Source: Pseudomonas sp. Ga0074129
Lineage (GTDB): Bacteria; Pseudomonadota; Gammaproteobacteria; Pseudomonadales; Pseudomonadaceae
Assembly: GCA_001465025.1 (NCBI GenBank)
Contig: LNDO01000073.1
Coordinates: 50,223 to 114,222 of the forward strand
Reading direction: 5' to 3'
Length of the DNA: 64,000 nucleotides
A program made the translations under genes and the position numbers. Below the pieces are notes generated by a model. That model saw only the letters and a list, made by a program, of their open reading frames with translations. It did not search any database and was not told the DNA's origin. This document shows positions 1 to 64,000 of the stretch, in pieces (the stretch's first letter is position 1; each line of letters starts with the position of its first letter).

Positions 1-878
1 TGCAAGTGGCCGACCTGGCCAATGGCGGCACAGAAAAAAGCATCAACGCCAAGTTCGTGTTTATCGGTGCTGGCGGCGCGGCGCTGAAGCTGCTGCAAAT
101 GTCCGACATCCCCGAGGCTGAAGGCTATGCCGGCTTCCCGGTGGGCGGCTCGTTCCTCGCCACCAGCAACCCAGAAATCGTCGCCCAGCACCAGGCCAAG
201 GTCTACGGCAAAGCCTCGGTTGGCTCGCCACCGATGTCCGTGCCACATCTGGACACCCGCGTGATCGACGGACGCAAAGTGCTGCTGTTCGGCCCCTTCG
301 CCACCTTCTCGACCAAGTTCCTGAAAAACGGCTCGTTGCTCGACACCTTCAGCGCCCTGACCACCGACAACATCCTGCCGATGACCCACGCGGGCATCGA
401 CAACTTCTCGCTCAGCACCTACCTGATGGGCCAGTTGATGCTCAGCCAGGAAGACCGCATGGTGTCGCTGCGCGAGTACTTCCCCAACGCGCAGTCGAAA
501 GATTGGGAGCTGATCCAGGCCGGCCAGCGCGTGCAGATCATCAAAAAAGACGCCGAACACGGCGGCATTCTGCAATTTGGCACCGAAGTCGTCAGCGCCG
601 CCGATGGCAGCATCGCCGCGCTGCTGGGTGCTTCACCCGGTGCATCCACCGCCGCGCCGATCATGCTCTCGGTGCTGGAGAAAACCTTTAAGGACGAGAT
701 GCAGAGCCCGGAGTGGCAAACCAAGCTGAAAGAAATCATCCCGTCTTACGGCCAAAAGCTGAACGACGACCTGGCGCTGACCAACCAAACCCGCGCCTGG
801 AGTAGCGAACGCCTGCAACTGGAGTTCGTTGAAGTGCCACCGCTGACCCTCACCCCAGAGGTCAGCCTGGCGCAGTAA
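1..878 (+). CDS. mqo: Malate:quinone oxidoreductase, C-terminal part
   Basis: This is the C-terminal ~291 residues of a membrane-associated FAD enzyme that oxidises malate to oxaloacetate and passes electrons to quinone (TCA cycle, cytoplasmic face of the inner membrane). The reading frame is open to the first base, so the N-terminal FAD-binding half (family length about 500 residues) lies upstream of the window; the GTG at position 6 is internal. Family-typical stretches include [22 protein letters not shown], the [12 protein letters not shown] region and the ILQFGTEV and [12 protein letters not shown] segments near the C-terminus. A bidirectional terminator follows at 969-1000. The family assignment is firm; which Mqo paralogue it is cannot be told. 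Confidence 0.93.
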
Positions 879-968
879 ACCACTGCGCCAGTCAGGCAAT
901 GCAAATTGCCATGGCACCTTTTATCGTCACCCCGAGGTGACACACCCTGCGATCATTACGGGCGCGCA

Positions 969-1000
969 ATAAAAAACCGGCCACAAGCCGGTTTTTTATT
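969..1000. terminator. Bidirectional intrinsic terminator
   Basis: CCGGC and GCCGG form a stem around a short loop, flanked by six A on the left and six T on the right. It can terminate mqo from the left and the convergent DUF3820-type gene from the right. Confidence 0.85.
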
Positions 1001-1013
1001 GCCAGGTGAAAGC

Positions 1014-1250
1014 CTACTGGCCCTTGAACGGCAACCGCGGCTTGGTCCGTAGCGGATCGAGCAATCCGGATAGGCCGTTGTGATCAATCTCCTGCATCAG
1101 CGCCAGCAGCCGACCTATTTCGCCTTGCGGGAAGCCTTCGCGGGCAAACCAGTTGAGGTAATTACCCGGCAGATCAGCGAGCAAGCGGCCTTTGTGTTTG
1201 CCGAAAGGCATTTCACGGGTTACCAGCAACAGCAGGTCTTCAGGTTTCAT
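1014..1250 (-). CDS. DUF3820-type small protein
   Basis: A 78-residue protein beginning MKPEDLLLLVTREMPFGKHK, with the motif MPFGKHKGR, then LADLPGNYLNWF and a helical C-terminal part. This matches the small family described as DUF3820 or 'putative quorum-sensing-regulated virulence factor'; its molecular function is not established. I chose the ATG at 1250 because the conserved part begins there. An upstream TTG at 1274 would add eight residues of low complexity, and neither start has a strong ribosome binding site. It converges on mqo across a shared terminator. Confidence 0.8.
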   Translation of the reverse strand: MKPEDLLLLVTREMPFGKHKGRLLADLPGNYLNWFAREGFPQGEIGRLLALMQEIDHNGLSGLLDPLRTKPRLPFKGQ

Positions 1251-1384
1251 CGCAGGCTCGGCAGGGTTCGGCAATCAAGCGCGGATTATGCCGTTGGGCG
1301 CAGAGCCAGACCAGCGCCGACGCCAAGCAAGGAAAACTCGGGTAAGCTGCGCGCCCCAGTTTCTCGACCCAAGGTTTGCCCCGC

Positions 1385-1753
1385 ATGATTATCAAGGCAC
1401 TGCGCATCGGCCTCGGCCAGTTGATTATCTTCCTCGACTGGATCAGCCGTCCGGCCAAGCGCAAACGCACCCCAGAAGCTCAGGCTGCGGTCGAGCAAAG
1501 CGCTCGCAACCTCGCGCTGTACCAGTTCCACGCCTGCCCGTTCTGCGTAAAAACCCGCCGCACCCTGCACAAACTGAATGTGCCCGTAGCGCTGCGCGAC
1601 GCGAAAAACGACGCCCAAGCGCGCAATGATCTGGAGCAATTTGGCGGCAAGATCAAAGTGCCGTGCCTGCGCATTGAAGAAAATGGCCAGAGCACCTGGC
1701 TGTACGAATCCAAGGCGATCATCGCCTATCTCGACGAGCGCTTCGCGGCTTGA
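1385..1753 (+). CDS. Membrane-anchored glutaredoxin
   Basis: A 122-residue thiol-disulfide oxidoreductase of the glutaredoxin fold. An N-terminal hydrophobic segment (about residues 3-19, LRIGLGQLIIFLDW) and a basic patch (RPAKRKR) suggest attachment to the inner membrane with the domain in the cytoplasm. The active site CPFC lies in FHACPFCVKTRRTL, followed by the cis-proline region IKVPCLRI and the glutathione-binding segment YESKAIIAYLDERF. The ATG at 1385 is preferred over a TTG nine bases upstream. It stands alone between convergent and divergent neighbours, so no operon partner helps define its substrate. Confidence 0.85.
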   Translation: MIIKALRIGLGQLIIFLDWISRPAKRKRTPEAQAAVEQSARNLALYQFHACPFCVKTRRTLHKLNVPVALRDAKNDAQARNDLEQFGGKIKVPCLRIEENGQSTWLYESKAIIAYLDERFAA

Positions 1754-1867
1754 ATAGCCGAGGCGACGATTAACGCCCCTCCCTGACGGTTTAACTCAGT
1801 CGCTCAGCCCCTCATCCCGCTCGGGATGGGGGCAAAGCTAACCAGCACGGGTCTGCTAAAGCCGCGC

Positions 1868-2197
1868 CTATTCGGCCTTTTGCAACTCGCTCACCCCGTA
1901 CTGGCTTCCCTGCTTGTCCGCGACAAACTGCACCTTATCGCCCACGTTGAGCCCGTCCAGTTGCTCCGGTTTGCGCACCTGAAAGACCATGGTCATCGGC
2001 GGCATGCCGATATTGGCAATGGGCCCGTGACGCAGGGTGATTTTTTGGTTGGCGGCATCGATCTTGCGCACCTCGCCCTGACTCATGCTCGTGCTGGCCT
2101 GCACAGCCTCGTGGCCCTTATGGCCGCTGTGTTCATCGCTGGCCTGTACGCTAAATGCCAAGCTGCCCAGCAGGCAGGCAATCAGTAGTTGCTTCAT
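1868..2197 (-). CDS. CusF-like periplasmic copper-binding protein
   Basis: A 109-residue exported protein, the last gene of the copper cluster. It has a signal peptide (MKQLLIACLLGSLAFSVQA), a His-rich linker (HSGHKGH) and a CusF-type OB-fold domain. Likely metal ligands are H57, M65, M68 and M70, in HGPI and GMPPMTMVF. In E. coli CusF a tryptophan caps the Cu(I) site; here the equivalent place appears to hold Met. The start is fixed by a strong GGAGGAG ribosome binding site just before the ATG at 2197. It probably ferries or buffers periplasmic Cu(I) for the upstream oxidase and cupredoxin; a Cus-type pump partner is not present nearby. Confidence 0.85.
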   Translation of the reverse strand: MKQLLIACLLGSLAFSVQASDEHSGHKGHEAVQASTSMSQGEVRKIDAANQKITLRHGPIANIGMPPMTMVFQVRKPEQLDGLNVGDKVQFVADKQGSQYGVSELQKAE

Positions 2198-2318
2198 GGT
2201 CTTGCTCCTCCAGTCAGGCGACCCAGTGGCCGCCCTGATCATTTATCGGCCCGCGCCAAAATTGCGCTGCCGCTATTACCCAGGCCAGCACGGGCTGACC
2301 GGGGCTCTCACACTTGTG

Positions 2319-2819
2319 TCAGTTCGTCACGACCCGCACCTTGCCGACCATTCCCGCCTGGTAGTGACCGGCGATCAGGCAGGCGAAATCGAAGTCGCCC
2401 GCACGGTTGAAGGTCCAGATAACCTCGCTGGTCTGGCCTGGGGCGACATGGGCCATATACGGCTCGTCATGTTCCATACCGGGGAACTTGGCCATCAGCG
2501 CCGCGTGTTTATCCAGATCGTCCTGGGTGCCGATGACGAATTCGTGCATCACCTGACCGTTATTACGGTGGACCAAGCGAATGGTCTCACCCTGCTTGAT
2601 CTCCAGTTGGTCGGGGCTAAAGCGCATCTGGTCGCTCATGCCTATTTCGAGGGTGCGGCTGACTTGTTCAGGGTCACCGGCAATACCCCAGGGTTTCTGC
2701 TCTTTGACCACGGCAGCGCTGTGCTGCACACCCTGTTGTTCGCTATGGGCCAGCACGGAGCCGCTGGCCAATAAAGCAATCAAAGCCAGTGCCAAGGGCA
2801 AACGATTTATCTGATTCAT
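2319..2819 (-). CDS. Cupredoxin-family periplasmic blue copper protein
   Basis: A 166-residue protein with a cleavable signal peptide (about residues 1-24, ending SVLA) and one cupredoxin domain. The type 1 copper ligands are all visible: H92 in MHEF, then C147, H152 and M157 in ACLIAGHYQAGM. Such proteins carry electrons or hold copper in the periplasm. It lies 19 bases downstream of the multicopper oxidase with a GAGGAG ribosome binding site, so it is probably cotranscribed and may be an electron donor or copper store for that enzyme. It resembles CopI-type cupredoxins of copper-resistance loci, but a specific name is not certain. Confidence 0.87.
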   Translation of the reverse strand: MNQINRLPLALALIALLASGSVLAHSEQQGVQHSAAVVKEQKPWGIAGDPEQVSRTLEIGMSDQMRFSPDQLEIKQGETIRLVHRNNGQVMHEFVIGTQDDLDKHAALMAKFPGMEHDEPYMAHVAPGQTSEVIWTFNRAGDFDFACLIAGHYQAGMVGKVRVVTN

Positions 2820-2838
2820 TGATTCATCTCCTCAATCA

Positions 2839-4251
2839 TCAATGACCGGCATGGCCGCTAGGTTTACGCACTTGCACTTCGACCGTTTCAGCAGGCGGCT
2901 GTTTAAGCGGCATCGATTGCCCGCCGGCCTCACTTGAGCGCGTCGGTTGAGCCAAGTCCCCTTGCCACTCATAAGCCACCGTGCCGGCCGGATGTTTGAA
3001 CCAGCCAGGGTCGCGGTAATCGCCGGGGGCTTGATCTTTACGCACCTTGAGCACGGTAAACATGCCGCCCATTTCCACCGAGCCGAAGGGACCGTCGCCG
3101 GTCATCATCGGTGCAGTGTTGGCGGGCAGTGGCATCTGCATTTCCGCCATGTCGGCCATGCCGCGCTCGCCCATGACCATGTAATCGGGAATCAGTTGGG
3201 TGATCTTGCGAGTCATGTCGCGGTGATCAACGCCAATCAGCGTCGGTACGTCATGACCCATGGCGTTCATGGTGTGGTGGCTTTTATGGCAATGCATGGC
3301 CCAGTCGCCCTCCTCGTCGGCGAGAAACTCCAACTGGCGCATCTGCCCCACGGCCACATCCGCCGTGACTTCGGGCCAGCGCGAACCCATCGGCGTTGGC
3401 CCGCCGTCGGTGCCGGTCACCTCAAACTCGTGACCATGCAGATGGATCGGGTGGTTGGTCATGGTCAGGTTGCCCACGCGCAGGCGCACGCGGTCATCTT
3501 TGCGCACCACCAAGGGGTCGATGCCGGGGAAGATGCGGCTGTTGAAGGTCCACAGGTTGAAGTCAAGCATGGTCATGATCTGCGGCGTGAGTGCGCCCGG
3601 TTTGATGTCGTAGGCGCTGAGCAGGAAGCAGAAGTCGCGGTCCACTTCGCTGATCAGCGGGTGATGGGCTTTGGGATGGGTGACCCAAAAGCCCATCATG
3701 CCCATGGCCATTTGCGTCATCTCGTCGGCATGCGGGTGGTACATAAAGGTGCCGGGCCGCCGGGCAACGAACTCGTACACAAAGGTTTTGCCCACGGGAA
3801 TGGCAGGCTGGGTTAATCCGGCCACGCCGTCCATGCCGTTGGGTAAACGCTGGCCATGCCAATGGATGCTGGTGTGTTCCGGCAGTTTATTGGTGACGAA
3901 GATGCGCACCCGGTCGCCCTCCACCACTTCAATGGTCGGCCCAGGTGACTGACCGTTATAGCCCCACAGATGGGCCTTGTAGCCCGGCGCCAGTTCGCGC
4001 ACCACGGGCTCGGCGACCAGATGAAACTCCTTGACGCCGTTGTTCATGCGCCAAGGCAAAGTCCAGCCGTTGAGGGTGACCACCGGGTTATAGGGCCGAC
4101 CGTTTTGCGGTTGCAGCGGCGGTTGCGTATCGGCGCTGCTCTGCGAAACGGCTTCTGGTACACCGGCCAGCGATACACGGCTGACCGCCGAGGTGGCGAC
4201 AGCCGCAGTAATCGCACTGGCACCGAGGAAGAAATCACGTCGTGACACCAT
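2839..4251 (-). CDS. Multicopper oxidase, Tat-exported (CopA/CumA-like)
   Basis: A 470-residue periplasmic multicopper oxidase, likely oxidising Cu(I) to the less toxic Cu(II). A twin-arginine signal (SRRDFFLGA) is at the N-terminus. Copper motifs are complete: HWHG (H130, H132), HPH (H172, H174), HPIHLHGH (H267-H274) and HCHKSHH...M (H320, C321, H322, H326, M331). Only about 93 residues separate the second and third motifs, so the usual middle cupredoxin domain is largely missing and the enzyme looks two-domain. The C-terminal 140 residues are Met/His-containing and end in GHAGH. It follows the TolC-family gene by 16 bases and has an AAGGA ribosome binding site. Confidence 0.9.
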   Translation of the reverse strand: MVSRRDFFLGASAITAAVATSAVSRVSLAGVPEAVSQSSADTQPPLQPQNGRPYNPVVTLNGWTLPWRMNNGVKEFHLVAEPVVRELAPGYKAHLWGYNGQSPGPTIEVVEGDRVRIFVTNKLPEHTSIHWHGQRLPNGMDGVAGLTQPAIPVGKTFVYEFVARRPGTFMYHPHADEMTQMAMGMMGFWVTHPKAHHPLISEVDRDFCFLLSAYDIKPGALTPQIMTMLDFNLWTFNSRIFPGIDPLVVRKDDRVRLRVGNLTMTNHPIHLHGHEFEVTGTDGGPTPMGSRWPEVTADVAVGQMRQLEFLADEEGDWAMHCHKSHHTMNAMGHDVPTLIGVDHRDMTRKITQLIPDYMVMGERGMADMAEMQMPLPANTAPMMTGDGPFGSVEMGGMFTVLKVRKDQAPGDYRDPGWFKHPAGTVAYEWQGDLAQPTRSSEAGGQSMPLKQPPAETVEVQVRKPSGHAGH

Positions 4252-4267
4252 GGGGAAGAATCCTTAA

Positions 4268-5686
4268 TCAATGCCCGGCGGGCGCTGCGATGGCGGCCGT
4301 GGCCGGGGTGCTTGATGCGAGACTGGGCGCGCCCAGCATGGCCATATCCAGATCGGCCTTGGCGATCCAGAAATCGCGTTGCGCCTGTAAATAGCCCTCA
4401 ACGGCAAGTATCTGTTGGCGCGCATCAGCCAGCAGTTCAAAGGTGCTGATAAACATGCCGTTGTACTGCAGCAGGTTTTCCTCGGCGATGCGCGCACGCA
4501 GCGGCAGCACTTCGTCGCGGTAATGGCGGGCGATGTCGTGGCTGCTGTGATAACCCAGATACGCCTCGCGCACTTCAGAACGCGCATTGATCGCCGTGGC
4601 TGCCGCGCGGTTAAGCATCTGCCGGTATTGCGCCTCGGCCTTGGCCACCTTGGCTCCGCTCCAGTCAAACAATGGCAACTCCACGCTGATCTCATAGCCG
4701 CGTTGGGTTGGCGCTTCGTTGGAGCGGTTATTCGCCACGCCCAACTCCAGCACATTGATAAAACGCGTGGTTTTGCTCAGCCCCAAGTTGCTGGCCAACC
4801 GCTCGGCCTCCAGGCGCACGGCCTGAATATCCAGACGCTGGGCCATGGCCAAGCGCTCAACATCAGGCTGCGCGGCGGCGGTCGCTGGCAATTCAGGCAA
4901 ACGTTCGGGCAAGCTGAAATCGATCTGCTCACCCCACAGCCCAAGCAGACGCGTCAGTTGCTCACGACTCTGCACGCGGGCTTGTTGCGCGCGGATCAAA
5001 TTCAGCCCGGCGTCGGCATAAAAGCTTTGTTCCGCTGCCTGTTGCAAGGCGCTGTAGTTGCCCACCGCTGCCAGTCGCCGGGCGAGTTGCGCCGCCGCTT
5101 CGGCCGCCGCCATCACCTGCTGGCGATACGTCAGGCTTTGTTCGGCAGCCACCGCACCGTACCAAGCCTTGCGTGTTTGCACGGCCAGCTCAAAAACCGC
5201 CAAGCGCGTCTGCTGCTGCATCTGCGCAAAGCGTGCGTTCTCCATCTTTACCGTCAGCGGCATGGCGATCAGGCGCGCCAGATTGAGATGCACACCACGC
5301 TCGTACTCCACCTCCGCGCCTTTCTCCATGCGCCCGAAAGAAAACCCCGGATTGGGCAAACGCCCAGCTTGCACACGCTCGGCCTCGCTGATGCCGAGGT
5401 CCTCAAAGCGTGCCTGCAAGTCGCGGTTATTCAGCAGCGCAATCTGTACAGCGGCCTCAACATCGAGCGGTTGCGCCAGTAACTCGGCGACCCGTTCAGT
5501 CACCTGGCTGCGCTGCTCAGGGGTTTTCACCCAGCTCAGCTGTTTATCGAGTTGCTGCCCTGCCTGCTCGACCGGGGTGAAACCGCCATCGGCTGAAAAC
5601 CGCGCGCAACCTGTGAGCAACACAAAAGCAAAGAGCGTGACTGCGCGCAGCAGGGACGACCTGCTCTGGGCATTAATGAAGGTCAT
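4268..5686 (-). CDS. TolC-family outer-membrane lipoprotein
   Basis: A 472-residue outer-membrane factor of the TolC/CusC type. The signal ends in a lipobox, LLTGC with the lipidated Cys at about residue 27. The rest has the two repeated long helical regions of the family (for example LGISEAERVQAGRLPNPGFSFG and the coiled-coil blocks rich in Ala, Gln and Arg). The reading frame is open upstream, but the ATG at 5686 is preferred: it gives the signal peptide and has a GGAG site. It overlaps the upstream small gene by 14 bases, indicating coupling. No RND or MFP partner occurs in the cluster, so it may work with a pump encoded elsewhere. Confidence 0.88.
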   Translation of the reverse strand: MTFINAQSRSSLLRAVTLFAFVLLTGCARFSADGGFTPVEQAGQQLDKQLSWVKTPEQRSQVTERVAELLAQPLDVEAAVQIALLNNRDLQARFEDLGISEAERVQAGRLPNPGFSFGRMEKGAEVEYERGVHLNLARLIAMPLTVKMENARFAQMQQQTRLAVFELAVQTRKAWYGAVAAEQSLTYRQQVMAAAEAAAQLARRLAAVGNYSALQQAAEQSFYADAGLNLIRAQQARVQSREQLTRLLGLWGEQIDFSLPERLPELPATAAAQPDVERLAMAQRLDIQAVRLEAERLASNLGLSKTTRFINVLELGVANNRSNEAPTQRGYEISVELPLFDWSGAKVAKAEAQYRQMLNRAAATAINARSEVREAYLGYHSSHDIARHYRDEVLPLRARIAEENLLQYNGMFISTFELLADARQQILAVEGYLQAQRDFWIAKADLDMAMLGAPSLASSTPATAAIAAPAGH

Positions 5687-5993
5687 GCGCGTGCTCCATC
5701 GGTTGGGCAGCAGGCTGCTTTTCGGTATCAAGCGATTCAGCAGGCTGCGCCGCCCAAGGCTCCTGGGCATAAGTGCGCCAGCCGCCGATACGGCCGACCA
5801 AGTCATTGGCTTCACGCCAGTTTTGCAATGGCGGTTCGCTGTAAGGCTGATAGCCGCTAAGCGGCGATTGATACTCCAGGGCGGGTGTAGGCGCTTGGGC
5901 ATTCAGGGGGTCAGGCTGCGCAGCCCAGCTGCTGGCAGACATACCCAGCAGACAGGGCAACGCCCACCTGCAGATATCGGCAATGTATTTCAT
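5673..5993 (-). CDS. Small exported protein of the copper cluster
   Basis: A 106-residue protein of unknown function. The ATG at 5993, preceded by GAGGT, yields a typical signal peptide (MKYIADICRWALPCLLGMSASSWA) followed by a Pro- and Gln-rich chain with a recurring YQSPLSGYQPYSE pattern and a short His-containing tail (HAHDLH). The only Cys residues are in the signal peptide. It overlaps the start of the TolC-family gene by 14 bases and lies 102 bases downstream of the CopL-like gene. Its place in the operon suggests a periplasmic accessory role in copper handling, but this is inference from position only. Confidence 0.75.
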   Translation of the reverse strand: MKYIADICRWALPCLLGMSASSWAAQPDPLNAQAPTPALEYQSPLSGYQPYSEPPLQNWREANDLVGRIGGWRTYAQEPWAAQPAESLDTEKQPAAQPMEHAHDLH

Positions 5994-6095
5994 TGAAAAA
6001 ACCTCGCATGCAACAGCGCTACGGCGTAATGCCGCCAGCACGCTGCTTATGGCGCAACAAACGCGGTGCATAGCCATGCACCACGCACGTTTTGG

Positions 6096-6494
6096 CTAGG
6101 CGAGGATCAGGCGCGGAGGTCTTTCGGGGGTTTCGGCAATAAAGCCGACAAACGCATCGCGGGGCGCCACGGTGGGCTCGACGGCTTGCAAGGAGGAATA
6201 ACGGCTGACCCGTGTATTCAAAGCTGCGGCGCTCACACAAAACGCGCACAAGCTACACAGGCTGTTGTCGGCGACAGAAACGGGGCTACTGGGGTTATCG
6301 CTGGCGTGATGAGCGCCGTGATCGCCTGCCTGCACAGGCTCGGTCATCATCGACATACCGGCATGATGAGCCGCAGCCATCGCACCGTTTGGCGGGGTCG
6401 ACGTACACAACTGCATGCCAAGCGCCGCCATACTCTGCGCCATAAAGGCGAGCATCAGCAGACAGGTCAGGGCAGTACGCAGGGTTTTGTGCAT
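6096..6494 (-). CDS. CopL/DUF2946-like metal-binding protein
   Basis: A 132-residue protein with an N-terminal hydrophobic signal or anchor (about residues 5-24), a His/Met-rich stretch (HHAGMSMM, HGAHHA) and a Cys cluster CSLCAFC at about residues 80-86. This composition is typical of small exported copper-responsive proteins (DUF2946, CopL-like). It is the first gene of the minus-strand copper cluster, about 30 bases downstream of a good promoter. It may bind copper as a sensor, buffer or regulator in the periplasm; the exact role is not shown by sequence. Confidence 0.7.
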   Translation of the reverse strand: MHKTLRTALTCLLMLAFMAQSMAALGMQLCTSTPPNGAMAAAHHAGMSMMTEPVQAGDHGAHHASDNPSSPVSVADNSLCSLCAFCVSAAALNTRVSRYSSLQAVEPTVAPRDAFVGFIAETPERPPRLILA

Positions 6495-6529
6495 GGTGCT
6501 GGTTTGTCTTCAGCGCGGGTGTTTCGCGG

Positions 6530-6557
6530 ATTATCCACCCAATCGACCAATTGTCCA
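6530..6557 (-). promoter_or_regulatory. Promoter of the copper cluster
   Basis: Reading the minus strand, a TGGACA -35 box and a GATAAT -10 box are separated by 16 bases, and the -10 lies about 36 bases before the CopL-like start codon. The spacer is not the 19-20 bases typical of CueR/MerR-controlled promoters, and no cop-box could be identified with confidence. Confidence 0.5.
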
Positions 6558-6603
6558 TGCTGCTGTGGGCAAAAACGCGTTGAGCTGGCTATGATCGAAC
6601 CCC

Positions 6604-7005
6604 ATGACCAGCCCACCCCTGTTGCGCCAACCCTGCCCTCCTGGTGCCTGCGATTGCGGGCGTGAACAGTTGCTGGAACAAGCCGGTAGCGATGCGCGCA
6701 TCCTGCTGCTGACGCGCAACGAGGAAAAACGCCTGCTCGAGCGCCTGGAAAATCTGCAAAGCCTGAGTGATCTGGAAAAACTCCAGCAACGCATCCATGC
6801 ACAACTTGGTATTCGCGTTCATGTTGCGCCCGGCCATAACGAAGTGCGCAGCATGCGTGGCATCAAGATCGAGATCGATGAGCACCCAGGCCTGTGCCGC
6901 AAAACCCGCCAGGCCATCCCCAGCGCCATCCGCCGTGGCCTGGAGAACAACCCGCAGATCGCCTACGACCTGCTCAACGCCAACGACTTGTTCCGCGACC
7001 TCTGA
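6604..7005 (+). CDS. Conserved protein of unknown function
   Basis: A 133-residue protein I do not recognise by function. It begins with a Cys-containing segment (PCPPGACDCGREQLLE), continues with a strongly charged helical region (about residues 34-66, RNEEKRLLERLENLQSLSDL) and ends in a basic/helical part (GLCRKTRQAIPSAIRRGLENN). No signal peptide or membrane segment is present, so it is probably cytoplasmic. It is divergent from the copper cluster with only 109 bases between starts. The ATG at 6604 has no Shine-Dalgarno sequence and a possible -10 box lies just 8 bases upstream, so the message may be nearly leaderless. Confidence 0.72.
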   Translation: MTSPPLLRQPCPPGACDCGREQLLEQAGSDARILLLTRNEEKRLLERLENLQSLSDLEKLQQRIHAQLGIRVHVAPGHNEVRSMRGIKIEIDEHPGLCRKTRQAIPSAIRRGLENNPQIAYDLLNANDLFRDL

Positions 7006-7149
7006 CCGCCAATCGGCAACCCCGCGCCGCACGCGCACAGACCATGCAGCCAAACACTGCGCCTGCCCTTGTCCTGATTTTCGCCAAGCCGCTTGCGACA
7101 CGCTCACGGCTGTGTAGAATCCCGCGCCCCAAAATCAGGAGACAACACG

Positions 7150-7470
7150 TTGGCTATTCATTACTCCGCGACACACGAACAGATTGCTTGTGGGCGCACT
7201 GGCTCGAACCTGAGCAGCACCCAAGACCGGGCTCAGGTTTCATGCAAACTCTGCCAGCGCAGCTTGGAAAAGGGCGTTGCAGAACCCGTGCGTAAAACCC
7301 CCAGCCTCGCTGAGCTCCGGGCCGCCGCCAAAGCGGCCAAGGCAGCCTTGGTCGCGACTGAAACAGCCAAACCGACCCTCAGCCCACGTGCCGTATGGCA
7401 ACAACACCTCGAGCAGCTGCCGGGTAAAAATCGCCTGCCGCGCGGCGTTGCACGGCAGGTGTTTATCTAA
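7150..7470 (+). CDS. Small conserved protein with Cys pair, TTG start
   Basis: A 106-residue protein of unknown function. The start is taken as TTG at 7150 because an AGGAG ribosome binding site precedes it at normal spacing; the alternative upstream ATG at 7093 has none. After AIHYSATHEQIACGRTGSN comes a CKLC pair (SCKLCQRSL), so a small zinc site made with the earlier Cys is possible. The middle is Ala/Lys-rich (LAELRAAAKAAKAAL) and the end is basic (LPGKNRLPRGVARQVFI), suggesting nucleic-acid contact. It has no clear operon partner. Confidence 0.65.
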   Translation: MAIHYSATHEQIACGRTGSNLSSTQDRAQVSCKLCQRSLEKGVAEPVRKTPSLAELRAAAKAAKAALVATETAKPTLSPRAVWQQHLEQLPGKNRLPRGVARQVFI

Positions 7471-7611
7471 GCGTTGCTGACACTGACGGGCACACACGCG
7501 TGCCCGTTTCAGCTCGATGAGCAATGCTGTTTCAGCCACTGGGCAGACGCAGGCAAATCTTCGGCACGGCGCTATCAACTTGATAAGCAAGGGGTTAAGC
7601 CTTGCGTTCGC

Positions 7612-9531
7612 CTAACGCCCCCGCCTTGCCAACACCCGCGTTGCGCCTTGGGTTTTCTGGCAGTACCAAAACACCCGGCTAACGCCACGGGTCACCGCTA
7701 CGTAAGCCAGGCGCAGGCTTTCGTCCTGCATGGCTTGGTCGTAGCTGCCGGCGAAGAAGCCCGAATAAGCATACAGCGCATTACGCAGCGGGTGCGGTTC
7801 CGGCGGTTGGCAGTCGTCGAGGATGATCGCCACTTCAGCCTGCAAACCTTTGGCGCGGTGGATGGTGCAGGCTTTGACCGGCAGCTTTTTATCCAACTGT
7901 GCAGTGATGGCCTGCAACGGTTCGTTGCGCCGACTGAGCAGCAGCACTGCGTTGCGCTCACGGCTGATGTGCTCGGCCGCGTAGGCGCACTGCTGGTTGA
8001 TGTGCGCGAGCAACTCCGGCAAACGCGCTTTGCTGTCGAAGCGCTGAATCAAGCGCACGCCATGCTCGCCGGGTTGGGTGGTTTTGATCGCCTGGCTGGC
8101 TTTTGCTTGCTTGTGCTGCACGCCGCCCAACAACGCTTCGCCGTCGCGGATAATCGGCTCAATCGAGCGGTAGTTGTTGGCCAGAGTCAGAACGGCGCTA
8201 CTCTTGGCCCGGCCTTTACCCGGAAAGTGCCGGTCGAAATCGATAAACAACTCAGGCGAGCTGCCACGCCAACCGTAGATCGATTGCCAGTCATCACCAA
8301 TCGCCATCAGGCTGACGCTTGTACCCTGCCCGGCCAGACGACGCTGAACGGCCTGCAACCAGAGGACAATCTGCGGCGAGATGTCTTGAAACTCGTCGAT
8401 CAACAGGTGACTAAAAGGTGCCAGCTGCTCAACGGGGAACGCCTCTTCGTGGTTGTTCAAACGCGCCGTCAGGTGGGCAAACGCGTCATTGAAGGTGAGC
8501 AGCCCCTGAGTTTGCAGATCACGCTCAAAATACGGCCAGAACAACGCCAGCGCCTGGGCAAATGCGCGCACCTGCGCCGACCCAGCCAACGCCTGAGCCT
8601 TTAAAGCCGCTGGCGCAATGCCGATGCTCTGGGCAAAACCGGCCTGGTTGTAAAACACCTCGTACAAGGGCGCAGCGTGAAACTCACCCGGCAACTTGTA
8701 GGGTTCCAGAGGGGCTTTGGGCACAGGCTTGTCGTCGTTGGGCAAGGGCAGTTGCAACAGCGTATGCACCGCCTGGCGAAAGCCCACTTGTTCGGCATAG
8801 CACTGCTGATACGCCTGTTTTAGACAGCGCTGCTGGGCCGGACGCAAACGCCCGCTGCCAAGCGGATTGTCCAGCTCACGCGCGGCCGCTTGTTTATCGC
8901 CCAGTTGCTCAAACCAGCCAGGATTGCCCAGCAGCGGCTTAGCCAAGGTGGCCATGGCCGAATGAAAGGTGCGCACACAGTCACGCGCTTGCTCGGCATC
9001 GAATGGGTAAGCAAACAGCGGCAAGACTGTGCATAGCTGTTCGCGCAGCTCGGCGCAGGAGGCGTTGGTGAAAGAAATCACCGTGAGCTGTTCTGGCTTG
9101 ATGCCCAGGTGGCAAAACATAAACACCACCCGCAGCACCAGCGTGGTGGATTTGCCGGAACCGGCCCCGGCAAAAATCCGTGTGAGCGGATGTGGGCTGA
9201 GAATCATCGCCCACTGCTCATCTGAAGGGACGCTGAGTAAACCAGCCGTCACGCCCCGCGCCACCTGATCACGCATGGCCTGACAACGCGCGGCATCCAC
9301 CGCCAGCAACGCCGGTCCGTAAATACCTGGAGTGAGGGCTTTAGCGCTTGTGCGGCGCGCTTTAGCCGCACCAGGCGACTTTTGCCGGGCGACTTTTTTA
9401 ACTGCGAGCGCAGGCTTTTTCAGCGATGCAGCCGCTTCACGTTCGGCGCGCAGGTAGGCGGTGGTGTGCGGGAAATAACGCGCCAGGGCAGCGGAGATGA
9501 GCCGCTTATAGCGCTGAACAGCAGATGGCAT
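7612..9531 (-). CDS. UvrD/HelD-like superfamily 1 DNA helicase
   Basis: A 639-residue ATP-dependent helicase. The motifs run in order: Walker A AGAGSGKST, motif Ia VISFTNASCAELR, Walker B DEFQDIS, motif III GDDWQSIYGWRGS, motif IV NNYRS, motif V TIHRAKGLQAEV and motif VI VAVTRG. A basic Lys/Ala/Arg-rich N-terminal extension (about residues 35-75) precedes the helicase core. The GDDWQSIY form and overall length are closest to helicase IV (HelD)-like proteins rather than full-length UvrD or Rep. It probably acts in DNA repair or recombination in the cytoplasm. The ATG at 9531 is preferred over the TTG at 9546. Confidence 0.87.
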   Translation of the reverse strand: MPSAVQRYKRLISAALARYFPHTTAYLRAEREAAASLKKPALAVKKVARQKSPGAAKARRTSAKALTPGIYGPALLAVDAARCQAMRDQVARGVTAGLLSVPSDEQWAMILSPHPLTRIFAGAGSGKSTTLVLRVVFMFCHLGIKPEQLTVISFTNASCAELREQLCTVLPLFAYPFDAEQARDCVRTFHSAMATLAKPLLGNPGWFEQLGDKQAAARELDNPLGSGRLRPAQQRCLKQAYQQCYAEQVGFRQAVHTLLQLPLPNDDKPVPKAPLEPYKLPGEFHAAPLYEVFYNQAGFAQSIGIAPAALKAQALAGSAQVRAFAQALALFWPYFERDLQTQGLLTFNDAFAHLTARLNNHEEAFPVEQLAPFSHLLIDEFQDISPQIVLWLQAVQRRLAGQGTSVSLMAIGDDWQSIYGWRGSSPELFIDFDRHFPGKGRAKSSAVLTLANNYRSIEPIIRDGEALLGGVQHKQAKASQAIKTTQPGEHGVRLIQRFDSKARLPELLAHINQQCAYAAEHISRERNAVLLLSRRNEPLQAITAQLDKKLPVKACTIHRAKGLQAEVAIILDDCQPPEPHPLRNALYAYSGFFAGSYDQAMQDESLRLAYVAVTRGVSRVFWYCQKTQGATRVLARRGR

Positions 9532-9647
9532 CCGCGACCCAGTCAAATAGATAGATCGTTGAATGATAAGTGCTTTTTACAGGGAGCTGGAAACTGAGCG
9601 GCGAGAAAGCTCAGAGCCTCTCAACGCTCATTTCACCCGACCGGCTG

Positions 9648-10250
9648 TCAGTCGAGCATGCCCACATAACGCGGATGGCTGGCAACCCGCGCCAACCAAG
9701 CGCCAATGGCTGGGTATGGCGACAGGTCGAAACCACCTTCATCCGCCACATGGCTGTAGGCATACAGCGCGATATCGGCAATCGAAAGCTTGTCGCCCAC
9801 CAGATAAGGCGTGCGCTGCAACTGCTGCTCCATCACCTTAAATGCCTTGTGCCCACGAACGTGACATTCCTTGTACTCGACAAGACGCTCCTCAGGCATG
9901 CCCTGATACAGCTGAATAAAGCGCGCGACCGCCACATAGGGCTCATGGCTGTATTGCTCAAAAAACTGCCATTGCAGCACCTGGGTGCGCAAACGCGGTT
10001 CACTCGGCAAATATTCCGTGCCATCGGCCAGGAAGTTAAGGATGGCATTGGACTCCCACAGGCAAGTGCCGTCTTCCAACTCCAGCACCGGGATCTTGCC
10101 GTTGGGGTTCTTGGCCAGAAAATCATCGCACTGGGTTTCGCCCTTTAGCACGTCAATCGCCACCCACTCATAAGGCAGCGCCAGCAGGTGCAGCATCAGC
10201 TTGACCTTAAAGCAGTTGCCGGAACGGCAGTCGCCGTAGACCTTAAGCAT
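9648..10250 (-). CDS. Glutathione S-transferase family protein
   Basis: A 200-residue cytoplasmic enzyme with an N-terminal thioredoxin-like domain (MLKVYGDCRSGNCFKVKLML, cis-Pro in GKIPVLEL, glutathione-binding ESNAIL) and an all-helical C-terminal domain with the conserved SIADIALYAY segment. It conjugates or reduces small molecules with glutathione; the natural substrate cannot be inferred. It lies 33 bases downstream of the aminotransferase gene on the same strand, so the two may be cotranscribed. Confidence 0.9.
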   Translation of the reverse strand: MLKVYGDCRSGNCFKVKLMLHLLALPYEWVAIDVLKGETQCDDFLAKNPNGKIPVLELEDGTCLWESNAILNFLADGTEYLPSEPRLRTQVLQWQFFEQYSHEPYVAVARFIQLYQGMPEERLVEYKECHVRGHKAFKVMEQQLQRTPYLVGDKLSIADIALYAYSHVADEGGFDLSPYPAIGAWLARVASHPRYVGMLD

Positions 10251-10283
10251 GTTGTCCTCCTCGCCAAACGTTGTGTGGCTGAT

Positions 10284-11441
10284 CTAGTTCGCTTGCGCCT
10301 GACGGATCACCTCGGCCAAGCGTTTGAGCCCCTCACCCAGGCGCTCCGGTGCGACATGGCTGAAATTCAGGCGCAGGTGACCAGGATGAGCGTCCGGATC
10401 AATAAAGAACGGCTCACCCGGCATAAACGCCACGTTCTGCGCCAGGGCCGGAGCCAGCAGCGTACGGGTGTCCAAAGGCTGCTTGAGGGTCAGCCAGAAG
10501 AACAACCCACCCTGAGGAATTTGCCAGTCGGCCAAATCACTGAAGTGTTCTTCCAGCACGGCCTGCATGGCATCACGGCGCAGGCGATAGAAGTCACGCA
10601 ACTCGGCCAAATGGCCACGGTATTTCTCGCTACCCAACCACTGCAACGCCTGCCATTGGCCAATGCGGTTGGTGTGCAGGTCGGCCGATTGCTTCAAACG
10701 CAGCAAGTGCGGGTACAGATCCGGGGTGGCGATCAGGTAGCCGACGCGCAGGCCCGGCAACAGGGTTTTCGACACGGTGCCGGTGTAGATCCAGCTGGCT
10801 TTCTGCAGGCGGCTGACAATCGGCGTGGCGCTGCCACCGTCAAACACCAGTTCGCGGTAAGGCTCGTCTTCGATCAGGGTCACGCCGAACTCATCGAGCA
10901 AGGCTGCGACGGCATCGCGCTTGGCTTCGCTGTAGCGCACCGCCGAAGGGTTCTGGAAGGTCGGAATCAAATAGGCGAAGGCCGGTTTATGGTTTTCCAG
11001 ACGCTGACGCAGGGCATCGAGTTGCGGGCCATCGGCCTCCTGCGGCACGGCGATGCAATCGGCCCCAAAAAATTGAAACGCCTGCAGCGCGGCCAAATAG
11101 GTGGGCGCTTCGAGCAGCACCTCGGTGCCCGGATCAATGAACAACTTGCTGGTCAAATCGAGGGTTTGCTGCGAGCCGCTGACAATCATCACCTGACTCG
11201 CGTCGCAAGGCACGCCCACGGCGCGGGCTTCGGCGGCGATTGCTTCACGCAGGGCAGGCTCGCCTTCACTCATGCCGTATTGGCCCATGCTCGCCGGCAT
11301 ATCGGTCCAGTCGACCTTGGGCAGCATGGGCTCGGCAGGCAGCCCACCGGCAAACGACATGACTTCCGGACGCTGCGCCGCAGCCAGGATTTCACGGATA
11401 AGGGAGCTTTTAAGGCGGGCAACACGTGCAGAAAAGGCCAT
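10284..11441 (-). CDS. PLP-dependent aminotransferase (class I, MocR/LysN-type)
   Basis: A 385-residue fold-type I aminotransferase of the subgroup that includes 2-aminoadipate transaminase and the catalytic part of MocR regulators; no helix-turn-helix domain is present. Visible landmarks are MSFAGGLPAEPMLP near the N-terminus, GSQQTLDLTSKLF, PTFQNPSAVRYS, the aspartate region LIEDEPYRELVF and the PLP lysine in GTVSKTLLPGLRVGYL. The start at 11441 gives the family-typical MAFSARVARLKSS; the upstream extension is out of character. It is divergent from a MarR regulator with a perfect inverted repeat between them, so that regulator probably controls it. Confidence 0.88.
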   Translation of the reverse strand: MAFSARVARLKSSLIREILAAAQRPEVMSFAGGLPAEPMLPKVDWTDMPASMGQYGMSEGEPALREAIAAEARAVGVPCDASQVMIVSGSQQTLDLTSKLFIDPGTEVLLEAPTYLAALQAFQFFGADCIAVPQEADGPQLDALRQRLENHKPAFAYLIPTFQNPSAVRYSEAKRDAVAALLDEFGVTLIEDEPYRELVFDGGSATPIVSRLQKASWIYTGTVSKTLLPGLRVGYLIATPDLYPHLLRLKQSADLHTNRIGQWQALQWLGSEKYRGHLAELRDFYRLRRDAMQAVLEEHFSDLADWQIPQGGLFFWLTLKQPLDTRTLLAPALAQNVAFMPGEPFFIDPDAHPGHLRLNFSHVAPERLGEGLKRLAEVIRQAQAN

Positions 11442-11474
11442 GGATCTCACCGGTAGCATGGGCAAATAAAAATA

Positions 11475-11491
11475 GGTCAAACTGTTTGACC
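11475..11491. promoter_or_regulatory. Operator candidate, perfect inverted repeat
   Basis: GGTCAAAC and GTTTGACC form a perfect 8-bp inverted repeat around one central T, located between the divergent aminotransferase and MarR-family genes. The size and symmetry fit a MarR-type dimer site. Confidence 0.6.
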
Positions 11492-11533
11492 GAAATGGGT
11501 ATGTCCGGAAACTACGACGACCCACCCAGATAC

Positions 11534-11548
11534 GTCAATAGGCTTGAC
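11534..11548. promoter_or_regulatory. Second, weaker operator half-sites
   Basis: GTCAA and TTGAC arms five bases apart repeat the TCAA/TTGA core of the 11475-11491 site and lie immediately before the MarR gene start, as expected for autoregulation. Confidence 0.4.
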
Positions 11549-11552
11549 CTTA

Positions 11553-11984
11553 ATGTTGGATCTCAAGAGCACATCTTCACAACAGATTGCCATGGAAGCG
11601 TTCTTCTTTGGCTATCAGGCGTTCACCGCCAAAGCCGATGAAATCCTGGCGCGCCGGGGCCTGTCGCGGGTGCATCACCGCATTTTGTTTTTTATCGCCA
11701 AGTACCCGGGCCTTAGCATGAAAGAGTTGCTCGCTTACCTGGGCGTGAGCAAACAGGCGCTCAACACTCCGCTGCGCCAGTTGCAGGAAATGCACTTGGT
11801 GCAAAGCCTGACCGCCGAAGACGACAAACGTAAACGCCTGCTCGGCTTTACCGCCGAAGGGGCCAAGCTGGAACAAGCGCTGCGCCGCGAGCAGGCCAAA
11901 CTGCTGCAACGCGCCTTCGCTGAAGTGGATGACGCTGCCGTGCAAGGCTGGCTAAAGGTCAACCAAGCGCTGGCGGGGCGCTAG
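11553..11984 (+). CDS. MarR-family transcriptional regulator
   Basis: A 143-residue winged helix-turn-helix repressor. The recognition region is LSMKELLAYLGVSKQALNTPLRQLQEMHLV and the wing is TAEDDKRKRLLGFT. It has no Cys in the dimer or DNA-binding core, so ligand rather than thiol sensing is more likely. The ATG at 11553 is preferred over the TTG nine bases upstream. It is divergent from the aminotransferase and GST genes, with two TCAA/TTGA inverted repeats between the starts; control of both directions is inferred. Confidence 0.85.
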   Translation: MLDLKSTSSQQIAMEAFFFGYQAFTAKADEILARRGLSRVHHRILFFIAKYPGLSMKELLAYLGVSKQALNTPLRQLQEMHLVQSLTAEDDKRKRLLGFTAEGAKLEQALRREQAKLLQRAFAEVDDAAVQGWLKVNQALAGR

Positions 11985-11995
11985 CCCCGTGCCTA

Positions 11996-12049
11996 GGTAA
12001 CCCGGATGCAATCCGGGAGCAAGGGGTCGGGTTACATCCGGGCTCCCCA
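11996..12049. repeat. REP-like palindromic element
   Basis: CCCGGAT-gca-ATCCGGG (12001-12017) is followed by another ATCCGGG copy at 12036-12042 next to GGTTAC, echoing GGTAAC at the left. Short ATCCGGG palindromes of this kind are common as dispersed repeats in some pseudomonads. It lies just after the MarR gene and could also act as a transcript-end stem. Confidence 0.45.
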
Positions 12050-12160
12050 TTCAACTGTACCGGCCTTTTACCTAAACACTTTTTAACTGTTACGCCCAAT
12101 GCCCGCCCTGCTGTACCGCGACGCACTGCCCTGTGCACCTTAGGCTGAACAGCACTGCCA

Positions 12161-12787
12161 ATGAGTGCCGCTGCCATGACCGCCGACCTGTTGCTCGCCT
12201 TTATCGCTTTTGCCTTTGTCACCTCCGTGACGCCGGGGCCGAACAATATGATGTTGCTCGCCAGCGGGGTTAACTTCGGCCTGCGCCGCAGCCTGCCGCA
12301 CATGTTTGGTATCAGCCTGGGCTTTATGCTGCTGGTGGCGTCGGTCGGCCTTGGCCTGGGCCAGATGTTTGAACAAGTGCCGATGCTCTACAACGTTTTG
12401 CGCTACGCAGGCGCGGCCTACCTGCTGTACCTGGCCTGGAAAATCGCCAACGCCGGCGCACCGGACAGCCAAGGCGATGCCAGCGCCAAACCGTTCAGTT
12501 TTCTCCAGGCGGCGGCCTTTCAGTGGGTCAATCCAAAGGCTTGGATCATGGCCATCGGTGCTATCACCACCTACACGCCGCAAGATAATTTTGTGGTCAA
12601 TGTGCTGCTGATTGCCGCGCTGTTCGCCCTGGTCAACTGCCCCAGCGTCGGCCTCTGGACGGTAGCTGGCAGCTTGCTGCGCAACTGGTTGAGCAACGTG
12701 CGCGCCTTGCGCATTTTCAATATCGGCATGGCCCTGCTGCTGGTAGCCTCGCTGTACCCCATTTTCGCTGACAGCGGATTGCTCTGA
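12161..12787 (+). CDS. LysE/RhtB-family amino-acid exporter
   Basis: A 208-residue inner-membrane protein with about six hydrophobic segments. The family signature is near the N-terminus: TSVTPGPNNMMLLASGVNFG; FQWVNPKAWIMAIGA marks the fourth segment. Members export amino acids or similar metabolites by proton exchange. The start may be the ATG at 12161 or the one five codons later; neither has a clear ribosome binding site. Its TGA stop overlaps the ATG of the BenE-type transporter, so the two are translationally coupled. Confidence 0.87.
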   Translation: MSAAAMTADLLLAFIAFAFVTSVTPGPNNMMLLASGVNFGLRRSLPHMFGISLGFMLLVASVGLGLGQMFEQVPMLYNVLRYAGAAYLLYLAWKIANAGAPDSQGDASAKPFSFLQAAAFQWVNPKAWIMAIGAITTYTPQDNFVVNVLLIAALFALVNCPSVGLWTVAGSLLRNWLSNVRALRIFNIGMALLLVASLYPIFADSGLL

Positions 12788-13983
12788 TGCACGACCTGCC
12801 ACACACCCGCTTGCGGCCACTGGCTGACACTTCAACCTCGGCGGTGGTCGCCGGTTTTATCGCCATGCTGACCGGCTATACCAGCTCCTTGGTGCTGATG
12901 TTTCAGGCAGGCCAGGCGGCGGGCCTGACTAACGGACAGATTTCCTCGTGGATATGGGCGCTGTCGATTGGCATGGCGATTTGCTGCATCGGCCTGTCGC
13001 TGCGCTACCGCGCGCCGATCATGATTGCCTGGTCCACGCCCGGTGCGGCGCTGCTGATTACCAGCCTGCCCGGTGTGTCTTACAGCGAAGCGATTGGGGC
13101 TTACATCCTCGCCTCCGGGCTGATTGTGCTGATTGGCCTGACTGGCAGCTTTGACCGCCTGATGCGGCGCATCCCCGCCTCCATCGCCGCCGCCCTGCTC
13201 GCCGGCGTGCTATTCAAGATCGGCCTGGAGATTTGTGTGGCTGCCGAACAACAGCCGCTGCTGGTGGTGGTCATGCTGCTCGCTTACCTGCTTGGAAAAC
13301 GTCTGCTGCCACGCTATGCGGTACTCGCTGCGCTGATCGTCGGCAGCGTACTGGCCGGAATGTTTGGCCTGCTCAACTTTGATCAGTTCGAGTTGCAGAT
13401 GGCTGTGCCGGAATGGACGACGCCAAGCTTCTCCGTGGCAGCGGCCGTCAGTATTGGCATTCCGCTATTTATCGTCGCCATGGCCTCGCAGAACCTGCCC
13501 GGCATGGCTGTGCTGCGCGCCAACGGCTATGACGTGCCGGCCAGCCCCCTGCTGACCACCACCGGCATAACATCAATGCTGCTTGCACCCTTCGGCAGCC
13601 ATGGCATCCATATGGCGGCCATCAGCGCGGCGATCTGCGCCGGCCCGGAAGCCCACGAAGACCCGAAAAAACGCTACACCGCCGCTATCTGGTGCGGTGT
13701 GTTCTACGGCATCGCCGGCATCTTCGGCGCGACCTTGGCCGCGCTGTTTGCCGCGTTGCCGAAAGCGCTGATCTTATCCATCGCGGCTCTCGCCCTATTC
13801 GCCTCGATCATCGGCGGCCTGACGCAAGCCATGAGCGAGCCGAAAGAACGCGAAGCGGCGCTGATCACCTTTCTCGTCACCGCTTCAGGCATGACCCTTT
13901 TCTCGGTGGGCTCGGCGTTCTGGGGAATTGTTGCGGGGCTGCTGACTCTGGCGATTCTTAATTGGGGCAAGCGGGAGGTTTGA
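12787..13983 (+). CDS. benE: BenE-family benzoate/H+ symporter
   Basis: A 398-residue inner-membrane transporter with about 11-12 hydrophobic segments. Conserved family stretches include MIAWSTPGAALLI, IPLFIVAMASQNLPGMAVL and APFGSHGIHMAAISAAICAG. BenE proteins take up benzoate with protons, but no benzoate catabolic genes are in this window, so the substrate could differ. It starts at the overlapping TGATG junction with the LysE-type gene and ends before a strong terminator. Confidence 0.85.
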   Translation: MHDLPHTRLRPLADTSTSAVVAGFIAMLTGYTSSLVLMFQAGQAAGLTNGQISSWIWALSIGMAICCIGLSLRYRAPIMIAWSTPGAALLITSLPGVSYSEAIGAYILASGLIVLIGLTGSFDRLMRRIPASIAAALLAGVLFKIGLEICVAAEQQPLLVVVMLLAYLLGKRLLPRYAVLAALIVGSVLAGMFGLLNFDQFELQMAVPEWTTPSFSVAAAVSIGIPLFIVAMASQNLPGMAVLRANGYDVPASPLLTTTGITSMLLAPFGSHGIHMAAISAAICAGPEAHEDPKKRYTAAIWCGVFYGIAGIFGATLAALFAALPKALILSIAALALFASIIGGLTQAMSEPKEREAALITFLVTASGMTLFSVGSAFWGIVAGLLTLAILNWGKREV

Positions 13984-14043
13984 GTGATGGACAGTGCTGT
14001 GTTTGAAGCCCCTCCCACACAGCGTCCCTTTCAATCGCTCAAT

Positions 14044-14083
14044 AAAAAACGGGCTTATGCATCACGCATAAGCCCGTTCTTAT
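14044..14083. terminator. Bidirectional intrinsic terminator
   Basis: A 12-bp stem (ACGGGCTTATGC with GCATAAGCCCGT) and five-base loop lie between the convergent BenE and DAHP synthase genes, with A-rich and T-rich flanks on the two sides. Confidence 0.85.
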
Positions 14084-14097
14084 TGCAGCCGCTGAAC

Positions 14098-15186
14098 TTA
14101 GCCGCGCTGACGCTTAGGCAGCACATCCTTAAGCTTGGCGTGCATACCGCGCAGGGTTTTCTCGGTGGTGTCCCAATCGATGCAGGCATCGGTGATCGAC
14201 ACACCGTATTTGAGCTGCGCCAGGTCTTTAGGGATCGACTGGGCGCCCCAACCCAAATGACTTTCCACCATCAGACCGACGATGGACTGGTTGCCTTCGA
14301 GAATCTGGTTGGCGACGTTGTCCATCACCAGCGGCTGCAGGGCTGGATCCTTGTTGGAGTTGGCGTGGCTGCAGTCGACCATGATGTTCGGGCGAATGCC
14401 GGCCTTGGTCAGCTCCTGCTCGCACACAGCGACGCTGACCGAGTCGTAGTTCGGCTTGCCGTTACCACCGCGCAGCACCACGTGACCGTAGGCGTTGCCT
14501 TTGGTGGTGACGATGGACACACCACCTTCCTGGTTGATGCCGAGGAAACGGTGCGGGCTGGAGACCGATTGCAGGGCGTTGATCGCCACAGTCAGGCCGC
14601 CGTCGGTGCCATTCTTGAAACCAACAGACGAAGACAGACCCGAGGCCATTTCGCGGTGGGTTTGCGATTCGGTGGTGCGCGCGCCGATGGCCGACCAGCT
14701 GATCAAGTCCTGCAGGTACTGCGGGGAGATCGGGTCGAGGGCTTCGGTAGCAGTCGGCAGGCCAATTTCGGCCAAATCGCGCAGCAACTGACGACCGATA
14801 TGCAGGCCATCCTGGATCTTGAACGAGTCGTCCATGAACGGGTCGTTGATCAAGCCCTTCCAGCCCACGGTGGTACGCGGCTTCTCGAAATACACCCGCA
14901 TGACCAGATACAGGCTATCGGATAGCTCAGCAGCCAGCGCTTTGAGGCGCGCGGCATACTCATGAGCGGCCTTGATATCATGGATCGAGCACGGCCCGAC
15001 CACCACGAAGAGGCGATGATCCTTGCCATCAAGGATATTGCGGATCACCTCACGACCACTGGCAACCGTACGCAGTGCAGCATCGGTCAGCGGAATTTCA
15101 CGCTTGAGCTGTGCGGGGGTGATCAGGGTCTCGTTGGAGGCAACGTTCAGGTCATCAATCGGTAAATCAGCCATCGTGCTATTCAT
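14098..15186 (-). CDS. 3-deoxy-7-phosphoheptulonate (DAHP) synthase, class I
   Basis: A 362-residue cytoplasmic enzyme that joins phosphoenolpyruvate and erythrose 4-phosphate, the first step of aromatic amino-acid synthesis. Type I (AroF/G/H) motifs are clear: VVVGPCSIHDIKAA, MRVYFEKPRTTVGWKGLINDP, SAIGARTTESQTHRE, LRGGNGKPNYD, VDCSHANSNKD and VGLMVESHLGWGAQ. The N-terminal regulatory segment is present, so feedback inhibition is likely, but which amino acid inhibits it cannot be read from the sequence. The start at 15186 could instead be the ATG four codons later. It is transcribed alone, converging on BenE. Confidence 0.93.
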   Translation of the reverse strand: MNSTMADLPIDDLNVASNETLITPAQLKREIPLTDAALRTVASGREVIRNILDGKDHRLFVVVGPCSIHDIKAAHEYAARLKALAAELSDSLYLVMRVYFEKPRTTVGWKGLINDPFMDDSFKIQDGLHIGRQLLRDLAEIGLPTATEALDPISPQYLQDLISWSAIGARTTESQTHREMASGLSSSVGFKNGTDGGLTVAINALQSVSSPHRFLGINQEGGVSIVTTKGNAYGHVVLRGGNGKPNYDSVSVAVCEQELTKAGIRPNIMVDCSHANSNKDPALQPLVMDNVANQILEGNQSIVGLMVESHLGWGAQSIPKDLAQLKYGVSITDACIDWDTTEKTLRGMHAKLKDVLPKRQRG

Positions 15187-15324
15187 CAGTCAGAGTCATC
15201 AGGTCACGGGTGCCGGCCGCCAGCGATCCCCGTGTGGCGGAGCACAGCAATATGAGCACAGCGGGGAAGCTGAACCTTAGCGCGTAAAGGCCCGCCTCGA
15301 CAATGGTTTAGCCACGAGGCGAGG

Positions 15325-15744
15325 CTAATTCAGGCTGGCGCGCGAGAACTCGGCAGCATGTTGGGTTATCCACTCTTGCGCCACGGTTTCGATGGGCAGG
15401 CTGCAGCCCAATACCCGTTCACGCTGCTGGCGGTAATGCTCGATCTGGCAGACCTGCTCGACCATGCGCGCGCGAAACAGGGTGTCTTCATCGACAAAGG
15501 CAATCCCTACCAGGTAATCGCCCTCCTGCTTGCGGCACCAAGCCACCAGGCCGGGATAGCGGGCTTGCTCGCCAAACAACGGAATGCGCAGTTCAACCGC
15601 CGTACCGCGCCTGAACGCGCGACTGGAGTTGCATGCAACACCACCGAGGCTGATATTGTTGAGCCGCTGCTTAGGCACGAATGCCTGTTTGCGCAACACC
15701 AATTCAACCGGCATATCACTGGGATGACGTAAAAAGTGACGCAT
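15325..15744 (-). CDS. PilZ-domain protein (c-di-GMP receptor candidate)
   Basis: A 139-residue protein with the two PilZ binding motifs: RxxxR at residues 2-6 (RHFLR) and NISLGG at about residues 30-35. Both are intact, so c-di-GMP binding is likely. The domain fills most of the protein and the C-terminal 40 residues are helical. No membrane segment is visible. It is divergent from the thioredoxin-like gene by about 50 bases. Targets are unknown; PilZ proteins in pseudomonads control motility, exopolysaccharide or transcription partners. Confidence 0.87.
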   Translation of the reverse strand: MRHFLRHPSDMPVELVLRKQAFVPKQRLNNISLGGVACNSSRAFRRGTAVELRIPLFGEQARYPGLVAWCRKQEGDYLVGIAFVDEDTLFRARMVEQVCQIEHYRQQRERVLGCSLPIETVAQEWITQHAAEFSRASLN

Positions 15745-15793
15745 CTATGACCACCTCGGATGCCATCAATTTGATACCACATGGGTCAGTATA

Positions 15794-16129
15794 GTGACCG
15801 AACTCGAACTGACCGATTTTGACGCAGATCGCCAACTACTGGACCTGCCGGGTACTTCACTGCTGGTTTTTACCAGCATAGGTTGTGCCAGTTGTCGCTG
15901 GGCACGCCGCGAGCTGCCTAAACTGCACCTTCCCGTTGAACGCCTGGTGTGGATTGATGCCGCCAATAACGCAGGTTTAGTGACGCGATACGAGGTATTC
16001 CATTTACCGGCGCTGTTTGTCGTCGCCGATGGTCAATTTTACGGCGCTGTGCAGAGCCGTCTGCGCAGCACTGAACTAATTCCGGCGCTGGACACCGCTC
16101 TGTCGCGCCCCGCAGAGGATTTACCCTGA
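15794..16129 (+). CDS. Thioredoxin-like protein with CASC motif
   Basis: A 111-residue single-domain protein of the thioredoxin fold. The active-site pair is in FTSIGCASCRWARRELPKL, and the cis-proline region is HLPALFVVADGQFYG. No signal peptide is present, so it is cytoplasmic. The start is the GTG at 15794; no in-frame ATG is nearby. Its TGA overlaps the ATG of the following PanE-like gene, indicating translational coupling and perhaps a shared redox function. Confidence 0.82.
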   Translation: MTELELTDFDADRQLLDLPGTSLLVFTSIGCASCRWARRELPKLHLPVERLVWIDAANNAGLVTRYEVFHLPALFVVADGQFYGAVQSRLRSTELIPALDTALSRPAEDLP

Positions 16130-17076
16130 TGAACACAGCTCCCCGCATCGGCATTATCGGCTCCGGCGCAATTGGCGGCTTTTATGGCTTGATGCTCGCC
16201 CGCGCCGGTTTCGATGTGCACTTTCTGCTGCGCAGCGAATTTACGGCCGTGGCCAGCCAAGGCCTGCGGGTCAACAGTGCGGTGCACGGCGAACTGCACC
16301 TGCAACCGGTCCAGGCCTACCAATCGGTCACTGACATGCCGCTCTGCGACTGGCTGCTGGTGGGTGCAAAAACCACCAGTAACGCTGAACTCGCGCCACT
16401 GATCATTCAGGCGGCGGCACCCGGTGCCAAGGTGGTGCTGATGCAAAACGGGCTGGCGGTGGAAGACGAACTGCGTCCTTTATTGCCGGATTCGCTGCAC
16501 CTGCTGGGCGGCCTTTGCTACATCTGCGCGCACCGCAGCGCGCCCGGCGTGGTTGAGCATCAGTCACTGGGCAACGTTAACCTGGGCTATCACTCAGGCC
16601 CGGCCGCTGATGCCGAGAGCCGCCAGCAACTCCTTGAGCAAGGCTGCGATCTGTTTAAAACCGCCGGGCTTGATTCCATCGCCATGGCCGAACTGAACCA
16701 AGCGCGCTGGCAGAAGCTGGTGTGGAACGTGCCGTATAACGGCCTGGCCGTGTTGCTCGGCAGCGCCACTACAGCGCTGATGGGCCACAGCGAAAGCCGC
16801 GCGTTGATTCAGGCCATCATGCAAGAAGTGGTAGAGGCCGCCCGCGCCTGTGGTTACCCGTTACCGGAAGGCTTTGCTGGGAAACTGCTGGCTGCGACCG
16901 ACCGCATGCCCGATTACCTGCCGAGCATGTACCACGACTTTATGCTTAAGCGCCCGATGGAGTTGCACGCCATCTACGCCGCGCCGCTGGCCGCTGCGGC
17001 CAACGCCGGTTGCGCCATGCCACGCACGCAAATGCTCTATCAAACCCTATGTTTTCTTGAACAGCGCGCACGCTAG
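16129..17076 (+). CDS. Ketopantoate reductase family protein (PanE/ApbA-like)
   Basis: A 315-residue NADPH-dependent dehydrogenase. The Rossmann motif is at the extreme N-terminus (IGIIGSGAIGGFYG); further family segments are LVGAKTTSNAEL, LMQNGLAVEDELR and the lysine and asparagine of WQKLVWNVPYNGLAVL. True PanE makes pantoate for coenzyme A, but many pseudomonad paralogues act on other 2-keto acids; this one is not next to pantothenate genes, so the physiological substrate is open. It is the second gene of a likely three-gene run. Confidence 0.88.
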   Translation: MNTAPRIGIIGSGAIGGFYGLMLARAGFDVHFLLRSEFTAVASQGLRVNSAVHGELHLQPVQAYQSVTDMPLCDWLLVGAKTTSNAELAPLIIQAAAPGAKVVLMQNGLAVEDELRPLLPDSLHLLGGLCYICAHRSAPGVVEHQSLGNVNLGYHSGPAADAESRQQLLEQGCDLFKTAGLDSIAMAELNQARWQKLVWNVPYNGLAVLLGSATTALMGHSESRALIQAIMQEVVEAARACGYPLPEGFAGKLLAATDRMPDYLPSMYHDFMLKRPMELHAIYAAPLAAAANAGCAMPRTQMLYQTLCFLEQRAR

Positions 17077-17085
17077 GACAGCACC

Positions 17086-17991
17086 ATGAGCAAGGGATTA
17101 GGCGACAAACTGGTACTGGCGATTTCCTCAAGCGCGCTGTTTGACCTGCGCGACAGCCATCAAATCTACGAAACACAAGGAGTTGAGGCGTATCGTCAAT
17201 ACCAGATTGAGCATGAGGACGAGATCCTCGCCCCCGGTGACGCCTTTCCTCTGGTGGAAAAACTGCTGGCGTTGAACAGCACGCTGCAGCAACAACGCGT
17301 CGAAGTCATTCTGGTGTCGCGAAACAGTGCCGATACCGGCCTGCGTGCCTTCAACTCGATCCAGCATTACGGCTTAGGCATCTCCCGCGCCGCGTTTGTC
17401 GGCGGTCGCAGCCCTGATCCTTATTTGGCGGCCTTTGGTTGCCATCTGTTTCTTTCCACCCACGCTGAAGATGTGCGCAGCGCGCTGGCCGCCGGTTTTG
17501 GCGCCGCGACCATCTTGTCTGGTGGCGCACGCCGGGCAGCAAGCAACGAACTGCGCATCGCCTTCGACGGTGACGCCGTGCTGTTTTCCGATGAATCCGA
17601 ACGGGTTTATCAGCAGGCAGGGCTGGAAGCCTTCCAAAGCCATGAGCGCCAGTCGGCCCGTGAACTGCTCGGTGGCGGGCCGTTCAAACCCTTCCTCGCC
17701 GCCCTGCACCGCCTGCAACAGGAGTTCCCCGAGGAGCAGTGCCCGATTCGCACCGCGCTGGTCACCGCCCGCTCGGCACCCGCCCATGAAAGAGTGATTC
17801 GCACACTGCGCAAGTGGAATATCCGCCTGGATGAATCGTTCTTCCTCGGTGGCCTGGAGAAAGCCGCGATTCTGGAAACCTTCGGTGCCGATGTGTTTTT
17901 CGACGATCAGGCCGGTCACTGCGAAAAGGCCCGCGAAGTGGTCGCCACCGGGCATGTGCCGCATGGCATCAGCAACGAATTAAAGCGCTGA
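17086..17991 (+). CDS. 5'-nucleotidase (cytosolic NT5C1-type)
   Basis: A 301-residue protein of the cytosolic 5'-nucleotidase family (Pfam PF06189 type), which dephosphorylates nucleoside monophosphates. Features include LVLAISSSALFDL at the N-terminus, the segment VSRNSADTGLRAFNSI, IAFDGDAVLFSDESE in mid-protein and VFFDDQAGHCEKA near the end, which together supply a HAD-like aspartate centre. It follows the PanE-like gene by nine bases and is probably cotranscribed. Confidence 0.85.
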   Translation: MSKGLGDKLVLAISSSALFDLRDSHQIYETQGVEAYRQYQIEHEDEILAPGDAFPLVEKLLALNSTLQQQRVEVILVSRNSADTGLRAFNSIQHYGLGISRAAFVGGRSPDPYLAAFGCHLFLSTHAEDVRSALAAGFGAATILSGGARRAASNELRIAFDGDAVLFSDESERVYQQAGLEAFQSHERQSARELLGGGPFKPFLAALHRLQQEFPEEQCPIRTALVTARSAPAHERVIRTLRKWNIRLDESFFLGGLEKAAILETFGADVFFDDQAGHCEKAREVVATGHVPHGISNELKR

Positions 17992-18110
17992 CAGTCGCCT
18001 CTATTCAGCCCACCTATGAGCCATGATCCTAAAAGAACGGCTTTTTTGCTTTATCGGTGACGCTGCTAAGCTGATATGAGGCCCGCCAGTCAGGCAGTCA
18101 AGGAGGCCTC

Positions 18111-18611
18111 ATGATTCGCTCGATACTCTATGCCACTGATCTTGGCCTTTACGCCCCTTATATTCTGCAACACGCCCTCGCGCTGACCCGCTCGTTCAAT
18201 GCAAACCTGTATGTGGTGCATGCCGTTGAACCCATGGGCCTGTTTGCCGAGTCGGTGTTGCAAACCTACCTGGATGAAGAACGACTCAAGGACCTGCGCA
18301 AAAACGGCCTGAGTACCGTCATGGCCAGTATCGAACAACGGGTTTTAGAAGGTTTTCGCGACGAGATTGGTGATGCTCAGCAGGATCTGGACCTGATCAA
18401 GGCCGTGCGCGTGGTTCAGGGCGACCCGCCCTTGGTGATTCTGGATGAAGCGCAGCAACTTGGTGTGGATCTGCTGGTCTTAGGCAGTCACAGCCATGGC
18501 ACAGACATGGACATTCCGCTGGGGCGTACCGCCTCCCGCTTGGTGCAATTGTCCGAAGTACCGGTGTATTTGGTGCCGATGCTGCAACACCGCAGCCGTG
18601 GCGAGTTTTAA
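18111..18611 (+). CDS. Universal stress protein (UspA family)
   Basis: A 166-residue single Usp domain, beginning IRSILYATDLGLYAPYI and ending with the ATP-binding type glycine motif LVLGSHSHGTDMDIPLGRTASRLVQLSEVPVYLV (the G-2x-G-9x-G(S/T) pattern is present in slightly altered form). A strong AAGGAGG ribosome binding site precedes the ATG at 18111. It lies directly upstream of cysB on the same strand, an arrangement I recall from other pseudomonads. It probably responds to starvation or anaerobiosis; no Anr box was recognised. Confidence 0.88.
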   Translation: MIRSILYATDLGLYAPYILQHALALTRSFNANLYVVHAVEPMGLFAESVLQTYLDEERLKDLRKNGLSTVMASIEQRVLEGFRDEIGDAQQDLDLIKAVRVVQGDPPLVILDEAQQLGVDLLVLGSHSHGTDMDIPLGRTASRLVQLSEVPVYLVPMLQHRSRGEF

Positions 18612-18712
18612 GACGAGGCTGCGTTTTTTAGTTTTTGGTCTAGATTTAATGCTTCAATCGTCAATATGGTTATATAAAACGCCGGTGACCTAAACGGCTG
18701 ACTTTTGTTTGA

Positions 18713-19696
<984 letters not shown>

Positions 19697-19711
19697 CGCA
19701 TGGCGTAAGGC

Positions 19712-19743
19712 AAAAAGCCGGTCTTTTCAGACCGGTTTTTTAT
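19712..19743. terminator. Bidirectional intrinsic terminator
   Basis: CCGGTC and GACCGG form the stem with a six-base loop, preceded by AAAAA and followed by TTTTTT. It serves cysB and the convergent BASS transporter gene. Confidence 0.88.
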
Positions 19744-19761
19744 TGCTGCGAAAAACTAAAA

Positions 19762-20646
19762 CTACTCTTCGCGCCGCAGTTCCTTGCCGTGGGCAAAGTT
19801 CACCCACCAGCCAAACGCCGCCGCAGTAAAGAACATGATGATGCTGTAAATCGCTGCCGGAATGGACATGGTGGCGTTGTTCAGCAGCATGGGGCTCAGT
19901 GCCAGGGCGATGGCCAGAGTACCGTTATGGATGCCGATCTCCATGCCGATGGCAATCGACTGGCGCAGGCTCAATTTGCACAAACGCGGTACCCAATAGC
20001 CCACTGCCAGGCTGATCAGGTTAAACGCCAGCGCAGCACCGCCGACCAACGGGGCGTAATCGACAAAGGTTTGCCAGTCTTTGACCACCGCCAGGATGAT
20101 GATCACCAGCAAGAACAGCGCCGAGATGATCTTCACCGGCTTTTCCATACGCAGGGCAAAACCGGGGAAACGGCTGCGGATCCAAAGCCCAATGGCCACC
20201 GGGCCCAGGACGATGATGAACACCTGCACCACCTTGGTGAACTGCAGGGGCAGCGCTTGATCACCCTCCATGAAATAGGCCAGCGACAGGTTGACGATCA
20301 GCGGCATGGTCAGCACCGCAATCACCGAGTTCACCGCAGTCAGGGTGATGTTTAGCGCGACGTCGCCATGGGCTAGGTGGCTGTATAAGTTCGCCGTGGT
20401 GCCGCCCGGAGAAGCCGCCAGCAGCATCAACCCCACCGCCAATGCCGGGGCCAGGCCAAACGCTTTGGCCAGGAAGAAACACACCAGCGGTAACAGCAGC
20501 AACTGGCAGCCCAAGCCGATCAGCACCGGCTTGGGGAATTTAGCCACCCGGGTGAAATCCGCCAGAGTCAGTGATAAACCCAAGCCGAGCATGATGATGC
20601 CCAGTGCCATGGGCAGAAAAAGGGTCAGTAAAGGATCAGCAGTCAT
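19762..20646 (-). CDS. Bile acid:sodium symporter (BASS) family transporter
   Basis: A 294-residue inner-membrane protein with about nine or ten hydrophobic segments. Family landmarks are LMLLAASPGGTTANLYSHLAHGDVALNITLTAVNS, which contains the crossover and sodium-site region, and the later EIGIHNGTLAIALAL. Bacterial members import organic anions such as pantoate, keto acids or sulfonates with sodium. A GGAG site lies before the ATG at 20646. Its position next to cysB could hint at a sulfur compound, but that is only positional. Confidence 0.87.
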   Translation of the reverse strand: MTADPLLTLFLPMALGIIMLGLGLSLTLADFTRVAKFPKPVLIGLGCQLLLLPLVCFFLAKAFGLAPALAVGLMLLAASPGGTTANLYSHLAHGDVALNITLTAVNSVIAVLTMPLIVNLSLAYFMEGDQALPLQFTKVVQVFIIVLGPVAIGLWIRSRFPGFALRMEKPVKIISALFLLVIIILAVVKDWQTFVDYAPLVGGAALAFNLISLAVGYWVPRLCKLSLRQSIAIGMEIGIHNGTLAIALALSPMLLNNATMSIPAAIYSIIMFFTAAAFGWWVNFAHGKELRREE

Positions 20647-20750
20647 TGATTTACTCCGGGGTCGGGACGGCGCAGCAATTCTGGCGATAGCACATCGCCA
20701 TTCGCAGTGACTTTAGCGGCCAATTACCCGACCCGGGAGCTTGATATGTA

Positions 20751-20775
20751 AAAAGGTGCCACAAGGGCACCTTTT
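20751..20775 (-). terminator. Intrinsic terminator after the SDR gene
   Basis: GGTGCC and GGCACC stems with flanking A4/T4 runs, 55 bases beyond the SDR stop codon on the minus strand. Confidence 0.75.
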
Positions 20776-20830
20776 ATTTGGCGGGCCGCTCTGGCCGCCA
20801 GTCTGCGAACTGTCGCCCTGCGACGGCCAA

Positions 20831-21592
20831 TCAGATCGCCGTAGCACCGCCATCAACAGCCAGGGAGTGCCCGGTGGTGAATCCTGCGTTGTCGCAGCAC
20901 AGGTACAGAACCGCGCTGGCGACTTCTTCCACCTTGCCGATACGACCGACCGGGTGCATGGCGGCGGCGAATTCGCCCTTCTTCGGATCAGCTTCATACG
21001 CGCGGCGGAACATATCGGTGTCGATCACCGCCGGACACACCGCGTTCACCCGCACCTTCTTCCTCGCGTATTCAACCGCAGCGGACTTGGTCAGGCCGAT
21101 TACCGCGTGTTTGGACGCGCTGTAAATACTCATTTTCGGCGCAGCGCCAAGGCCAGCTACCGAGGCGGTGTTGACGATGGCACCGCCGCCCTGCGCCAGC
21201 ATCAGCGGAATCTGGTGCTTCATGCACAGCCACACGCCTTTGACGTTGACGCCCATGATGGCGTCGAACTCAGCCTCGCTGCCTTCCGCCAGCTTGTTCT
21301 TCTCGATTTCGATGCCGGCATTGTTGAAGGCGTAGTCCAGGCGACCAAAGGCGCTGAGGGTACGTTCCATCAACACCTTGACCTCGGCGTCACGAGTCAC
21401 GTCGCAGCGTACAAACAAGGCTTCGCCACCGGCATCACGAATCATCGCGGCGGTGGCTTCACCCCCGGCTAGATCCACATCCGAGACGACCACCTGCAAG
21501 CCGGCATTGGCGAACGCCAGGGCCGTCGCACGACCAATGCCTGCAGCACCACCGGTAACCAAGGCAACTCGACCGGAAAAGCTAAAGCTCAT
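20831..21592 (-). CDS. Short-chain dehydrogenase/reductase
   Basis: A 253-residue classical SDR. The cofactor motif is TGGAAGIG at about residues 14-21, with D at the end of the second strand (VVVSDVDLAG) suggesting NAD(H). NNAG is in FNNAGIEIEKN, and the catalytic Ser-Tyr-Lys set is in NTASVAGLGAAPKMSIYSASKHAV. Members oxidise or reduce alcohols and ketones; the substrate cannot be inferred. It is monocistronic with its own terminator. Confidence 0.9.
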   Translation of the reverse strand: MSFSFSGRVALVTGGAAGIGRATALAFANAGLQVVVSDVDLAGGEATAAMIRDAGGEALFVRCDVTRDAEVKVLMERTLSAFGRLDYAFNNAGIEIEKNKLAEGSEAEFDAIMGVNVKGVWLCMKHQIPLMLAQGGGAIVNTASVAGLGAAPKMSIYSASKHAVIGLTKSAAVEYARKKVRVNAVCPAVIDTDMFRRAYEADPKKGEFAAAMHPVGRIGKVEEVASAVLYLCCDNAGFTTGHSLAVDGGATAI

Positions 21593-21813
21593 CTGCGTAC
21601 CCTCAACATAAATAAGATCAGCTGATTTTAGTCAGCCACTTGGCAAGGCGGCAGCACTATCAAACTCAGAGTGAAGTCTTCATCCATATCAGTGATTAAA
21701 CCTAAAAGCTGCCATAAGCCTGATGGATTAGACTGCATTCGTATTGAGAGCAATTCTTGCCTGCTGCGCACGGGCAGGCTATCAACGATCTTTCACTAAA
21801 AAGAGTGCTCGCT

Positions 21814-22821
21814 ATGACCGCCCTGCTCAACCGTCAATTTCTGCTGGCCCAGCGCCCCGTAGGCCTGCCCAGCCGCGATACTTTCAGTTTTGTTGAAACC
21901 CAAGTGGGCGAACCTGCCGCTGGCCAGATTCTGGTGAAAAACGCCTACCTGTCGCTGGACCCGGCCATGCGCGGCTGGATGAACGATGCCAAGTCCTACA
22001 TCCCGCCAGTCGGTTTGGGTGAAGTGATGCGCGCGCTGGGTGTGGGTGAAGTCATCGCCTCGCAGCACCCGGATTTTGCCGTGGGAGACTTCGTCAACGG
22101 TGCGTTGGGCGTGCAGGACTACTTTCTCGGCGAGCCGCGCGGCTTCTACAAAGTCGATCCGAAACGCGCCCCGCTGCCGCTTTACCTCTCCGCGCTGGGC
22201 ATGACCGGAATGACCGCCTACTTCGCCCTGCTCGATGTCGGCGCACCGAAAGCCGGCGAAACCGTGGTGATTTCCGGTGCAGCCGGCGCTGTGGGCAGCG
22301 TGGCCGGGCAGATTGCCAAGCTCAAGGGCTGCCGCGTGGTCGGCATTGCCGGTGGCGCAGACAAGTGCAAGTTCCTGATTGATGAGCTGGGCTTCGACGG
22401 TGCCATCGACTACAAGAACGAAGACGTGATCGCCGGCCTTAAACGTGAATGCCCGAAAGGTGTGGACGTGTATTTCGATAACGTTGGTGGTGACATCCTT
22501 GATGCCGTCCTCACCCGCCTGGCCTTTAAAGCGCGGGTGGTGATTTGCGGGGCGATCAGCCAGTACAACAACAAGCAGGCGATCAAGGGCCCGGCCAACT
22601 ACCTCAACCTGCTGGTCAACAGCGCGCGCATGGAAGGCATGGTGGTCATGACTTACGCCCCGCGCTTCGCCGAAGCAGCAGCGGAGATGGGCGGCTGGCT
22701 GGCCAGCGGCCAGTTGAAGTCCAAGGAAGACATCGTCAGCGGCCTGACCACCTTCCCGGAAACCCTGCTGAAACTGTTCAGCGGTGAGAACTTCGGCAAG
22801 TTGGTGCTGAAAGTCGAGTAA
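21814..22821 (+). CDS. NADP-dependent oxidoreductase, zinc-free MDR (CurA/YncB-like)
   Basis: A 335-residue medium-chain reductase of the leukotriene B4 dehydrogenase/CurA type, which reduces enone double bonds with NADPH. Landmarks: YLSLDPAMRGWMND near the N-terminus, the nucleotide-binding ISGAAGAVGSVAGQIAKLKG and VYFDNVGGDILDAVL. Zinc ligands of alcohol dehydrogenases are absent, as expected. The ATG at 21814 is chosen because the family sequence begins there; the frame is open further upstream but without homology character. It probably detoxifies reactive carbonyls in the cytoplasm. Confidence 0.9.
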   Translation: MTALLNRQFLLAQRPVGLPSRDTFSFVETQVGEPAAGQILVKNAYLSLDPAMRGWMNDAKSYIPPVGLGEVMRALGVGEVIASQHPDFAVGDFVNGALGVQDYFLGEPRGFYKVDPKRAPLPLYLSALGMTGMTAYFALLDVGAPKAGETVVISGAAGAVGSVAGQIAKLKGCRVVGIAGGADKCKFLIDELGFDGAIDYKNEDVIAGLKRECPKGVDVYFDNVGGDILDAVLTRLAFKARVVICGAISQYNNKQAIKGPANYLNLLVNSARMEGMVVMTYAPRFAEAAAEMGGWLASGQLKSKEDIVSGLTTFPETLLKLFSGENFGKLVLKVE

Positions 22822-22897
22822 TGCCCTGTGCTGGCCATGCAGCCTGCCAACCGCAGTAGGCTGCATGGCACTTTAAGCAGGTGCGAAGGCCACCTGC

Positions 22898-23584
22898 TCA
22901 CTCCAGATAGGCGTCGTAATACGGCAGAAAATTTTCTTCAAGTGCTGCAAACAAATCCTGCGTTTGCGCCGCCAGCATATCGAGCACGATCACCCCGTTC
23001 ACGCCGTGATCACTGTCACTCAGTGAACGCAGGCGATTGGCCATGCCCAGATTCACCTGGCGCAAATGGCCATAGAGTTCGGGCAACTCGCTGAGCATAA
23101 AGTCCGTACTCAACCCACGGTTGGCCCGCAACACCTGCCCAATCAGATACGCCCCCACCAGACGAAACAGTGTTTCGTCGGCCTCACTAAACGGCTGATG
23201 CACAAACGCCAACGGCAAAAACGGTCGCGTGCGCGGACAGCCACAGGTGGCCCCGATAAAGCCGATCAACGACCCCAACACCCGCTGCAAGGTGCTGCGC
23301 TGTTCAATCACTCGACCACGCCAATGGATGGTCACCTTTAATTCGTCATACGAATGGTGCTGCGCCAGCGGGGCGAGAATGCGCGCCAGCTCACTGGCAA
23401 AGGGACACCAGGTCTCCTCACTGGGTTTAAGGGGGCAATTGCGGCACTGCTTGTAGTCCAAGCGCGCCCAGGCAGGCGGTTCCTCGGTCGTCGGTTGAGG
23501 GTCTAAGCTCAGCTCAAACAGGCAACTGGCGGGCTGTCCAGCATCGAACTGCAACAGGTAGCTGACTTGCAGGGGCTCGTGCAT
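22898..23584 (-). CDS. Cys-containing conserved protein of unknown function
   Basis: A 228-residue protein I cannot assign. The N-terminal third holds a Cys cluster (C47, C50, C60 in QCRNCPLKPSEETWCPFA), with another pair around residues 115-117 (TCGCPRTRPF). A metal or iron-sulfur site is therefore possible. The C-terminal half is helical and acidic (LYGHLRQVNLGMANRLRSL). No signal peptide or membrane segment is seen. The ATG at 23584 is preferred over an upstream GTG. It is divergent from the sensor kinase gene 144 bases away, which suggests but does not prove a link with that signalling system. Confidence 0.7.
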   Translation of the reverse strand: MHEPLQVSYLLQFDAGQPASCLFELSLDPQPTTEEPPAWARLDYKQCRNCPLKPSEETWCPFASELARILAPLAQHHSYDELKVTIHWRGRVIEQRSTLQRVLGSLIGFIGATCGCPRTRPFLPLAFVHQPFSEADETLFRLVGAYLIGQVLRANRGLSTDFMLSELPELYGHLRQVNLGMANRLRSLSDSDHGVNGVIVLDMLAAQTQDLFAALEENFLPYYDAYLE

Positions 23585-23727
23585 ACACACCTCGACTACC
23601 GACACAGAGAATGCGACGACTGGATGGCGTCAAAATGCCATCATTTAATTTTTAGGGCTAAGATAACCATAGACACGAATCGCCAGATAGGCTGCTTACT
23701 CAGCCTTCGCCATGCGAGGTACCTGTC

Positions 23728-24984
23728 ATGTATGACTCAACCTACACCCAAGCGGCCGTAGAACAGATCGCCGCCGGCTTCTTCGTACTTGATCAGGACA
23801 CCCACATCCTGTCCTGCAACCGCTTTATCGTTGAGCACAGCGGTCGCAGCGAAGCCAGCCTGCTGGGCTTGACGCTGCACGAAGCCTTCCCCGAGATCGA
23901 CAATCCCAATTGGCGCGCCATGCTGGAGAAAGTCTGGACCTCCGGCAATGCACTGCAGACCGTCTGGCAAGATCAGCCCTACCTGATCCTGCTCGACCGC
24001 AAGCGCGGCATTCCCATGCTGCAAGCTTCTCTGCTTTACCGCTTTGAGCATGAGGGCCAACACCTGTTCGGCCTGGCGATCTTCGATAACAGTCGGGCCG
24101 CGAAGAACAATCCGGTGCTGGAAGAAGCGCTACTTGCGCTAAAAAATAAACACATTGAGCTAAACGCCCTGAGCGAACAGCTAAAAATGGCCAACCGGCA
24201 ATTGCTGCAGTCGGAAAAAATGGCCGCTATTGGTCAACTGGCCGCCGGTGTCGCGCATGAAATCAACAACCCGGTGGGTTTTGTCGCCTCCAATCTGAAG
24301 ACCTTGGTCGGCTATGTGCGGCAATTGCTGGAGTTGGTTGACCAAATGAACGAATGGGGCGGCACCGAGTTGCAGCAGTTGAAACAACGCTACGACTACG
24401 ACTTTATTCGCGAGGACATTAACGGCTTGCTGGCGGAGTCTGCCGAGGGGGTCGACCGGGTCAGGAAAATCATCGGTGCGCTGCGTGATTTCTCGCACAC
24501 CAGCGACGAAACATTTGGCCAGGCCGACCTGCACGAGGGTATTGAAAGCACCCTGAAAGTGGTCAACAACGAAATCAAGTACAAAGCCGACGTGGTCCGC
24601 GAGTTTGGCCAATTACCGCTAGTCGAATGCATCGCTGCACAAATCAACCAGGTGGTGATGAACCTGCTGGTCAATGCCGCCCATGCCATTGAGGAATTTG
24701 GCCGCATCGTGATCCGCACGGGCGTGGAAGGCGACCAGGCCTTTATCGAGATCGAAGACAGCGGCTGCGGCATCCCCGCTGAGTTACAACAGCAGATCTT
24801 CGACCCCTTCTTCACCACCAAACCCGTGGGCAAAGGCACTGGGCTGGGTTTGGCACTATCATTCAACATAATCGAAAAACATAACGGACATATCAGCCTG
24901 CGCAGTGAACCCGGTAAGGGCAGTTGTTTTCGCATCAACCTGCCGTTACTCCAACCGCACGCCCGGACAAGGAGTTCGCCATGA
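23728..24984 (+). CDS. Cytoplasmic PAS sensor histidine kinase
   Basis: A 418-residue histidine kinase without membrane segments. An N-terminal PAS-like domain (about residues 5-120) contains the typical start FFVLDQDTHILSCNRF; a coiled-coil linker follows; the dimerisation/phosphoacceptor domain has H177 in GVAHEINNPVGFVASNL; the ATPase domain has the N box NLLVNAAHAIEE, G1 EDSGCGIP, F box DPFFTTK and G2 GKGTGLGLA. The class resembles HPK4-type kinases. A GAGGT ribosome binding site precedes the start. Its TGA overlaps the ATG of the next response regulator (ATGA), so kinase and regulator are coupled. Confidence 0.92.
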   Translation: MYDSTYTQAAVEQIAAGFFVLDQDTHILSCNRFIVEHSGRSEASLLGLTLHEAFPEIDNPNWRAMLEKVWTSGNALQTVWQDQPYLILLDRKRGIPMLQASLLYRFEHEGQHLFGLAIFDNSRAAKNNPVLEEALLALKNKHIELNALSEQLKMANRQLLQSEKMAAIGQLAAGVAHEINNPVGFVASNLKTLVGYVRQLLELVDQMNEWGGTELQQLKQRYDYDFIREDINGLLAESAEGVDRVRKIIGALRDFSHTSDETFGQADLHEGIESTLKVVNNEIKYKADVVREFGQLPLVECIAAQINQVVMNLLVNAAHAIEEFGRIVIRTGVEGDQAFIEIEDSGCGIPAELQQQIFDPFFTTKPVGKGTGLGLALSFNIIEKHNGHISLRSEPGKGSCFRINLPLLQPHARTRSSP

Positions 24985-26318
24985 GCACTGAAACGATTCC
25001 CGCGCCCTGCGTTCTGCTGGTGGATGACGAGGAAAGCATCCTCAACAGCCTGCGCCGCCTGCTGCGTGGCCAGCCCTACCAACTGCTCATCGCCACCAGC
25101 GGTGCTCAGGCCCTTGAACTCTTTGAGCAGCACAAAGTGGATCTGGTGCTGTCGGATGCACGCATGCCCGGCATGGACGGTGCCACGCTGCTGGCTGAGG
25201 TGCACAAGCGCGACCCGCAGTGCATGAACCTGCTGCTGACCGGTTATGCCGACATCGCCACCATCACCGCCGCAATCAACGAGGGGCGCATTTACCGCTA
25301 CCTGAGCAAGCCCTGGGATGACGAAGAATTACTGCACGCCCTGCGCCAAGCCTTGACACATCAGCATACCGAGCGTGAACGTAAACGCTTGCTGCTGCTC
25401 AGCCGCAAGCAGAACGACGAACTGCGTCAGCTCAATGCCACCTTGGAGCAACGCGTGCAGTCACGCACCTCAGAGTTACAGCAAACCGCCGACATGCTTG
25501 ACCTGGCCTACGACGAACTGCGCCGCAGCTATGTCACCAGTACCGAAGTATTTTCGCTGCTGGTCAACCAGCGGTTACCGCGTGATAAACAAACCAATCA
25601 ACAGGTCATTGCGATCGTGCGTGCTCTGACCAAACATATCGGTCTCAGCGAAGGCGACAGCCACAATCTCAACATGGCTGCCGCGCTCTACAACATCGGC
25701 AAACTCAGCTGGCCGGATGCGCTGATTACAGCCCCTGCCGATTTGCTCTACAGCAAACACCGCGACACCTACCGCAGCTATCCAACGCAGAGTGAAACCC
25801 TGCTGATGTCGCTGGAACCCTTGCAGGACTGCGCTCGACTGATCCGCCATCACCAGGAGCGCTGGGATGGCGGCGGATTCCCTGATCGCCTCAAGGCAGA
25901 TGCCATTCCATTCGGTGCCCGTTTACTTAAACTGGCGGTGGACTTTGTCGAGCTGCAATGCGGACTGGTTTTGGAACGGAAAATGAACCGTGACGAAGCG
26001 CTGCTGTATATCCAGAAATACGGCGACAAGCTGTATGACCCCGACCTGATCGAAGACTTCTGCCTGGTTTGCTCACAGCAGATGCCCGACATCACCGTTA
26101 CTCAAACCGATGTTCGCGCTCTGGAAACCCGACGCTTGGAGCCGGGCATGGTCTTGGCTCGCAACCTACACGCCAATAACGGCATGTTGCTGCTCAATGA
26201 AGGCAAGGTTCTGACACGACCACTGATTGATAAGCTGGTCGCATTTGAGGCCATTGAAAGCGCTCATTACACCTTGATAGTTCGCTTGCCGGAAAAACAA
26301 CCCGCGCTAACGGAGTAG
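24981..26318 (+). CDS. Response regulator with degenerate HD-GYP domain
   Basis: A 445-residue protein with a receiver domain (D59 in LVLSDARMPGMDG, then the KPWDDEELL end), a long coiled coil (about residues 125-175) and an HD-GYP-like domain (about 195-350). In active c-di-GMP phosphodiesterases the core reads HDIGK and HHERWDGxGYP. Here the metal-binding HD pair is replaced by Y237-N238 (ALYNIGKL) and GYP by GFP (residues 299-301), while HH290-291 remains. Catalysis is therefore unlikely; it may bind c-di-GMP or act as a protein-interaction output. It overlaps the kinase gene by four bases. Confidence 0.88.
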   Translation: MSTETIPAPCVLLVDDEESILNSLRRLLRGQPYQLLIATSGAQALELFEQHKVDLVLSDARMPGMDGATLLAEVHKRDPQCMNLLLTGYADIATITAAINEGRIYRYLSKPWDDEELLHALRQALTHQHTERERKRLLLLSRKQNDELRQLNATLEQRVQSRTSELQQTADMLDLAYDELRRSYVTSTEVFSLLVNQRLPRDKQTNQQVIAIVRALTKHIGLSEGDSHNLNMAAALYNIGKLSWPDALITAPADLLYSKHRDTYRSYPTQSETLLMSLEPLQDCARLIRHHQERWDGGGFPDRLKADAIPFGARLLKLAVDFVELQCGLVLERKMNRDEALLYIQKYGDKLYDPDLIEDFCLVCSQQMPDITVTQTDVRALETRRLEPGMVLARNLHANNGMLLLNEGKVLTRPLIDKLVAFEAIESAHYTLIVRLPEKQPALTE

Positions 26319-26322
26319 GCCC

Positions 26323-26850
26323 ATGATTCGTATACAAGTGGTCGACGACGAACCCGCCATCCTTAATGCGCTGCAGCGACTGTTGCGCAAAGAAGACTGG
26401 GAAATAGACACCTTCAGCGATCCGCAGGAGGCCCTGCAGGCTCTAACTGGAGCGCCCTATAACCTGATTCTGAGTGACCTGCATATGCCGCAATTGGACG
26501 GCGTCACTTACTTGCAGTTCGCCCGCCAGCGGCAACCGGATGCCATGCGCCTGCTGTTCAGCGGTCACGGCGATCGCGATAGCTTGGTGCAGGCTATCAA
26601 CAATGCCCAGGTACAACGCTTTATCAGCAAGCCCTGGGACGATTACGAGTTAGTGGAAACACTGCGTAACGCACTGCACGTGCAACAACTGCAAGCCGAG
26701 CAACACCGTTTACTGGCGCAGATACAGCACCAGCAAAAGCAGATATCCAGCCATCGCCACACGTTGCAGGAAATGCAGCGCCTTCACCCGCAACTGCTGC
26801 AACTCAAGTTCGCTGAAGACGGCAGTGTTTTACTCGACGAGGAACCTTGA
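26323..26850 (+). CDS. Receiver-domain response regulator with coiled-coil tail
   Basis: A 175-residue protein with one receiver domain: acidic pair D8-D9, phosphoacceptor D52 in LILSDLHMPQLDG, and Lys in ISKPWDDYELV. The remaining 50 residues are a Gln/His-rich coiled coil (LQAEQHRLLAQIQHQQKQ) with no DNA-binding or enzymatic domain. It lies four bases after the degenerate HD-GYP regulator and probably accepts phosphate from the same kinase, acting through protein contacts. Its receiver closely resembles that of its neighbour, suggesting duplication. Confidence 0.88.
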   Translation: MIRIQVVDDEPAILNALQRLLRKEDWEIDTFSDPQEALQALTGAPYNLILSDLHMPQLDGVTYLQFARQRQPDAMRLLFSGHGDRDSLVQAINNAQVQRFISKPWDDYELVETLRNALHVQQLQAEQHRLLAQIQHQQKQISSHRHTLQEMQRLHPQLLQLKFAEDGSVLLDEEP

Positions 26851-26881
26851 GCAGCAGTGGCAGCCACTGCTGCTCGACTCA

Positions 26882-29800
26882 TCAGAGGGTGGCTGCCTCA
26901 GCCCGTACCGGCTGCCAACGGCGCAGCAGCATGTACAGGGTCGGGATAACGAACAGCGTGAAGAAGGTGCCCACCAACAGGCCACCGACAATCACCAGGC
27001 CAATCTGCTGACGGCTTTCAGCACCTGCGCCCGTAGCAATCGCCAGGGGCATTGAGCCCAATACCATCGCCCCGGTGGTCATCAAAATCGGGCGCAGGCG
27101 CTGCACCGACGCCTCAATCACCGCCGCGCGCACTTCAACACCTTGGCGCAGTAACACGTTGGCAAACTCAACAATGAGAATGCCGTGCTTGGTGATCAGA
27201 CCAATCAGCGTGACCAGGCCAATCTGCGAATAGATATTCAGGGTGCCGCCAAACAGCGTCAGCGCCAGCAACGCGCCGGCCATCGACAGCGGCACACTGA
27301 GCAGAATGATCAGCGGGTCGGTAAAGCTCTCAAACTGCGCCGCCAGCACCAGGAAGATAAACGCCAGCGCCAAGGCAAAGATCAACGCAATGCCCGAGCT
27401 GGACTCTTTAAAGTCCCGCGAGGTGCCGGTGTAGTCGTACTGGGTTTCCGCTGGGAACACCGTGCGCGCCGTGTTTTCCAGGTGCGCCAGCGCCTCACCG
27501 AGGGTATACCCCGCGCCCACGTTGGCACTCACGGTCACCGCGCGCAGTTGGTTGAAGTGATTCAGCTCGCGCGGCGCTACGGTTTCTCGCACCTCGATCA
27601 GGTTGGATAACTGCACCATGCTGTCATCGCGGCCGCGCACATAGACCCGGTTCAGGTCCTGCGGGTTGCTGCGGTCCACGCCCTGCAACTGCACCAGCAC
27701 ATCATATTGCTCGCCGTTCTGTTTAAAGCGCGTGACCTGGCGACTGCCGAACAAGCTTTCCAGGCTGCGACCGATGGTGGCCACGTCGCTGCCCACCGCC
27801 ACCGCCTGTTCACGATTGACCGCTACTTTAAGCTGCGGCGCATTGAGCTTGAGGTCGCTATCCAGGCTTTCCAAGCCCGGATAATCGCGCAGCTCGGTCA
27901 GCAGCTGATCCACATACACCTGCAACTCGCTGTACTCCATCGAGGAGCGAATAACGAAGTTGACCGGCTGGTTACGCGCGCTCTGTCCGAGCGGCGGACG
28001 GTTGACCGGGAAGGCACGCACGCCGGCAATGTCCTGCATTTTCGGCAGCAACTCATTGCGAATTTCAAACTGGCTGCGCGAGCGGTCCGCCCAGTCCTCA
28101 AGTTTCATAAACGAAATGCCTTGCGCCACCGTGGGGAAACCGGCAATCACCAGGTAACGGTTGGTTTCTTCGATGCTGGCATAAGCCGCCTCCAACTCTT
28201 GGGCATAACGCCCGGTGTAATTCAGCGTTGAGCCATCCGGGCCGCTGAACACACCAATGATCGTGCCGGTGTCTTCGGTGGGTGCCAGTTCGGATTTCAA
28301 ACCCACAAACAGCACAGCGCACGCCACGATGGTCAGCACCAGCAGCCCCACCATCAGTACCCACATGCTGAGCGCCTTGGCCAGCAGGTGCTTGTAGCGG
28401 TAGGTCAAGCCGTTGAGAAATTTTTCAATCAGGTTATACAGCCAGTTATGCCGCTTACCGTCCTGATGCGGCTTGAGCAACAACGCGCACATCATCGGCG
28501 TCAACGTCAGGGCAACAAAACCCGACACCAGCACCGCGCCAGCCAGCGTCCAGGCAAATTCGGTAAACAGCTTCCCGGTGGTGCCCTGCATAAAGCCGAT
28601 GGGTGCGAACACGGCGGCCAGTGTGAGGGTCATGGCGATCACCGCGAACGCAATCTCACGGCTGCCCTTGAAGGCGGCCTGCATGGGCGACATGCCGTCC
28701 TCGATATGCCGGTGAATGTTCTCCAGCATGACGATGGCATCGTCCACCACCAAGCCGATGGCCAACACCATCGCCAACAGCGTCAGGGTATTGATGGTAA
28801 AGCCCATCAACGCCATCAAAGCGAAGGCACCAATTAGCGAAACCGGGATGGTCACCAACGGAATCAGGGTGGCACGCAACGAACGCAGGAAGATAAAGAT
28901 GATCAGGATGACCAGCGCTACTGCTTCCCAGATGGTGACAAACACGTTGTCGATCGACTCGCGGATAAACTGCGAGTTGTCATTGGCCACGGCTATTTCC
29001 ATGCCGTCGGGCAACAGTGCGCGGATATCCGGCATGGCCGCTTCAAGTCCATCGGAGATGTCCAGCGGGTTGGCCGTGGCCTGCTTGATCATGCCCATTG
29101 AAACAGCAGGCTTGCCTTTGAAGCGCACGATACTGCGTTCATCGCGGGCGCCGATTTCGGCATACCCCACATCGGCCAAACGCAGCAGATAGCCGCGCGA
29201 ATCATCCAGAATGAGCTGATTGAACTGCTCCGGAGTGTTCATATCGGTTTCGGATAGCACGGTAAATTCGCGCTGCTGCGATTCGATCCGCCCGGCCGGA
29301 ATCTCAACATTTTGCCGGCGCAAGGCGTCTTCCACGTCCTGCACGGTGAGGTTGTGCGCGGCGAGTTTTTCCGGGTCCAGCCAGATGCGCATGGCAAAGG
29401 TGCGACCACCGCGTATCTGCACTTCAGAGACACCGGGAATGGTTTGCAGGCGATCTTTGATCACCCGCTCCAGCACGTCAGTGATCTCCATGGCGCTGTA
29501 GCGTTCGCTGTAGAACGCCAGCCAGATCACCGGCTGAGCATCGGCCTCGACTTTCTGCACAATCGGCTCGGAGATTTCATCCGGCAGCAAGCCACGCACC
29601 CGGCCCAGACGATCACGCACATCGTTGGCGGCCTCATCGGAATTGCTGCCCAGACGAAACTGCGCGGTGATCTGGGTGTTTTCTGAACGGCTGATGGAGG
29701 TGACGAAATCCAGCCCCTCAATGCCCGACAACACATCCTCAATCGGCTGGGCGACCTGCGACTCCATGATCTCCGGGCTGGCACCGGGATAGGTGACGTT

Positions 29801-29941
29801 CACCGTGACAATCGGCACATCGATATTCGGGTACTCGCGCACTGAAAGGCGGTCGTAAGCCATCAGCCCGAGCAGCACCACAATCAACGACAGTACCGTG
29901 GCAAATACCGGCCGGCGGATGCAGATGTCAGACAAGGTCAT
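26882..29941 (-). CDS. RND multidrug efflux permease (HAE1 family)
   Basis: A 1019-residue inner-membrane proton/drug antiporter. The twelve-segment RND layout is present, with two large periplasmic loops. The proton-relay aspartates are in TM4 (LAIGLVVDDAIVMLENI), and the TM11 repeat reads LIGLITKHGILIVEFAN. The N-terminal MTLSDICIRRPVFATVLS and YPNIDVPIVTVNVTYPGAS are typical HAE1 features. Its ATG overlaps the adaptor stop codon (ATGA), so the two are coupled. No outer-membrane factor gene follows, so it must borrow one. The substrate range cannot be predicted. Confidence 0.93.
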   Translation of the reverse strand: MTLSDICIRRPVFATVLSLIVVLLGLMAYDRLSVREYPNIDVPIVTVNVTYPGASPEIMESQVAQPIEDVLSGIEGLDFVTSISRSENTQITAQFRLGSNSDEAANDVRDRLGRVRGLLPDEISEPIVQKVEADAQPVIWLAFYSERYSAMEITDVLERVIKDRLQTIPGVSEVQIRGGRTFAMRIWLDPEKLAAHNLTVQDVEDALRRQNVEIPAGRIESQQREFTVLSETDMNTPEQFNQLILDDSRGYLLRLADVGYAEIGARDERSIVRFKGKPAVSMGMIKQATANPLDISDGLEAAMPDIRALLPDGMEIAVANDNSQFIRESIDNVFVTIWEAVALVILIIFIFLRSLRATLIPLVTIPVSLIGAFALMALMGFTINTLTLLAMVLAIGLVVDDAIVMLENIHRHIEDGMSPMQAAFKGSREIAFAVIAMTLTLAAVFAPIGFMQGTTGKLFTEFAWTLAGAVLVSGFVALTLTPMMCALLLKPHQDGKRHNWLYNLIEKFLNGLTYRYKHLLAKALSMWVLMVGLLVLTIVACAVLFVGLKSELAPTEDTGTIIGVFSGPDGSTLNYTGRYAQELEAAYASIEETNRYLVIAGFPTVAQGISFMKLEDWADRSRSQFEIRNELLPKMQDIAGVRAFPVNRPPLGQSARNQPVNFVIRSSMEYSELQVYVDQLLTELRDYPGLESLDSDLKLNAPQLKVAVNREQAVAVGSDVATIGRSLESLFGSRQVTRFKQNGEQYDVLVQLQGVDRSNPQDLNRVYVRGRDDSMVQLSNLIEVRETVAPRELNHFNQLRAVTVSANVGAGYTLGEALAHLENTARTVFPAETQYDYTGTSRDFKESSSGIALIFALALAFIFLVLAAQFESFTDPLIILLSVPLSMAGALLALTLFGGTLNIYSQIGLVTLIGLITKHGILIVEFANVLLRQGVEVRAAVIEASVQRLRPILMTTGAMVLGSMPLAIATGAGAESRQQIGLVIVGGLLVGTFFTLFVIPTLYMLLRRWQPVRAEAATL

Positions 29942-30969
29942 GGACGCGGCTCCACCACCTTGGTGCGCACAGGTGAACCGGCGCGGACTTTTTGCCAGCC
30001 GGCGCTGATCAGGGTTTCATCGCCTTGCAGCCCGTCAACCACTTCAACTTTGCCTGCCTCGCGCTTGCCCAGGCGCACCTCACGCAGTTCAACCTTGCCG
30101 TCTACCACCAGGTTGACCAACAAGCGATTGCCCACCGGCATCACCGCCTCTTCGGGAATTACCCAGGCGTTGGGGCGCTCAGCCAAAATCACCGAAACGC
30201 GGACAAACTGCCCAGGACTCAAGCGCCCTTCACGGTTGCTGATATGCGCACGAATCGCCTGACTGCGGCCGACTTCGTCCAAACGCGGATTGATGGCGAA
30301 TACCTCGCCACTGAAACGCTCGCCGGGATAAGCATCCAGGCTGACTTCAATAAGTTGCTTGAGGCGAATCTGGCTGACGGCTTTTTGCGGAATACGGAAA
30401 TCCACTTTCAGCGGATCAAGTACTTCGAGGTTGACGATGTCCTGCCCTTCGCTGAGGTATGCGCCGGGGCTGACCTGACGCAAACCCAGTACGCCGTCAT
30501 AGGGTGCCACGATGCGGGTTTTGTCCAAGCGCGCCTGTGATAACGCCAGACTGGCGCGCGACGCTTGCTGCTGGGCGCTGGCTTCATCCAGCGCTTGGGC
30601 GTTGCTGGCACCACGCTTGAAGAGCATCTGCGCGCGCTCGAAATTCTTCTCCGCCAGGTTCAGGTTGGCCTGCGCCTGCGCCAACTCAGCACGGGCGATG
30701 GCATCGTCCAGGCTGACCAGCAAATCACCGGCTGCCACCCGTTGGCCCTCGCGAAAATGCAATTGCGCCACTCGGCCGGCAATTTCCGGGCGGATGATCA
30801 CCGACTCATCTGGGGTCAGCGAACCGAACGTCACCAGTTCGTCACGCACGTGCTGTTGCACGGGTTTAACCACCTCGACCAATGGCCCAGGGTTGGCATG
30901 AACCAGCGCACTGGCACTTAAGGAGAACAGCATAACGGCGCTCAGCATCGCAGCAGTGCGAGCAGACAT
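29938..30969 (-). CDS. RND efflux periplasmic adaptor (MFP/HlyD family)
   Basis: A 343-residue membrane fusion protein linking the RND pump to an outer-membrane channel. It has a signal peptide (about residues 1-26, ending LVHA), a split lipoyl domain (HFREGQRVAAGDLLVSLDD and VAPYDGVLGLRQVSPGAYLSEGQ), an alpha-hairpin between them and a beta-barrel region (VDFRIPQKAVSQI). There is no lipobox, so it is probably soluble or held by the complex. I chose the ATG at 30969 rather than the upstream TTG because GAGG lies six bases before it. That site is inside a hairpin (30976-30995). Confidence 0.9.
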   Translation of the reverse strand: MSARTAAMLSAVMLFSLSASALVHANPGPLVEVVKPVQQHVRDELVTFGSLTPDESVIIRPEIAGRVAQLHFREGQRVAAGDLLVSLDDAIARAELAQAQANLNLAEKNFERAQMLFKRGASNAQALDEASAQQQASRASLALSQARLDKTRIVAPYDGVLGLRQVSPGAYLSEGQDIVNLEVLDPLKVDFRIPQKAVSQIRLKQLIEVSLDAYPGERFSGEVFAINPRLDEVGRSQAIRAHISNREGRLSPGQFVRVSVILAERPNAWVIPEEAVMPVGNRLLVNLVVDGKVELREVRLGKREAGKVEVVDGLQGDETLISAGWQKVRAGSPVRTKVVEPRP

Positions 30970-30975
30970 ATACAA

Positions 30976-30995
30976 CCTCTAATCTTTTGTAGAGG
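30976..30995 (-). promoter_or_regulatory. Hairpin covering the adaptor ribosome binding site
   Basis: On the minus strand CCTCTA pairs with TAGAGG across an eight-base loop, and TAGAGG is the Shine-Dalgarno sequence of the adaptor gene, six bases before its ATG. It may limit translation until opened, or be a short DNA operator. Confidence 0.5.
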
Positions 30996-31106
30996 GTCAG
31001 TCTAACGGCGTGATGTGGGCGATCCGCCGTTAAACATGTTTCCCGATGTTAGGAAAGGCTGTCATTTAGCCCGTTCTATGGATCATCTGGCTGGGGAGAA
31101 TCAACG

Positions 31107-31901
31107 TCACTGACGCATCCCCCGGCCGCTGATCAGCAGACGAATGCACACGCCGTAGAGTAGGGCTGTCGCCACCAACATAAACCCGATGGCCACGCCG
31201 ATACGGATATCTGACACACCTAAAATGCCGTAACGAAAGGCGTTGACCATGTGCAGCACCGGATTAGCCATGGACAGGGTCTGCCAGAAAGGCGGCAGCA
31301 GGCTGATCGAATAAAACACCCCGCCCAAGTAGGTCAAAGGCGTCAGCACAAAGGTTGGAATGATCGAAATATCATCGAAGTTGCGCGCGAACACCGCGTT
31401 GATAAAACCGCCCAGGGAGAAGATGGTCGCGGTGAGTAGCACCACCAACACCGTCACACCCAAGTGGTGCACCTGCAAATGGGTGAAGAACAGCGACAAC
31501 ACGGTGACGATCAGCCCCACTGCCAAGCCGCGCAACACCCCGCCGGTGACGTAGCCAATCAGAATGATGTGTGGCGACACCGGTGAAACCATCAGTTCCT
31601 CAATCGAGCGCTGGAATTTGCTGCCAAAGAAACTCGACACCACGTTGCCGTAGGAGTTGGTGATCACCGACATCATGATCAGCCCCGGCACGATGTACTC
31701 CATGTAGCTGAAGCCACCCATGTCGCCAATCTGACTGCCAATCAGGTTACCGAAGATGACGAAGTAGAGAACCATGGTGATCGCTGGCGGCAGCAGGGTT
31801 TGCGGCCAGATGCGCGTGAAGCGCCGGATCTCGCGGTAAACGATGGTACGCAGCGCGACCATATTGGCAGTGAATTCGGAGTTCAAATACGCCGTGCTCA
31901 T
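31107..31901 (-). CDS. ABC-2 type transporter permease (YadH-like)
   Basis: A 264-residue inner-membrane protein with six hydrophobic segments and the ABC-2 signature region (LMVSPVSPHIILIGYVTGGVLRG). The N-terminal amphipathic helix ALRTIVYREIRRFTRIW is typical of YadH-type permeases. It pairs with the ATPase gene immediately upstream, overlapping it by four bases (ATGA). Such two-gene exporters move polysaccharides, lipids or drugs; this one has no further context to identify its cargo. Confidence 0.9.
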   Translation of the reverse strand: MSTAYLNSEFTANMVALRTIVYREIRRFTRIWPQTLLPPAITMVLYFVIFGNLIGSQIGDMGGFSYMEYIVPGLIMMSVITNSYGNVVSSFFGSKFQRSIEELMVSPVSPHIILIGYVTGGVLRGLAVGLIVTVLSLFFTHLQVHHLGVTVLVVLLTATIFSLGGFINAVFARNFDDISIIPTFVLTPLTYLGGVFYSISLLPPFWQTLSMANPVLHMVNAFRYGILGVSDIRIGVAIGFMLVATALLYGVCIRLLISGRGMRQ

Positions 31902-32830
31902 ACCGCCACCTTCGTCAGATTTTTTTCCACCAGGGAGACAAACAGTTCCTCCAGGCGATTGGTCTTATTGCGCAAGCTGAGCACTTCAACCTTCTGCAGC
32001 GCGAGCTGGCGAAACAACTCGGTCACGCCCTGCGCCTTGTTCACCTGCACTTGCAGGGTATGCGCGTCGAGCAACTGCGCCGGATAACCCAGCAGTTGTG
32101 GTGCAATTAACTGGGCGTCTTTGAGGTCGAGCAGAAAAGTCTCCACCTGCAGCTTTTTCAGTAGGTCCTTCATGTTGGTGTTTTCGACAATCCGCCCGTG
32201 GTCGATGATGCCGATGTTGCGGCACAACTGTTCGGCTTCCTCTAGGTAATGGGTGGTCAGGATGATGGTGATGCCCTGCTGGTTCAGCTCGGTGAGAAAG
32301 CTCCACATCGAGCGCCGCAGTTCGATATCCACACCGGCCGTTGGCTCATCAAGAATCAACAGACGCGGCTGATGCACCAGCGCGCGGGCAATCATCAAAC
32401 GGCGCTTCATACCGCCGGACAGCTCACGCGACGGCACGTTGTGCTTGCCCCATAAACCCAACTGAGTCAGGTACTGCTCGGCGCGCGCCTTGGCGATTTT
32501 TGCCGGGATGCCGTAGTAACCGGCTTGGGTCACGACGATGTCGAAGGCCTTCTCGAACTGGTTGAAGTTGAATTCCTGCGGCACGACGCCCAGGCAGCGC
32601 TTGAGCGCCGAAGGCTCTTTATCCAAGTCGTGACCGAACACATTGACCGAACCAGTGGTCTTGGTCACCAGGGTCGAGAGGATGCCGATGGTGGTGGATT
32701 TACCGGCACCGTTGGGGCCGAGCAGGGCAAAAAAATCGCCTTCAGCCACGTCCAGGTCGATGCCATGCAACGCCTGAAAGCCGTTGCCATAGGTCTTGGT
32801 CAACTGGCGAATGGACAGCGCAGTAGTCAT
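31898..32830 (-). CDS. ABC transporter ATP-binding protein (YadG-like)
   Basis: A 310-residue ATPase with Walker A GPNGAGKST, Q-loop VVPQEFNFN, signature LSGGMKRRL, Walker B LLILDEPTAGVD and switch His in LTTHYLEEAEQL. A C-terminal extension of about 80 residues (from about residue 225) is typical of DrrA/YadG-type exporter ATPases. It energises the permease encoded next. The gene order (ATPase, permease) matches a PAO1 pair I recall as PA2812-PA2811. Confidence 0.92.
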   Translation of the reverse strand: MTTALSIRQLTKTYGNGFQALHGIDLDVAEGDFFALLGPNGAGKSTTIGILSTLVTKTTGSVNVFGHDLDKEPSALKRCLGVVPQEFNFNQFEKAFDIVVTQAGYYGIPAKIAKARAEQYLTQLGLWGKHNVPSRELSGGMKRRLMIARALVHQPRLLILDEPTAGVDIELRRSMWSFLTELNQQGITIILTTHYLEEAEQLCRNIGIIDHGRIVENTNMKDLLKKLQVETFLLDLKDAQLIAPQLLGYPAQLLDAHTLQVQVNKAQGVTELFRQLALQKVEVLSLRNKTNRLEELFVSLVEKNLTKVAV

Positions 32831-33035
32831 AAAAGTAAGGGCACCTTGCAGAAGAGAAAAATTACAGCGGTAGCGTGTTTAACAACGAGCCGGGCCTGCC
32901 TGGCGATTGCACGACACGCCAACGGCCCACGATACAGGCACAGCCTAACAGTGCTCAGGGCAGATTAAACGTGACTGTTTACGATGGTGCCTATCAGCTA
33001 CATCGATACGAGTAGCCTGCCTCTCTGCACAAACC

Positions 33036-33692
33036 TCAGCCCGCCGCCTCAGCAGCCAAGTCGCCCGTAAGCGTCAGCGACTGCTCAGTGAACAGGTGCG
33101 GGTAACACGTCGCCAAATGTTCAAACATTAGTGCGTGCGGCACATCCGCAAACTGCCCGTGGTCGCGCAGGTATTCCATATAAGGCTGGCCTTGCTGGTT
33201 GAAGGGGTGAAAAACGCTGTCGTTCAGCCCATCAAATGCCAAAGGCGCCACCTTGAACACCCGGCACAGGGCCAGGTTGAAGGCTGGCGTAGCCTTGACC
33301 CAACGATCAGCCAAGTACAGTTCGGTGTAACCGTGCATGGCGAACACATCACTGCGCAACAACGCCAACAACCGCGGCGTAGCCAAGTGGTTGCGCACAT
33401 CGGCCAAGCCAATCCGTGCGGGGATGCCGCAATGCCGAGCGCAAGCCGCGAGCAACGCAGCCTTGGGCACACAATAACTCTCACCTGCGAGCACCGCATG
33501 ACTGGCCTTGAGGGTGTCCGGCTCACGGCTGAACACATAGGGGTTGTAGCGAATCTCATCGCGCACCGCGTAATACAGGTTGATGGCCTGCTCACGTGGG
33601 TCGCGACTGGCACCGCGAAATTTTTCTGCGAACTCCACCAGCGCGGGGTGGTCACTATCGATGAAGCGGCCGGGTTCGAGGTATTCACGCAT
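33036..33692 (-). CDS. Transglutaminase-like cysteine hydrolase
   Basis: A 218-residue cytoplasmic protein of the transglutaminase-like superfamily (papain-like fold). Catalytic candidates are C74 in GESYCVPKAALLAACARHCGIPARIGLADVRNH and H120 in AMHGYTELYLADRWVKATPAFN; the third position, usually Asp, appears to be within TPAFN and is not a clear Asp. Bacterial members are usually peptidases or amidases rather than crosslinkers. The ATG at 33692 with an upstream GGAG site is chosen over a long non-homologous extension. It is divergent from fadE. Confidence 0.85.
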   Translation of the reverse strand: MREYLEPGRFIDSDHPALVEFAEKFRGASRDPREQAINLYYAVRDEIRYNPYVFSREPDTLKASHAVLAGESYCVPKAALLAACARHCGIPARIGLADVRNHLATPRLLALLRSDVFAMHGYTELYLADRWVKATPAFNLALCRVFKVAPLAFDGLNDSVFHPFNQQGQPYMEYLRDHGQFADVPHALMFEHLATCYPHLFTEQSLTLTGDLAAEAAG

Positions 33693-33844
33693 CAGGGTTG
33701 CTCCATGACTGAGAGACCAGTCTAGCGAGACGAGTCCAGCCAATGTCACGACGATTCGGCCAAGCCCACCGCTCTTGTCGCCATCAATGACGACTATGTT
33801 CGTGATGGTGCGGAAAAACGCACTGTCACCATGGAGAACTCTGC

Positions 33845-36292
33845 ATGCTCGCTCTCTGGTTACTCGCCCTGCTGTTCGGCACGGCCTTTCTAGCCCACCG
33901 GCGCACGGCGCCTCTGTCCGCCCTGGCAATGGTGGCCGGTTTTCTGATTGTGATGGGCGCGCTCAGCCAAGCACCGGTCTGGCTGTTGGGCCTGCTCTGG
34001 CTGCTCCTGCTGGCAGTAGCCTTACCTCTGCTGCTGTCGCAACAACGCCGCAGCCTATTCACTGCGCCGCTGTTTGCCTGGTTCAAACGCGTACTGCCGC
34101 CAATGTCGGCCACCGAACGCGACGCCATCGAAGCCGGCACCGTGTGGTGGGATGGCGAGCTATTTAGCGGCCGCCCCAAGTGGGACACCCTGCTCGCCTA
34201 CCCCAAAGCGCAGCTCACCGAAGAAGAGCAGGCCTTTATCGACGGCCCGACCGAAGCGCTCTGCGCCATGGTCAGTGACTGGCAGATCGGCCAGCAGATG
34301 GACCTGCCCGCCGAGGCCTGGGGGCATATCAAGCGACACGGCTTCTTCGCACTGATTATCCCCACGCAATATGGCGGCAAGGGCTTTTCGGCCTACGCCC
34401 ACTCCCAGGTGGCAATGAAGTTGGCCACCCGCTCGGGTGATCTGGCCTCCACGGTGATGGTGCCCAACTCCCTCGGCCCAGCCGAGTTACTGATGCACTA
34501 CGGCACCGAGGCACAACGTGATCATTACCTGCCGCGCCTGGCGCGTGGTGAGGACATCCCCTGTTTCGCCCTCACCGGCCCGCTAGCAGGCTCCGACGCT
34601 GGCGCCATGCCGGACACAGGAATCATCTGCAAAGGCCAGTGGCAAGGCGAGGAAGTGATCGGTCTGCGCCTGAACTGGGAAAAGCGCTATATCACCCTCG
34701 GCCCAGTTGCCACCCTGCTTGGCCTGGCCTTCAAGGCTTACGATCCCGAGCATCTGCTGGGCGAAGAAGAAGAGCTGGGCATCAGTCTGGCCCTAGTACC
34801 CACCGAAACGCCCGGCGTCGAGATCGGCCGTCGCCATCTACCGCTCGGCGCAGCCTTTATGAACGGTCCAAATTCCGGCAAGGATGTGTTTATTCCGCTG
34901 GAGTACCTGATCGGCGGCCAGGAGATGCTCGGCAAGGGCTGGATAATGCTGATGAACTGCCTGTCCGTAGGCCGCTCCATCTCCCTACCAGCTGTCGGCA
35001 CCGGCGCGGCCAAATTCACCAGTTTGGTCACCGGTCAGTACAGCCAGGTCCGCGAGCAGTTCAATGTGCCGCTTTCAGCCTTTGAAGGCATCCAGCAAGC
35101 CCTTGCGCGGATTGGCGGCAACGCCTGGCTGATGGACAGCGCACGCATCCTCACTGCCAACGCGGTGGATCTGGGCGAGAAACCCTCAGTGCTCTCGGCC
35201 ATCCTCAAGTACCACCTGACCGAACGTGGCCGCGAATGCATCAGCCACGCCATGGACGTTCACGGCGGCAAGGGCATTGTCATGGGTCCGAACAACTACC
35301 TGGCCCGCTCATGGCAGGGCGCGCCGATCTTTATCACCGTGGAGGGGGCCAATATCCTCTCGCGCAACCTGATGATCTTTGGTCAGGGCGCGATTCGCTG
35401 TCACCCCTATGTGCTCAAGGAAATGGCCTTGGCTGGTCGCGAAGATCAAGATCAGGCGCTAGAAGAGTTCGATTCGCTGCTGCTGCAACATATCGGTTTT
35501 GCCATCAGCAACGCCGCCAGCAGCCTGCTGCTCAGCCTCGGCCTTGGGGTTTTCAGCCAGGTTCCCGGCGACTCCATCAGCCGCCCTTATTTCCGCGCAC
35601 TCAACCGCCTGGCCGCAGCCTTTGCCCTGCTCGCCGACACCAGCATGATGCTGCTGGGCGGTGAACTGAAACGCCGCGAACGCCTGTCCGCGCGCCTTGG
35701 TGATGTGCTTAGTCACTTATACCTGGCCTCGGCGGCGCTCAAACGCTACCACGACCTCGGCTACCCGGAACATTCACACCCCATGCTGCACTGGGCCGTG
35801 GAAGAAAGCCTGGGCAAAGCCGAACAGGCGCTGGACGAACTGCTCAGCAACTTCCCCAACAAACTGCTCGGCTGCGCCCTGCGCTTGTTGGTATTGCCGC
35901 TCGGTCGCCGGCACAAAGGCCCAAGCGATGAACTGGACGCTGAAGTGGCCGGCATTATCGGCCGCAACAGCGGTGATCCGGCACTGGAGGAGTTACTTGA
36001 AGGCTGCTATCGCCCGCTGGCCGAACAGGACCCCGTGGGTGCCCTGCAACACGCCATAAACCTGCTGCGCGAAACGCAACCCCTGCAGAAGAAGCTGCAC
36101 AAGGCCGTCAAGGCAAACCAGGTGCACGCGCAGCCTGGGCAAAGTCTGATTGATGCAGGCCTGGCTGCTGGCGTCCTCAACCCTGAAGAAGCGCGCAATT
36201 TAAAGCAGGCCGAAGCGGCTCGGCGAGTGGTGATTGATGTCGACGACTTCGCCAAGGAGGAACTGACGCTGGGCACTGGCAAGGTGCGCTAG
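33845..36292 (+). CDS. fadE: Acyl-CoA dehydrogenase FadE
   Basis: An 815-residue FAD-dependent enzyme catalysing the first step of fatty-acid beta-oxidation, forming trans-2-enoyl-CoA. It is of the long FadE type: hydrophobic N-terminal segments (about residues 1-68) place it at the inner membrane, then the dehydrogenase domain (PTQYGGKGFSAYAHSQVAMKLATRSG, FALTGPLAGSDAGAMPDTG, CLSVGRSISLPAVGTGAAK, MDVHGGKGIVMGPNNYLARSW) and a FadE-specific C-terminal helical domain (about 530-815). A GGAG lies upstream of the ATG at 33845. It is not in an operon with other fad genes. Confidence 0.93.
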   Translation: MLALWLLALLFGTAFLAHRRTAPLSALAMVAGFLIVMGALSQAPVWLLGLLWLLLLAVALPLLLSQQRRSLFTAPLFAWFKRVLPPMSATERDAIEAGTVWWDGELFSGRPKWDTLLAYPKAQLTEEEQAFIDGPTEALCAMVSDWQIGQQMDLPAEAWGHIKRHGFFALIIPTQYGGKGFSAYAHSQVAMKLATRSGDLASTVMVPNSLGPAELLMHYGTEAQRDHYLPRLARGEDIPCFALTGPLAGSDAGAMPDTGIICKGQWQGEEVIGLRLNWEKRYITLGPVATLLGLAFKAYDPEHLLGEEEELGISLALVPTETPGVEIGRRHLPLGAAFMNGPNSGKDVFIPLEYLIGGQEMLGKGWIMLMNCLSVGRSISLPAVGTGAAKFTSLVTGQYSQVREQFNVPLSAFEGIQQALARIGGNAWLMDSARILTANAVDLGEKPSVLSAILKYHLTERGRECISHAMDVHGGKGIVMGPNNYLARSWQGAPIFITVEGANILSRNLMIFGQGAIRCHPYVLKEMALAGREDQDQALEEFDSLLLQHIGFAISNAASSLLLSLGLGVFSQVPGDSISRPYFRALNRLAAAFALLADTSMMLLGGELKRRERLSARLGDVLSHLYLASAALKRYHDLGYPEHSHPMLHWAVEESLGKAEQALDELLSNFPNKLLGCALRLLVLPLGRRHKGPSDELDAEVAGIIGRNSGDPALEELLEGCYRPLAEQDPVGALQHAINLLRETQPLQKKLHKAVKANQVHAQPGQSLIDAGLAAGVLNPEEARNLKQAEAARRVVIDVDDFAKEELTLGTGKVR

Positions 36293-36407
36293 CAGCGCCG
36301 CACAGGGTCGCTTTACGACGGCCGACAATGTGCAGGCATCAAGCAACAGGACAGCGGGCGACGTGAGCTTTATACTTTCGCGCCCGTTTTACCTACAGGA
36401 TCGCCCC

Positions 36408-36818
36408 ATGGCCAACACCCACATCGACCATCACCTCGCGCTGCTGCAACAACTGCGCACCATTCTGGTAGCCCTCGGTGAGGCTGAGCAGATTCTCGAT
36501 GACAGCCACGCCATGTACCTCGAGCGCTATGACGAACTGCTCAGCGACCTGCCCAACGACCCGGAAGCCAGCCTCTACCTGGGCCAGGACCTGATCAGCC
36601 AGATTTTCCAGCGTTACCCGCAAATCGCCCATCTGGTACCACGTGACCTGCTGTGGTTCTTTGGCGGTGACTGCCTGCACTTTATGCCCGACGAAGAAAT
36701 CGAGATGTATCAGGCCCTCGAAGAACGCCGTTTTTACGCAAACGAAAACGATGAGCCCTTCGACTGGAACCAGGAAAAAAAGCTGCTGGCCCTGCCCGCC
36801 CACGGCGGTACGCACTAA
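36408..36818 (+). CDS. PA2817-like small conserved protein
   Basis: A 136-residue acidic cytoplasmic protein of unknown function. It starts MANTHIDHHLALLQQLRTIL; the middle has YDELLSDLPNDPEASLYLGQDLISQIF and the C-terminal part the aromatic segment LVPRDLLWFFGGDCLHFMPDEEI. It resembles what I recall as the PA2817 family, which also follows a fadE gene. The start at 36408 is preferred because the frame upstream shows no coding character. A terminator follows at once. Confidence 0.78.
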   Translation: MANTHIDHHLALLQQLRTILVALGEAEQILDDSHAMYLERYDELLSDLPNDPEASLYLGQDLISQIFQRYPQIAHLVPRDLLWFFGGDCLHFMPDEEIEMYQALEERRFYANENDEPFDWNQEKKLLALPAHGGTH

Positions 36819-36835
36819 CAACGGCGCCAATAGAC

Positions 36836-36870
36836 AAAAAGCCCGCACGGCATAACCGGCGGGCTTTTTT
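36836..36870 (+). terminator. Intrinsic terminator of the PA2817-like gene
   Basis: GCCCGC and GCGGGC form a stem with a 12-base loop, flanked by A5 and T6, 18 bases after the stop codon. Confidence 0.85.
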
Positions 36871-36895
36871 ACAGGCTGCAAAAAATACACAAACA

Positions 36896-36924
36896 AAAAC
36901 GCCGCTCAATGAGCGGCGTTTTTG
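36896..36924 (-). terminator. Terminator of the Gly/Glu tRNA array
   Basis: AAAAACGCCGCT, a five-base loop and AGCGGCGTTTTT. Read on the minus strand it lies 20 bases after the last tRNA. Confidence 0.85.
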
Positions 36925-36943
36925 TGACTTTCACTACTAAATA

Positions 36944-37019
<76 letters not shown>

Positions 37020-37039
37020 AATGCAACTTGGTACAAAAA

Positions 37040-37115
37040 TGGCGTCCCCTAGGGGACTCGAACCCCTGTTACCGCCGTGAAAGGGCGGTGTCCTAGGCCA
37101 CTAGACGAAGGGGAC
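37040..37115 (-). tRNA. tRNA-Glu(TTC), second copy
   Basis: A 76-nt tRNA on the minus strand with encoded CCA. The acceptor GTCCCCT pairs with AGGGGAC and the anticodon loop is CTTTCAC (TTC). The same sequence is repeated at 37264-37339. Confidence 0.96.
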
Positions 37116-37159
37116 CTTGGAACTTGTGAAACCTTGCAATTGCAAGACTTCTTAAAATC

Positions 37160-37235
<76 letters not shown>

Positions 37236-37263
37236 TTGTAACAAACGCACTTCATTAAAGAAG

Positions 37264-37339
37264 TGGCGTCCCCTAGGGGACTCGAACCCCTGTTACCGCC
37301 GTGAAAGGGCGGTGTCCTAGGCCACTAGACGAAGGGGAC
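37264..37339 (-). tRNA. tRNA-Glu(TTC), first copy
   Basis: A 76-nt tRNA with CCA and anticodon TTC, first gene of the array, about 68 bases downstream of the predicted transcription start. Same sequence as the copy at 37040-37115. Confidence 0.96.
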
Positions 37340-37406
37340 GCTGCCCGGAAGCAAAACTTCTTTCCGGCTTCGAGGCGTTTTACCGTGTGGCTTTGCGCTT
37401 CGAAGT

Positions 37407-37442
37407 GGCGCGCATTCTATGGAGCCTTTGAGGACTCGTCAA
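37407..37442 (-). promoter_or_regulatory. Promoter of the Gly/Glu tRNA array
   Basis: On the minus strand TTGACG and TAGAAT are 17 bases apart, followed by the very GC-rich discriminator GCGCGCC. That combination is typical of stable-RNA promoters under stringent (ppGpp/DksA) control. Confidence 0.75.
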
Positions 37443-37561
37443 CCTCTGTGTAAAAAATTTTATAAATCAATGACTTCAGCCCCGAATGTGATGCAGCTCT
37501 ATCAGCCATCAGGCTAAGGCACTACACTCGGACGAAAAACCCGGTGACGAGAGGCTCCATC

Positions 37562-38332
37562 ATGTCCCCACTCGTGATTACCGTATTGATTGTGACAGGC
37601 ATCTTTGTATTGATTGCCATCGCCTACATCAATCATATGGTCGAGAAAAACAAACTGGAGAAATCCAGGCTAAAGGCTGACCTTGGCGATCGCCTGCGCC
37701 GCTGTGAAATTTTGTCCGAGACATTTCCCGGCCAACTCATGACACCGCCGCTCAAACAGTTGTTGAGCCGCCTGCAATTACTGTTCAGCGAACGCATACT
37801 GCCTCTCGACAAGGGCAACAGTTCCTTGCGCGCTCGGGTTGAGGAGTTACGCCTACTGCTCACTCAGGGCGACGCGATTGCTATCGAAAACCCACAGCAA
37901 CCTATTCTTAATGAGGTTAAGGCTAAAGAAGTGCGCTTCCAACTGGAAAGCCTGCACAGCCAACTGACCCGCTGCGCCAAAGACGGCATCCTCAATACCA
38001 ATGAAGCCAAGCATTGGCTCAAAGAAATTCGCACCATGCTGACCCAGGTGCACATCGAACTTTTCAGCAATATGGGGCAGCAAGCGCTGCAACAGAACCA
38101 GCCAGGCCAAGCCCGCCTAGCCTTTGAGCGCGGCGTGCAATACCTGCGTAAACAGCCGGACCCAACACAGTACAAAAACACCCTGAAGAAATTCGAAGAA
38201 CAACTCGCCAGGGCAAACGCCCTTGTGCTGGAAACCAGCAAACCCAGCCTCAACGAACCCAGCGAACTGGATGCAGGCCTAGAGTCCCTGGGTGGTGACA
38301 GCGAATGGAAAAAGAAAAACATTTATGACTGA
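37562..38332 (+). CDS. Membrane-anchored coiled-coil protein of unknown function
   Basis: A 256-residue protein with one N-terminal membrane segment (about residues 3-22, LVITVLIVTGIFVLIAIAYI) and a long charged, helical cytoplasmic part. The middle (QLTRCAKDGILNTNEAKHWLKEIRTMLTQVH) and the TPR-like stretch LFSNMGQQALQQNQPGQARLAFERGVQYLRKQ suggest protein-protein contacts. The ATG at 37562 is chosen; a start six codons upstream is possible. It is syntenic, from memory, with the PA2820 hypothetical gene, between the tRNA array and a GST gene. Function unknown. Confidence 0.78.
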   Translation: MSPLVITVLIVTGIFVLIAIAYINHMVEKNKLEKSRLKADLGDRLRRCEILSETFPGQLMTPPLKQLLSRLQLLFSERILPLDKGNSSLRARVEELRLLLTQGDAIAIENPQQPILNEVKAKEVRFQLESLHSQLTRCAKDGILNTNEAKHWLKEIRTMLTQVHIELFSNMGQQALQQNQPGQARLAFERGVQYLRKQPDPTQYKNTLKKFEEQLARANALVLETSKPSLNEPSELDAGLESLGGDSEWKKKNIYD

Positions 38333-38381
38333 CACGCAAGCACCTCGCTTGCGCACTGCAATTTAGCCTCGAGGAACATCC

Positions 38382-39044
38382 ATGAGCCTGACTGTTTACG
38401 GTGCCCCACTGTCGCCCTTCGTTCGTAAAGTCCGCTTGTTTCTAGCCGAGAAGGCTCTCGACTATCAGCTGGAAATCATCCTGCCTTTTGCTCAGCCAGC
38501 GTGGTTTAAAGACATCAGCCCGCTAGGCCGTATACCCGCACTTAAAGATGGTGACACCGGCCTCGCGGATTCCAGCGTTATCTGCCGCTACCTCAACGAC
38601 AAATACCCCGATGACGCGCAACTTCTGGGCCAGACCGCAGAGCAGCGCGCTCAGGTGAGCTGGCTGGAGAAATATGCCGATTACGAATTGGCGCCCCTGT
38701 GCACCTTCAGCGTATTTCGCAACCGCGCGCTGAAGCCCAGCATGGGCCAACCCTGCGATGAAGCCGCTGTGCAAAAGGCCCTGAACGAGCAGCTACCGCC
38801 CCACTTTGATTACCTGGAAAAAACCCTGGGTTCGACTCAATACCTAGTGGGTGAGCAACTGACCCTGGCCGATTTGGCCCTGGCCTGCCAACTGATCAAT
38901 ATGGAACACGGCGGTGAGCAACTCGATGCGCAACGCTGGCCGAGCCTGAGCGCGCACTATGCGCGAATCAAGGCGCGCGAATCCGTGCAAGGTGTTCTGC
39001 CGGGTGAGCAGAAGATGCTGGCCAAAATGTCTGGTAAAGCCTGA
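38382..39044 (+). CDS. Glutathione S-transferase
   Basis: A 220-residue GST. The N-terminal thioredoxin-like domain has the Ser-type start TVYGAPLSPFVRKVRLFLAEK, cis-Pro in LGRIPALKD and the glutathione-binding ADSSVICRYLND. The C-terminal helical domain has LTLADLALACQLIN. It lies beside a group of oxidative-damage repair genes (fRMsr, glutathione peroxidase, MsrB), which fits a detoxification role. The substrate is unknown. Confidence 0.92.
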   Translation: MSLTVYGAPLSPFVRKVRLFLAEKALDYQLEIILPFAQPAWFKDISPLGRIPALKDGDTGLADSSVICRYLNDKYPDDAQLLGQTAEQRAQVSWLEKYADYELAPLCTFSVFRNRALKPSMGQPCDEAAVQKALNEQLPPHFDYLEKTLGSTQYLVGEQLTLADLALACQLINMEHGGEQLDAQRWPSLSAHYARIKARESVQGVLPGEQKMLAKMSGKA

Positions 39045-39084
39045 TACAGCCGAATGAGCCTGGCAGCCCCAGGCTCATTCACAC

Positions 39085-39567
39085 TCAGCAGTCGGTCGAC
39101 TCAACAAACACCTGCACCAATTGCTCAATGCCGACTTGGTCTTCGGCGCTGAAGCGTCCACGCGTTGGGCTGTCGAGGTCCAACACACCGAACAACCGGT
39201 CGTCCTTGAACAGCGGAATAACCAATTCGCTGTTTGATGCGCTATCGCAGGCAATATGCCCAGCAAAGGCGTGCACATCCTCAACCCGTTGTACTTGCCC
39301 GCTGGCGGCTGCGGTGCCACACACACCACGCCCGAACGGAATCCGTACGCACGCCACCTGGCCTTGAAAAGGCCCCAGCACCAGTTCATCGCCACGCACC
39401 AGGTAAAACCCGGCCCAATTCAGATCATCCAATTGGTGAAACAGAAACGCTGAAAACTGTGCCGCATTCGCTACAAAGTCGCGTTCACCCGCCAGTAAGG
39501 CCTGCAACTGCGCCCGCAGTAACGGATAACCTTCAAGGCCCTGCCCGCTCCCATTCAGGTCAATCAT
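39085..39567 (-). CDS. GAF-type free methionine-(R)-sulfoxide reductase
   Basis: A 160-residue single GAF domain of the fRMsr family, which reduces free Met-(R)-sulfoxide to Met using thioredoxin. The three family cysteines are present: C73 (VACVRIPFGRG), C83 (GVCGTAAA) and C107 (HIACDSASNSELV), with GAGFYL-like NWAGFYLVRGDELVLGPFQG before them. The protein is cytoplasmic. It overlaps the upstream ATPase gene by eight bases. MsrB and glutathione peroxidase lie within 5 kb, so the neighbourhood repairs oxidised methionine in both free and protein forms. Confidence 0.85.
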   Translation of the reverse strand: MIDLNGSGQGLEGYPLLRAQLQALLAGERDFVANAAQFSAFLFHQLDDLNWAGFYLVRGDELVLGPFQGQVACVRIPFGRGVCGTAAASGQVQRVEDVHAFAGHIACDSASNSELVIPLFKDDRLFGVLDLDSPTRGRFSAEDQVGIEQLVQVFVESTDC

Positions 39568-40453
39568 GGGTCTGACTCAGCAGTTGCAGCCCGACCCAAT
39601 CACGGGCGAACTGGTAGGCGCAACGGCCATTGCGATTGCCGCGCCCCAGCGCCCAGCGGATAGCCGCTTTTTCCAGCTCTTCGTGCCATTGCCAATCCAA
39701 CCCGGACTGCGCGGCATGCACACCCACCCAATGTTTGACCACATCGAGAAAGTGCGCCTGAGTGAAGGGATAGAACGACAGCCACAGACCAAACCGGTCG
39801 GACAGCGCAATTTTGTCTTCTACCGCTTCGTTGGGATGCAACTCGCCGTCCACACGTTGCCAGTTTTCGTTATCGGTTTGCTTCTCCGGCAGCAGATGCC
39901 GGCGATTGGAGGTGGCATACAGCAGCACATTGTCTGGCGCACGCTCCAGCGAGCCATCAAGCACGGTCTTGAGCATGCGGTAATCGCCCTCACCCGCCTC
40001 AAATGAGAGGTCATCACAAAACAAGACGAAACGCTGTGGCCACTCGCTCAACAGTTCGACGATGCGTGGCAGATCCGCCAGATGATCACGTTCAATTTCG
40101 ATCAAGCGCAGCCCTTGCGGCGCATGCTCAGCCAGCAGCGCCCGCACTAGCGATGACTTGCCCGTGCCGCGCGCACCCCAAAGCAAAGCATGATTAGCCG
40201 GCAAACCCTGCATAAATTGCTGCGTATTGCGCGCTAACTGAGCACGCTGGCGGTCGACACCAATCAGATCGCTCAATTGCATGTCCAAGCTAACCTTGAG
40301 CGGCAACAAATACCCACGATGCCCCTCACGGACCCAGCGCGCCGCCAGCGTCTGCTGCCAGTCAACCGGCACGCTAAGGGCGGGCAATAGAGGTTCAAGG
40401 CGGGTCAGTACAGCATCAGCACGCAATAAAAAATCACTTAAACGCGAATCCAC
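39560..40453 (-). CDS. DUF815-type AAA ATPase
   Basis: A 297-residue cytoplasmic ATPase of the DUF815 family. Walker A is WGARGTGKSSLVRALL, Walker B is FVLFCDDLSFE, sensor 1 is LLYATSNRRHLLP and an arginine region follows (ALSDRFGLWLSF). An N-terminal helical domain (about residues 1-80) precedes the AAA core. The cellular role of the family is not established. It is translationally linked to the GAF-type reductase by an eight-base overlap and divergent from sagS by 99 bases. Confidence 0.85.
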   Translation of the reverse strand: MDSRLSDFLLRADAVLTRLEPLLPALSVPVDWQQTLAARWVREGHRGYLLPLKVSLDMQLSDLIGVDRQRAQLARNTQQFMQGLPANHALLWGARGTGKSSLVRALLAEHAPQGLRLIEIERDHLADLPRIVELLSEWPQRFVLFCDDLSFEAGEGDYRMLKTVLDGSLERAPDNVLLYATSNRRHLLPEKQTDNENWQRVDGELHPNEAVEDKIALSDRFGLWLSFYPFTQAHFLDVVKHWVGVHAAQSGLDWQWHEELEKAAIRWALGRGNRNGRCAYQFARDWVGLQLLSQTHD

Positions 40454-40552
40454 AACACACTCCTAAGCTTTCTGGCAGCTTGAGTACTGCCGTGCAGTAA
40501 ATCAGTTGGGCTATGCTTGGCAGGCAATTAAAACTGAGAACTGCCAGCCAAT

Positions 40553-42865
40553 ATGGATATAGCGCTAACCCAACGTCTGTCATTCAAACAGGCCGGTTTG
40601 ACCGTTTTGGTTGCCTTCATCCTCGGCACGGTGCTCAGCTTGATTCAGGTGGGCATCGATTATGCCAGCGAAGATGAGGCCATCGATCGCGAGATCAACG
40701 CCTTGATGGAAATCAGCCATAACCCGGCTGCTCGCATCGCCTACAACATTGATGCCGAATTGGCGCAGGAATTGGTACTCGGCCTTTTGCGATCGCCGGC
40801 GGTGATCAGCGCGCAAATTGTCGACAATAACCAGATGACCTTGGCCAGCGTCAGCCGCCCGCCCTTGGAAAGTCGCTACCGAGTGCTGAGCGATTTTATG
40901 TTTGGCGAGCGCCGCTATTTCGTAACAGATCTGTTTGTCAGCCACTCACCCAAAGAAGCCCTTGGCAGGCTGAGCCTTGAAGTGGACACCTATGCCTTTG
41001 GCAGCCACTTTCTTAACCGTTCACTGCTCACCCTGGGAACCGGTTTTGCCCGGAGCCTGCTGCTGTCACTGATTTTGTTGGTCATGTTCTATTTCATGCT
41101 GACCAAGCCACTGACTGGGGTTATCCGCGCCCTCAGTGAGCGTGACCTGCGCAGCCCTGATAATACCAAGCTGCCCTACCCACCCAATCACGAGCGCGAC
41201 GAAATCGGCGTATTGGTTGACGTGACCAATCGCCAATTGAGCAGCATTGCCAGCGAGATCCAGCAGCGTCAGCAAGCCGAAGAGCGCTTGACCCGCTATT
41301 TGGCAGAGCTGGAAAGCATGATTTCAGCGCGTACCGAACAGCTTGAAGCGGCTAATAGTCGCCTGCTCGACTCTAACCGCGAACTCGAACAGGCCAAGCG
41401 TACGGCGCTGGACATGGCTCAAGCACGCTCGGCTTTTCTCGCCAACATGAGCCACGAGATACGCACACCACTCAATGGCCTGCTAGGGATGCTCGCGCTG
41501 TCACTTGACGGCCCCCTGAATAACGAGCAACGCCAACAACTCTCCATTGCCCACGAATCCGGCAAGGTCTTGGTGGAACTGCTCAACGACATTCTTGACC
41601 TGTCTAAGTTTGAAGCCGGTCAACTGGAGCTTGAACTGATTCCCTTTGACCTCGGCAGCCTGGTTGAAGAAACGGCCAACCTGCTTTCGCAAAACGCTGC
41701 ACCCGGCGTGGAGTTGACCTGCCTGATTGACCCGCAACTGCCCAGCCAATTTCTCGGCGACCCCACACGGGTACGGCAGATTGTCAGCAACCTGCTGTCC
41801 AACGCCTTGAAGTTCACCCGTTTTGGCCGCGTGGATGTCAGCGTTAAAACTCAAGCCAACGGCGTCAATATCGTGGTGCGTGACACCGGCATAGGCATTG
41901 CTCAAGAAGCCCAAACGCGTATTTTTCACCCTTTTGCTCAGGCCGGGGTGGGCATTACGCGCCAATTTGGCGGCACAGGTTTAGGCCTGGCGCTGACACG
42001 CCGCTTGTGTGAAGCCATGCACGGTAAACTCAGCCTGGAAACCCGCGAGGGTTTTGGCAGCACCTTCTTTGTCGAACTGCCCTTGGCGGCGCAAGCGGGC
42101 GCAGCTCAGACAACACGATTGCAAGGCCGAATCATCGGACTAAGCCCCGCCAGCTCAGGACTCAGCGCCCAATTGGCAAGTCTGCTGCCAAGCTGGGGCT
42201 TGGATTACCACCACCTCGACGCTGACAGTTCACTGAACGCGATCGACGCTGACCTGCTAATCACGGACTGCCCGCAACGCCTGAATGACGTGCGCCAAAC
42301 TTCAAACATACCCATTCTGCTGATCAGCACCTACGGCAACTTCCTCAGCCATCAAGACGTAGAGCGCCTGGCACCTGCCGAACAGTTGGCACGGCCGCTG
42401 TCACGCCAAGCCTTGCTCAACGCGCTGCGTCACGTGCTGAATCACGAACAACCTGTTGCCCATGCCACAGAAAAAAACCCACCGCGCAGCCACCAGGCGC
42501 GGGTTTTATTGGTCGAGGACAACCCGGTTAATCAACTGGTGGCCAAAGGCATGTTGGGCAAGCTGGGATTTGATGTCTTGCTGGCCAATCACGGCGCAGA
42601 AGCCCTTACCCTGCTGGAAACCCAGCAGGTCGATCTGGTGCTGATGGACTGCAACATGCCCGTTATGAATGGCTATGAAACCACTCGGCGCATCCGGCAA
42701 AAAGAAGCCATCGCCAAGCTGCCGATCATCGCTCTTACCGCCAATGCATTGGCCGATGAGCGTGATCGGTGTCGAGCAGCGGGCATGGATGATTACCTAG
42801 CCAAACCGTTTCGCAAGGAAGAACTGGCCGCCCTGCTGGATCAGTGGTTGGGCAGCGTTAACTGA
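40553..42865 (+). CDS. sagS: SagS-like hybrid sensor histidine kinase
   Basis: A 770-residue membrane hybrid kinase. Domains: a first membrane segment (about residues 16-36), an HmsP-like periplasmic sensor domain (about 40-160), a second segment (about 165-190), HAMP/linker coiled coil (190-285), the phosphoacceptor H301 in [15 protein letters not shown], the ATPase domain ([26 protein letters not shown]; about 340-515) and a C-terminal receiver with D699 in [12 protein letters not shown]. In P. aeruginosa SagS directs the switch from attachment to biofilm growth; the same neighbours support orthology. Its 3' end overlaps the convergent ospR gene by 25 bases. Confidence 0.9.
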
Positions 42866-43317
42866 TTGAGCAACCCACCGAGTTGGTTGCGCAGCGCGAC
42901 CAGTTCATTCAAATCGACGCCATGCTGACACAGCAACGCGTGCTGCAACGCAGGCACCTGCTCACGCATGACCCAGCCTGTGTCGGTCAATGCCAAATGC
43001 ACTTCACGCTCGTCACTGGCCGCACGCCTGCGCCGCACCAAACCCTGTGTTTCCAGGCGTTTGAGCAAGGGCGTCAACGTGCCGGAATCCAGCAGCAAAC
43101 GCTCGCCGAGCGCCTTAACCGTCGGCAGTTCTGGTGGTTTTAGCTGCCACTCCCACAACACCAACATCACGAGGTATTGCGGATAGGTCAGGCCGAGCTG
43201 ATCGAGCATAGGCTTGTAGCCGCGAATCACCGCCCGCGAGGCGGCATACAGCTTGAAACACAGCTGGTTATCCAGCTGCAGGGCGTCTTCCTCTGTCAGC
43301 GGCTTGCTTTGGCTCAT
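42841..43317 (-). CDS. ospR: OspR-type MarR regulator (thiol peroxide sensor)
   Basis: A 158-residue MarR/OhrR-type repressor. The conserved sensing Cys is C20 in [22 protein letters not shown] and a second Cys is C129 ([10 protein letters not shown]), matching two-Cys OspR/OhrR proteins. The wing-helix region is [27 protein letters not shown]. On oxidation it should release its operator. It overlaps the glutathione peroxidase stop codon by four bases and would be cotranscribed with it; a perfect 34-bp palindrome upstream of that gene is the likely operator. In P. aeruginosa OspR controls the adjacent peroxidase and pigment production. Confidence 0.9.
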
Positions 43318-43799
43318 TGCAGCAACGCTTCGATCTCGGCAGTTAAATCTTCAGGCTTGGTGGTTGGGGCAAAACGCTTGACCACCTGGCCATCGGCACT
43401 CAGCAAAAACTTGGTGAAGTTCCACTTAATGCCTTGGCTACCGAGCAGACCCGGCGCGCTCTTCTTCAGTGTGACAAACAGCGGGTGAGCATCGCTGCCA
43501 TTCACATCGACCTTTTTGAACAGCGGAAAAGTCACCCCAAAGTTCAGCTCGCAAAACTCGCTGATGGCGCCTTCATCACCCGGCTCCTGCTTACCAAACT
43601 GGTTGCAGGGGAAGCCCAGCACCACCAAGCCTTGATCCTTGTAGGCCTGCCAGACGTTCTCCAACCCCTTGTACTGCGGAGTAAAGCCACACTTGCTCGC
43701 GGTATTTACCACCAACACAGCCTTGCCGCCAAAGTCGGCCAAGGTTTTCTGCTCACCGTTAATGGTCGTGACTGGGATGTCGAAAAGATCGTTACTCAT
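43314..43799 (-). CDS. Glutathione peroxidase (BtuE/GPx family)
   Basis: A 161-residue thiol peroxidase reducing organic or hydrogen peroxides. The peroxidatic residue is C37 in NTASKCGFTPQYKGLE; the catalytic Gln is in FPCNQFGKQEPG and the Trp/Asn in IKWNFTKFLL. There is no signal peptide, so it is cytoplasmic and probably uses thioredoxin or glutathione. It starts 41 bases downstream of the large palindrome and is coupled to ospR by a four-base overlap. Confidence 0.93.
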   Translation of the reverse strand: MSNDLFDIPVTTINGEQKTLADFGGKAVLVVNTASKCGFTPQYKGLENVWQAYKDQGLVVLGFPCNQFGKQEPGDEGAISEFCELNFGVTFPLFKKVDVNGSDAHPLFVTLKKSAPGLLGSQGIKWNFTKFLLSADGQVVKRFAPTTKPEDLTAEIEALLQ

Positions 43800-43839
43800 G
43801 CGCCTGGCCTCACGTGAATGGAAGTGGCGACCACAATAA

Positions 43840-43873
43840 CGAGCAATTAAATTGCATGCAATTTAATTGCTCG
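43840..43873. promoter_or_regulatory. 34-bp perfect palindrome, OspR/OhrR-type operator
   Basis: CGAGCAATTAAATTGCA is followed directly by its exact reverse complement. Each half holds GCAATTAAATTGC, itself nearly symmetrical and like the OhrR box core. It lies between msrB and the glutathione peroxidase gene. Confidence 0.75.
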
Positions 43874-43910
43874 AAAATAAGGCTCGTGGATGACGAGCCT
43901 TAGTTAAATG

Positions 43911-44306
43911 TTATGCACGCGGCACAAGATTGAGTGACGCGGAGTTGATGCAATAACGCAGCCCGGTCGGCACAGGTCCATCCGGAAAGACATGCCCTAA
44001 ATGCGCGTCGCATTTGGCGCACTTCACTTCAATGCGGTGCATGCCGTGACTGAAGTCGTCCACACTGGCAATCACCTCCCCGCTAACCGGCTGAAAGTAG
44101 CTGGGCCAACCGCTGCCGGAATCGTATTTGGCATCCGAATCGAACAGCGCCGTTTGGCAACACGCACAGTGGTAAATGCCTGGCACTTTACTGTCGTGAT
44201 ACTGGCCACTGAAGGCCCGCTCTGTGCCGCCCAGCCGACAAATATGAAACTGCTCATCGGAAAGCGTTTCACGCCAGGCTTCCAACGGTTTTTCCAACTT
44301 GTCCAC
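43911..44306 (-). CDS. msrB: Peptide-methionine (R)-S-oxide reductase MsrB
   Basis: A 131-residue cytoplasmic enzyme that repairs Met-(R)-sulfoxide in proteins. The two zinc CxxC pairs are CACC and CAKC, the catalytic Cys is in [11 protein letters not shown], and the family stretch [12 protein letters not shown] is intact. The GTG at 44306 is preferred because GGAGGT precedes it at six bases; a longer frame upstream would include a terminator hairpin. It is upstream of the glutathione peroxidase and ospR genes, separated by 111 bases with the palindrome. Confidence 0.92.
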
Positions 44307-44324
44307 AGCAGACCTCCCAAGGAT

Positions 44325-44361
44325 AAAAAAGCCCGACCAGTACCTTTGCCAAGATCGGGCT
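44325..44361 (-). terminator. Terminator-like hairpin in the msrB leader
   Basis: On the minus strand AGCCCGA and TCGGGCT form a seven-base stem with an 18-base loop followed by TTTTTT, ending 8 bases before the GGAGGT of msrB. No minus-strand gene precedes it, so it may be an attenuator or end a small RNA. Confidence 0.55.
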
Positions 44362-44474
44362 GCCACGTATGATTCGACCCCAGTCTGTCACCGGCGTCCT
44401 CCCCTGCCAAGACTCAGCCTGTTCGCTCATTTTGCAGGGTCATTCAGCGACGTTCACCATTCGGGATCTTTTAC

Positions 44475-45686
44475 ATGCAGTTCAGCAAATCGAACAAGCT
44501 TGCCAACGTCTGCTATGACATCCGCGGGCCCGTGTTCAAGCACGCCAAGCGCCTGGAAGAGGAAGGCCACCGCATCCTCAAGCTGAACATTGGCAACCCG
44601 GCCCCGTTCGGTTTCGAAGCGCCTGAAGAAATTCTGCAGGACGTGATCCGTAATCTGCCGACCGCACAAGGTTACAGCGACTCCAAAGGCCTATTCAGCG
44701 CCCGTAAAGCCGTCATGCAGTACTACCAGCAGAAGCAGGTAGAAGGCGTCACCATTGAAGACATCTACTTGGGCAACGGTGTGTCCGAGCTGATTGTGAT
44801 GGCCATGCAGGCGCTGCTTAACAACGGCGACGAAGTGCTGATCCCGGCTCCGGACTATCCACTGTGGACCGCCTCCGTCGCGCTGTCTGGCGGTAAACCG
44901 GTGCACTACCTGTGTGATGAGCAGGCTGGCTGGTTCCCTGATATCGCCGACATGCGCGCGAAAATCACGCCGAACACCAAAGCCTTGGTGCTGATTAACC
45001 CGAACAACCCGACCGGCGCGGTGTACTCCAAAGAAGTGCTGATGGACATCGTCGAACTGGCGCGTCAGCACAACCTGGTGCTGTTCTCCGACGAGATCTA
45101 CGACAAGATCCTCTACGACGAAGCCCAACACATCTCCACCGCCTCACTGGCCCCAGACGTTTTGTGCCTGACCTTCAATGGCCTGTCGAAGTCTTATCGG
45201 GTCGCGGGCTTCCGCTCCGGCTGGGTGGCCATTTCCGGCCCTAAACACCGCGCGCAGAGCTACATCGAAGGCCTCGACATTCTGGCCAACATGCGCCTGT
45301 GCGCCAACGTGCCCAGCCAGCATGCCATTCAGACCGCGCTGGGCGGCTACCAAAGCATCAATGATCTGGTGTTGCCCAACGGCCGTCTGCTGGAGCAACG
45401 CAACCGTACGTGGGAGTTGCTCAACAACATCCCTGGCGTGAGCTGCGTCAAGCCGATGGGCGCCCTGTATGCCTTCCCCAAGATCGACCCGAAAGTCTGC
45501 CCGATCCATAACGATGAGAAATTCGTGCTGGACCTGCTCCTCTCGGAAAAACTGCTGATTGTGCAAGGCACAGCGTTTAACTGGCCGTGGCCGGATCACT
45601 TCCGCGTGGTCACGCTGCCGCGTGTGGATGAGCTGGAAATGGCCATCGGCCGCATCGGCAACTTCCTTAAAACCTATCAACAGTAA
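44475..45686 (+). CDS. alaA: AlaA-type glutamate-pyruvate aminotransferase
   Basis: A 403-residue PLP enzyme making alanine from pyruvate and glutamate. The order and motifs match AlaA (YfbQ): MQFSKSNKLANVCYDIRGPV, LNIGNPAPFGFEAPEEIL, YSDSKGLFSARKAV, LINPNNPTGAVYSKEVL, DEIYDKILYDEA and the PLP lysine in FNGLSKSYRVAGFRSGW. It is cytoplasmic and probably cotranscribed with the SDR and small gene that follow (12-base gap). It is divergent from msrB. Confidence 0.93.
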   Translation: MQFSKSNKLANVCYDIRGPVFKHAKRLEEEGHRILKLNIGNPAPFGFEAPEEILQDVIRNLPTAQGYSDSKGLFSARKAVMQYYQQKQVEGVTIEDIYLGNGVSELIVMAMQALLNNGDEVLIPAPDYPLWTASVALSGGKPVHYLCDEQAGWFPDIADMRAKITPNTKALVLINPNNPTGAVYSKEVLMDIVELARQHNLVLFSDEIYDKILYDEAQHISTASLAPDVLCLTFNGLSKSYRVAGFRSGWVAISGPKHRAQSYIEGLDILANMRLCANVPSQHAIQTALGGYQSINDLVLPNGRLLEQRNRTWELLNNIPGVSCVKPMGALYAFPKIDPKVCPIHNDEKFVLDLLLSEKLLIVQGTAFNWPWPDHFRVVTLPRVDELEMAIGRIGNFLKTYQQ

Positions 45687-45698
45687 GCGGAGCGCAGC

Positions 45699-46442
45699 AT
45701 GAGCCAGGGCAAACGCTACCTGCTAACCGGTGCCAGCTCTGGCATTGGTGCTGCTCTGGCCCGCGAACTGGCCAGCAAAGGCTATGACCTGGCGCTGGCC
45801 GCCCGCCGCGAAGACAGCCTGCACGTGCTGGCTGCCGAGTTGCAGGCGCGCTTCAAGTGCAAAGTGGTCGTACTCTCGCTGGATGTCACCGACTACGCCG
45901 CCTGCCAGGACGCCGTGAGCTTGGCGGCCAATGCCCTCGGTGGATTGGACGGCGTGATCGCCAACGCCGGTATCGCCCTGACCGGCAAAGCCGGCGGCGG
46001 GCACTTTGAGCGCGCACGCTTAACGCTGGAAACCAATCTGATCGGCGCTATTGCCTGCCTCGACGCCGCTTGTGCACTGTTTCGCCAGCAAGGCCACGGC
46101 CATCTGGTTGCAGTTGCCTCAGTGGCCGGTAAACGCGGCCTGCCGCATACCGCAGCTTACTCGGCCAGCAAGGCCGGCCTGATCAGCTACATGGAAGCCA
46201 CCCGTGCCGAGTTGCTGGGTAAAAATATCGACACCACCCTGCTGCTGCCCGGTTTTATCGACACACCGCTGAACAGCGACATGCCCAGCCGGCCGTTTTT
46301 GATCAGCGTGGAACGCGGCGCGGCACTGATTGCCAAGCATATCGACCAACGATGCGTCAGTGCTTATGTGCCGGGCTGGCCTTGGGCATTGATCGGCCGC
46401 GTGCTGCCTTATCTGCCAACGTCTGTTATCGGTAAATTCTGA
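45699..46442 (+). CDS. Short-chain dehydrogenase/reductase
   Basis: A 247-residue classical SDR with TGASSGIG at residues 10-17, ARRE after the second strand (suggesting NADP), NAGIAL in the middle and the Ser-Tyr-Lys set in ASVAGKRGLPHTAAYSASKAGL. The C-terminal end PGWPWALIGRVLPYLP is hydrophobic and may contact the membrane. A GGAG precedes the start, and its TGA overlaps the ATG of the next gene. Substrate unknown. Confidence 0.9.
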   Translation: MSQGKRYLLTGASSGIGAALARELASKGYDLALAARREDSLHVLAAELQARFKCKVVVLSLDVTDYAACQDAVSLAANALGGLDGVIANAGIALTGKAGGGHFERARLTLETNLIGAIACLDAACALFRQQGHGHLVAVASVAGKRGLPHTAAYSASKAGLISYMEATRAELLGKNIDTTLLLPGFIDTPLNSDMPSRPFLISVERGAALIAKHIDQRCVSAYVPGWPWALIGRVLPYLPTSVIGKF

Positions 46443-46894
46443 TGGACCTGCAGATCGATGATTTTTACAAAGATGCAGCGGCTGGCATGCTCGCGCTGTA
46501 TCAGGCGTTCCCGAGCAAGGCCGCCCTGTACGTTGAAGACCTGATTGGCCGCGAAGAACCCGACGAATTTGGCCTGCCCACACCGCGCCATCAAAGCTGT
46601 CTGGGGGCTTTGTTGTGGCTGGCCGATGAAGGCTATATCCGCTTCGACTCCACCATTGGTTATGACGCTCTGGATCAGGCCGTACTCTCGGAAAAAGGCT
46701 TTCTGCGCATGTCGCGCGGTGTGCCGCACGCGCTACCCGAGGGTAATGCCTTACCGCCTAGCGTGCGCCGTGTGCAGGCCACGCTGGCCTTTCAGCTTCG
46801 TGCTGCCTTGGCAGAACGCCATGGCGAACGCGTGGTTCGCCTGACCCGCTTACTGTTTGAGAGCAGCCTAAACGGCACAAGCGACATAGTTTGA
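46442..46894 (+). CDS. Small conserved protein of unknown function
   Basis: A 150-residue cytoplasmic protein without recognised motif. It has an acidic N-terminal part (MDLQIDDFYKDAAAGMLALYQ, YVEDLIGREEPDEFG), a central segment CLGALLWLADEGYIRFDSTIGYDALDQAVLSEKGF that resembles a winged-helix layout, and a basic C-terminal helix (QLRAALAERHGERVVRLTRLLFE). It is translationally coupled to the preceding SDR gene. Function unknown. Confidence 0.78.
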   Translation: MDLQIDDFYKDAAAGMLALYQAFPSKAALYVEDLIGREEPDEFGLPTPRHQSCLGALLWLADEGYIRFDSTIGYDALDQAVLSEKGFLRMSRGVPHALPEGNALPPSVRRVQATLAFQLRAALAERHGERVVRLTRLLFESSLNGTSDIV

Positions 46895-46907
46895 AATAGT
46901 ACCCCGG

Positions 46908-46936
46908 TTGAAGTACTGGTGGTGCCGCCCTTATAT
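46908..46936 (+). promoter_or_regulatory. Possible htpX promoter
   Basis: TTGAAG and CCCTTATAT are spaced much as in heat-shock (sigma-32) promoters; a sigma-70 reading (TTGAAG, 18 bases, TATATA) is also possible. htpX is heat-inducible in enterics, so either fits. Confidence 0.35.
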
Positions 46937-47039
46937 AGCCGTCATACGAACAGTAAACCGTTGAAAAGCCTGGTAAGAACGCTTGAATATGGCGATTGGC
47001 GGTCTGTTGGATCTATCTCGTGAGGAGTCTTAATACACC

Positions 47040-47912
47040 ATGATGCGCATTATGCTGTTCTTGGCCACTAACATTGCGGTGTTGATCATCGCCAGCATCA
47101 CCCTGAAATTGCTTGGGGTCGACCGCTTCACCGGCCAGAACTACGGTAGCTTGCTGGTTTTCTGCGCCGTGTTCGGTTTCGCCGGTTCGCTGGTTTCGCT
47201 GTTCCTGTCCAAATGGATGGCGAAGATGAGCACCAAAACCGAAATCATCACCCAGCCGCGCACCCGTCACGAACAGTGGCTGCTGCAAACCGTGGAAGAA
47301 CTGTCTCGCGAAGCCGGTATCAAGATGCCGGAAGTGGGTATCTTCCCCGCTTACGAGTCAAACGCTTTCGCCACCGGCTGGAACAAGAACGACGCACTGG
47401 TCGCCGTCAGCCAAGGCCTGCTGGAGCGCTTCTCTCCGGATGAAGTGCGCGCGGTTCTGGCCCATGAAATTGGTCACGTCGCCAACGGTGACATGGTCAC
47501 CCTGGCGCTGATCCAAGGCGTGGTGAACACCTTTGTGATGTTCTTTGCACGTATCTTCGGCAACTTTGTCGACAAGGTCATCCTCAAGAACGAAGACGGC
47601 CCTGGCATTGGCTACTTTGTGGCGACCATTTTTGCCGAGTTGGTGCTGGGCATTCTGGCCAGCATCATCGTCATGTGGTTCTCGCGTAAGCGTGAATTCA
47701 AGGCTGACGACGCAGGTGCCCGCTTGGCTGGTACTGGCGCAATGATTGCCGCCCTGCAGCGCCTGCGTGCAGAGCAGGAAGTGCCGGTCACCATGCCCAA
47801 CAGCCTGACGGCCTTCGGCATCAACGGCGGCCTCAAGCACGGCCTGGCTGGCCTGCTGATGACTCACCCACCGCTGGAAGCTCGCATCGAAGCGCTGCGT
47901 CAGCGCGGTTAA
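47040..47912 (+). CDS. htpX: Membrane metalloprotease HtpX
   Basis: A 290-residue M48 zinc protease of the inner membrane that degrades damaged membrane proteins together with FtsH. Two N-terminal membrane segments (about residues 4-24 and 36-57) precede the catalytic domain with H142-E143-H146 in [12 protein letters not shown]; the third zinc ligand is E219 in [11 protein letters not shown], and hydrophobic stretches at 155-175 and 192-214 complete the fold. The N-terminal [11 protein letters not shown] is typical of pseudomonad HtpX. A terminator follows directly. Confidence 0.94.
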
Positions 47913-47930
47913 TCACAACAGATACTCATA

Positions 47931-47954
47931 AGGCGGCCTTCGGGCCGCCTTTTT
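47931..47954. terminator. Terminator between htpX and tpm
   Basis: GGCGGCC and GGCCGCC stems with a four-base loop and a T5 tail on the plus strand, 19 bases after the htpX stop. Confidence 0.85.
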
Positions 47955-47966
47955 AATGCGCGTCAG

Positions 47967-48623
47967 TTAATACTTACTCAAGCGATAAACGCGTTCATCC
48001 AGACGATCAAGCCCACGTTTGAGAAACCTCCAGTTCTCGCCCAACACATCCACGCACGCTAACGACTGCAATTGCCAGGCTGAGGAAAACCGCTGCTGCA
48101 CTTCCTCATCTGTCACCGCAAAAGGTGGGCCGTCCATTTGTAGCGAGTCATAGTCCAAGGTCACCAATAAGCCCTTACAGCCCTTCGGCAGCACCTGTGT
48201 GAGGTGCGTGACATAGCGCTCACGCATACTGGCGGGCAGAGCAATCAGTGCGGCGCGGTCATATAAAGCGACGCAATCACCGATGTGCTGTTCACCCAGC
48301 GCAAAAAAATCTCCACAGTAAATCTCTACCAAGCCAGCCTGATACAAGGTCAAGTCACCCACCACGGTGACTTGCGGCTGCAGTTCATGCTCGGCAAAAA
48401 AATCCTCAACAGCACGTTGCGCCAACTCGACACCCGTGACGCGGAACCCCTGCCCCGCCAACCACGCCATGTCCTGACTTTTGCCACACAGAGGCACCAA
48501 CACCCGATCACCTTGACGTAATTGCAGAGAGGGCCAGTAACGCTGCAAATAAGGATTAACCTCGGCCTGGTGAAAACCGATTTCGCTGCGCGTCCATCGC
48601 GCCTGCCAAAACTCCGCGTGCAT
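47967..48623 (-). CDS. tpm: Thiopurine S-methyltransferase
   Basis: A 218-residue SAM-dependent methyltransferase of the bacterial TPMT family, which methylates thiols, and tellurite or selenite derivatives. Key features: [19 protein letters not shown] at the start, [28 protein letters not shown] as the SAM-binding motif and the later [16 protein letters not shown]. The ATG at 48623 has an AGGAG site and matches the usual length; an upstream GTG would add two residues. In P. aeruginosa the gene also lies close to htpX. Confidence 0.92.
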
Positions 48624-48720
48624 ACGCACTCCTTTTAACGTGGGTTAAGCAGCACTTGCATAGGCTGCAGAATACTCAAATGGACTCACACCCAACACAT
48701 AAGATAAACCGATGATAAAG

Positions 48721-48735
48721 GCGCGATAATCGCGC
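48721..48735. promoter_or_regulatory. Inverted repeat between tpm and the dioxygenase gene
   Basis: GCGCGAT and ATCGCGC flank one central base, in the space between the two divergent genes. Another repeat, TGATTAA and TTAATCA (48754-48760 and 48773-48779), ends next to the ribosome binding site of the dioxygenase gene. Neither matches a regulator I know. Confidence 0.35.
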
Positions 48736-48789
48736 TTAAAACAACAGCTTTTTTGATTAAAAATACACACACTTAATCAGGAGAGCGCC

Positions 48790-49560
48790 ATGTTGCTGCC
48801 CAGTCTCTTTATCTCACACGGCTCGCCGATGCTGGCACTGCAGCCAGGTGCCAGTGGCCCGGCACTGGCACACCTGGCCAGCACACTGCGCAAACCCAAA
48901 GCCATTGTGCTGGTGTCGGCCCATTGGGAGACCCCTGACCTACGCGTCAGCAGCGCAGCACACCCGGCCACCTGGCATGATTTCGGCGGTTTCCCATCGC
49001 CACTCTATCAGTTGCAGTACCCCGCCCCGGGTGAGCCACAACTCGCGCGCACCCTAGTTGATCTGCTGGCACAGGCTGGCTTACAGGCTCAACTCAATGA
49101 CAAGCGCCCGCTTGATCACGGCGCGTGGGTACCGCTGCGACTCATGTACCCGCAAGCCGATATTCCCGTGGTGCAGGTGTCACTTCCTAGCCAGCAGGGT
49201 CCGCTGCTGCAGAGGCGGATTGGCAAGGCACTGGCGAGTCTTCGTGCAGAGGGCATTCTGCTGATCGGTTCTGGCAGTATCACCCACAATCTAGGGGCGC
49301 TGGACCGCTCCGCCAGCCCAGAGCATATCGAACCCTGGGCCCAGGCATTTCGTGATTGGATGGTGGAAAAACTGGCTCAGCATGATCATGCCAGCCTGAA
49401 TGATTACCGCAGGCAAGCGCCCTATGCAGTGCGCAGCCACCCCAGCGAAGAGCATCTATTGCCATTATTTTTTGCCGCTGCTGCCGGCGAGCAATTTGCC
49501 CTTGAGCACAGCGGCTTTACCTACGGCGCACTGGGCATGGATATCTACAGTTTTACCTAA
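48790..49560 (+). CDS. LigB-type extradiol dioxygenase (DODA/YgiD family)
   Basis: A 256-residue zinc or iron dioxygenase of the class III extradiol/DODA family (4,5-DOPA dioxygenase-like). Metal and catalytic histidines are in FISHGSPM, VSAHWETP, GSGSITHNLG and SHPSEEHLLPL. A GGAG lies before the ATG at 48790. The enzyme opens catechol-like rings or acts in aromatic detoxification; no catabolic neighbours are present, so the substrate is open. It is divergent from tpm. Confidence 0.88.
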   Translation: MLLPSLFISHGSPMLALQPGASGPALAHLASTLRKPKAIVLVSAHWETPDLRVSSAAHPATWHDFGGFPSPLYQLQYPAPGEPQLARTLVDLLAQAGLQAQLNDKRPLDHGAWVPLRLMYPQADIPVVQVSLPSQQGPLLQRRIGKALASLRAEGILLIGSGSITHNLGALDRSASPEHIEPWAQAFRDWMVEKLAQHDHASLNDYRRQAPYAVRSHPSEEHLLPLFFAAAAGEQFALEHSGFTYGALGMDIYSFT

Positions 49561-49666
49561 GAGTTGCTCAGGGCTTCGCCTTGGACATCAGGCACGCTAG
49601 CGCCTGTGACAGCTTTAGGCGTCTACATGCAATGTGGGGCTTGGTGAGTGCAGCGAAGCCAAACGC

Positions 49667-49694
49667 AAAAGGGAGCCCGAAGGCTCCCTTTTTT
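49667..49694. terminator. Bidirectional intrinsic terminator
   Basis: AAAAGGGAGCC, a four-base loop and GGCTCCCTTTTTT, between the dioxygenase gene and the convergent aap operon. Confidence 0.88.
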
Positions 49695-49708
49695 ATTGCG
49701 ACTGAAAC

Positions 49709-50473
49709 TCAGTGAATAATCTGGCTGAGGAACAGCTTGGTGCGTTCGTTCTGCGGGTTGGTGAAGAAGGCGTTGGGCTCGTTCTGTTCAACGATCTCGC
49801 CCTTGTCCATAAAGATCACCCGGTTCGCCACAGTACGGGCAAAGCCCATTTCGTGGGTTACGCAGAGCATGGTCATGCCGTCTTCAGCCAGGCCGATCAT
49901 GGTGTCGAGCACCTCCTTAACCATTTCTGGGTCAAGGGCCGAGGTCGGCTCATCGAACAACATGATCTTGGGCTTCATGCACAGCGCGCGGGCAATCGCC
50001 ACACGCTGTTGCTGGCCGCCGGAAAGCTGGCCAGGGTACTTGTTGGCTTGCTCGGGAATGCGCACGCGCTCAAGAAAATGCATGGCCACTTCTTCAGCCT
50101 GACGCTTGGGCATTTTGCGCACCCACATCGGTGCCAAGGTGCAGTTTTGCAACACGGTCAGGTGCGGAAACAGGTTGAAGTGCTGGAACACCATGCCCAC
50201 TTCGCGACGCACGGCCTCGATTTGCTTGAGGTCGTGGGTCAGCTCAGTGCCATCCACAATAATCCGGCCTTGTTGATGCTCTTCAAGACGATTGATGCAG
50301 CGGATGGTGGTTGACTTGCCCGAGCCGGAAGGCCCGCACAATACAATTCGCTCACCCTGCTGCACATTCAGGTTGATGTCCTTGAGTACGTGGAACTGAC
50401 CGTACCATTTGTGCACGCCCTGCAACTGGATCATGCCGTCAGCAGGCGCAGGCTGTTTGTTTGCTTCACTCAT
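49709..50473 (-). CDS. aapP: AapP, amino-acid ABC transporter ATPase
   Basis: A 254-residue ATPase with Walker [12 protein letters not shown]-loop [14 protein letters not shown], signature [15 protein letters not shown], Walker [15 protein letters not shown] and the switch His in CVTHEMGFA. The class (HisP/GlnQ type) matches polar amino-acid uptake. It is the last gene of the aapJQMP order, 12 bases after aapM, and drives uptake of a range of L-amino acids across the inner membrane. Confidence 0.93.
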
Positions 50474-50485
50474 ATCAGTTTGCTC

Positions 50486-51583
50486 CTAACGCTTGTGGCC
50501 GGTGTCCAGCTTGCGCTCCAGATGTTGGGAGTAGCGGGACATACCAAAACAGAAAATCCAGAAAATCAGCGCGGCGAACACATAGCCTTCAGTGGCCATG
50601 CCCAGCCAAGCCGGATCAGTGGTGGCTTGTTTGATGCTGTTGAGCAGGTCGAACAGGCCGATGATGATCACCAGGCTGGTGTCTTTGAACAACGCAATAA
50701 AGGTGTTCACGATACCGGGGATCACCAGCTTCAGAGCTTGCGGCAGGATAACCAGGCCCATCATGCGCCAATACCCCAACCCCATGGCGCCAGCGGCTTC
50801 GTACTGCCCTTTGGGAATCGCCTGCAGACCACCACGCACCACTTCAGCGATATAGGCCGACTGGAACAAAATCACGCCAATCAGCGCACGCATCAATTTG
50901 TCGAAGCTCATGCCTTCGGGCAGGAACAGCGGCAACATCACCGAGGACATAAACAGCACGGTGATCAACGGCACTCCGCGCCAGAACTCGATAAAGGTGA
51001 CGCATATCACGCGGATCGCTGGCATATCTGAGCGACGCCCCAACGCCAGCAAAATACCCAGCGGCAAAGCGCCGGCAATACCTACGGTGGCAATCACCAG
51101 GGTCAGCATCAAGCCGCCCCACTGGCTGGTCGACACCGTGGACATGCCCATAAAGCCGCCGTGCAGCAACCAGAACGCCAGCACCGGGTAAACCAGCAAA
51201 AACGCCAAGCCATACAGCGCCTTACGCGGCATTTGCGGCACGAATAACGGTGCAACACCGATGATCGCCAGCCACAGCGTGGTGTCTACGCGCCAGCGCA
51301 ACTCGCTAGGGTAAAAACCATACATAAACTGGCCAAAACGTTGCTGCACAAACACCCAACACGCCCCGCCGCTGGTGCAATCCGCACGGGTTGTGCCGGT
51401 CCAGTCGGCGTCGATAAAGGCCCACTGGATCAGTGGTGGCAGCATCAACCAAACGAGATAGGCGGCAAATAGGGTCAGCAGCGTGTTGAACCAACTGGAA
51501 AACAGGTTGGCACGCAGCCAGGCGACCACACCCACGCTCATCGCGGGAGGCGGTAAATCAGGTTTAAACGTATGAGTTTGCAT
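50486..51583 (-). CDS. aapM: AapM, amino-acid ABC transporter permease
   Basis: A 365-residue inner-membrane permease with an N-terminal extension and about eight hydrophobic segments. The EAA-loop equivalent is in YEAAGAMGLGYWRMMGLVILPQAL, the site contacting the ATPase. The long N-terminal half (about residues 1-130) is typical of AapM/BztC permeases rather than the short GlnP type. It lies nine bases after aapQ and forms a heterodimer with it. Confidence 0.92.
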   Translation of the reverse strand: MQTHTFKPDLPPPAMSVGVVAWLRANLFSSWFNTLLTLFAAYLVWLMLPPLIQWAFIDADWTGTTRADCTSGGACWVFVQQRFGQFMYGFYPSELRWRVDTTLWLAIIGVAPLFVPQMPRKALYGLAFLLVYPVLAFWLLHGGFMGMSTVSTSQWGGLMLTLVIATVGIAGALPLGILLALGRRSDMPAIRVICVTFIEFWRGVPLITVLFMSSVMLPLFLPEGMSFDKLMRALIGVILFQSAYIAEVVRGGLQAIPKGQYEAAGAMGLGYWRMMGLVILPQALKLVIPGIVNTFIALFKDTSLVIIIGLFDLLNSIKQATTDPAWLGMATEGYVFAALIFWIFCFGMSRYSQHLERKLDTGHKR

Positions 51584-51592
51584 GGCTGCCCC

Positions 51593-52777
51593 TTACCGCT
51601 CGATCAGCGCAATGCGCTTGTTGTACCAGTTCATCAGCATGGAAATGCTGATACTGATTGCCAGGTAAACACTCATGGTGATGGCAATCACCTCGATGGC
51701 CTGGCCTGTTTGATTGAGTACTGTGCCCGCGAACAGCGAGACCATATCCGGATAGCCGATACCGGCCGCCAAAGAGGAGTTCTTCGCCAGGTTCAGGTAC
51801 TGACTGGTCAGCGGTGGAATGATCACACGCATAGCTTGCGGAATAATCACCAGACGCAGCGTCTTGCCCTGTGGCAGGCCCAATGAGCGCGCCGCTTCCG
51901 TTTGCCCGTGATTGACGGCCATGATCCCGGAGCGAACGTTTTCAGCAATAAACGCGGCGGTATAAATGGTCAGCGCCAGCGTCAAGGCCATCAACTCAGG
52001 GATCAGCACCAGGCCACCACGGAAGTTGAAACCACTCAACTCAGGCACACTCCACTGCAGCGGATTGCCGCCCAGCAAAATTGCCAACCCGGGTATACCG
52101 ATCAGCAGCGGAATAGCGCCCCACAACACCGGAAACAGCTGACCTGTGGCCTCAAAACGTGCTTTGGACCAGCGCGACAACAACACCACGCCGATGATCG
52201 CCACAATCACCGCACCCGCAAACACGCTGAAGCTGTCGGTCGGGCTTGGCGATGGCATATACAAGCCACGGCTATTGAGGAAGAACGCCTCGCCCACACC
52301 CAGACTTTCCCGCGGCCCCGGCAAGGAGAGCATGACCGCGAAATACCAGAAGAAGATTTGCAGCAGAGGGGGAATATTGCGGAAGGTTTCGATGTAGACC
52401 CCCGCCAGCTTGCTCACCAACCAATTAGGAGACAGCCGCGCGACGCCCAGTAAGAAACCCAGCATGGTCGCCAGCACGATACCGATTGCGGAAACCAGAA
52501 GGGTATTGAGCAAACCGACCAGGAACACCCGCCCGTAAGTATCGCTTTCGGTGTAATCAATCAGGTGCTGGGCAATCCCGAAACCGGCACTGTTATTTAG
52601 AAAAGAGAAGCCAGACGTGATGCCACGCTTCTCCAAGTTGGTCATGGTGTTATCAAACAGAAACCAGCCCATCGCCACGACGGCGACAACGGCAAGAATT
52701 TGGAATAGCCACGCACGCGCTTTGGGGTCGGTCCAGACCGATCCGCCAGGGCGCGGGACATTTGCAGTGTTTTGCAT
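51593..52777 (-). CDS. aapQ: AapQ, amino-acid ABC transporter permease
   Basis: A 394-residue permease, partner of AapM. About eight hydrophobic segments are visible, including an N-terminal one at residues 26-44; the ATPase-contact loop is TEAARSLGLPQGKTLRLVIIPQAM. The AapQ-type insertion carries LSGFNFRGGLVLIPELMAL. It is 101 bases downstream of aapJ with a perfect stem-loop in the gap, which probably sets a lower expression level for the membrane parts than for the binding protein. Confidence 0.92.
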   Translation of the reverse strand: MQNTANVPRPGGSVWTDPKARAWLFQILAVVAVVAMGWFLFDNTMTNLEKRGITSGFSFLNNSAGFGIAQHLIDYTESDTYGRVFLVGLLNTLLVSAIGIVLATMLGFLLGVARLSPNWLVSKLAGVYIETFRNIPPLLQIFFWYFAVMLSLPGPRESLGVGEAFFLNSRGLYMPSPSPTDSFSVFAGAVIVAIIGVVLLSRWSKARFEATGQLFPVLWGAIPLLIGIPGLAILLGGNPLQWSVPELSGFNFRGGLVLIPELMALTLALTIYTAAFIAENVRSGIMAVNHGQTEAARSLGLPQGKTLRLVIIPQAMRVIIPPLTSQYLNLAKNSSLAAGIGYPDMVSLFAGTVLNQTGQAIEVIAITMSVYLAISISISMLMNWYNKRIALIER

Positions 52778-52794
52778 AAGAGCCCTCTTGGAAC

Positions 52795-52822
52795 CCTCAT
52801 GCCCGCATAAGCGGGCATGAGG
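52795..52822 (-). promoter_or_regulatory. Intercistronic stem-loop between aapJ and aapQ
   Basis: CCTCATGCCCGC and GCGGGCATGAGG form a perfect 12-bp stem with a four-base loop. It lacks a T-run, so it is more likely an RNA-stabilising or partial-termination element after the binding-protein gene than a full terminator. Confidence 0.65.
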
Positions 52823-52878
52823 TTCACATCAATCAGAACAATGCCGATCACTCAGGACGAGTGACCGGCAGCGGACGG

Positions 52879-53907
52879 TCAGCGCACCGGCGGTGCGTAC
52901 TGCAGACCACCGTTGTTCCACAGGGCGTTGAGGCCACGTTCGATCTTCAGCTCACTGCCGGCACCGACGTTGCGCTCGAAGCTTTCGCCGTAGTTACCGA
53001 CTTGCTTAACGATCTGAACGGCCCAGTCTTTCGGCAGCTTCAGGTCTTTACCAAACTCACCTTCAGCACCGAGCAGACGTGCTACGTCGGGGTTTTTAGT
53101 GGACTTGGCGAGCTCATCAACGTTGGCAGAGGTCACACCCAGCTCTTCTGCGTTGACCATTGCATACAGCGACCAACGCACGATGTCGAACCACTCTTCG
53201 TCACCTTGGCGCACGACTGGGCCCAGTGGCTCTTTCGAGATCACTTCCGGCAGTACCACGTAGGTATCCGGGTCAGCCAGCTTGATGCGCTGTGCGTACA
53301 GCTGCGATTGGTCAGAGGTCAGTACGTCGCAACGGCCCGCTTCAACCGACTTGGCGCTCTCGTCTGAGGTGTCGTAAGTGATGGGGGTGTACTTCAGGCC
53401 ATTGGCGCGGAAGTAGTCAGAGAGGTTCAGCTCGGTGGTGGTACCTGCCTGGATGCAGACAGTCGCGCCGTCGAGTTCTTTAGCGCTGGAAACGCCCAGC
53501 TTCTTGTTAACCAGGAAACCTTGACCGTCGTAATAGTTAACACCGGCAAAGTTCAGACCCAGGCCGGCATCGCGCGAGCTGGTCCAGGTGGTGTTACGCG
53601 AGAGAATATCGACTTCGCCAGATTGCAGCGCTGTGAAGCGCTCTTTGGCGGTCAACGGGCTGTATTTAACTTTGGTCGCGTCGCCAAACACTGCCGCCGC
53701 CACTGCACGGCAAACGTCAACGTCCAGGCCCATGTAGTTGCCTTTTTCATCAGCGTAGGAGAAGCCAGGCAGACCATCGCTGATACCGCACTGAACAAAA
53801 CCTTTCTTCTGGATTGCATCCAGAGTTGCGCCGGCTTGAGCGAAGCTGCTGACACCCAGAACTGCGGCGGTGGTCAGTACTGCCAGTGTAGATTTAACCA
53901 TCTTCAT
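52879..53907 (-). CDS. aapJ: AapJ, periplasmic general amino-acid-binding protein
   Basis: A 342-residue periplasmic solute-binding protein. The signal peptide ends near SSFAQA (about residue 24). The mature part shows the type 3 binding-protein fold: LDAIQKKGFVQCGISDGLPGFSYADEKGNYMGLDVDVCRAVA, RNTTWTSSRDAGLGLNF and TVCIQAGTTTELNLSDYFRANG. It feeds amino acids to AapQMP. A GGAGG site precedes the start and an A-rich motif just upstream resembles a Hfq/Crc target. As first gene of the operon it is likely the most abundant product. Confidence 0.93.
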   Translation of the reverse strand: MKMVKSTLAVLTTAAVLGVSSFAQAGATLDAIQKKGFVQCGISDGLPGFSYADEKGNYMGLDVDVCRAVAAAVFGDATKVKYSPLTAKERFTALQSGEVDILSRNTTWTSSRDAGLGLNFAGVNYYDGQGFLVNKKLGVSSAKELDGATVCIQAGTTTELNLSDYFRANGLKYTPITYDTSDESAKSVEAGRCDVLTSDQSQLYAQRIKLADPDTYVVLPEVISKEPLGPVVRQGDEEWFDIVRWSLYAMVNAEELGVTSANVDELAKSTKNPDVARLLGAEGEFGKDLKLPKDWAVQIVKQVGNYGESFERNVGAGSELKIERGLNALWNNGGLQYAPPVR

Positions 53908-55038
<1,131 letters not shown>

Positions 55039-55507
55039 ATCGACCTGCACATAAGCAAACAGTCGCGAACAAAAACCGCTGCAGCACCGATAAAGATCGC
55101 CTGATGTATCCAGGCCATTGCGCTGACTGCAGCGGCTAAAACGATCGAACGCACCTTGCACGTTGATGCCTTCCCGAGTGCCTTCACCCAGCCTCAGCGC
55201 AATCACCTCATTGTGTTCGCGCCTGTGATGAGTGAAGGCAAACACGGCCTGGCTGCTCAAATTGCCTCACAGCCTAACTAACACGCCTTGGCAGTCACGA
55301 TCAGCCAGCACCAACATGGTTTGACTGCAACCATAAAACTGCACCGGCGCTAAAGGCTGAGCAACGCGCATAGCGTGCCGCGTAATGTGAACGCCCGTTC
55401 ATCTTTAAAACCGCTGGTCGCCCAAACCTGTTTCAAGGATTGTCAGCCCTCAGGCAGCGGAATATGTTCAAGCTTGGTGTTCGCCCTTAAATGCAGGGAG
55501 CTAAGCG
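55039..55507. other. Intergenic region with an interrupted minus-strand reading frame
   Basis: About 470 bases between the esterase and diguanylate cyclase genes. On the minus strand a protein-like frame starts at the ATG at 55371 (MRVAQPLAPVQFYGCSQTM), stops at a TGA at 55267-55269 and then remains open in the same frame to the esterase gene. This could be a decayed gene; no ribosome binding site is seen and no family is recognised. Confidence 0.3.
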
Positions 55508-55552
55508 ATGCCCGGTCAAGCAACAGAACGACCACGCCTGCCAGCGCGATGA
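55508..55552 (+). CDS. 14-codon upstream ORF overlapping the diguanylate cyclase start
   Basis: Encodes MPGQATERPRLPAR. A strong AGGGAG lies seven bases before its ATG, while the downstream cyclase ATG (55549) has no ribosome binding site and overlaps this frame's TGA as ATGA. Translation of the cyclase probably depends on reinitiation after this leader peptide, a point of control. Confidence 0.6.
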   Translation: MPGQATERPRLPAR

Positions 55553-56487
55553 AAAACGCCGATTGGCAGGCCGACCTGCAGCAACTTCGCCAACTGCGAC
55601 TGTTCAACAACGTCGCCGCCAGCAGCATCAACCTGCTGCTCAAAGAGTTTCGTGCCTGCGATCTTGAAACCGGCGACATCCTGCTCTCCCCTTTTGATCG
55701 CAACCAATACCTCTATCTGCTCCTCAACGGTGAACTGGTCGTTCACCTCGGCTCACTCGACAGCCAGCCCGTCAGCACCTTGAAAGCAGGCGAATGTGCC
55801 GGCGAAATCAGCTTTATTGATAACGAGCGTCCATCGGCTTACGTGGTGGCCAGCCAGCCTTGCAGTGTGCTGCGCTTGCATCGCGAATCATTGTTCAAAC
55901 TTTTCCAGCACTCACCCGAGATGATGCAAAACCTACTTGAGTTGCTTTGCGAGCGCGTGCGGCAAGGCAACCGGCTGATTCTCGACAGCGAACAAACCGC
56001 CAACATTGATGCCCTAACGGGTGCCTATAACCGCCGCTGGCTCGAGCAGGTGTTCGAGCGCGAGAGCACGCGCAGTGCGTTTAACGCCAAACCGCTGTGC
56101 ATGCTGATGATCGATGTCGATCACTTCAAAAACTACAATGACCAGCACGGCCACTTGGCCGGTGACTACGCGCTGTGCCTGGTTACGCACACCCTACGCG
56201 CGCAGTTGCGTCCCAAAGACAGCCTTACTCGATTTGGCGGCGAAGAATTCATCATTTTGCTACCCGACATCGGCTTGGAAGAAGCGCGCCACATCGGTGA
56301 ACGGCTGCGCCTGGCGCTGCATCAAGTCAGCGCTTTTCATTCGCCGGTTGGCGTGCTGCCCGGAGTCACGGTGTCCATCGGCTTGGCGCAAATGCAGCCT
56401 AAAGACAGCCTACAAGGGCTTATTGCCCGTGCCGACAGCGCGCTGTATCAAGCCAAACAACAAGGCCGCGACTGTCTCTGCGGCTGA
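55549..56487 (+). CDS. Diguanylate cyclase with cyclic-nucleotide-binding domain
   Basis: A 312-residue cytoplasmic enzyme making c-di-GMP from GTP. The N-terminal half (about residues 10-130) is a CRP-like cyclic-nucleotide-binding domain (LLSPFDRNQYLYLLLNGELVVHL, LKAGECAGEISFIDNERPSAYVV), and the C-terminal half is a GGDEF domain with NIDALTGAYNRRWLE and active site GGEEF at 230-234. An inhibitory RxxD site (RPKD, 221-224) lies five residues before it, so product inhibition is likely. The start at 55549 is coupled to a 14-codon upstream frame. Confidence 0.87.
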   Translation: MKNADWQADLQQLRQLRLFNNVAASSINLLLKEFRACDLETGDILLSPFDRNQYLYLLLNGELVVHLGSLDSQPVSTLKAGECAGEISFIDNERPSAYVVASQPCSVLRLHRESLFKLFQHSPEMMQNLLELLCERVRQGNRLILDSEQTANIDALTGAYNRRWLEQVFERESTRSAFNAKPLCMLMIDVDHFKNYNDQHGHLAGDYALCLVTHTLRAQLRPKDSLTRFGGEEFIILLPDIGLEEARHIGERLRLALHQVSAFHSPVGVLPGVTVSIGLAQMQPKDSLQGLIARADSALYQAKQQGRDCLCG

Positions 56488-56619
56488 CTGTCACGTCCAA
56501 ACACAACGCTTTGTAACCTGCGCTCACAGCACGGAACACAGACGATCCGGCGCGGCACTTCGCCGCGCCGGTTTCTTGCTTTACACTGGCGCCCGTTCAC
56601 TCCTTAACCAATTGATGAG

Positions 56620-58047
56620 ATGACCGTGCTCAAAGCACTCAAGAAAATATTCGGCAAAGCCGAGGGCGAGCCAGTCAGCCCAACCCGTCAGCCCGAAATA
56701 CCGAGCGCACCCCGCGCCACACAGGACGACAGCGCAGACAAGCCGCGCACCGCCGAACAGGCCGCGTCACCGCAGCAACCTGCTGGCAAAACCGCTAAAG
56801 CGCGTCGCGAGCGGGCGGTAAAACCCGTCGATACCTGGACCCTGGAAGACTTCGCCGTCGAACCGGCCGAAGGTAAAACCCGCTTTCACGATTTCAAGCT
56901 CTCATCGGAGCTGATGCACGCCATTCACGATCTCGGCTTCCCTTACTGCACGCCAATCCAGGCGCAGGTGCTGGGCTATACCCTCAACGGTCGCGATGCC
57001 ATTGGTCGTGCGCAAACGGGCACCGGTAAAACCGCCGCCTTCCTGATCTCGATCATCACCCAACTGCAGCAGACCACCGCGCCGAAAGAGCGCTACATGG
57101 GTGAACCGCGCGCACTGATCATCGCCCCCACCCGCGAACTGGTGGTGCAGATCGCCAAAGACGCCGCTGACCTGACCAAATACACCGGCCTCAACGTGAT
57201 GAGTTTTGTCGGCGGCATGGACTTCGACAAACAGCTCAAACTGCTGGAATCGCGCTACTGCGACATTCTGGTGGCCACGCCGGGCCGTCTGCTGGACTTC
57301 AACCAACGCGGTGAAGTGCACTTGGACATGGTCGAAGTGATGGTGCTCGATGAAGCTGACCGCATGCTTGATATGGGCTTTATCCCCCAGGTGCGGCAGA
57401 TTATTCGTCAGACTCCGATGAAGGGCGAACGGCAAACGCTGCTGTTCTCAGCCACCTTCACCGAAGATGTGATGAACCTCGCCAAACAGTGGACAACCAA
57501 TCCAGCAATTGTCGAAATCGAACCAGAAAACGTCGCCAGCGATACCGTTGAACAGCACGTTTACGCGGTGGCCGAAAGCGACAAGTACAAGCTGCTGTAC
57601 AACCTGATTACGCAAAACGACTGGATCCGCGTCATGGTCTTTGCCAACCGCAAAGATGAAGTACGACGCATCGAAGAGCGCCTGACCCGCGACGGCATCA
57701 GTGCCGTGCAAATGTCCGGCGATGTGCCGCAGCACAAACGCATCCGCGCCCTCGAAGGCTTCCGCGAAGGCAAGATCCGCGTGATGGTCGCCACCGATGT
57801 AGCCGGCCGTGGTATTCACGTGGATGCGATCAGTCACGTGATCAACTTCACCCTGCCGGAAACCCCTGACGACTATGTGCACCGCATCGGTCGTACCGGG
57901 CGTGCGGGCACCAGCGGCACCTCAATCAGCTTTGCCGGTGAAGACGACGCCTACGCACTGCCGGGCATCGAAGCATTGCTGGGGCGCAAAATCGCCTGCG
58001 AAATGCCGCCAGACGAGCTGCTCAAGCCGGTGCCGCGCAAGCACTAA
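56620..58047 (+). CDS. rhlB: DEAD-box RNA helicase RhlB
   Basis: A 475-residue ATP-dependent RNA helicase, in many gammaproteobacteria part of the RNase E degradosome. A basic, disordered N-terminal extension (about residues 1-75) precedes the core: Q motif [10 protein letters not shown], Walker [21 protein letters not shown] in [16 protein letters not shown], and in the second domain [25 protein letters not shown] and [10 protein letters not shown]. It is closed by a strong bidirectional terminator shared with dinB. The C-terminal tail is short and basic. Confidence 0.92.
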
Positions 58048-58058
58048 CGGCATTTACG

Positions 58059-58091
58059 AAAAAGGCGAAGCCCTCTGGCTTCGCCTTTTTT
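58059..58091. terminator. Bidirectional intrinsic terminator
   Basis: GGCGAAGCC and GGCTTCGCC with a four-base loop, flanked by A5 and T6 runs, between rhlB and the convergent dinB. Confidence 0.88.
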
Positions 58092-58121
58092 ATGCGCAAC
58101 AGCTAATCACCGCGCCCTGCA

Positions 58122-59183
58122 TCAGGGTGCAAACAACTCAAGTTGCTCATGCCGACCACGCAAGTCATGCAGACGCACACCAACGCCCAGCAGACGCACA
58201 GCCTTGTTGCCGCGTGCAAAAGCGGCACTGATCAGCCGGGTGTAACTGTCTAAATCCCGGCGTGCGCCTGCCTGCTCCAGCGTGGTTTGCGAAAAATCAT
58301 GGAACTTGATTTTGACGAAGGGTTTATCAGCCCGATAACTCGGATCAAGCCGCGCCATACGCCCCGCCAGCTCCTCGAGCAATCCAGGCAGCTGCTCAAT
58401 ACAGGCCGCCAGGTCTGGCAGATCCTTATCGAAGGTGTTTTCAACACTGACCGACTGGCGCCGGCTGTCATTGTGTACTGCGCGCTCATCCACCCCGCGC
58501 GCAAGGCCCCACAAGCGCTCGCCGAAACTGCCGAACTCCTTGACCAACGCCAACTTGTTCCATTCGCGTAAATCACTGCAGGTGCGAATGCCCATGCGCG
58601 CCAATTTATCGGCCGTGACCTTGCCTACGCCATGCAACTTGCTGACCGGCAAGGCCGCAACAAAATCCTCAACCTGATCAGGCGTGATCACGAACAAGCC
58701 ATTGGGCTTCTTCCAGTCGCTGGCAATCTTAGCGAGAAACTTATTCGGCGCGACACCCGCCGACACGGTGATGTGCAGCGCCTGCGACACACGCGTACGA
58801 ATATCTTGCGCAATGCGCGTGGCGCTGCCAGCGAAATGCGGGCTGTCGCTGACATCCAGATAAGCTTCATCCAGCGACAACGGCTCGATCAGCTCGGTGT
58901 AATCGCGAAAAATCGCCTGAATTTCCCGTGAAACCGCCTTATAAGCGTCCATGCGAGGTTTAACGATGACCAGCTCCGGGCATAGCTTCAACGCCTGCCC
59001 AGATGCCATCGCCGAGCGCACACCATAACTGCGCGCCTCGTAGTTACAGGTGGCAATCACACCGCGTCGATCAGCCGAGCCCCCCACAGCCAAGGGCTTA
59101 CCGGCCAAGCTGGGGTCATCGCGCATCTCAATGGCCGCATAAAAACAATCGCAATCGACATGGATAATCTTGCGAACGCTCAT
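58122..59183 (-). CDS. dinB: DNA polymerase IV
   Basis: A 353-residue Y-family translesion polymerase. Catalytic acidic residues are in [18 protein letters not shown] and in [13 protein letters not shown]; the little finger ends with the clamp-binding tail EQLELFAP. Palm, fingers and thumb order is normal ([40 protein letters not shown]). The ATG at 59183 is chosen, with GAGG upstream. No LexA box was recognised in the short gap to the zinc-ribbon gene, which reads in the same direction. Confidence 0.93.
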   Translation of the reverse strand: [353 protein letters not shown]

Positions 59184-59206
59184 CGCCGGCCTCAGCAAAC
59201 AGGCTA

Positions 59207-59422
59207 CTACTGCTCAGCCGCACTAACAGGTGCAGAAGGCGCAGCTTCAGTAGCGGCCTCCTCTTCTTTATTCATGTAGGACTGAATAACCAAAATCACA
59301 ATCAACATAAACGCCGCCAACGGCAGCAACTTACCCTTTGCCGGCACCGCCGCACCGCAACCTGGACAGGTTTTGGCATCAACAGGCAGTTGAGCACCGC
59401 ACGCCTTGCAATCACCACGCAT
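59207..59422 (-). CDS. Small zinc-ribbon membrane protein
   Basis: A 71-residue protein with a zinc ribbon made of two CxxC pairs (CKACG and CPGCG, residues 5-23), a single membrane segment (about residues 33-47, LPLAAFMLIVILVIQSY) and an acidic, Ala/Pro-rich tail. Orientation is likely ribbon in the cytoplasm. It lies 23 bases upstream of dinB on the same strand, perhaps cotranscribed. Function unknown. Confidence 0.8.
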   Translation of the reverse strand: MRGDCKACGAQLPVDAKTCPGCGAAVPAKGKLLPLAAFMLIVILVIQSYMNKEEEAATEAAPSAPVSAAEQ

Positions 59423-59555
59423 AACATTCCCCTCATTCAGAACGGCACGGACTCTAGCCCAACCACACGGCTGCGGGCTACGTCGAAATCACTACACACC
59501 GCTTCAGTCGGCCAGCCAGTAACTGACAATAATCGATGCGCACCCAAACTTAAGG

Positions 59556-59583
59556 TTGACACTAAACTTTTCGCCGCTACAAT
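59556..59583 (+). promoter_or_regulatory. Promoter of initiator tRNA gene 1
   Basis: TTGACA and TACAAT are 16 bases apart; the mature tRNA begins only seven bases after the -10 box, with the GC-rich discriminator TGGCGCC. Confidence 0.75.
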
Positions 59584-59589
59584 TGGCGC

Positions 59590-59666
<77 letters not shown>

Positions 59667-59712
59667 GATACTCAAAAAGGATTTAAGTTATTGATTAAAA
59701 ACCACTAATCGA

Positions 59713-59740
59713 TTGACAAGGCAGCGTTCCTGTATAAAAT
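59713..59740 (+). promoter_or_regulatory. Promoter of initiator tRNA gene 2
   Basis: TTGACA and TAAAAT are 16 bases apart; the tRNA starts seven bases after the -10 box. Confidence 0.75.
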
Positions 59741-59746
59741 AGCCGG

Positions 59747-59823
<77 letters not shown>

Positions 59824-59830
59824 GATACTC

Positions 59831-59862
59831 AAAAAAGGCCACTCAATCGAGTGGCCTTTTTT
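59831..59862 (+). terminator. Terminator of tRNA copy 2
   Basis: GGCCACT and AGTGGCC with a six-base loop, A6 before and T6 after. Confidence 0.88.
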
Positions 59863-59914
59863 GTTTGGGTTGATTTTAATTTTGCTAAGCATTTGATTAA
59901 AAACAGATTTTTCG

Positions 59915-59942
59915 TTGACAGCCAATCGTTTCTGTATAGAAT
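59915..59942 (+). promoter_or_regulatory. Promoter of initiator tRNA gene 3
   Basis: TTGACA and TAGAAT are 16 bases apart; the tRNA starts six bases after the -10 box. Confidence 0.75.
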
Positions 59943-59947
59943 GGCCG

Positions 59948-60024
<77 letters not shown>

Positions 60025-60031
60025 GATACTC

Positions 60032-60061
60032 AAAAAGGCCACTCAATCGAGTGGCCTTTTT
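60032..60061 (+). terminator. Terminator of tRNA copy 3
   Basis: The same GGCCACT/AGTGGCC hairpin as after copy 2, with A5 and T5 flanks, showing that tRNA and terminator were duplicated together. Confidence 0.88.
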
Positions 60062-60245
60062 GGTAAGGCTTAAGCCTTGCCCACGTTATCGCGCGAATGA
60101 ATGCATACAAAGCAAGCAGCCCCCTACCCCGTGAAGACAACGCTCAACGCTGGTCAATTGCCAGCTCCACCGCTAGAATTGCGCACTTTTTGATCAGAGG
60201 CGCACCGAGCGCCCAGCATCGCCGAACGCGCCTGAGGTTTACAGC

Positions 60246-61571
60246 ATGTCCACGTCCGCCAGCCCTAAAGTAGGCTTTGTCTCACTCGGTTGCCCGAAAG
60301 CCCTGGTGGACTCCGAACGCATCCTCACGCAGTTGCGCATGGAAGGCTACGAAGTCGTCGCCACCTATCAAGATGCCGACGTGGTCGTGGTCAACACCTG
60401 CGGCTTTATCGACAGCGCCAAGGCAGAATCCCTTGAAGTGATCGGTGAAGCCATCAAGGAAAACGGCAAAGTCATCGTCACCGGCTGCATGGGCGTCGAA
60501 GAAGGCAACATCCGCGACGTCCACCCCAGCGTGCTATCAGTAACCGGCCCGCAGCAGTACGAACAAGTGGTTAACGCCGTGCACCAAGTCGTGCCGCCGC
60601 GTCAGGACCACAACCCACTGATCGACCTGGTGCCGCCGCAGGGCATCAAACTCACCCCGCGCCACTACGCCTACCTGAAGATTTCCGAAGGTTGTAACCA
60701 CAGCTGCAGCTTCTGCATCATCCCCTCGATGCGCGGCAAGCTGGTCAGCCGCCCAGTGGGCGAAGTCCTCAATGAAGCCGAGCGCCTGGTTAAATCCGGC
60801 GTAAAAGAGCTGCTGGTGATCAGCCAGGACACCAGCGCCTACGGCGTGGACATGAAGTACAAAACCGACTTCTGGAACGGCCAGCCGGTGAAAACCCGCA
60901 TGACCGAGCTCTGCCAGGCGCTCTCGACCCTGGGCGTATGGGTGCGCCTGCACTATGTCTACCCCTACCCGCACGTCGACGAACTGATCCCGCTGATGGC
61001 TGCCGGCAAAATCCTGCCGTACCTCGACATTCCCTTTCAGCACGCCAGCCCGAAAGTGCTCAAGGCCATGAAGCGCCCAGCGTTCGAAGACAAAACCCTG
61101 GCGCGGATCAAAAACTGGCGCGAAATCTGCCCCGAACTCACCATCCGCTCGACCTTTATCGTCGGCTTCCCTGGTGAAACCGAAGAAGACTTCCAATACC
61201 TGCTCAACTGGCTGACCGAAGCCCAACTGGACCGCGTCGGCTGCTTCCAATACAGCCCAGTCGAAGGCGCACCGGCCAACGACTTGGATCTGGACGTGGT
61301 CCCGGACGACGTCAAACAAGACCGCTGGGACCGCTTTATGGCCCACCAACAAGCCATCAGCACGGCGCGCCTGCAACTCAAAGTCGGCAAAGAAATGGAC
61401 GTGCTGATCGACGAAGTCGACGACCAAGGCGCTGTCGCACGATGCTACGCCGACGCGCCAGAAATCGACGGCAGCGTGTTTATCGCCAGCACCGCCGTCA
61501 GCCCAGGCGACAAAGTGCGCGTACGCATTGTTGATGCCGACGAATACGACATGTGGGCCGAACTGGTTTAA
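60246..61571 (+). CDS. rimO: Ribosomal protein S12 methylthiotransferase RimO
   Basis: A 441-residue radical-SAM iron-sulfur enzyme that adds a methylthio group to Asp of ribosomal protein S12. The N-terminal cluster Cys are C16, C52 and C81 ([26 protein letters not shown]); the radical-SAM CxxxCxxC is C150, C154, C157 in CNHSCSFC; a C-terminal TRAM domain starts near residue 375 and ends MWAELV. It shares a bidirectional terminator with the convergent integrase gene. Confidence 0.95.
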
Positions 61572-61589
61572 CCATCGGTAACCACCCAC

Positions 61590-61630
61590 AAAAAATGCCG
61601 CTTACGCCAAACACGCAAGCGGCATTTTTT
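61590..61630. terminator. Terminator between rimO and intI
   Basis: AAAAATGCCGCTT and AAGCGGCATTTTT form a long stem usable from both sides; it also marks the left edge of the integron. Confidence 0.85.
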
Positions 61631-61654
61631 ATAACGGCGCAAACACAAACCCCA

Positions 61655-62620
61655 TTACATACGATCCAAGGGACTCAACACAGCCAACCCGCCGCGATTC
61701 AGTACATGGGTATAAATCATCGTGGTTTTCACATCCGAGTGACCCAGCAACTCCTGCACCGTGCGAATATCCTGACCGCTCTCCAACAGATGCGTAGCGA
61801 ATGAATGGCGCAATGTATGCGGCGTGGCCAACTTCACAATGCCTGCACGCTTTATCGCCGCCTTAAAACCACGCTGCACACGCTTTTCATCAATATGGTG
61901 CCGCCGTGTTTTACCGCTACGTGGATCAACCGACAGCCCGGCAGCCGGAAATACGTATTGCCAACACCACTCCCACGGCCCCTTGGGATATTTGCGCTCC
62001 AGTGCAAACGGCATATACACATCACCACGCCCCGCCTCCAACTCCACCGCATGCCGTGCCCTGACAACCGCAAAATGCTGCTTAAGCGGCGCTACCAAAG
62101 AGCGCGGCAACACCGTTACACGGTCTTTCATGCCCTTACCATCACGCACCACAATCTCGCCCCGGTTAAAATCCACATCCTTAACCCGCAGACGCAACAC
62201 CTCCATCAAACGCATACCCGAGCCATACAGCAAATTAGCCACCAGCCAAATATCGCCCTCCAACTGAGCCAAAATGCCCTGCACCTCAGCAATGGTCAGC
62301 ACCACCGGCAAACGGCTCGGCTTTTTAGCCCGCACCACCTCACCCAGCCAAGGCAAATCCAGCTTCAGCACCTGCTTATAAAGAAACAAAAGCGCCGCCA
62401 GCGCCTGATTCTGCGTGGACGCCGAAACATTCTTGCGCACCGCCAAATCAGACAAGAAAGCCTCCACCTCAGCCGCCCCCATCTCCCCCGGATGCTGATA
62501 ATGATGGAAACGAATAAAGCGCTTAACCCACTCGCAATAGACTTGCTCCGTGCGAATCGAGTAATGTTTCAAGCGAATTTGCTCACGAACCTGGTCGAGC
62601 AACCGAGGCTTTCCGTCCAT
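61655..62620 (-). CDS. intI: Integron integrase IntI
   Basis: A 321-residue tyrosine recombinase that recombines attI with folded single-stranded attC sites. The N-terminal SAM-like DNA-binding domain (about residues 5-90) is followed by the catalytic domain with R137, H268, R271, H294 and Y303 ([36 protein letters not shown]). The IntI-specific insertion is clear at about 206-242: [20 protein letters not shown], then [12 protein letters not shown]. The ATG at 62620, with GGGAG upstream, gives the usual pseudomonad IntI length; the longer frame upstream is rejected. All catalytic residues are intact, so it is probably active. Confidence 0.95.
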
Positions 62621-62639
62621 GGTGTATAACTCCCTTATT

Positions 62640-62756
62640 TGCCGAATCACAGCCGCAGCCATGAGACTAGACGGCCCTCCACGGCTCGACAAGAAGGTTA
62701 TCCACCACGCCCGAAAAAGCATTACGGCACCAAGTGGTGTCTATTTATAGTTATGT
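62640..62756 (+). other. Putative attI region
   Basis: Space between the intI start and the first cassette. A crossover point may be at GTTATGT (62750-62756), giving 27 bases to the first cassette ATG; GTTATCC at 62697 is an alternative. Neither fits GTTRRRY exactly, so the boundary is tentative. No LexA box is seen. Confidence 0.45.
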
Positions 62757-63610
62757 ACCACAGCATGGAAATTACTCATGGACAGAAAACTTTTAAAGCT
62801 CCCGTTTAGTCCTGACAGTAGCCCTGACTGGATATGCCCGACATGCAGTAAAGGACTCCTTCGAATAAAGGAAAATTCGTTTATACACGAAGAAGCTCGC
62901 CACTCACGAGAGGCACATGATCACCCCGCATGGGAGCCCGAGTGGATTAGAAGCATCTACACGTGCTTATTGATTTGCTCTAATGAAAAATGCAGGGAAG
63001 TAGTCGCTAGCAGCGGAACAGGCTCAGTTGACTGGGACATAATTGAGGACGAATACGGCCAGCAAGACCAGGTGTATTCAGACTTCTTTATACCCAAGTT
63101 TTTCGAGCCTCATTTGAACATTTTCCCTATTCCCAAAGACTGCCCCGCATCGGTAGTGGCGCTGTTAAACGAATCATTCAAATTATTTTTCTCCAGCCCC
63201 AGCGCCGCAGCAAATAATGTAAGAGCTGCCATTGAGGAGCTATTAACAGAACTTAAAATAAAAAGATTTACCACTGCAAATGGAAAGCGCAGATTTATCA
63301 GTTTGCATCAAAGAATAGGCTTGCTCCCCGCAAAATACGCCCAGTTCAAAGATATGATTTTAGCCATTAAATGGCTGGGTAATGCTGGCAGCCATGGCCA
63401 TGGCGAAGTCACAGCAGATGATGTAATGGATTCGTATGAGTTAATAGAACACATACTTCAAGAGATATACGAGCCTAAAGTTAAAAAACTCAAAGCCTTA
63501 GCCAAAAAAGTTAATAAGAAAAAGGGGCCTGCGTAGTGGCACATAACAATGCGCTCAAATCGCTCACTTCGTTCGCTGGGACGGCGTGCCGCCGCCCCTT
63601 AGCTTAATCG
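62751..63610 (+). mobile_element. Gene cassette 1
   Basis: About 860 bases from the attI crossover to the attC crossover G/TTAG at 63610/63611. It holds one plus-strand gene starting 27 bases in and stopping a few bases before attC, the classical cassette layout. The DNA is clearly more AT-rich than the surrounding chromosome. Confidence 0.82.
62778..63536 (+). CDS. Cassette protein with zinc ribbon and DUF4145-like domain
   Basis: A 252-residue cytoplasmic protein. The N-terminal part has a Cys set that could form a zinc ribbon (C20, C23 in CPTC; C67, C72 in CSNEKC). The C-terminal part (about residues 125-235) resembles DUF4145: LLNESFKLFFSSPSAAANNVRAAIEELL, LHQRIGLLP, and IKWLGNAGSHGHGE with the GNxxxH signature (N202, H206, H208). 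The tail is Lys-rich. DUF4145 domains often accompany restriction or other defence proteins and look HEPN-like. AT-rich codon use and the attC that follows show it arrived as an integron cassette. Function unknown. Confidence 0.82.
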   Translation: MDRKLLKLPFSPDSSPDWICPTCSKGLLRIKENSFIHEEARHSREAHDHPAWEPEWIRSIYTCLLICSNEKCREVVASSGTGSVDWDIIEDEYGQQDQVYSDFFIPKFFEPHLNIFPIPKDCPASVVALLNESFKLFFSSPSAAANNVRAAIEELLTELKIKRFTTANGKRRFISLHQRIGLLPAKYAQFKDMILAIKWLGNAGSHGHGEVTADDVMDSYELIEHILQEIYEPKVKKLKALAKKVNKKKGPA

Positions 63611-63616
63611 TTAGAA
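63540..63616 (+). other. attC site of cassette 1
   Basis: Starts with the R''-like ACATAAC and ends with the R'-like GTTAGAA. Between lie the pseudomonad-type inner segments TCGCTCACTTCGTTCGCT and a GGCG-tgc-CGCC hairpin tip. It aligns with the site at 63928-64000 in ends, spacing and inner words. Confidence 0.85.
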
Positions 63617-64000
63617 GCGGCTGTTTATTTGGTAGTTTTAATATGCAAGGAAGCATCAATAAAATGCTGAGTCCGCACCATCGCAATGATTTAAGAACCC
63701 GTTTCGTCATCAAAAACGGCAGCGTTCTTATCAGTTTTGGCACGTCAACATGCTGAACATCTCGAAAGCTTTGCATCGGCGCGCTCGGCCCTTCGCTGGC
63801 GCACAGGCCATACACCAAATGTATTTGCCGTGCGGGCAATCGTCCGCACGTTCGTTGCCCACCATTTTGGTTCGACTTGAGGTAAAGTCTGCGTTGCCTG
63901 CGAAATCAATGTCCGACATGCCACCACTTCTAACAATAAGTTCAAGTCGTTCGCTTCGCTCACTAGGACGGGCTAAAGCCCGCCCCTTAACTTAACGTTA
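63611..64000 (+). mobile_element. Gene cassette 2, no clear protein
   Basis: About 388 bases from the previous crossover to the attC at the window edge. The only plus-strand frame in a usual cassette position is 37 codons (63643-63756), without a convincing ribosome binding site. Longer frames on either strand run into the attC sites. It contains two overlapping hairpins (arms 63829-63835 with 63844-63850, and 63834-63839 with 63855-63860), so an RNA or regulatory role is possible. Confidence 0.7.
63928..64000 (+). other. attC site of cassette 2, cut by the window edge
   Basis: TTCTAAC at the left, inner TCGTTCGCTTCGCTCACTAG, the hairpin GGGC-taaa-GCCC and CTTAACGTTA at the right; the last bases of the R' site lie beyond the window. 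It is a clear relative of the attC at 63540. Confidence 0.82.

Follow-up and report, generated by a model that had tools for sequence, protein, structure and literature searches.

Proximal end of a probable sedentary chromosomal integron next to rimO in a Pseudomonas genome, with gene-less cassettes of possible regulatory function

Does the right-hand end of this DNA hold a working chromosomal integron, and what do its cassettes carry? The window analyzed here is a stretch of 64,000 nucleotides from the genome of Pseudomonas sp. Ga0074129; a first-pass annotation, made from the sequence alone, had described here a chromosomal integron whose proximal end adjoins rimO. Chromosomal integrons of pseudomonads have near-uniform attC sites and cassettes mostly of unknown function. 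Such sedentary integrons, or super-integrons, were reportedly described in pseudomonads by Vaisvila in 2001 and by Holmes in 2003. The evidence presented below indicates that the locus very probably forms the proximal part of a sedentary integron in the Pseudomonas chromosome. A chromosomal IntI, an attI site, near-uniform attC sites and mostly uncharacterised cassettes are common to it and to the pseudomonad super-integrons. As an integron it is ordinary for these bacteria, another case of a known type; the present locus, with its rimO site and its cassettes, is a new instance among them. The coordinates of its parts are collected in Table 1.

Table 1. Features of the rimO-intI region and of the first two cassettes (positions in the window).
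Feature	Position	Strand	Remarks
rimO	60246..61571	+	Integrase-side chromosomal flank; 441-aa ORF; TIGR01125 (RimO) 580.7 bits, cut-off 356.95
Terminator-like hairpin	61590..61630		Between convergent rimO and intI; AAAAAATGCCGCTT ... AAGCGGCATTTTTT, by direct reading
intI, integron tyrosine recombinase	61655..62620	-	ORF open to 62722; ATG at 62620 preferred
attI	62689..62750	+	Crossover G62750/TT62751
Cassette 1	62751..63610	+	5′ GTTATGT complements own attC start ACATAAC
Cassette 1 gene, 252-aa DUF4145 protein	62778..63536	+	PF13643, E 8.3e-17
attC of cassette 1	63538..63616	+	Model span; crossover after G63610; model R3 69.3 bits, E 5.4e-15, whole genome
Cassette 2, gene-less family	63611..63997	+	387 bp
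attC of cassette 2	63925..64000	+	Cut by contig end, complete on contig C26; model R3 E 1.6e-19, whole genome

Profile scores uphold both halves of that placement. The neighbor is rimO (Table 1), and IntI matches TIGR02249 over the whole profile (1-315) with 492.8 bits, the cut-off being 265; of seven matches to this model across the genome, only IntI exceeds the cut-off. The long ORF aligns from residue 42 to its end with the integrase of the Vibrio superintegron (PDB 2a3v; E 3.5e-88), including the integron-specific stretch. The catalytic motifs R, K, HxxR, H and Y are all present, in agreement with the earlier description of the enzyme as intact. The likelier start is the ATG that lies behind a GGGAG sequence; with this start, attI falls outside the intI gene. 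The closest pseudomonad relatives of IntI are up to 93% identical. Against nine distinct relatives, each with one unbroken frame, dN/dS ratios are 0.05-0.12, clearly low values that near-saturation of synonymous sites makes rough. (Of twelve loci in the comparison, L151, a repeat of L031, L050, in two frames, and L155, with a stop, were left out.) Judged from these substitution patterns, intI is under purifying selection.

The spacer between rimO and intI measures just 83 bases and contains a hairpin (Table 1) that is absent from the output of a consensus terminator scan, its loop exceeding the length permitted by the scan. Three tRNA-Met genes (anticodon CAT) lie in tandem at 59590-60024, just 5′ of rimO. 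At the other end, the array had been said to leave the window. It does continue, with the correction that the last base of the window is also the end of its contig, C73. The terminal 98 bases (63903-64000) recur unchanged as the first 98 of contig C26 (6717 bp), and on the strength of this overlap the array carries on from 64000 onto C26. This second contig completes the second attC of the window and adds six full-length sites, one degenerate site (2545-2619, lacking the GTT) and one site cut by the contig end, so that the further cassettes anticipated beyond 64000 were indeed found, by covariance-model search. The far chromosomal flank is the start of contig C79, behind the end of an insertion sequence. 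Bases 1-105 of C79 match annotated copies of the IS5-like element ISPre1 at 98-100% identity and form the end of such an element, which accounts for the contig break. Next come genes for a 239-aa protein with no family match, a type I GAPDH (gap) and an FAD-dependent protein. With these genes at the start of C79, they and rimO bracket the integron; the stretch from C26 to C79 is unassembled, and the far end is thus not continuous.

A comparison of rimO-flanking regions, which the first-pass annotation had proposed, revealed the site both with and without an integron. A match to intI at E ≤ 1e-80 occurs in 34 of 298 genus genomes. Of 22 named pseudomonad loci (L030-L051), five have rimO no more than about 3.3 kb from intI, two extra genes intervening in L046 and L047; of 29 loci from intI-bearing genus genomes (L134-L162), nine have it no more than 1.5 kb away. 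Conversely, intI stands beside rimO in three of 25 genus rimO loci, the present one included, one of the three being in two frames. The rimO genes that neighbor intI in other Pseudomonas are 83-95% identical to the one studied here. In genome G014 the site is empty, with counterparts of the 239-aa, gap and FAD genes directly behind rimO (94%). These three also border the far end of the array in G592 and, beyond two additional ORFs, in P. taeanensis (L047). The locus thus fixes a chromosomal integron site with both flanks and an empty counterpart. No paper visibly linking rimO with a Pseudomonas integron was found in the literature searched, among the matches listed.

All 19 related loci that were aligned share with the window an attI block ending in TAG/TTA (20 of 20, with small variations), downstream of which the sequences differ. 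Rfam gave no match in 61000-64000 at E ≤ 1, and the attC sites were therefore modeled on the array itself. A first covariance model, R2, was discarded for misplacing the structure and replaced by R3, trained on eight of the array's sites. At E ≤ 0.1, R3 recognizes 12 sites in the whole genome: the two window sites, eight on C26 (among them the completed second window site and the degenerate one) and two on contig C29, one of them weak. The cut site at the end of C26 surfaced when that contig was searched together with the window and the relatives. The E-values of the two window sites are not independent proof, the first having been in the training set and the second having been represented there by its C26 copy. 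Since R3 was trained on eight of its own hits, attC structure and cassette ends provide the fairer tests.

Structure was assessed in 115 sites from 25 sources (the window, C26, C29 and 22 related loci). Fourteen of 20 pairs show two-sided changes, and the 129 two-sided cells compare with 49.4 in shuffled alignments, none of 500 shuffles reaching as high; having been fitted to the model, the alignment is biased toward the structure. The expectation that the sites fold as attC bottom strands is thus sustained at the level of covarying canonical helices and less so for single molecules, since minimum-energy folding gave the full canonical pairing in three of nine sites and a partial one in a fourth. 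As to cassette ends, the first seven bases complement the start of the cassette's own attC at 7/7 positions in eight of nine testable cassettes and at 6/7 in the ninth. Both window cassettes score 7/7 with their own site and 4/7 with the start of the next cassette. Over the seven comparable cases this next-cassette control gives 4, 4, 6, 6, 5, 7 and 6 of 7 and is therefore a weaker control beyond the window cassettes. The match with its own end holds also for cassette 3, which spans the C73/C26 join. With the R3 matches, these results substantiate the two window attC sites.

The common plan of IntI, attI and attC would equally suit a mobile integron of the class 1-3 type, carried by a transposon or plasmid and inserted here by chance. 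Mobile integrons work by the same mechanism. We rejected this reading, which appears extremely improbable: IntI closely matches the integrases of other pseudomonads, the integron recurs at the rimO site in several species, the gap to rimO is very short, and the attC sites, of the type of the genus, are highly alike within the array (86% mean column identity). Moreover, IntI scores 397.3 against NF011946, a narrower model whose scope we take to be mobile-type enzymes, under its cut-off of 435. A sedentary integron better accounts for a chromosomal element at a site that relatives share, which is empty in G014 and whose far flank can be recognized on C79.

By the known behavior of the family, IntI, encoded on the minus strand, would recombine attI with the folded, single-stranded attC of circular cassettes; entry would therefore occur next to attI and yield an array in which all cassettes point in the same direction. 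In integrons generally, the cassettes nearest attI are the most recently captured, and on that basis cassettes 1 and 2 may be recent arrivals. Expression of the array would, as in other integrons, start from a Pc promoter. The search for one returned two promoter-like sites, against 2.5 expected by chance, neither of them upstream of cassette 1.

Might the integron instead be a fossil, with an inactive IntI and a frozen array? Several observations lean that way. The intI gene is broken in some relatives: in G069 (93% identical) by an in-frame TAG, in P. kuykendallii (L050) by a split into two frames, as also in the rimO-adjacent copy of G001. One attC on C26 is degenerate, and a LexA box is absent upstream of the present intI, neither CTG-N10-CAG nor CTGT-N8-ACAG occurring in 62601-62800 (atypical boxes fall outside these search forms). 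Against this, the present gene is intact, with complete catalytic motifs and low dN/dS, perfect end matches persist in eight of nine cassettes, and one C26 cassette, that with a 186-aa gene, shares 91.9% identity across 667 bp with a cassette of Stutzerimonas nitrititolerans, a likeness that suggests exchange between genera. We therefore regard a fossil as unlikely and the integron as real and probably functional.

Ten cassettes are visible, two in the window and eight on C26, one of the latter having the degenerate attC and the last being cut by the contig end. The size of super-integron arrays is given as 20 to 200 cassettes in PMC3108266; the ten seen here are followed by the C26-C79 gap, and the array of the relative G592 has 93. 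The DUF4145 protein of cassette 1 matches weakly the PADLOC model of a defense gene, PD-T7-4 (17.1 bits, E 7e-4), and has relatives on 133 plasmid records, the best with 47% identity. Only one of ten C26 proteins scanned scores above a Pfam cut-off (pilin domain PF00114, E 3.7e-5), which agrees with the earlier view of the cassette genes as largely uncharacterised; its ORF sits in a four-ORF cassette with matched ends (C26 4287-6262). On contig C29, which also carries umuD/umuC-like genes, an attC-bounded cassette with sodC (Cu/Zn superoxide dismutase) lies beside a transposase gene (5700-7231) and possibly belongs to a distant section of this array.

Three visible cassettes have no recognizable gene: cassette 2 and two members, on C26, of a family referred to here as nc. 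Cassette 2 has neither a long ORF nor one that is clearly coding; those present are short, antisense or run into attC. The first-pass annotation calls for correction here, and, there being no Pc promoter above chance either, its suggestion of present activity in both window cassettes is not supported. Relatives of cassette 2 occur in G592 (three copies; 71% identity over 330 bp), G154 and G014, and a plasmid search gave no match. A frame of 87-89 aa is open in two of them (L125 and L141) and stops after 37 aa in the window copy and five others, suggesting that the family may include gene remnants. Cassette 2 seems unlikely to specify either an antisense protein or a small peptide (30-37 aa). 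The 37-aa frame starts with MQGSI, has AAGGA before an inner ATG and keeps its length in six copies, which would suit a peptide; amino-acid identity between the window and G592 copies is nonetheless low (about 7/30 by eye), lower than DNA identity, and antisense frames vary among copies.

The two nc copies span 2301-2554 and 6263-6677 of C26 (attC excluded). DNA searches detected the family in eight of 298 genus genomes, the present one included and one by 28 bp only. A model of its 3′ part matched 10 of 398 genus genomes, one weakly; the family-level search gave 10 of 398 genomes, three weakly or partially, and two of 19 genera, the second by a weak partial match only. Plasmids yielded no match. 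Copies from different species are up to 91% alike, and nc occupies the attI-proximal position in L030, L035 and G069. None of the titles and abstracts listed in literature searches with limited coverage of subscription papers visibly describes this family.

Besides the two copies in the present genome, eight were found in G154 and 23 in G592. The latter genome is complete and has, between rimO and the same far genes (C1, about 3409275-3493781), 93 attC-bounded cassettes by nhmmer, or 92 by covariance hits. With 23 of 93, nc is by far its most abundant family; the next, that of cassette 2, has three copies and no other has more than two. When 92 of these cassettes were clustered (one beside the gap was dropped), 58 proved single. 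Sense ORFs of 70 aa or more occur in 68 of the 70 non-nc cassettes, counting the chance frame of the cassette 2 family. The nc copies are placed as at random and not in tandem. Even spacing was rejected, the variance of the gaps being like that of random placement (P 0.44), and identity between copies is independent of their distance (r -0.05 over 194 linked pairs).

Two candidate functions for nc were rejected. It is not a coding gene: the best frame is open in six of 29 distinct copies, and every frame has stops in the majority. Nor does it behave as a structured RNA: with 10 copies folded on either strand, z-scores stayed between -1.3 and 1.5, and two-sided changes were absent from all 32 predicted pairs. 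PMC11014356 defines a gene-less cassette by the lack of any ORF over 70 aa; some nc and cassette 2 copies do have frames longer than 70 aa, which enter attC. On the sense strand the motif TTCACA-N17-TTTACT is kept, with hexamers 98% and spacer 85% conserved, yet 17% of all 6-mers of the family are equally conserved.

Gene-less cassettes have a precedent in Vibrio. In PMC1382264, a non-coding cassette family is present in 45 and 34 copies in two V. vulnificus strains, is stated to have no homologues outside vibrios, and is read in one of two ways, as selfish or as regulatory. PMC11014356 reports promoter activity in most of the Vibrio gene-less cassettes tested and the failure of in-silico prediction to find such promoters. 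The Vibrio cassettes and nc are alike in being conserved, non-coding and present in many paralogous copies per array; the nc and cassette 2 families are, in contrast, Pseudomonas sequences, and promoter activity of nc is proposed by analogy. The arrays differ too: the attC sites here are about 79 bp long and of the Pseudomonas type, and ten cassettes are visible, versus more than 100 in large Vibrio arrays according to a table in PMC1382264.

Following what is known of the family, gene-less cassettes would most likely serve as added promoters for the cassettes downstream, and we propose a promoter role for nc as a leading reading, by analogy with the Vibrio cassettes of PMC11014356. In its full form, the proposal is that mobile regulatory cassettes have evolved within the super-integrons of Pseudomonas: the nc and cassette 2 families, devoid of genes, would be copied by the integrase throughout the array and would act as promoters sustaining the expression of far cassettes, in an unrelated parallel to those of Vibrio. 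We advance it tentatively, as a real possibility short of a probable one. A competing view, to which we give similarly guarded credence, holds that both families are passengers, either selfish or dead, and represent decayed genes that chance has multiplied, with no regulatory role. The lack of a stable RNA fold, promoter-like hexamers no better conserved than about 17% of the family's 6-mers, the longer frame of L125 and L141 with its hint of gene remnants, and the selfish option offered for Vibrio all fit with passengers. Less easily explained in that manner are the preponderance of nc in G592, where most clustered cassettes are single, its random scatter in place of tandem arrays, and the likeness of copies across species. 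The gene-less cassettes matter more than the integron itself and are the part worth bench work. If the promoter-cassette proposal is true, about a quarter of the cassettes of one genome are regulatory parts; and should an array about one-quarter non-coding have arisen independently in a second genus, the expression of far cassettes becomes testable with one sequence family and reporter fusions.

Two minor observations concern arrays of relatives. That of G592 is split by a 40-kb block (C1, about 3430638-3471126) whose genes look ordinarily chromosomal by eye; its second half opens with a second attI-like site, with no intI match there, and the split is possibly a rearrangement. Locus L216 (G154:C9:292000-306000), in the middle of a contig and with no integrase match within 14 kb, holds 11 attC sites and one nc copy.
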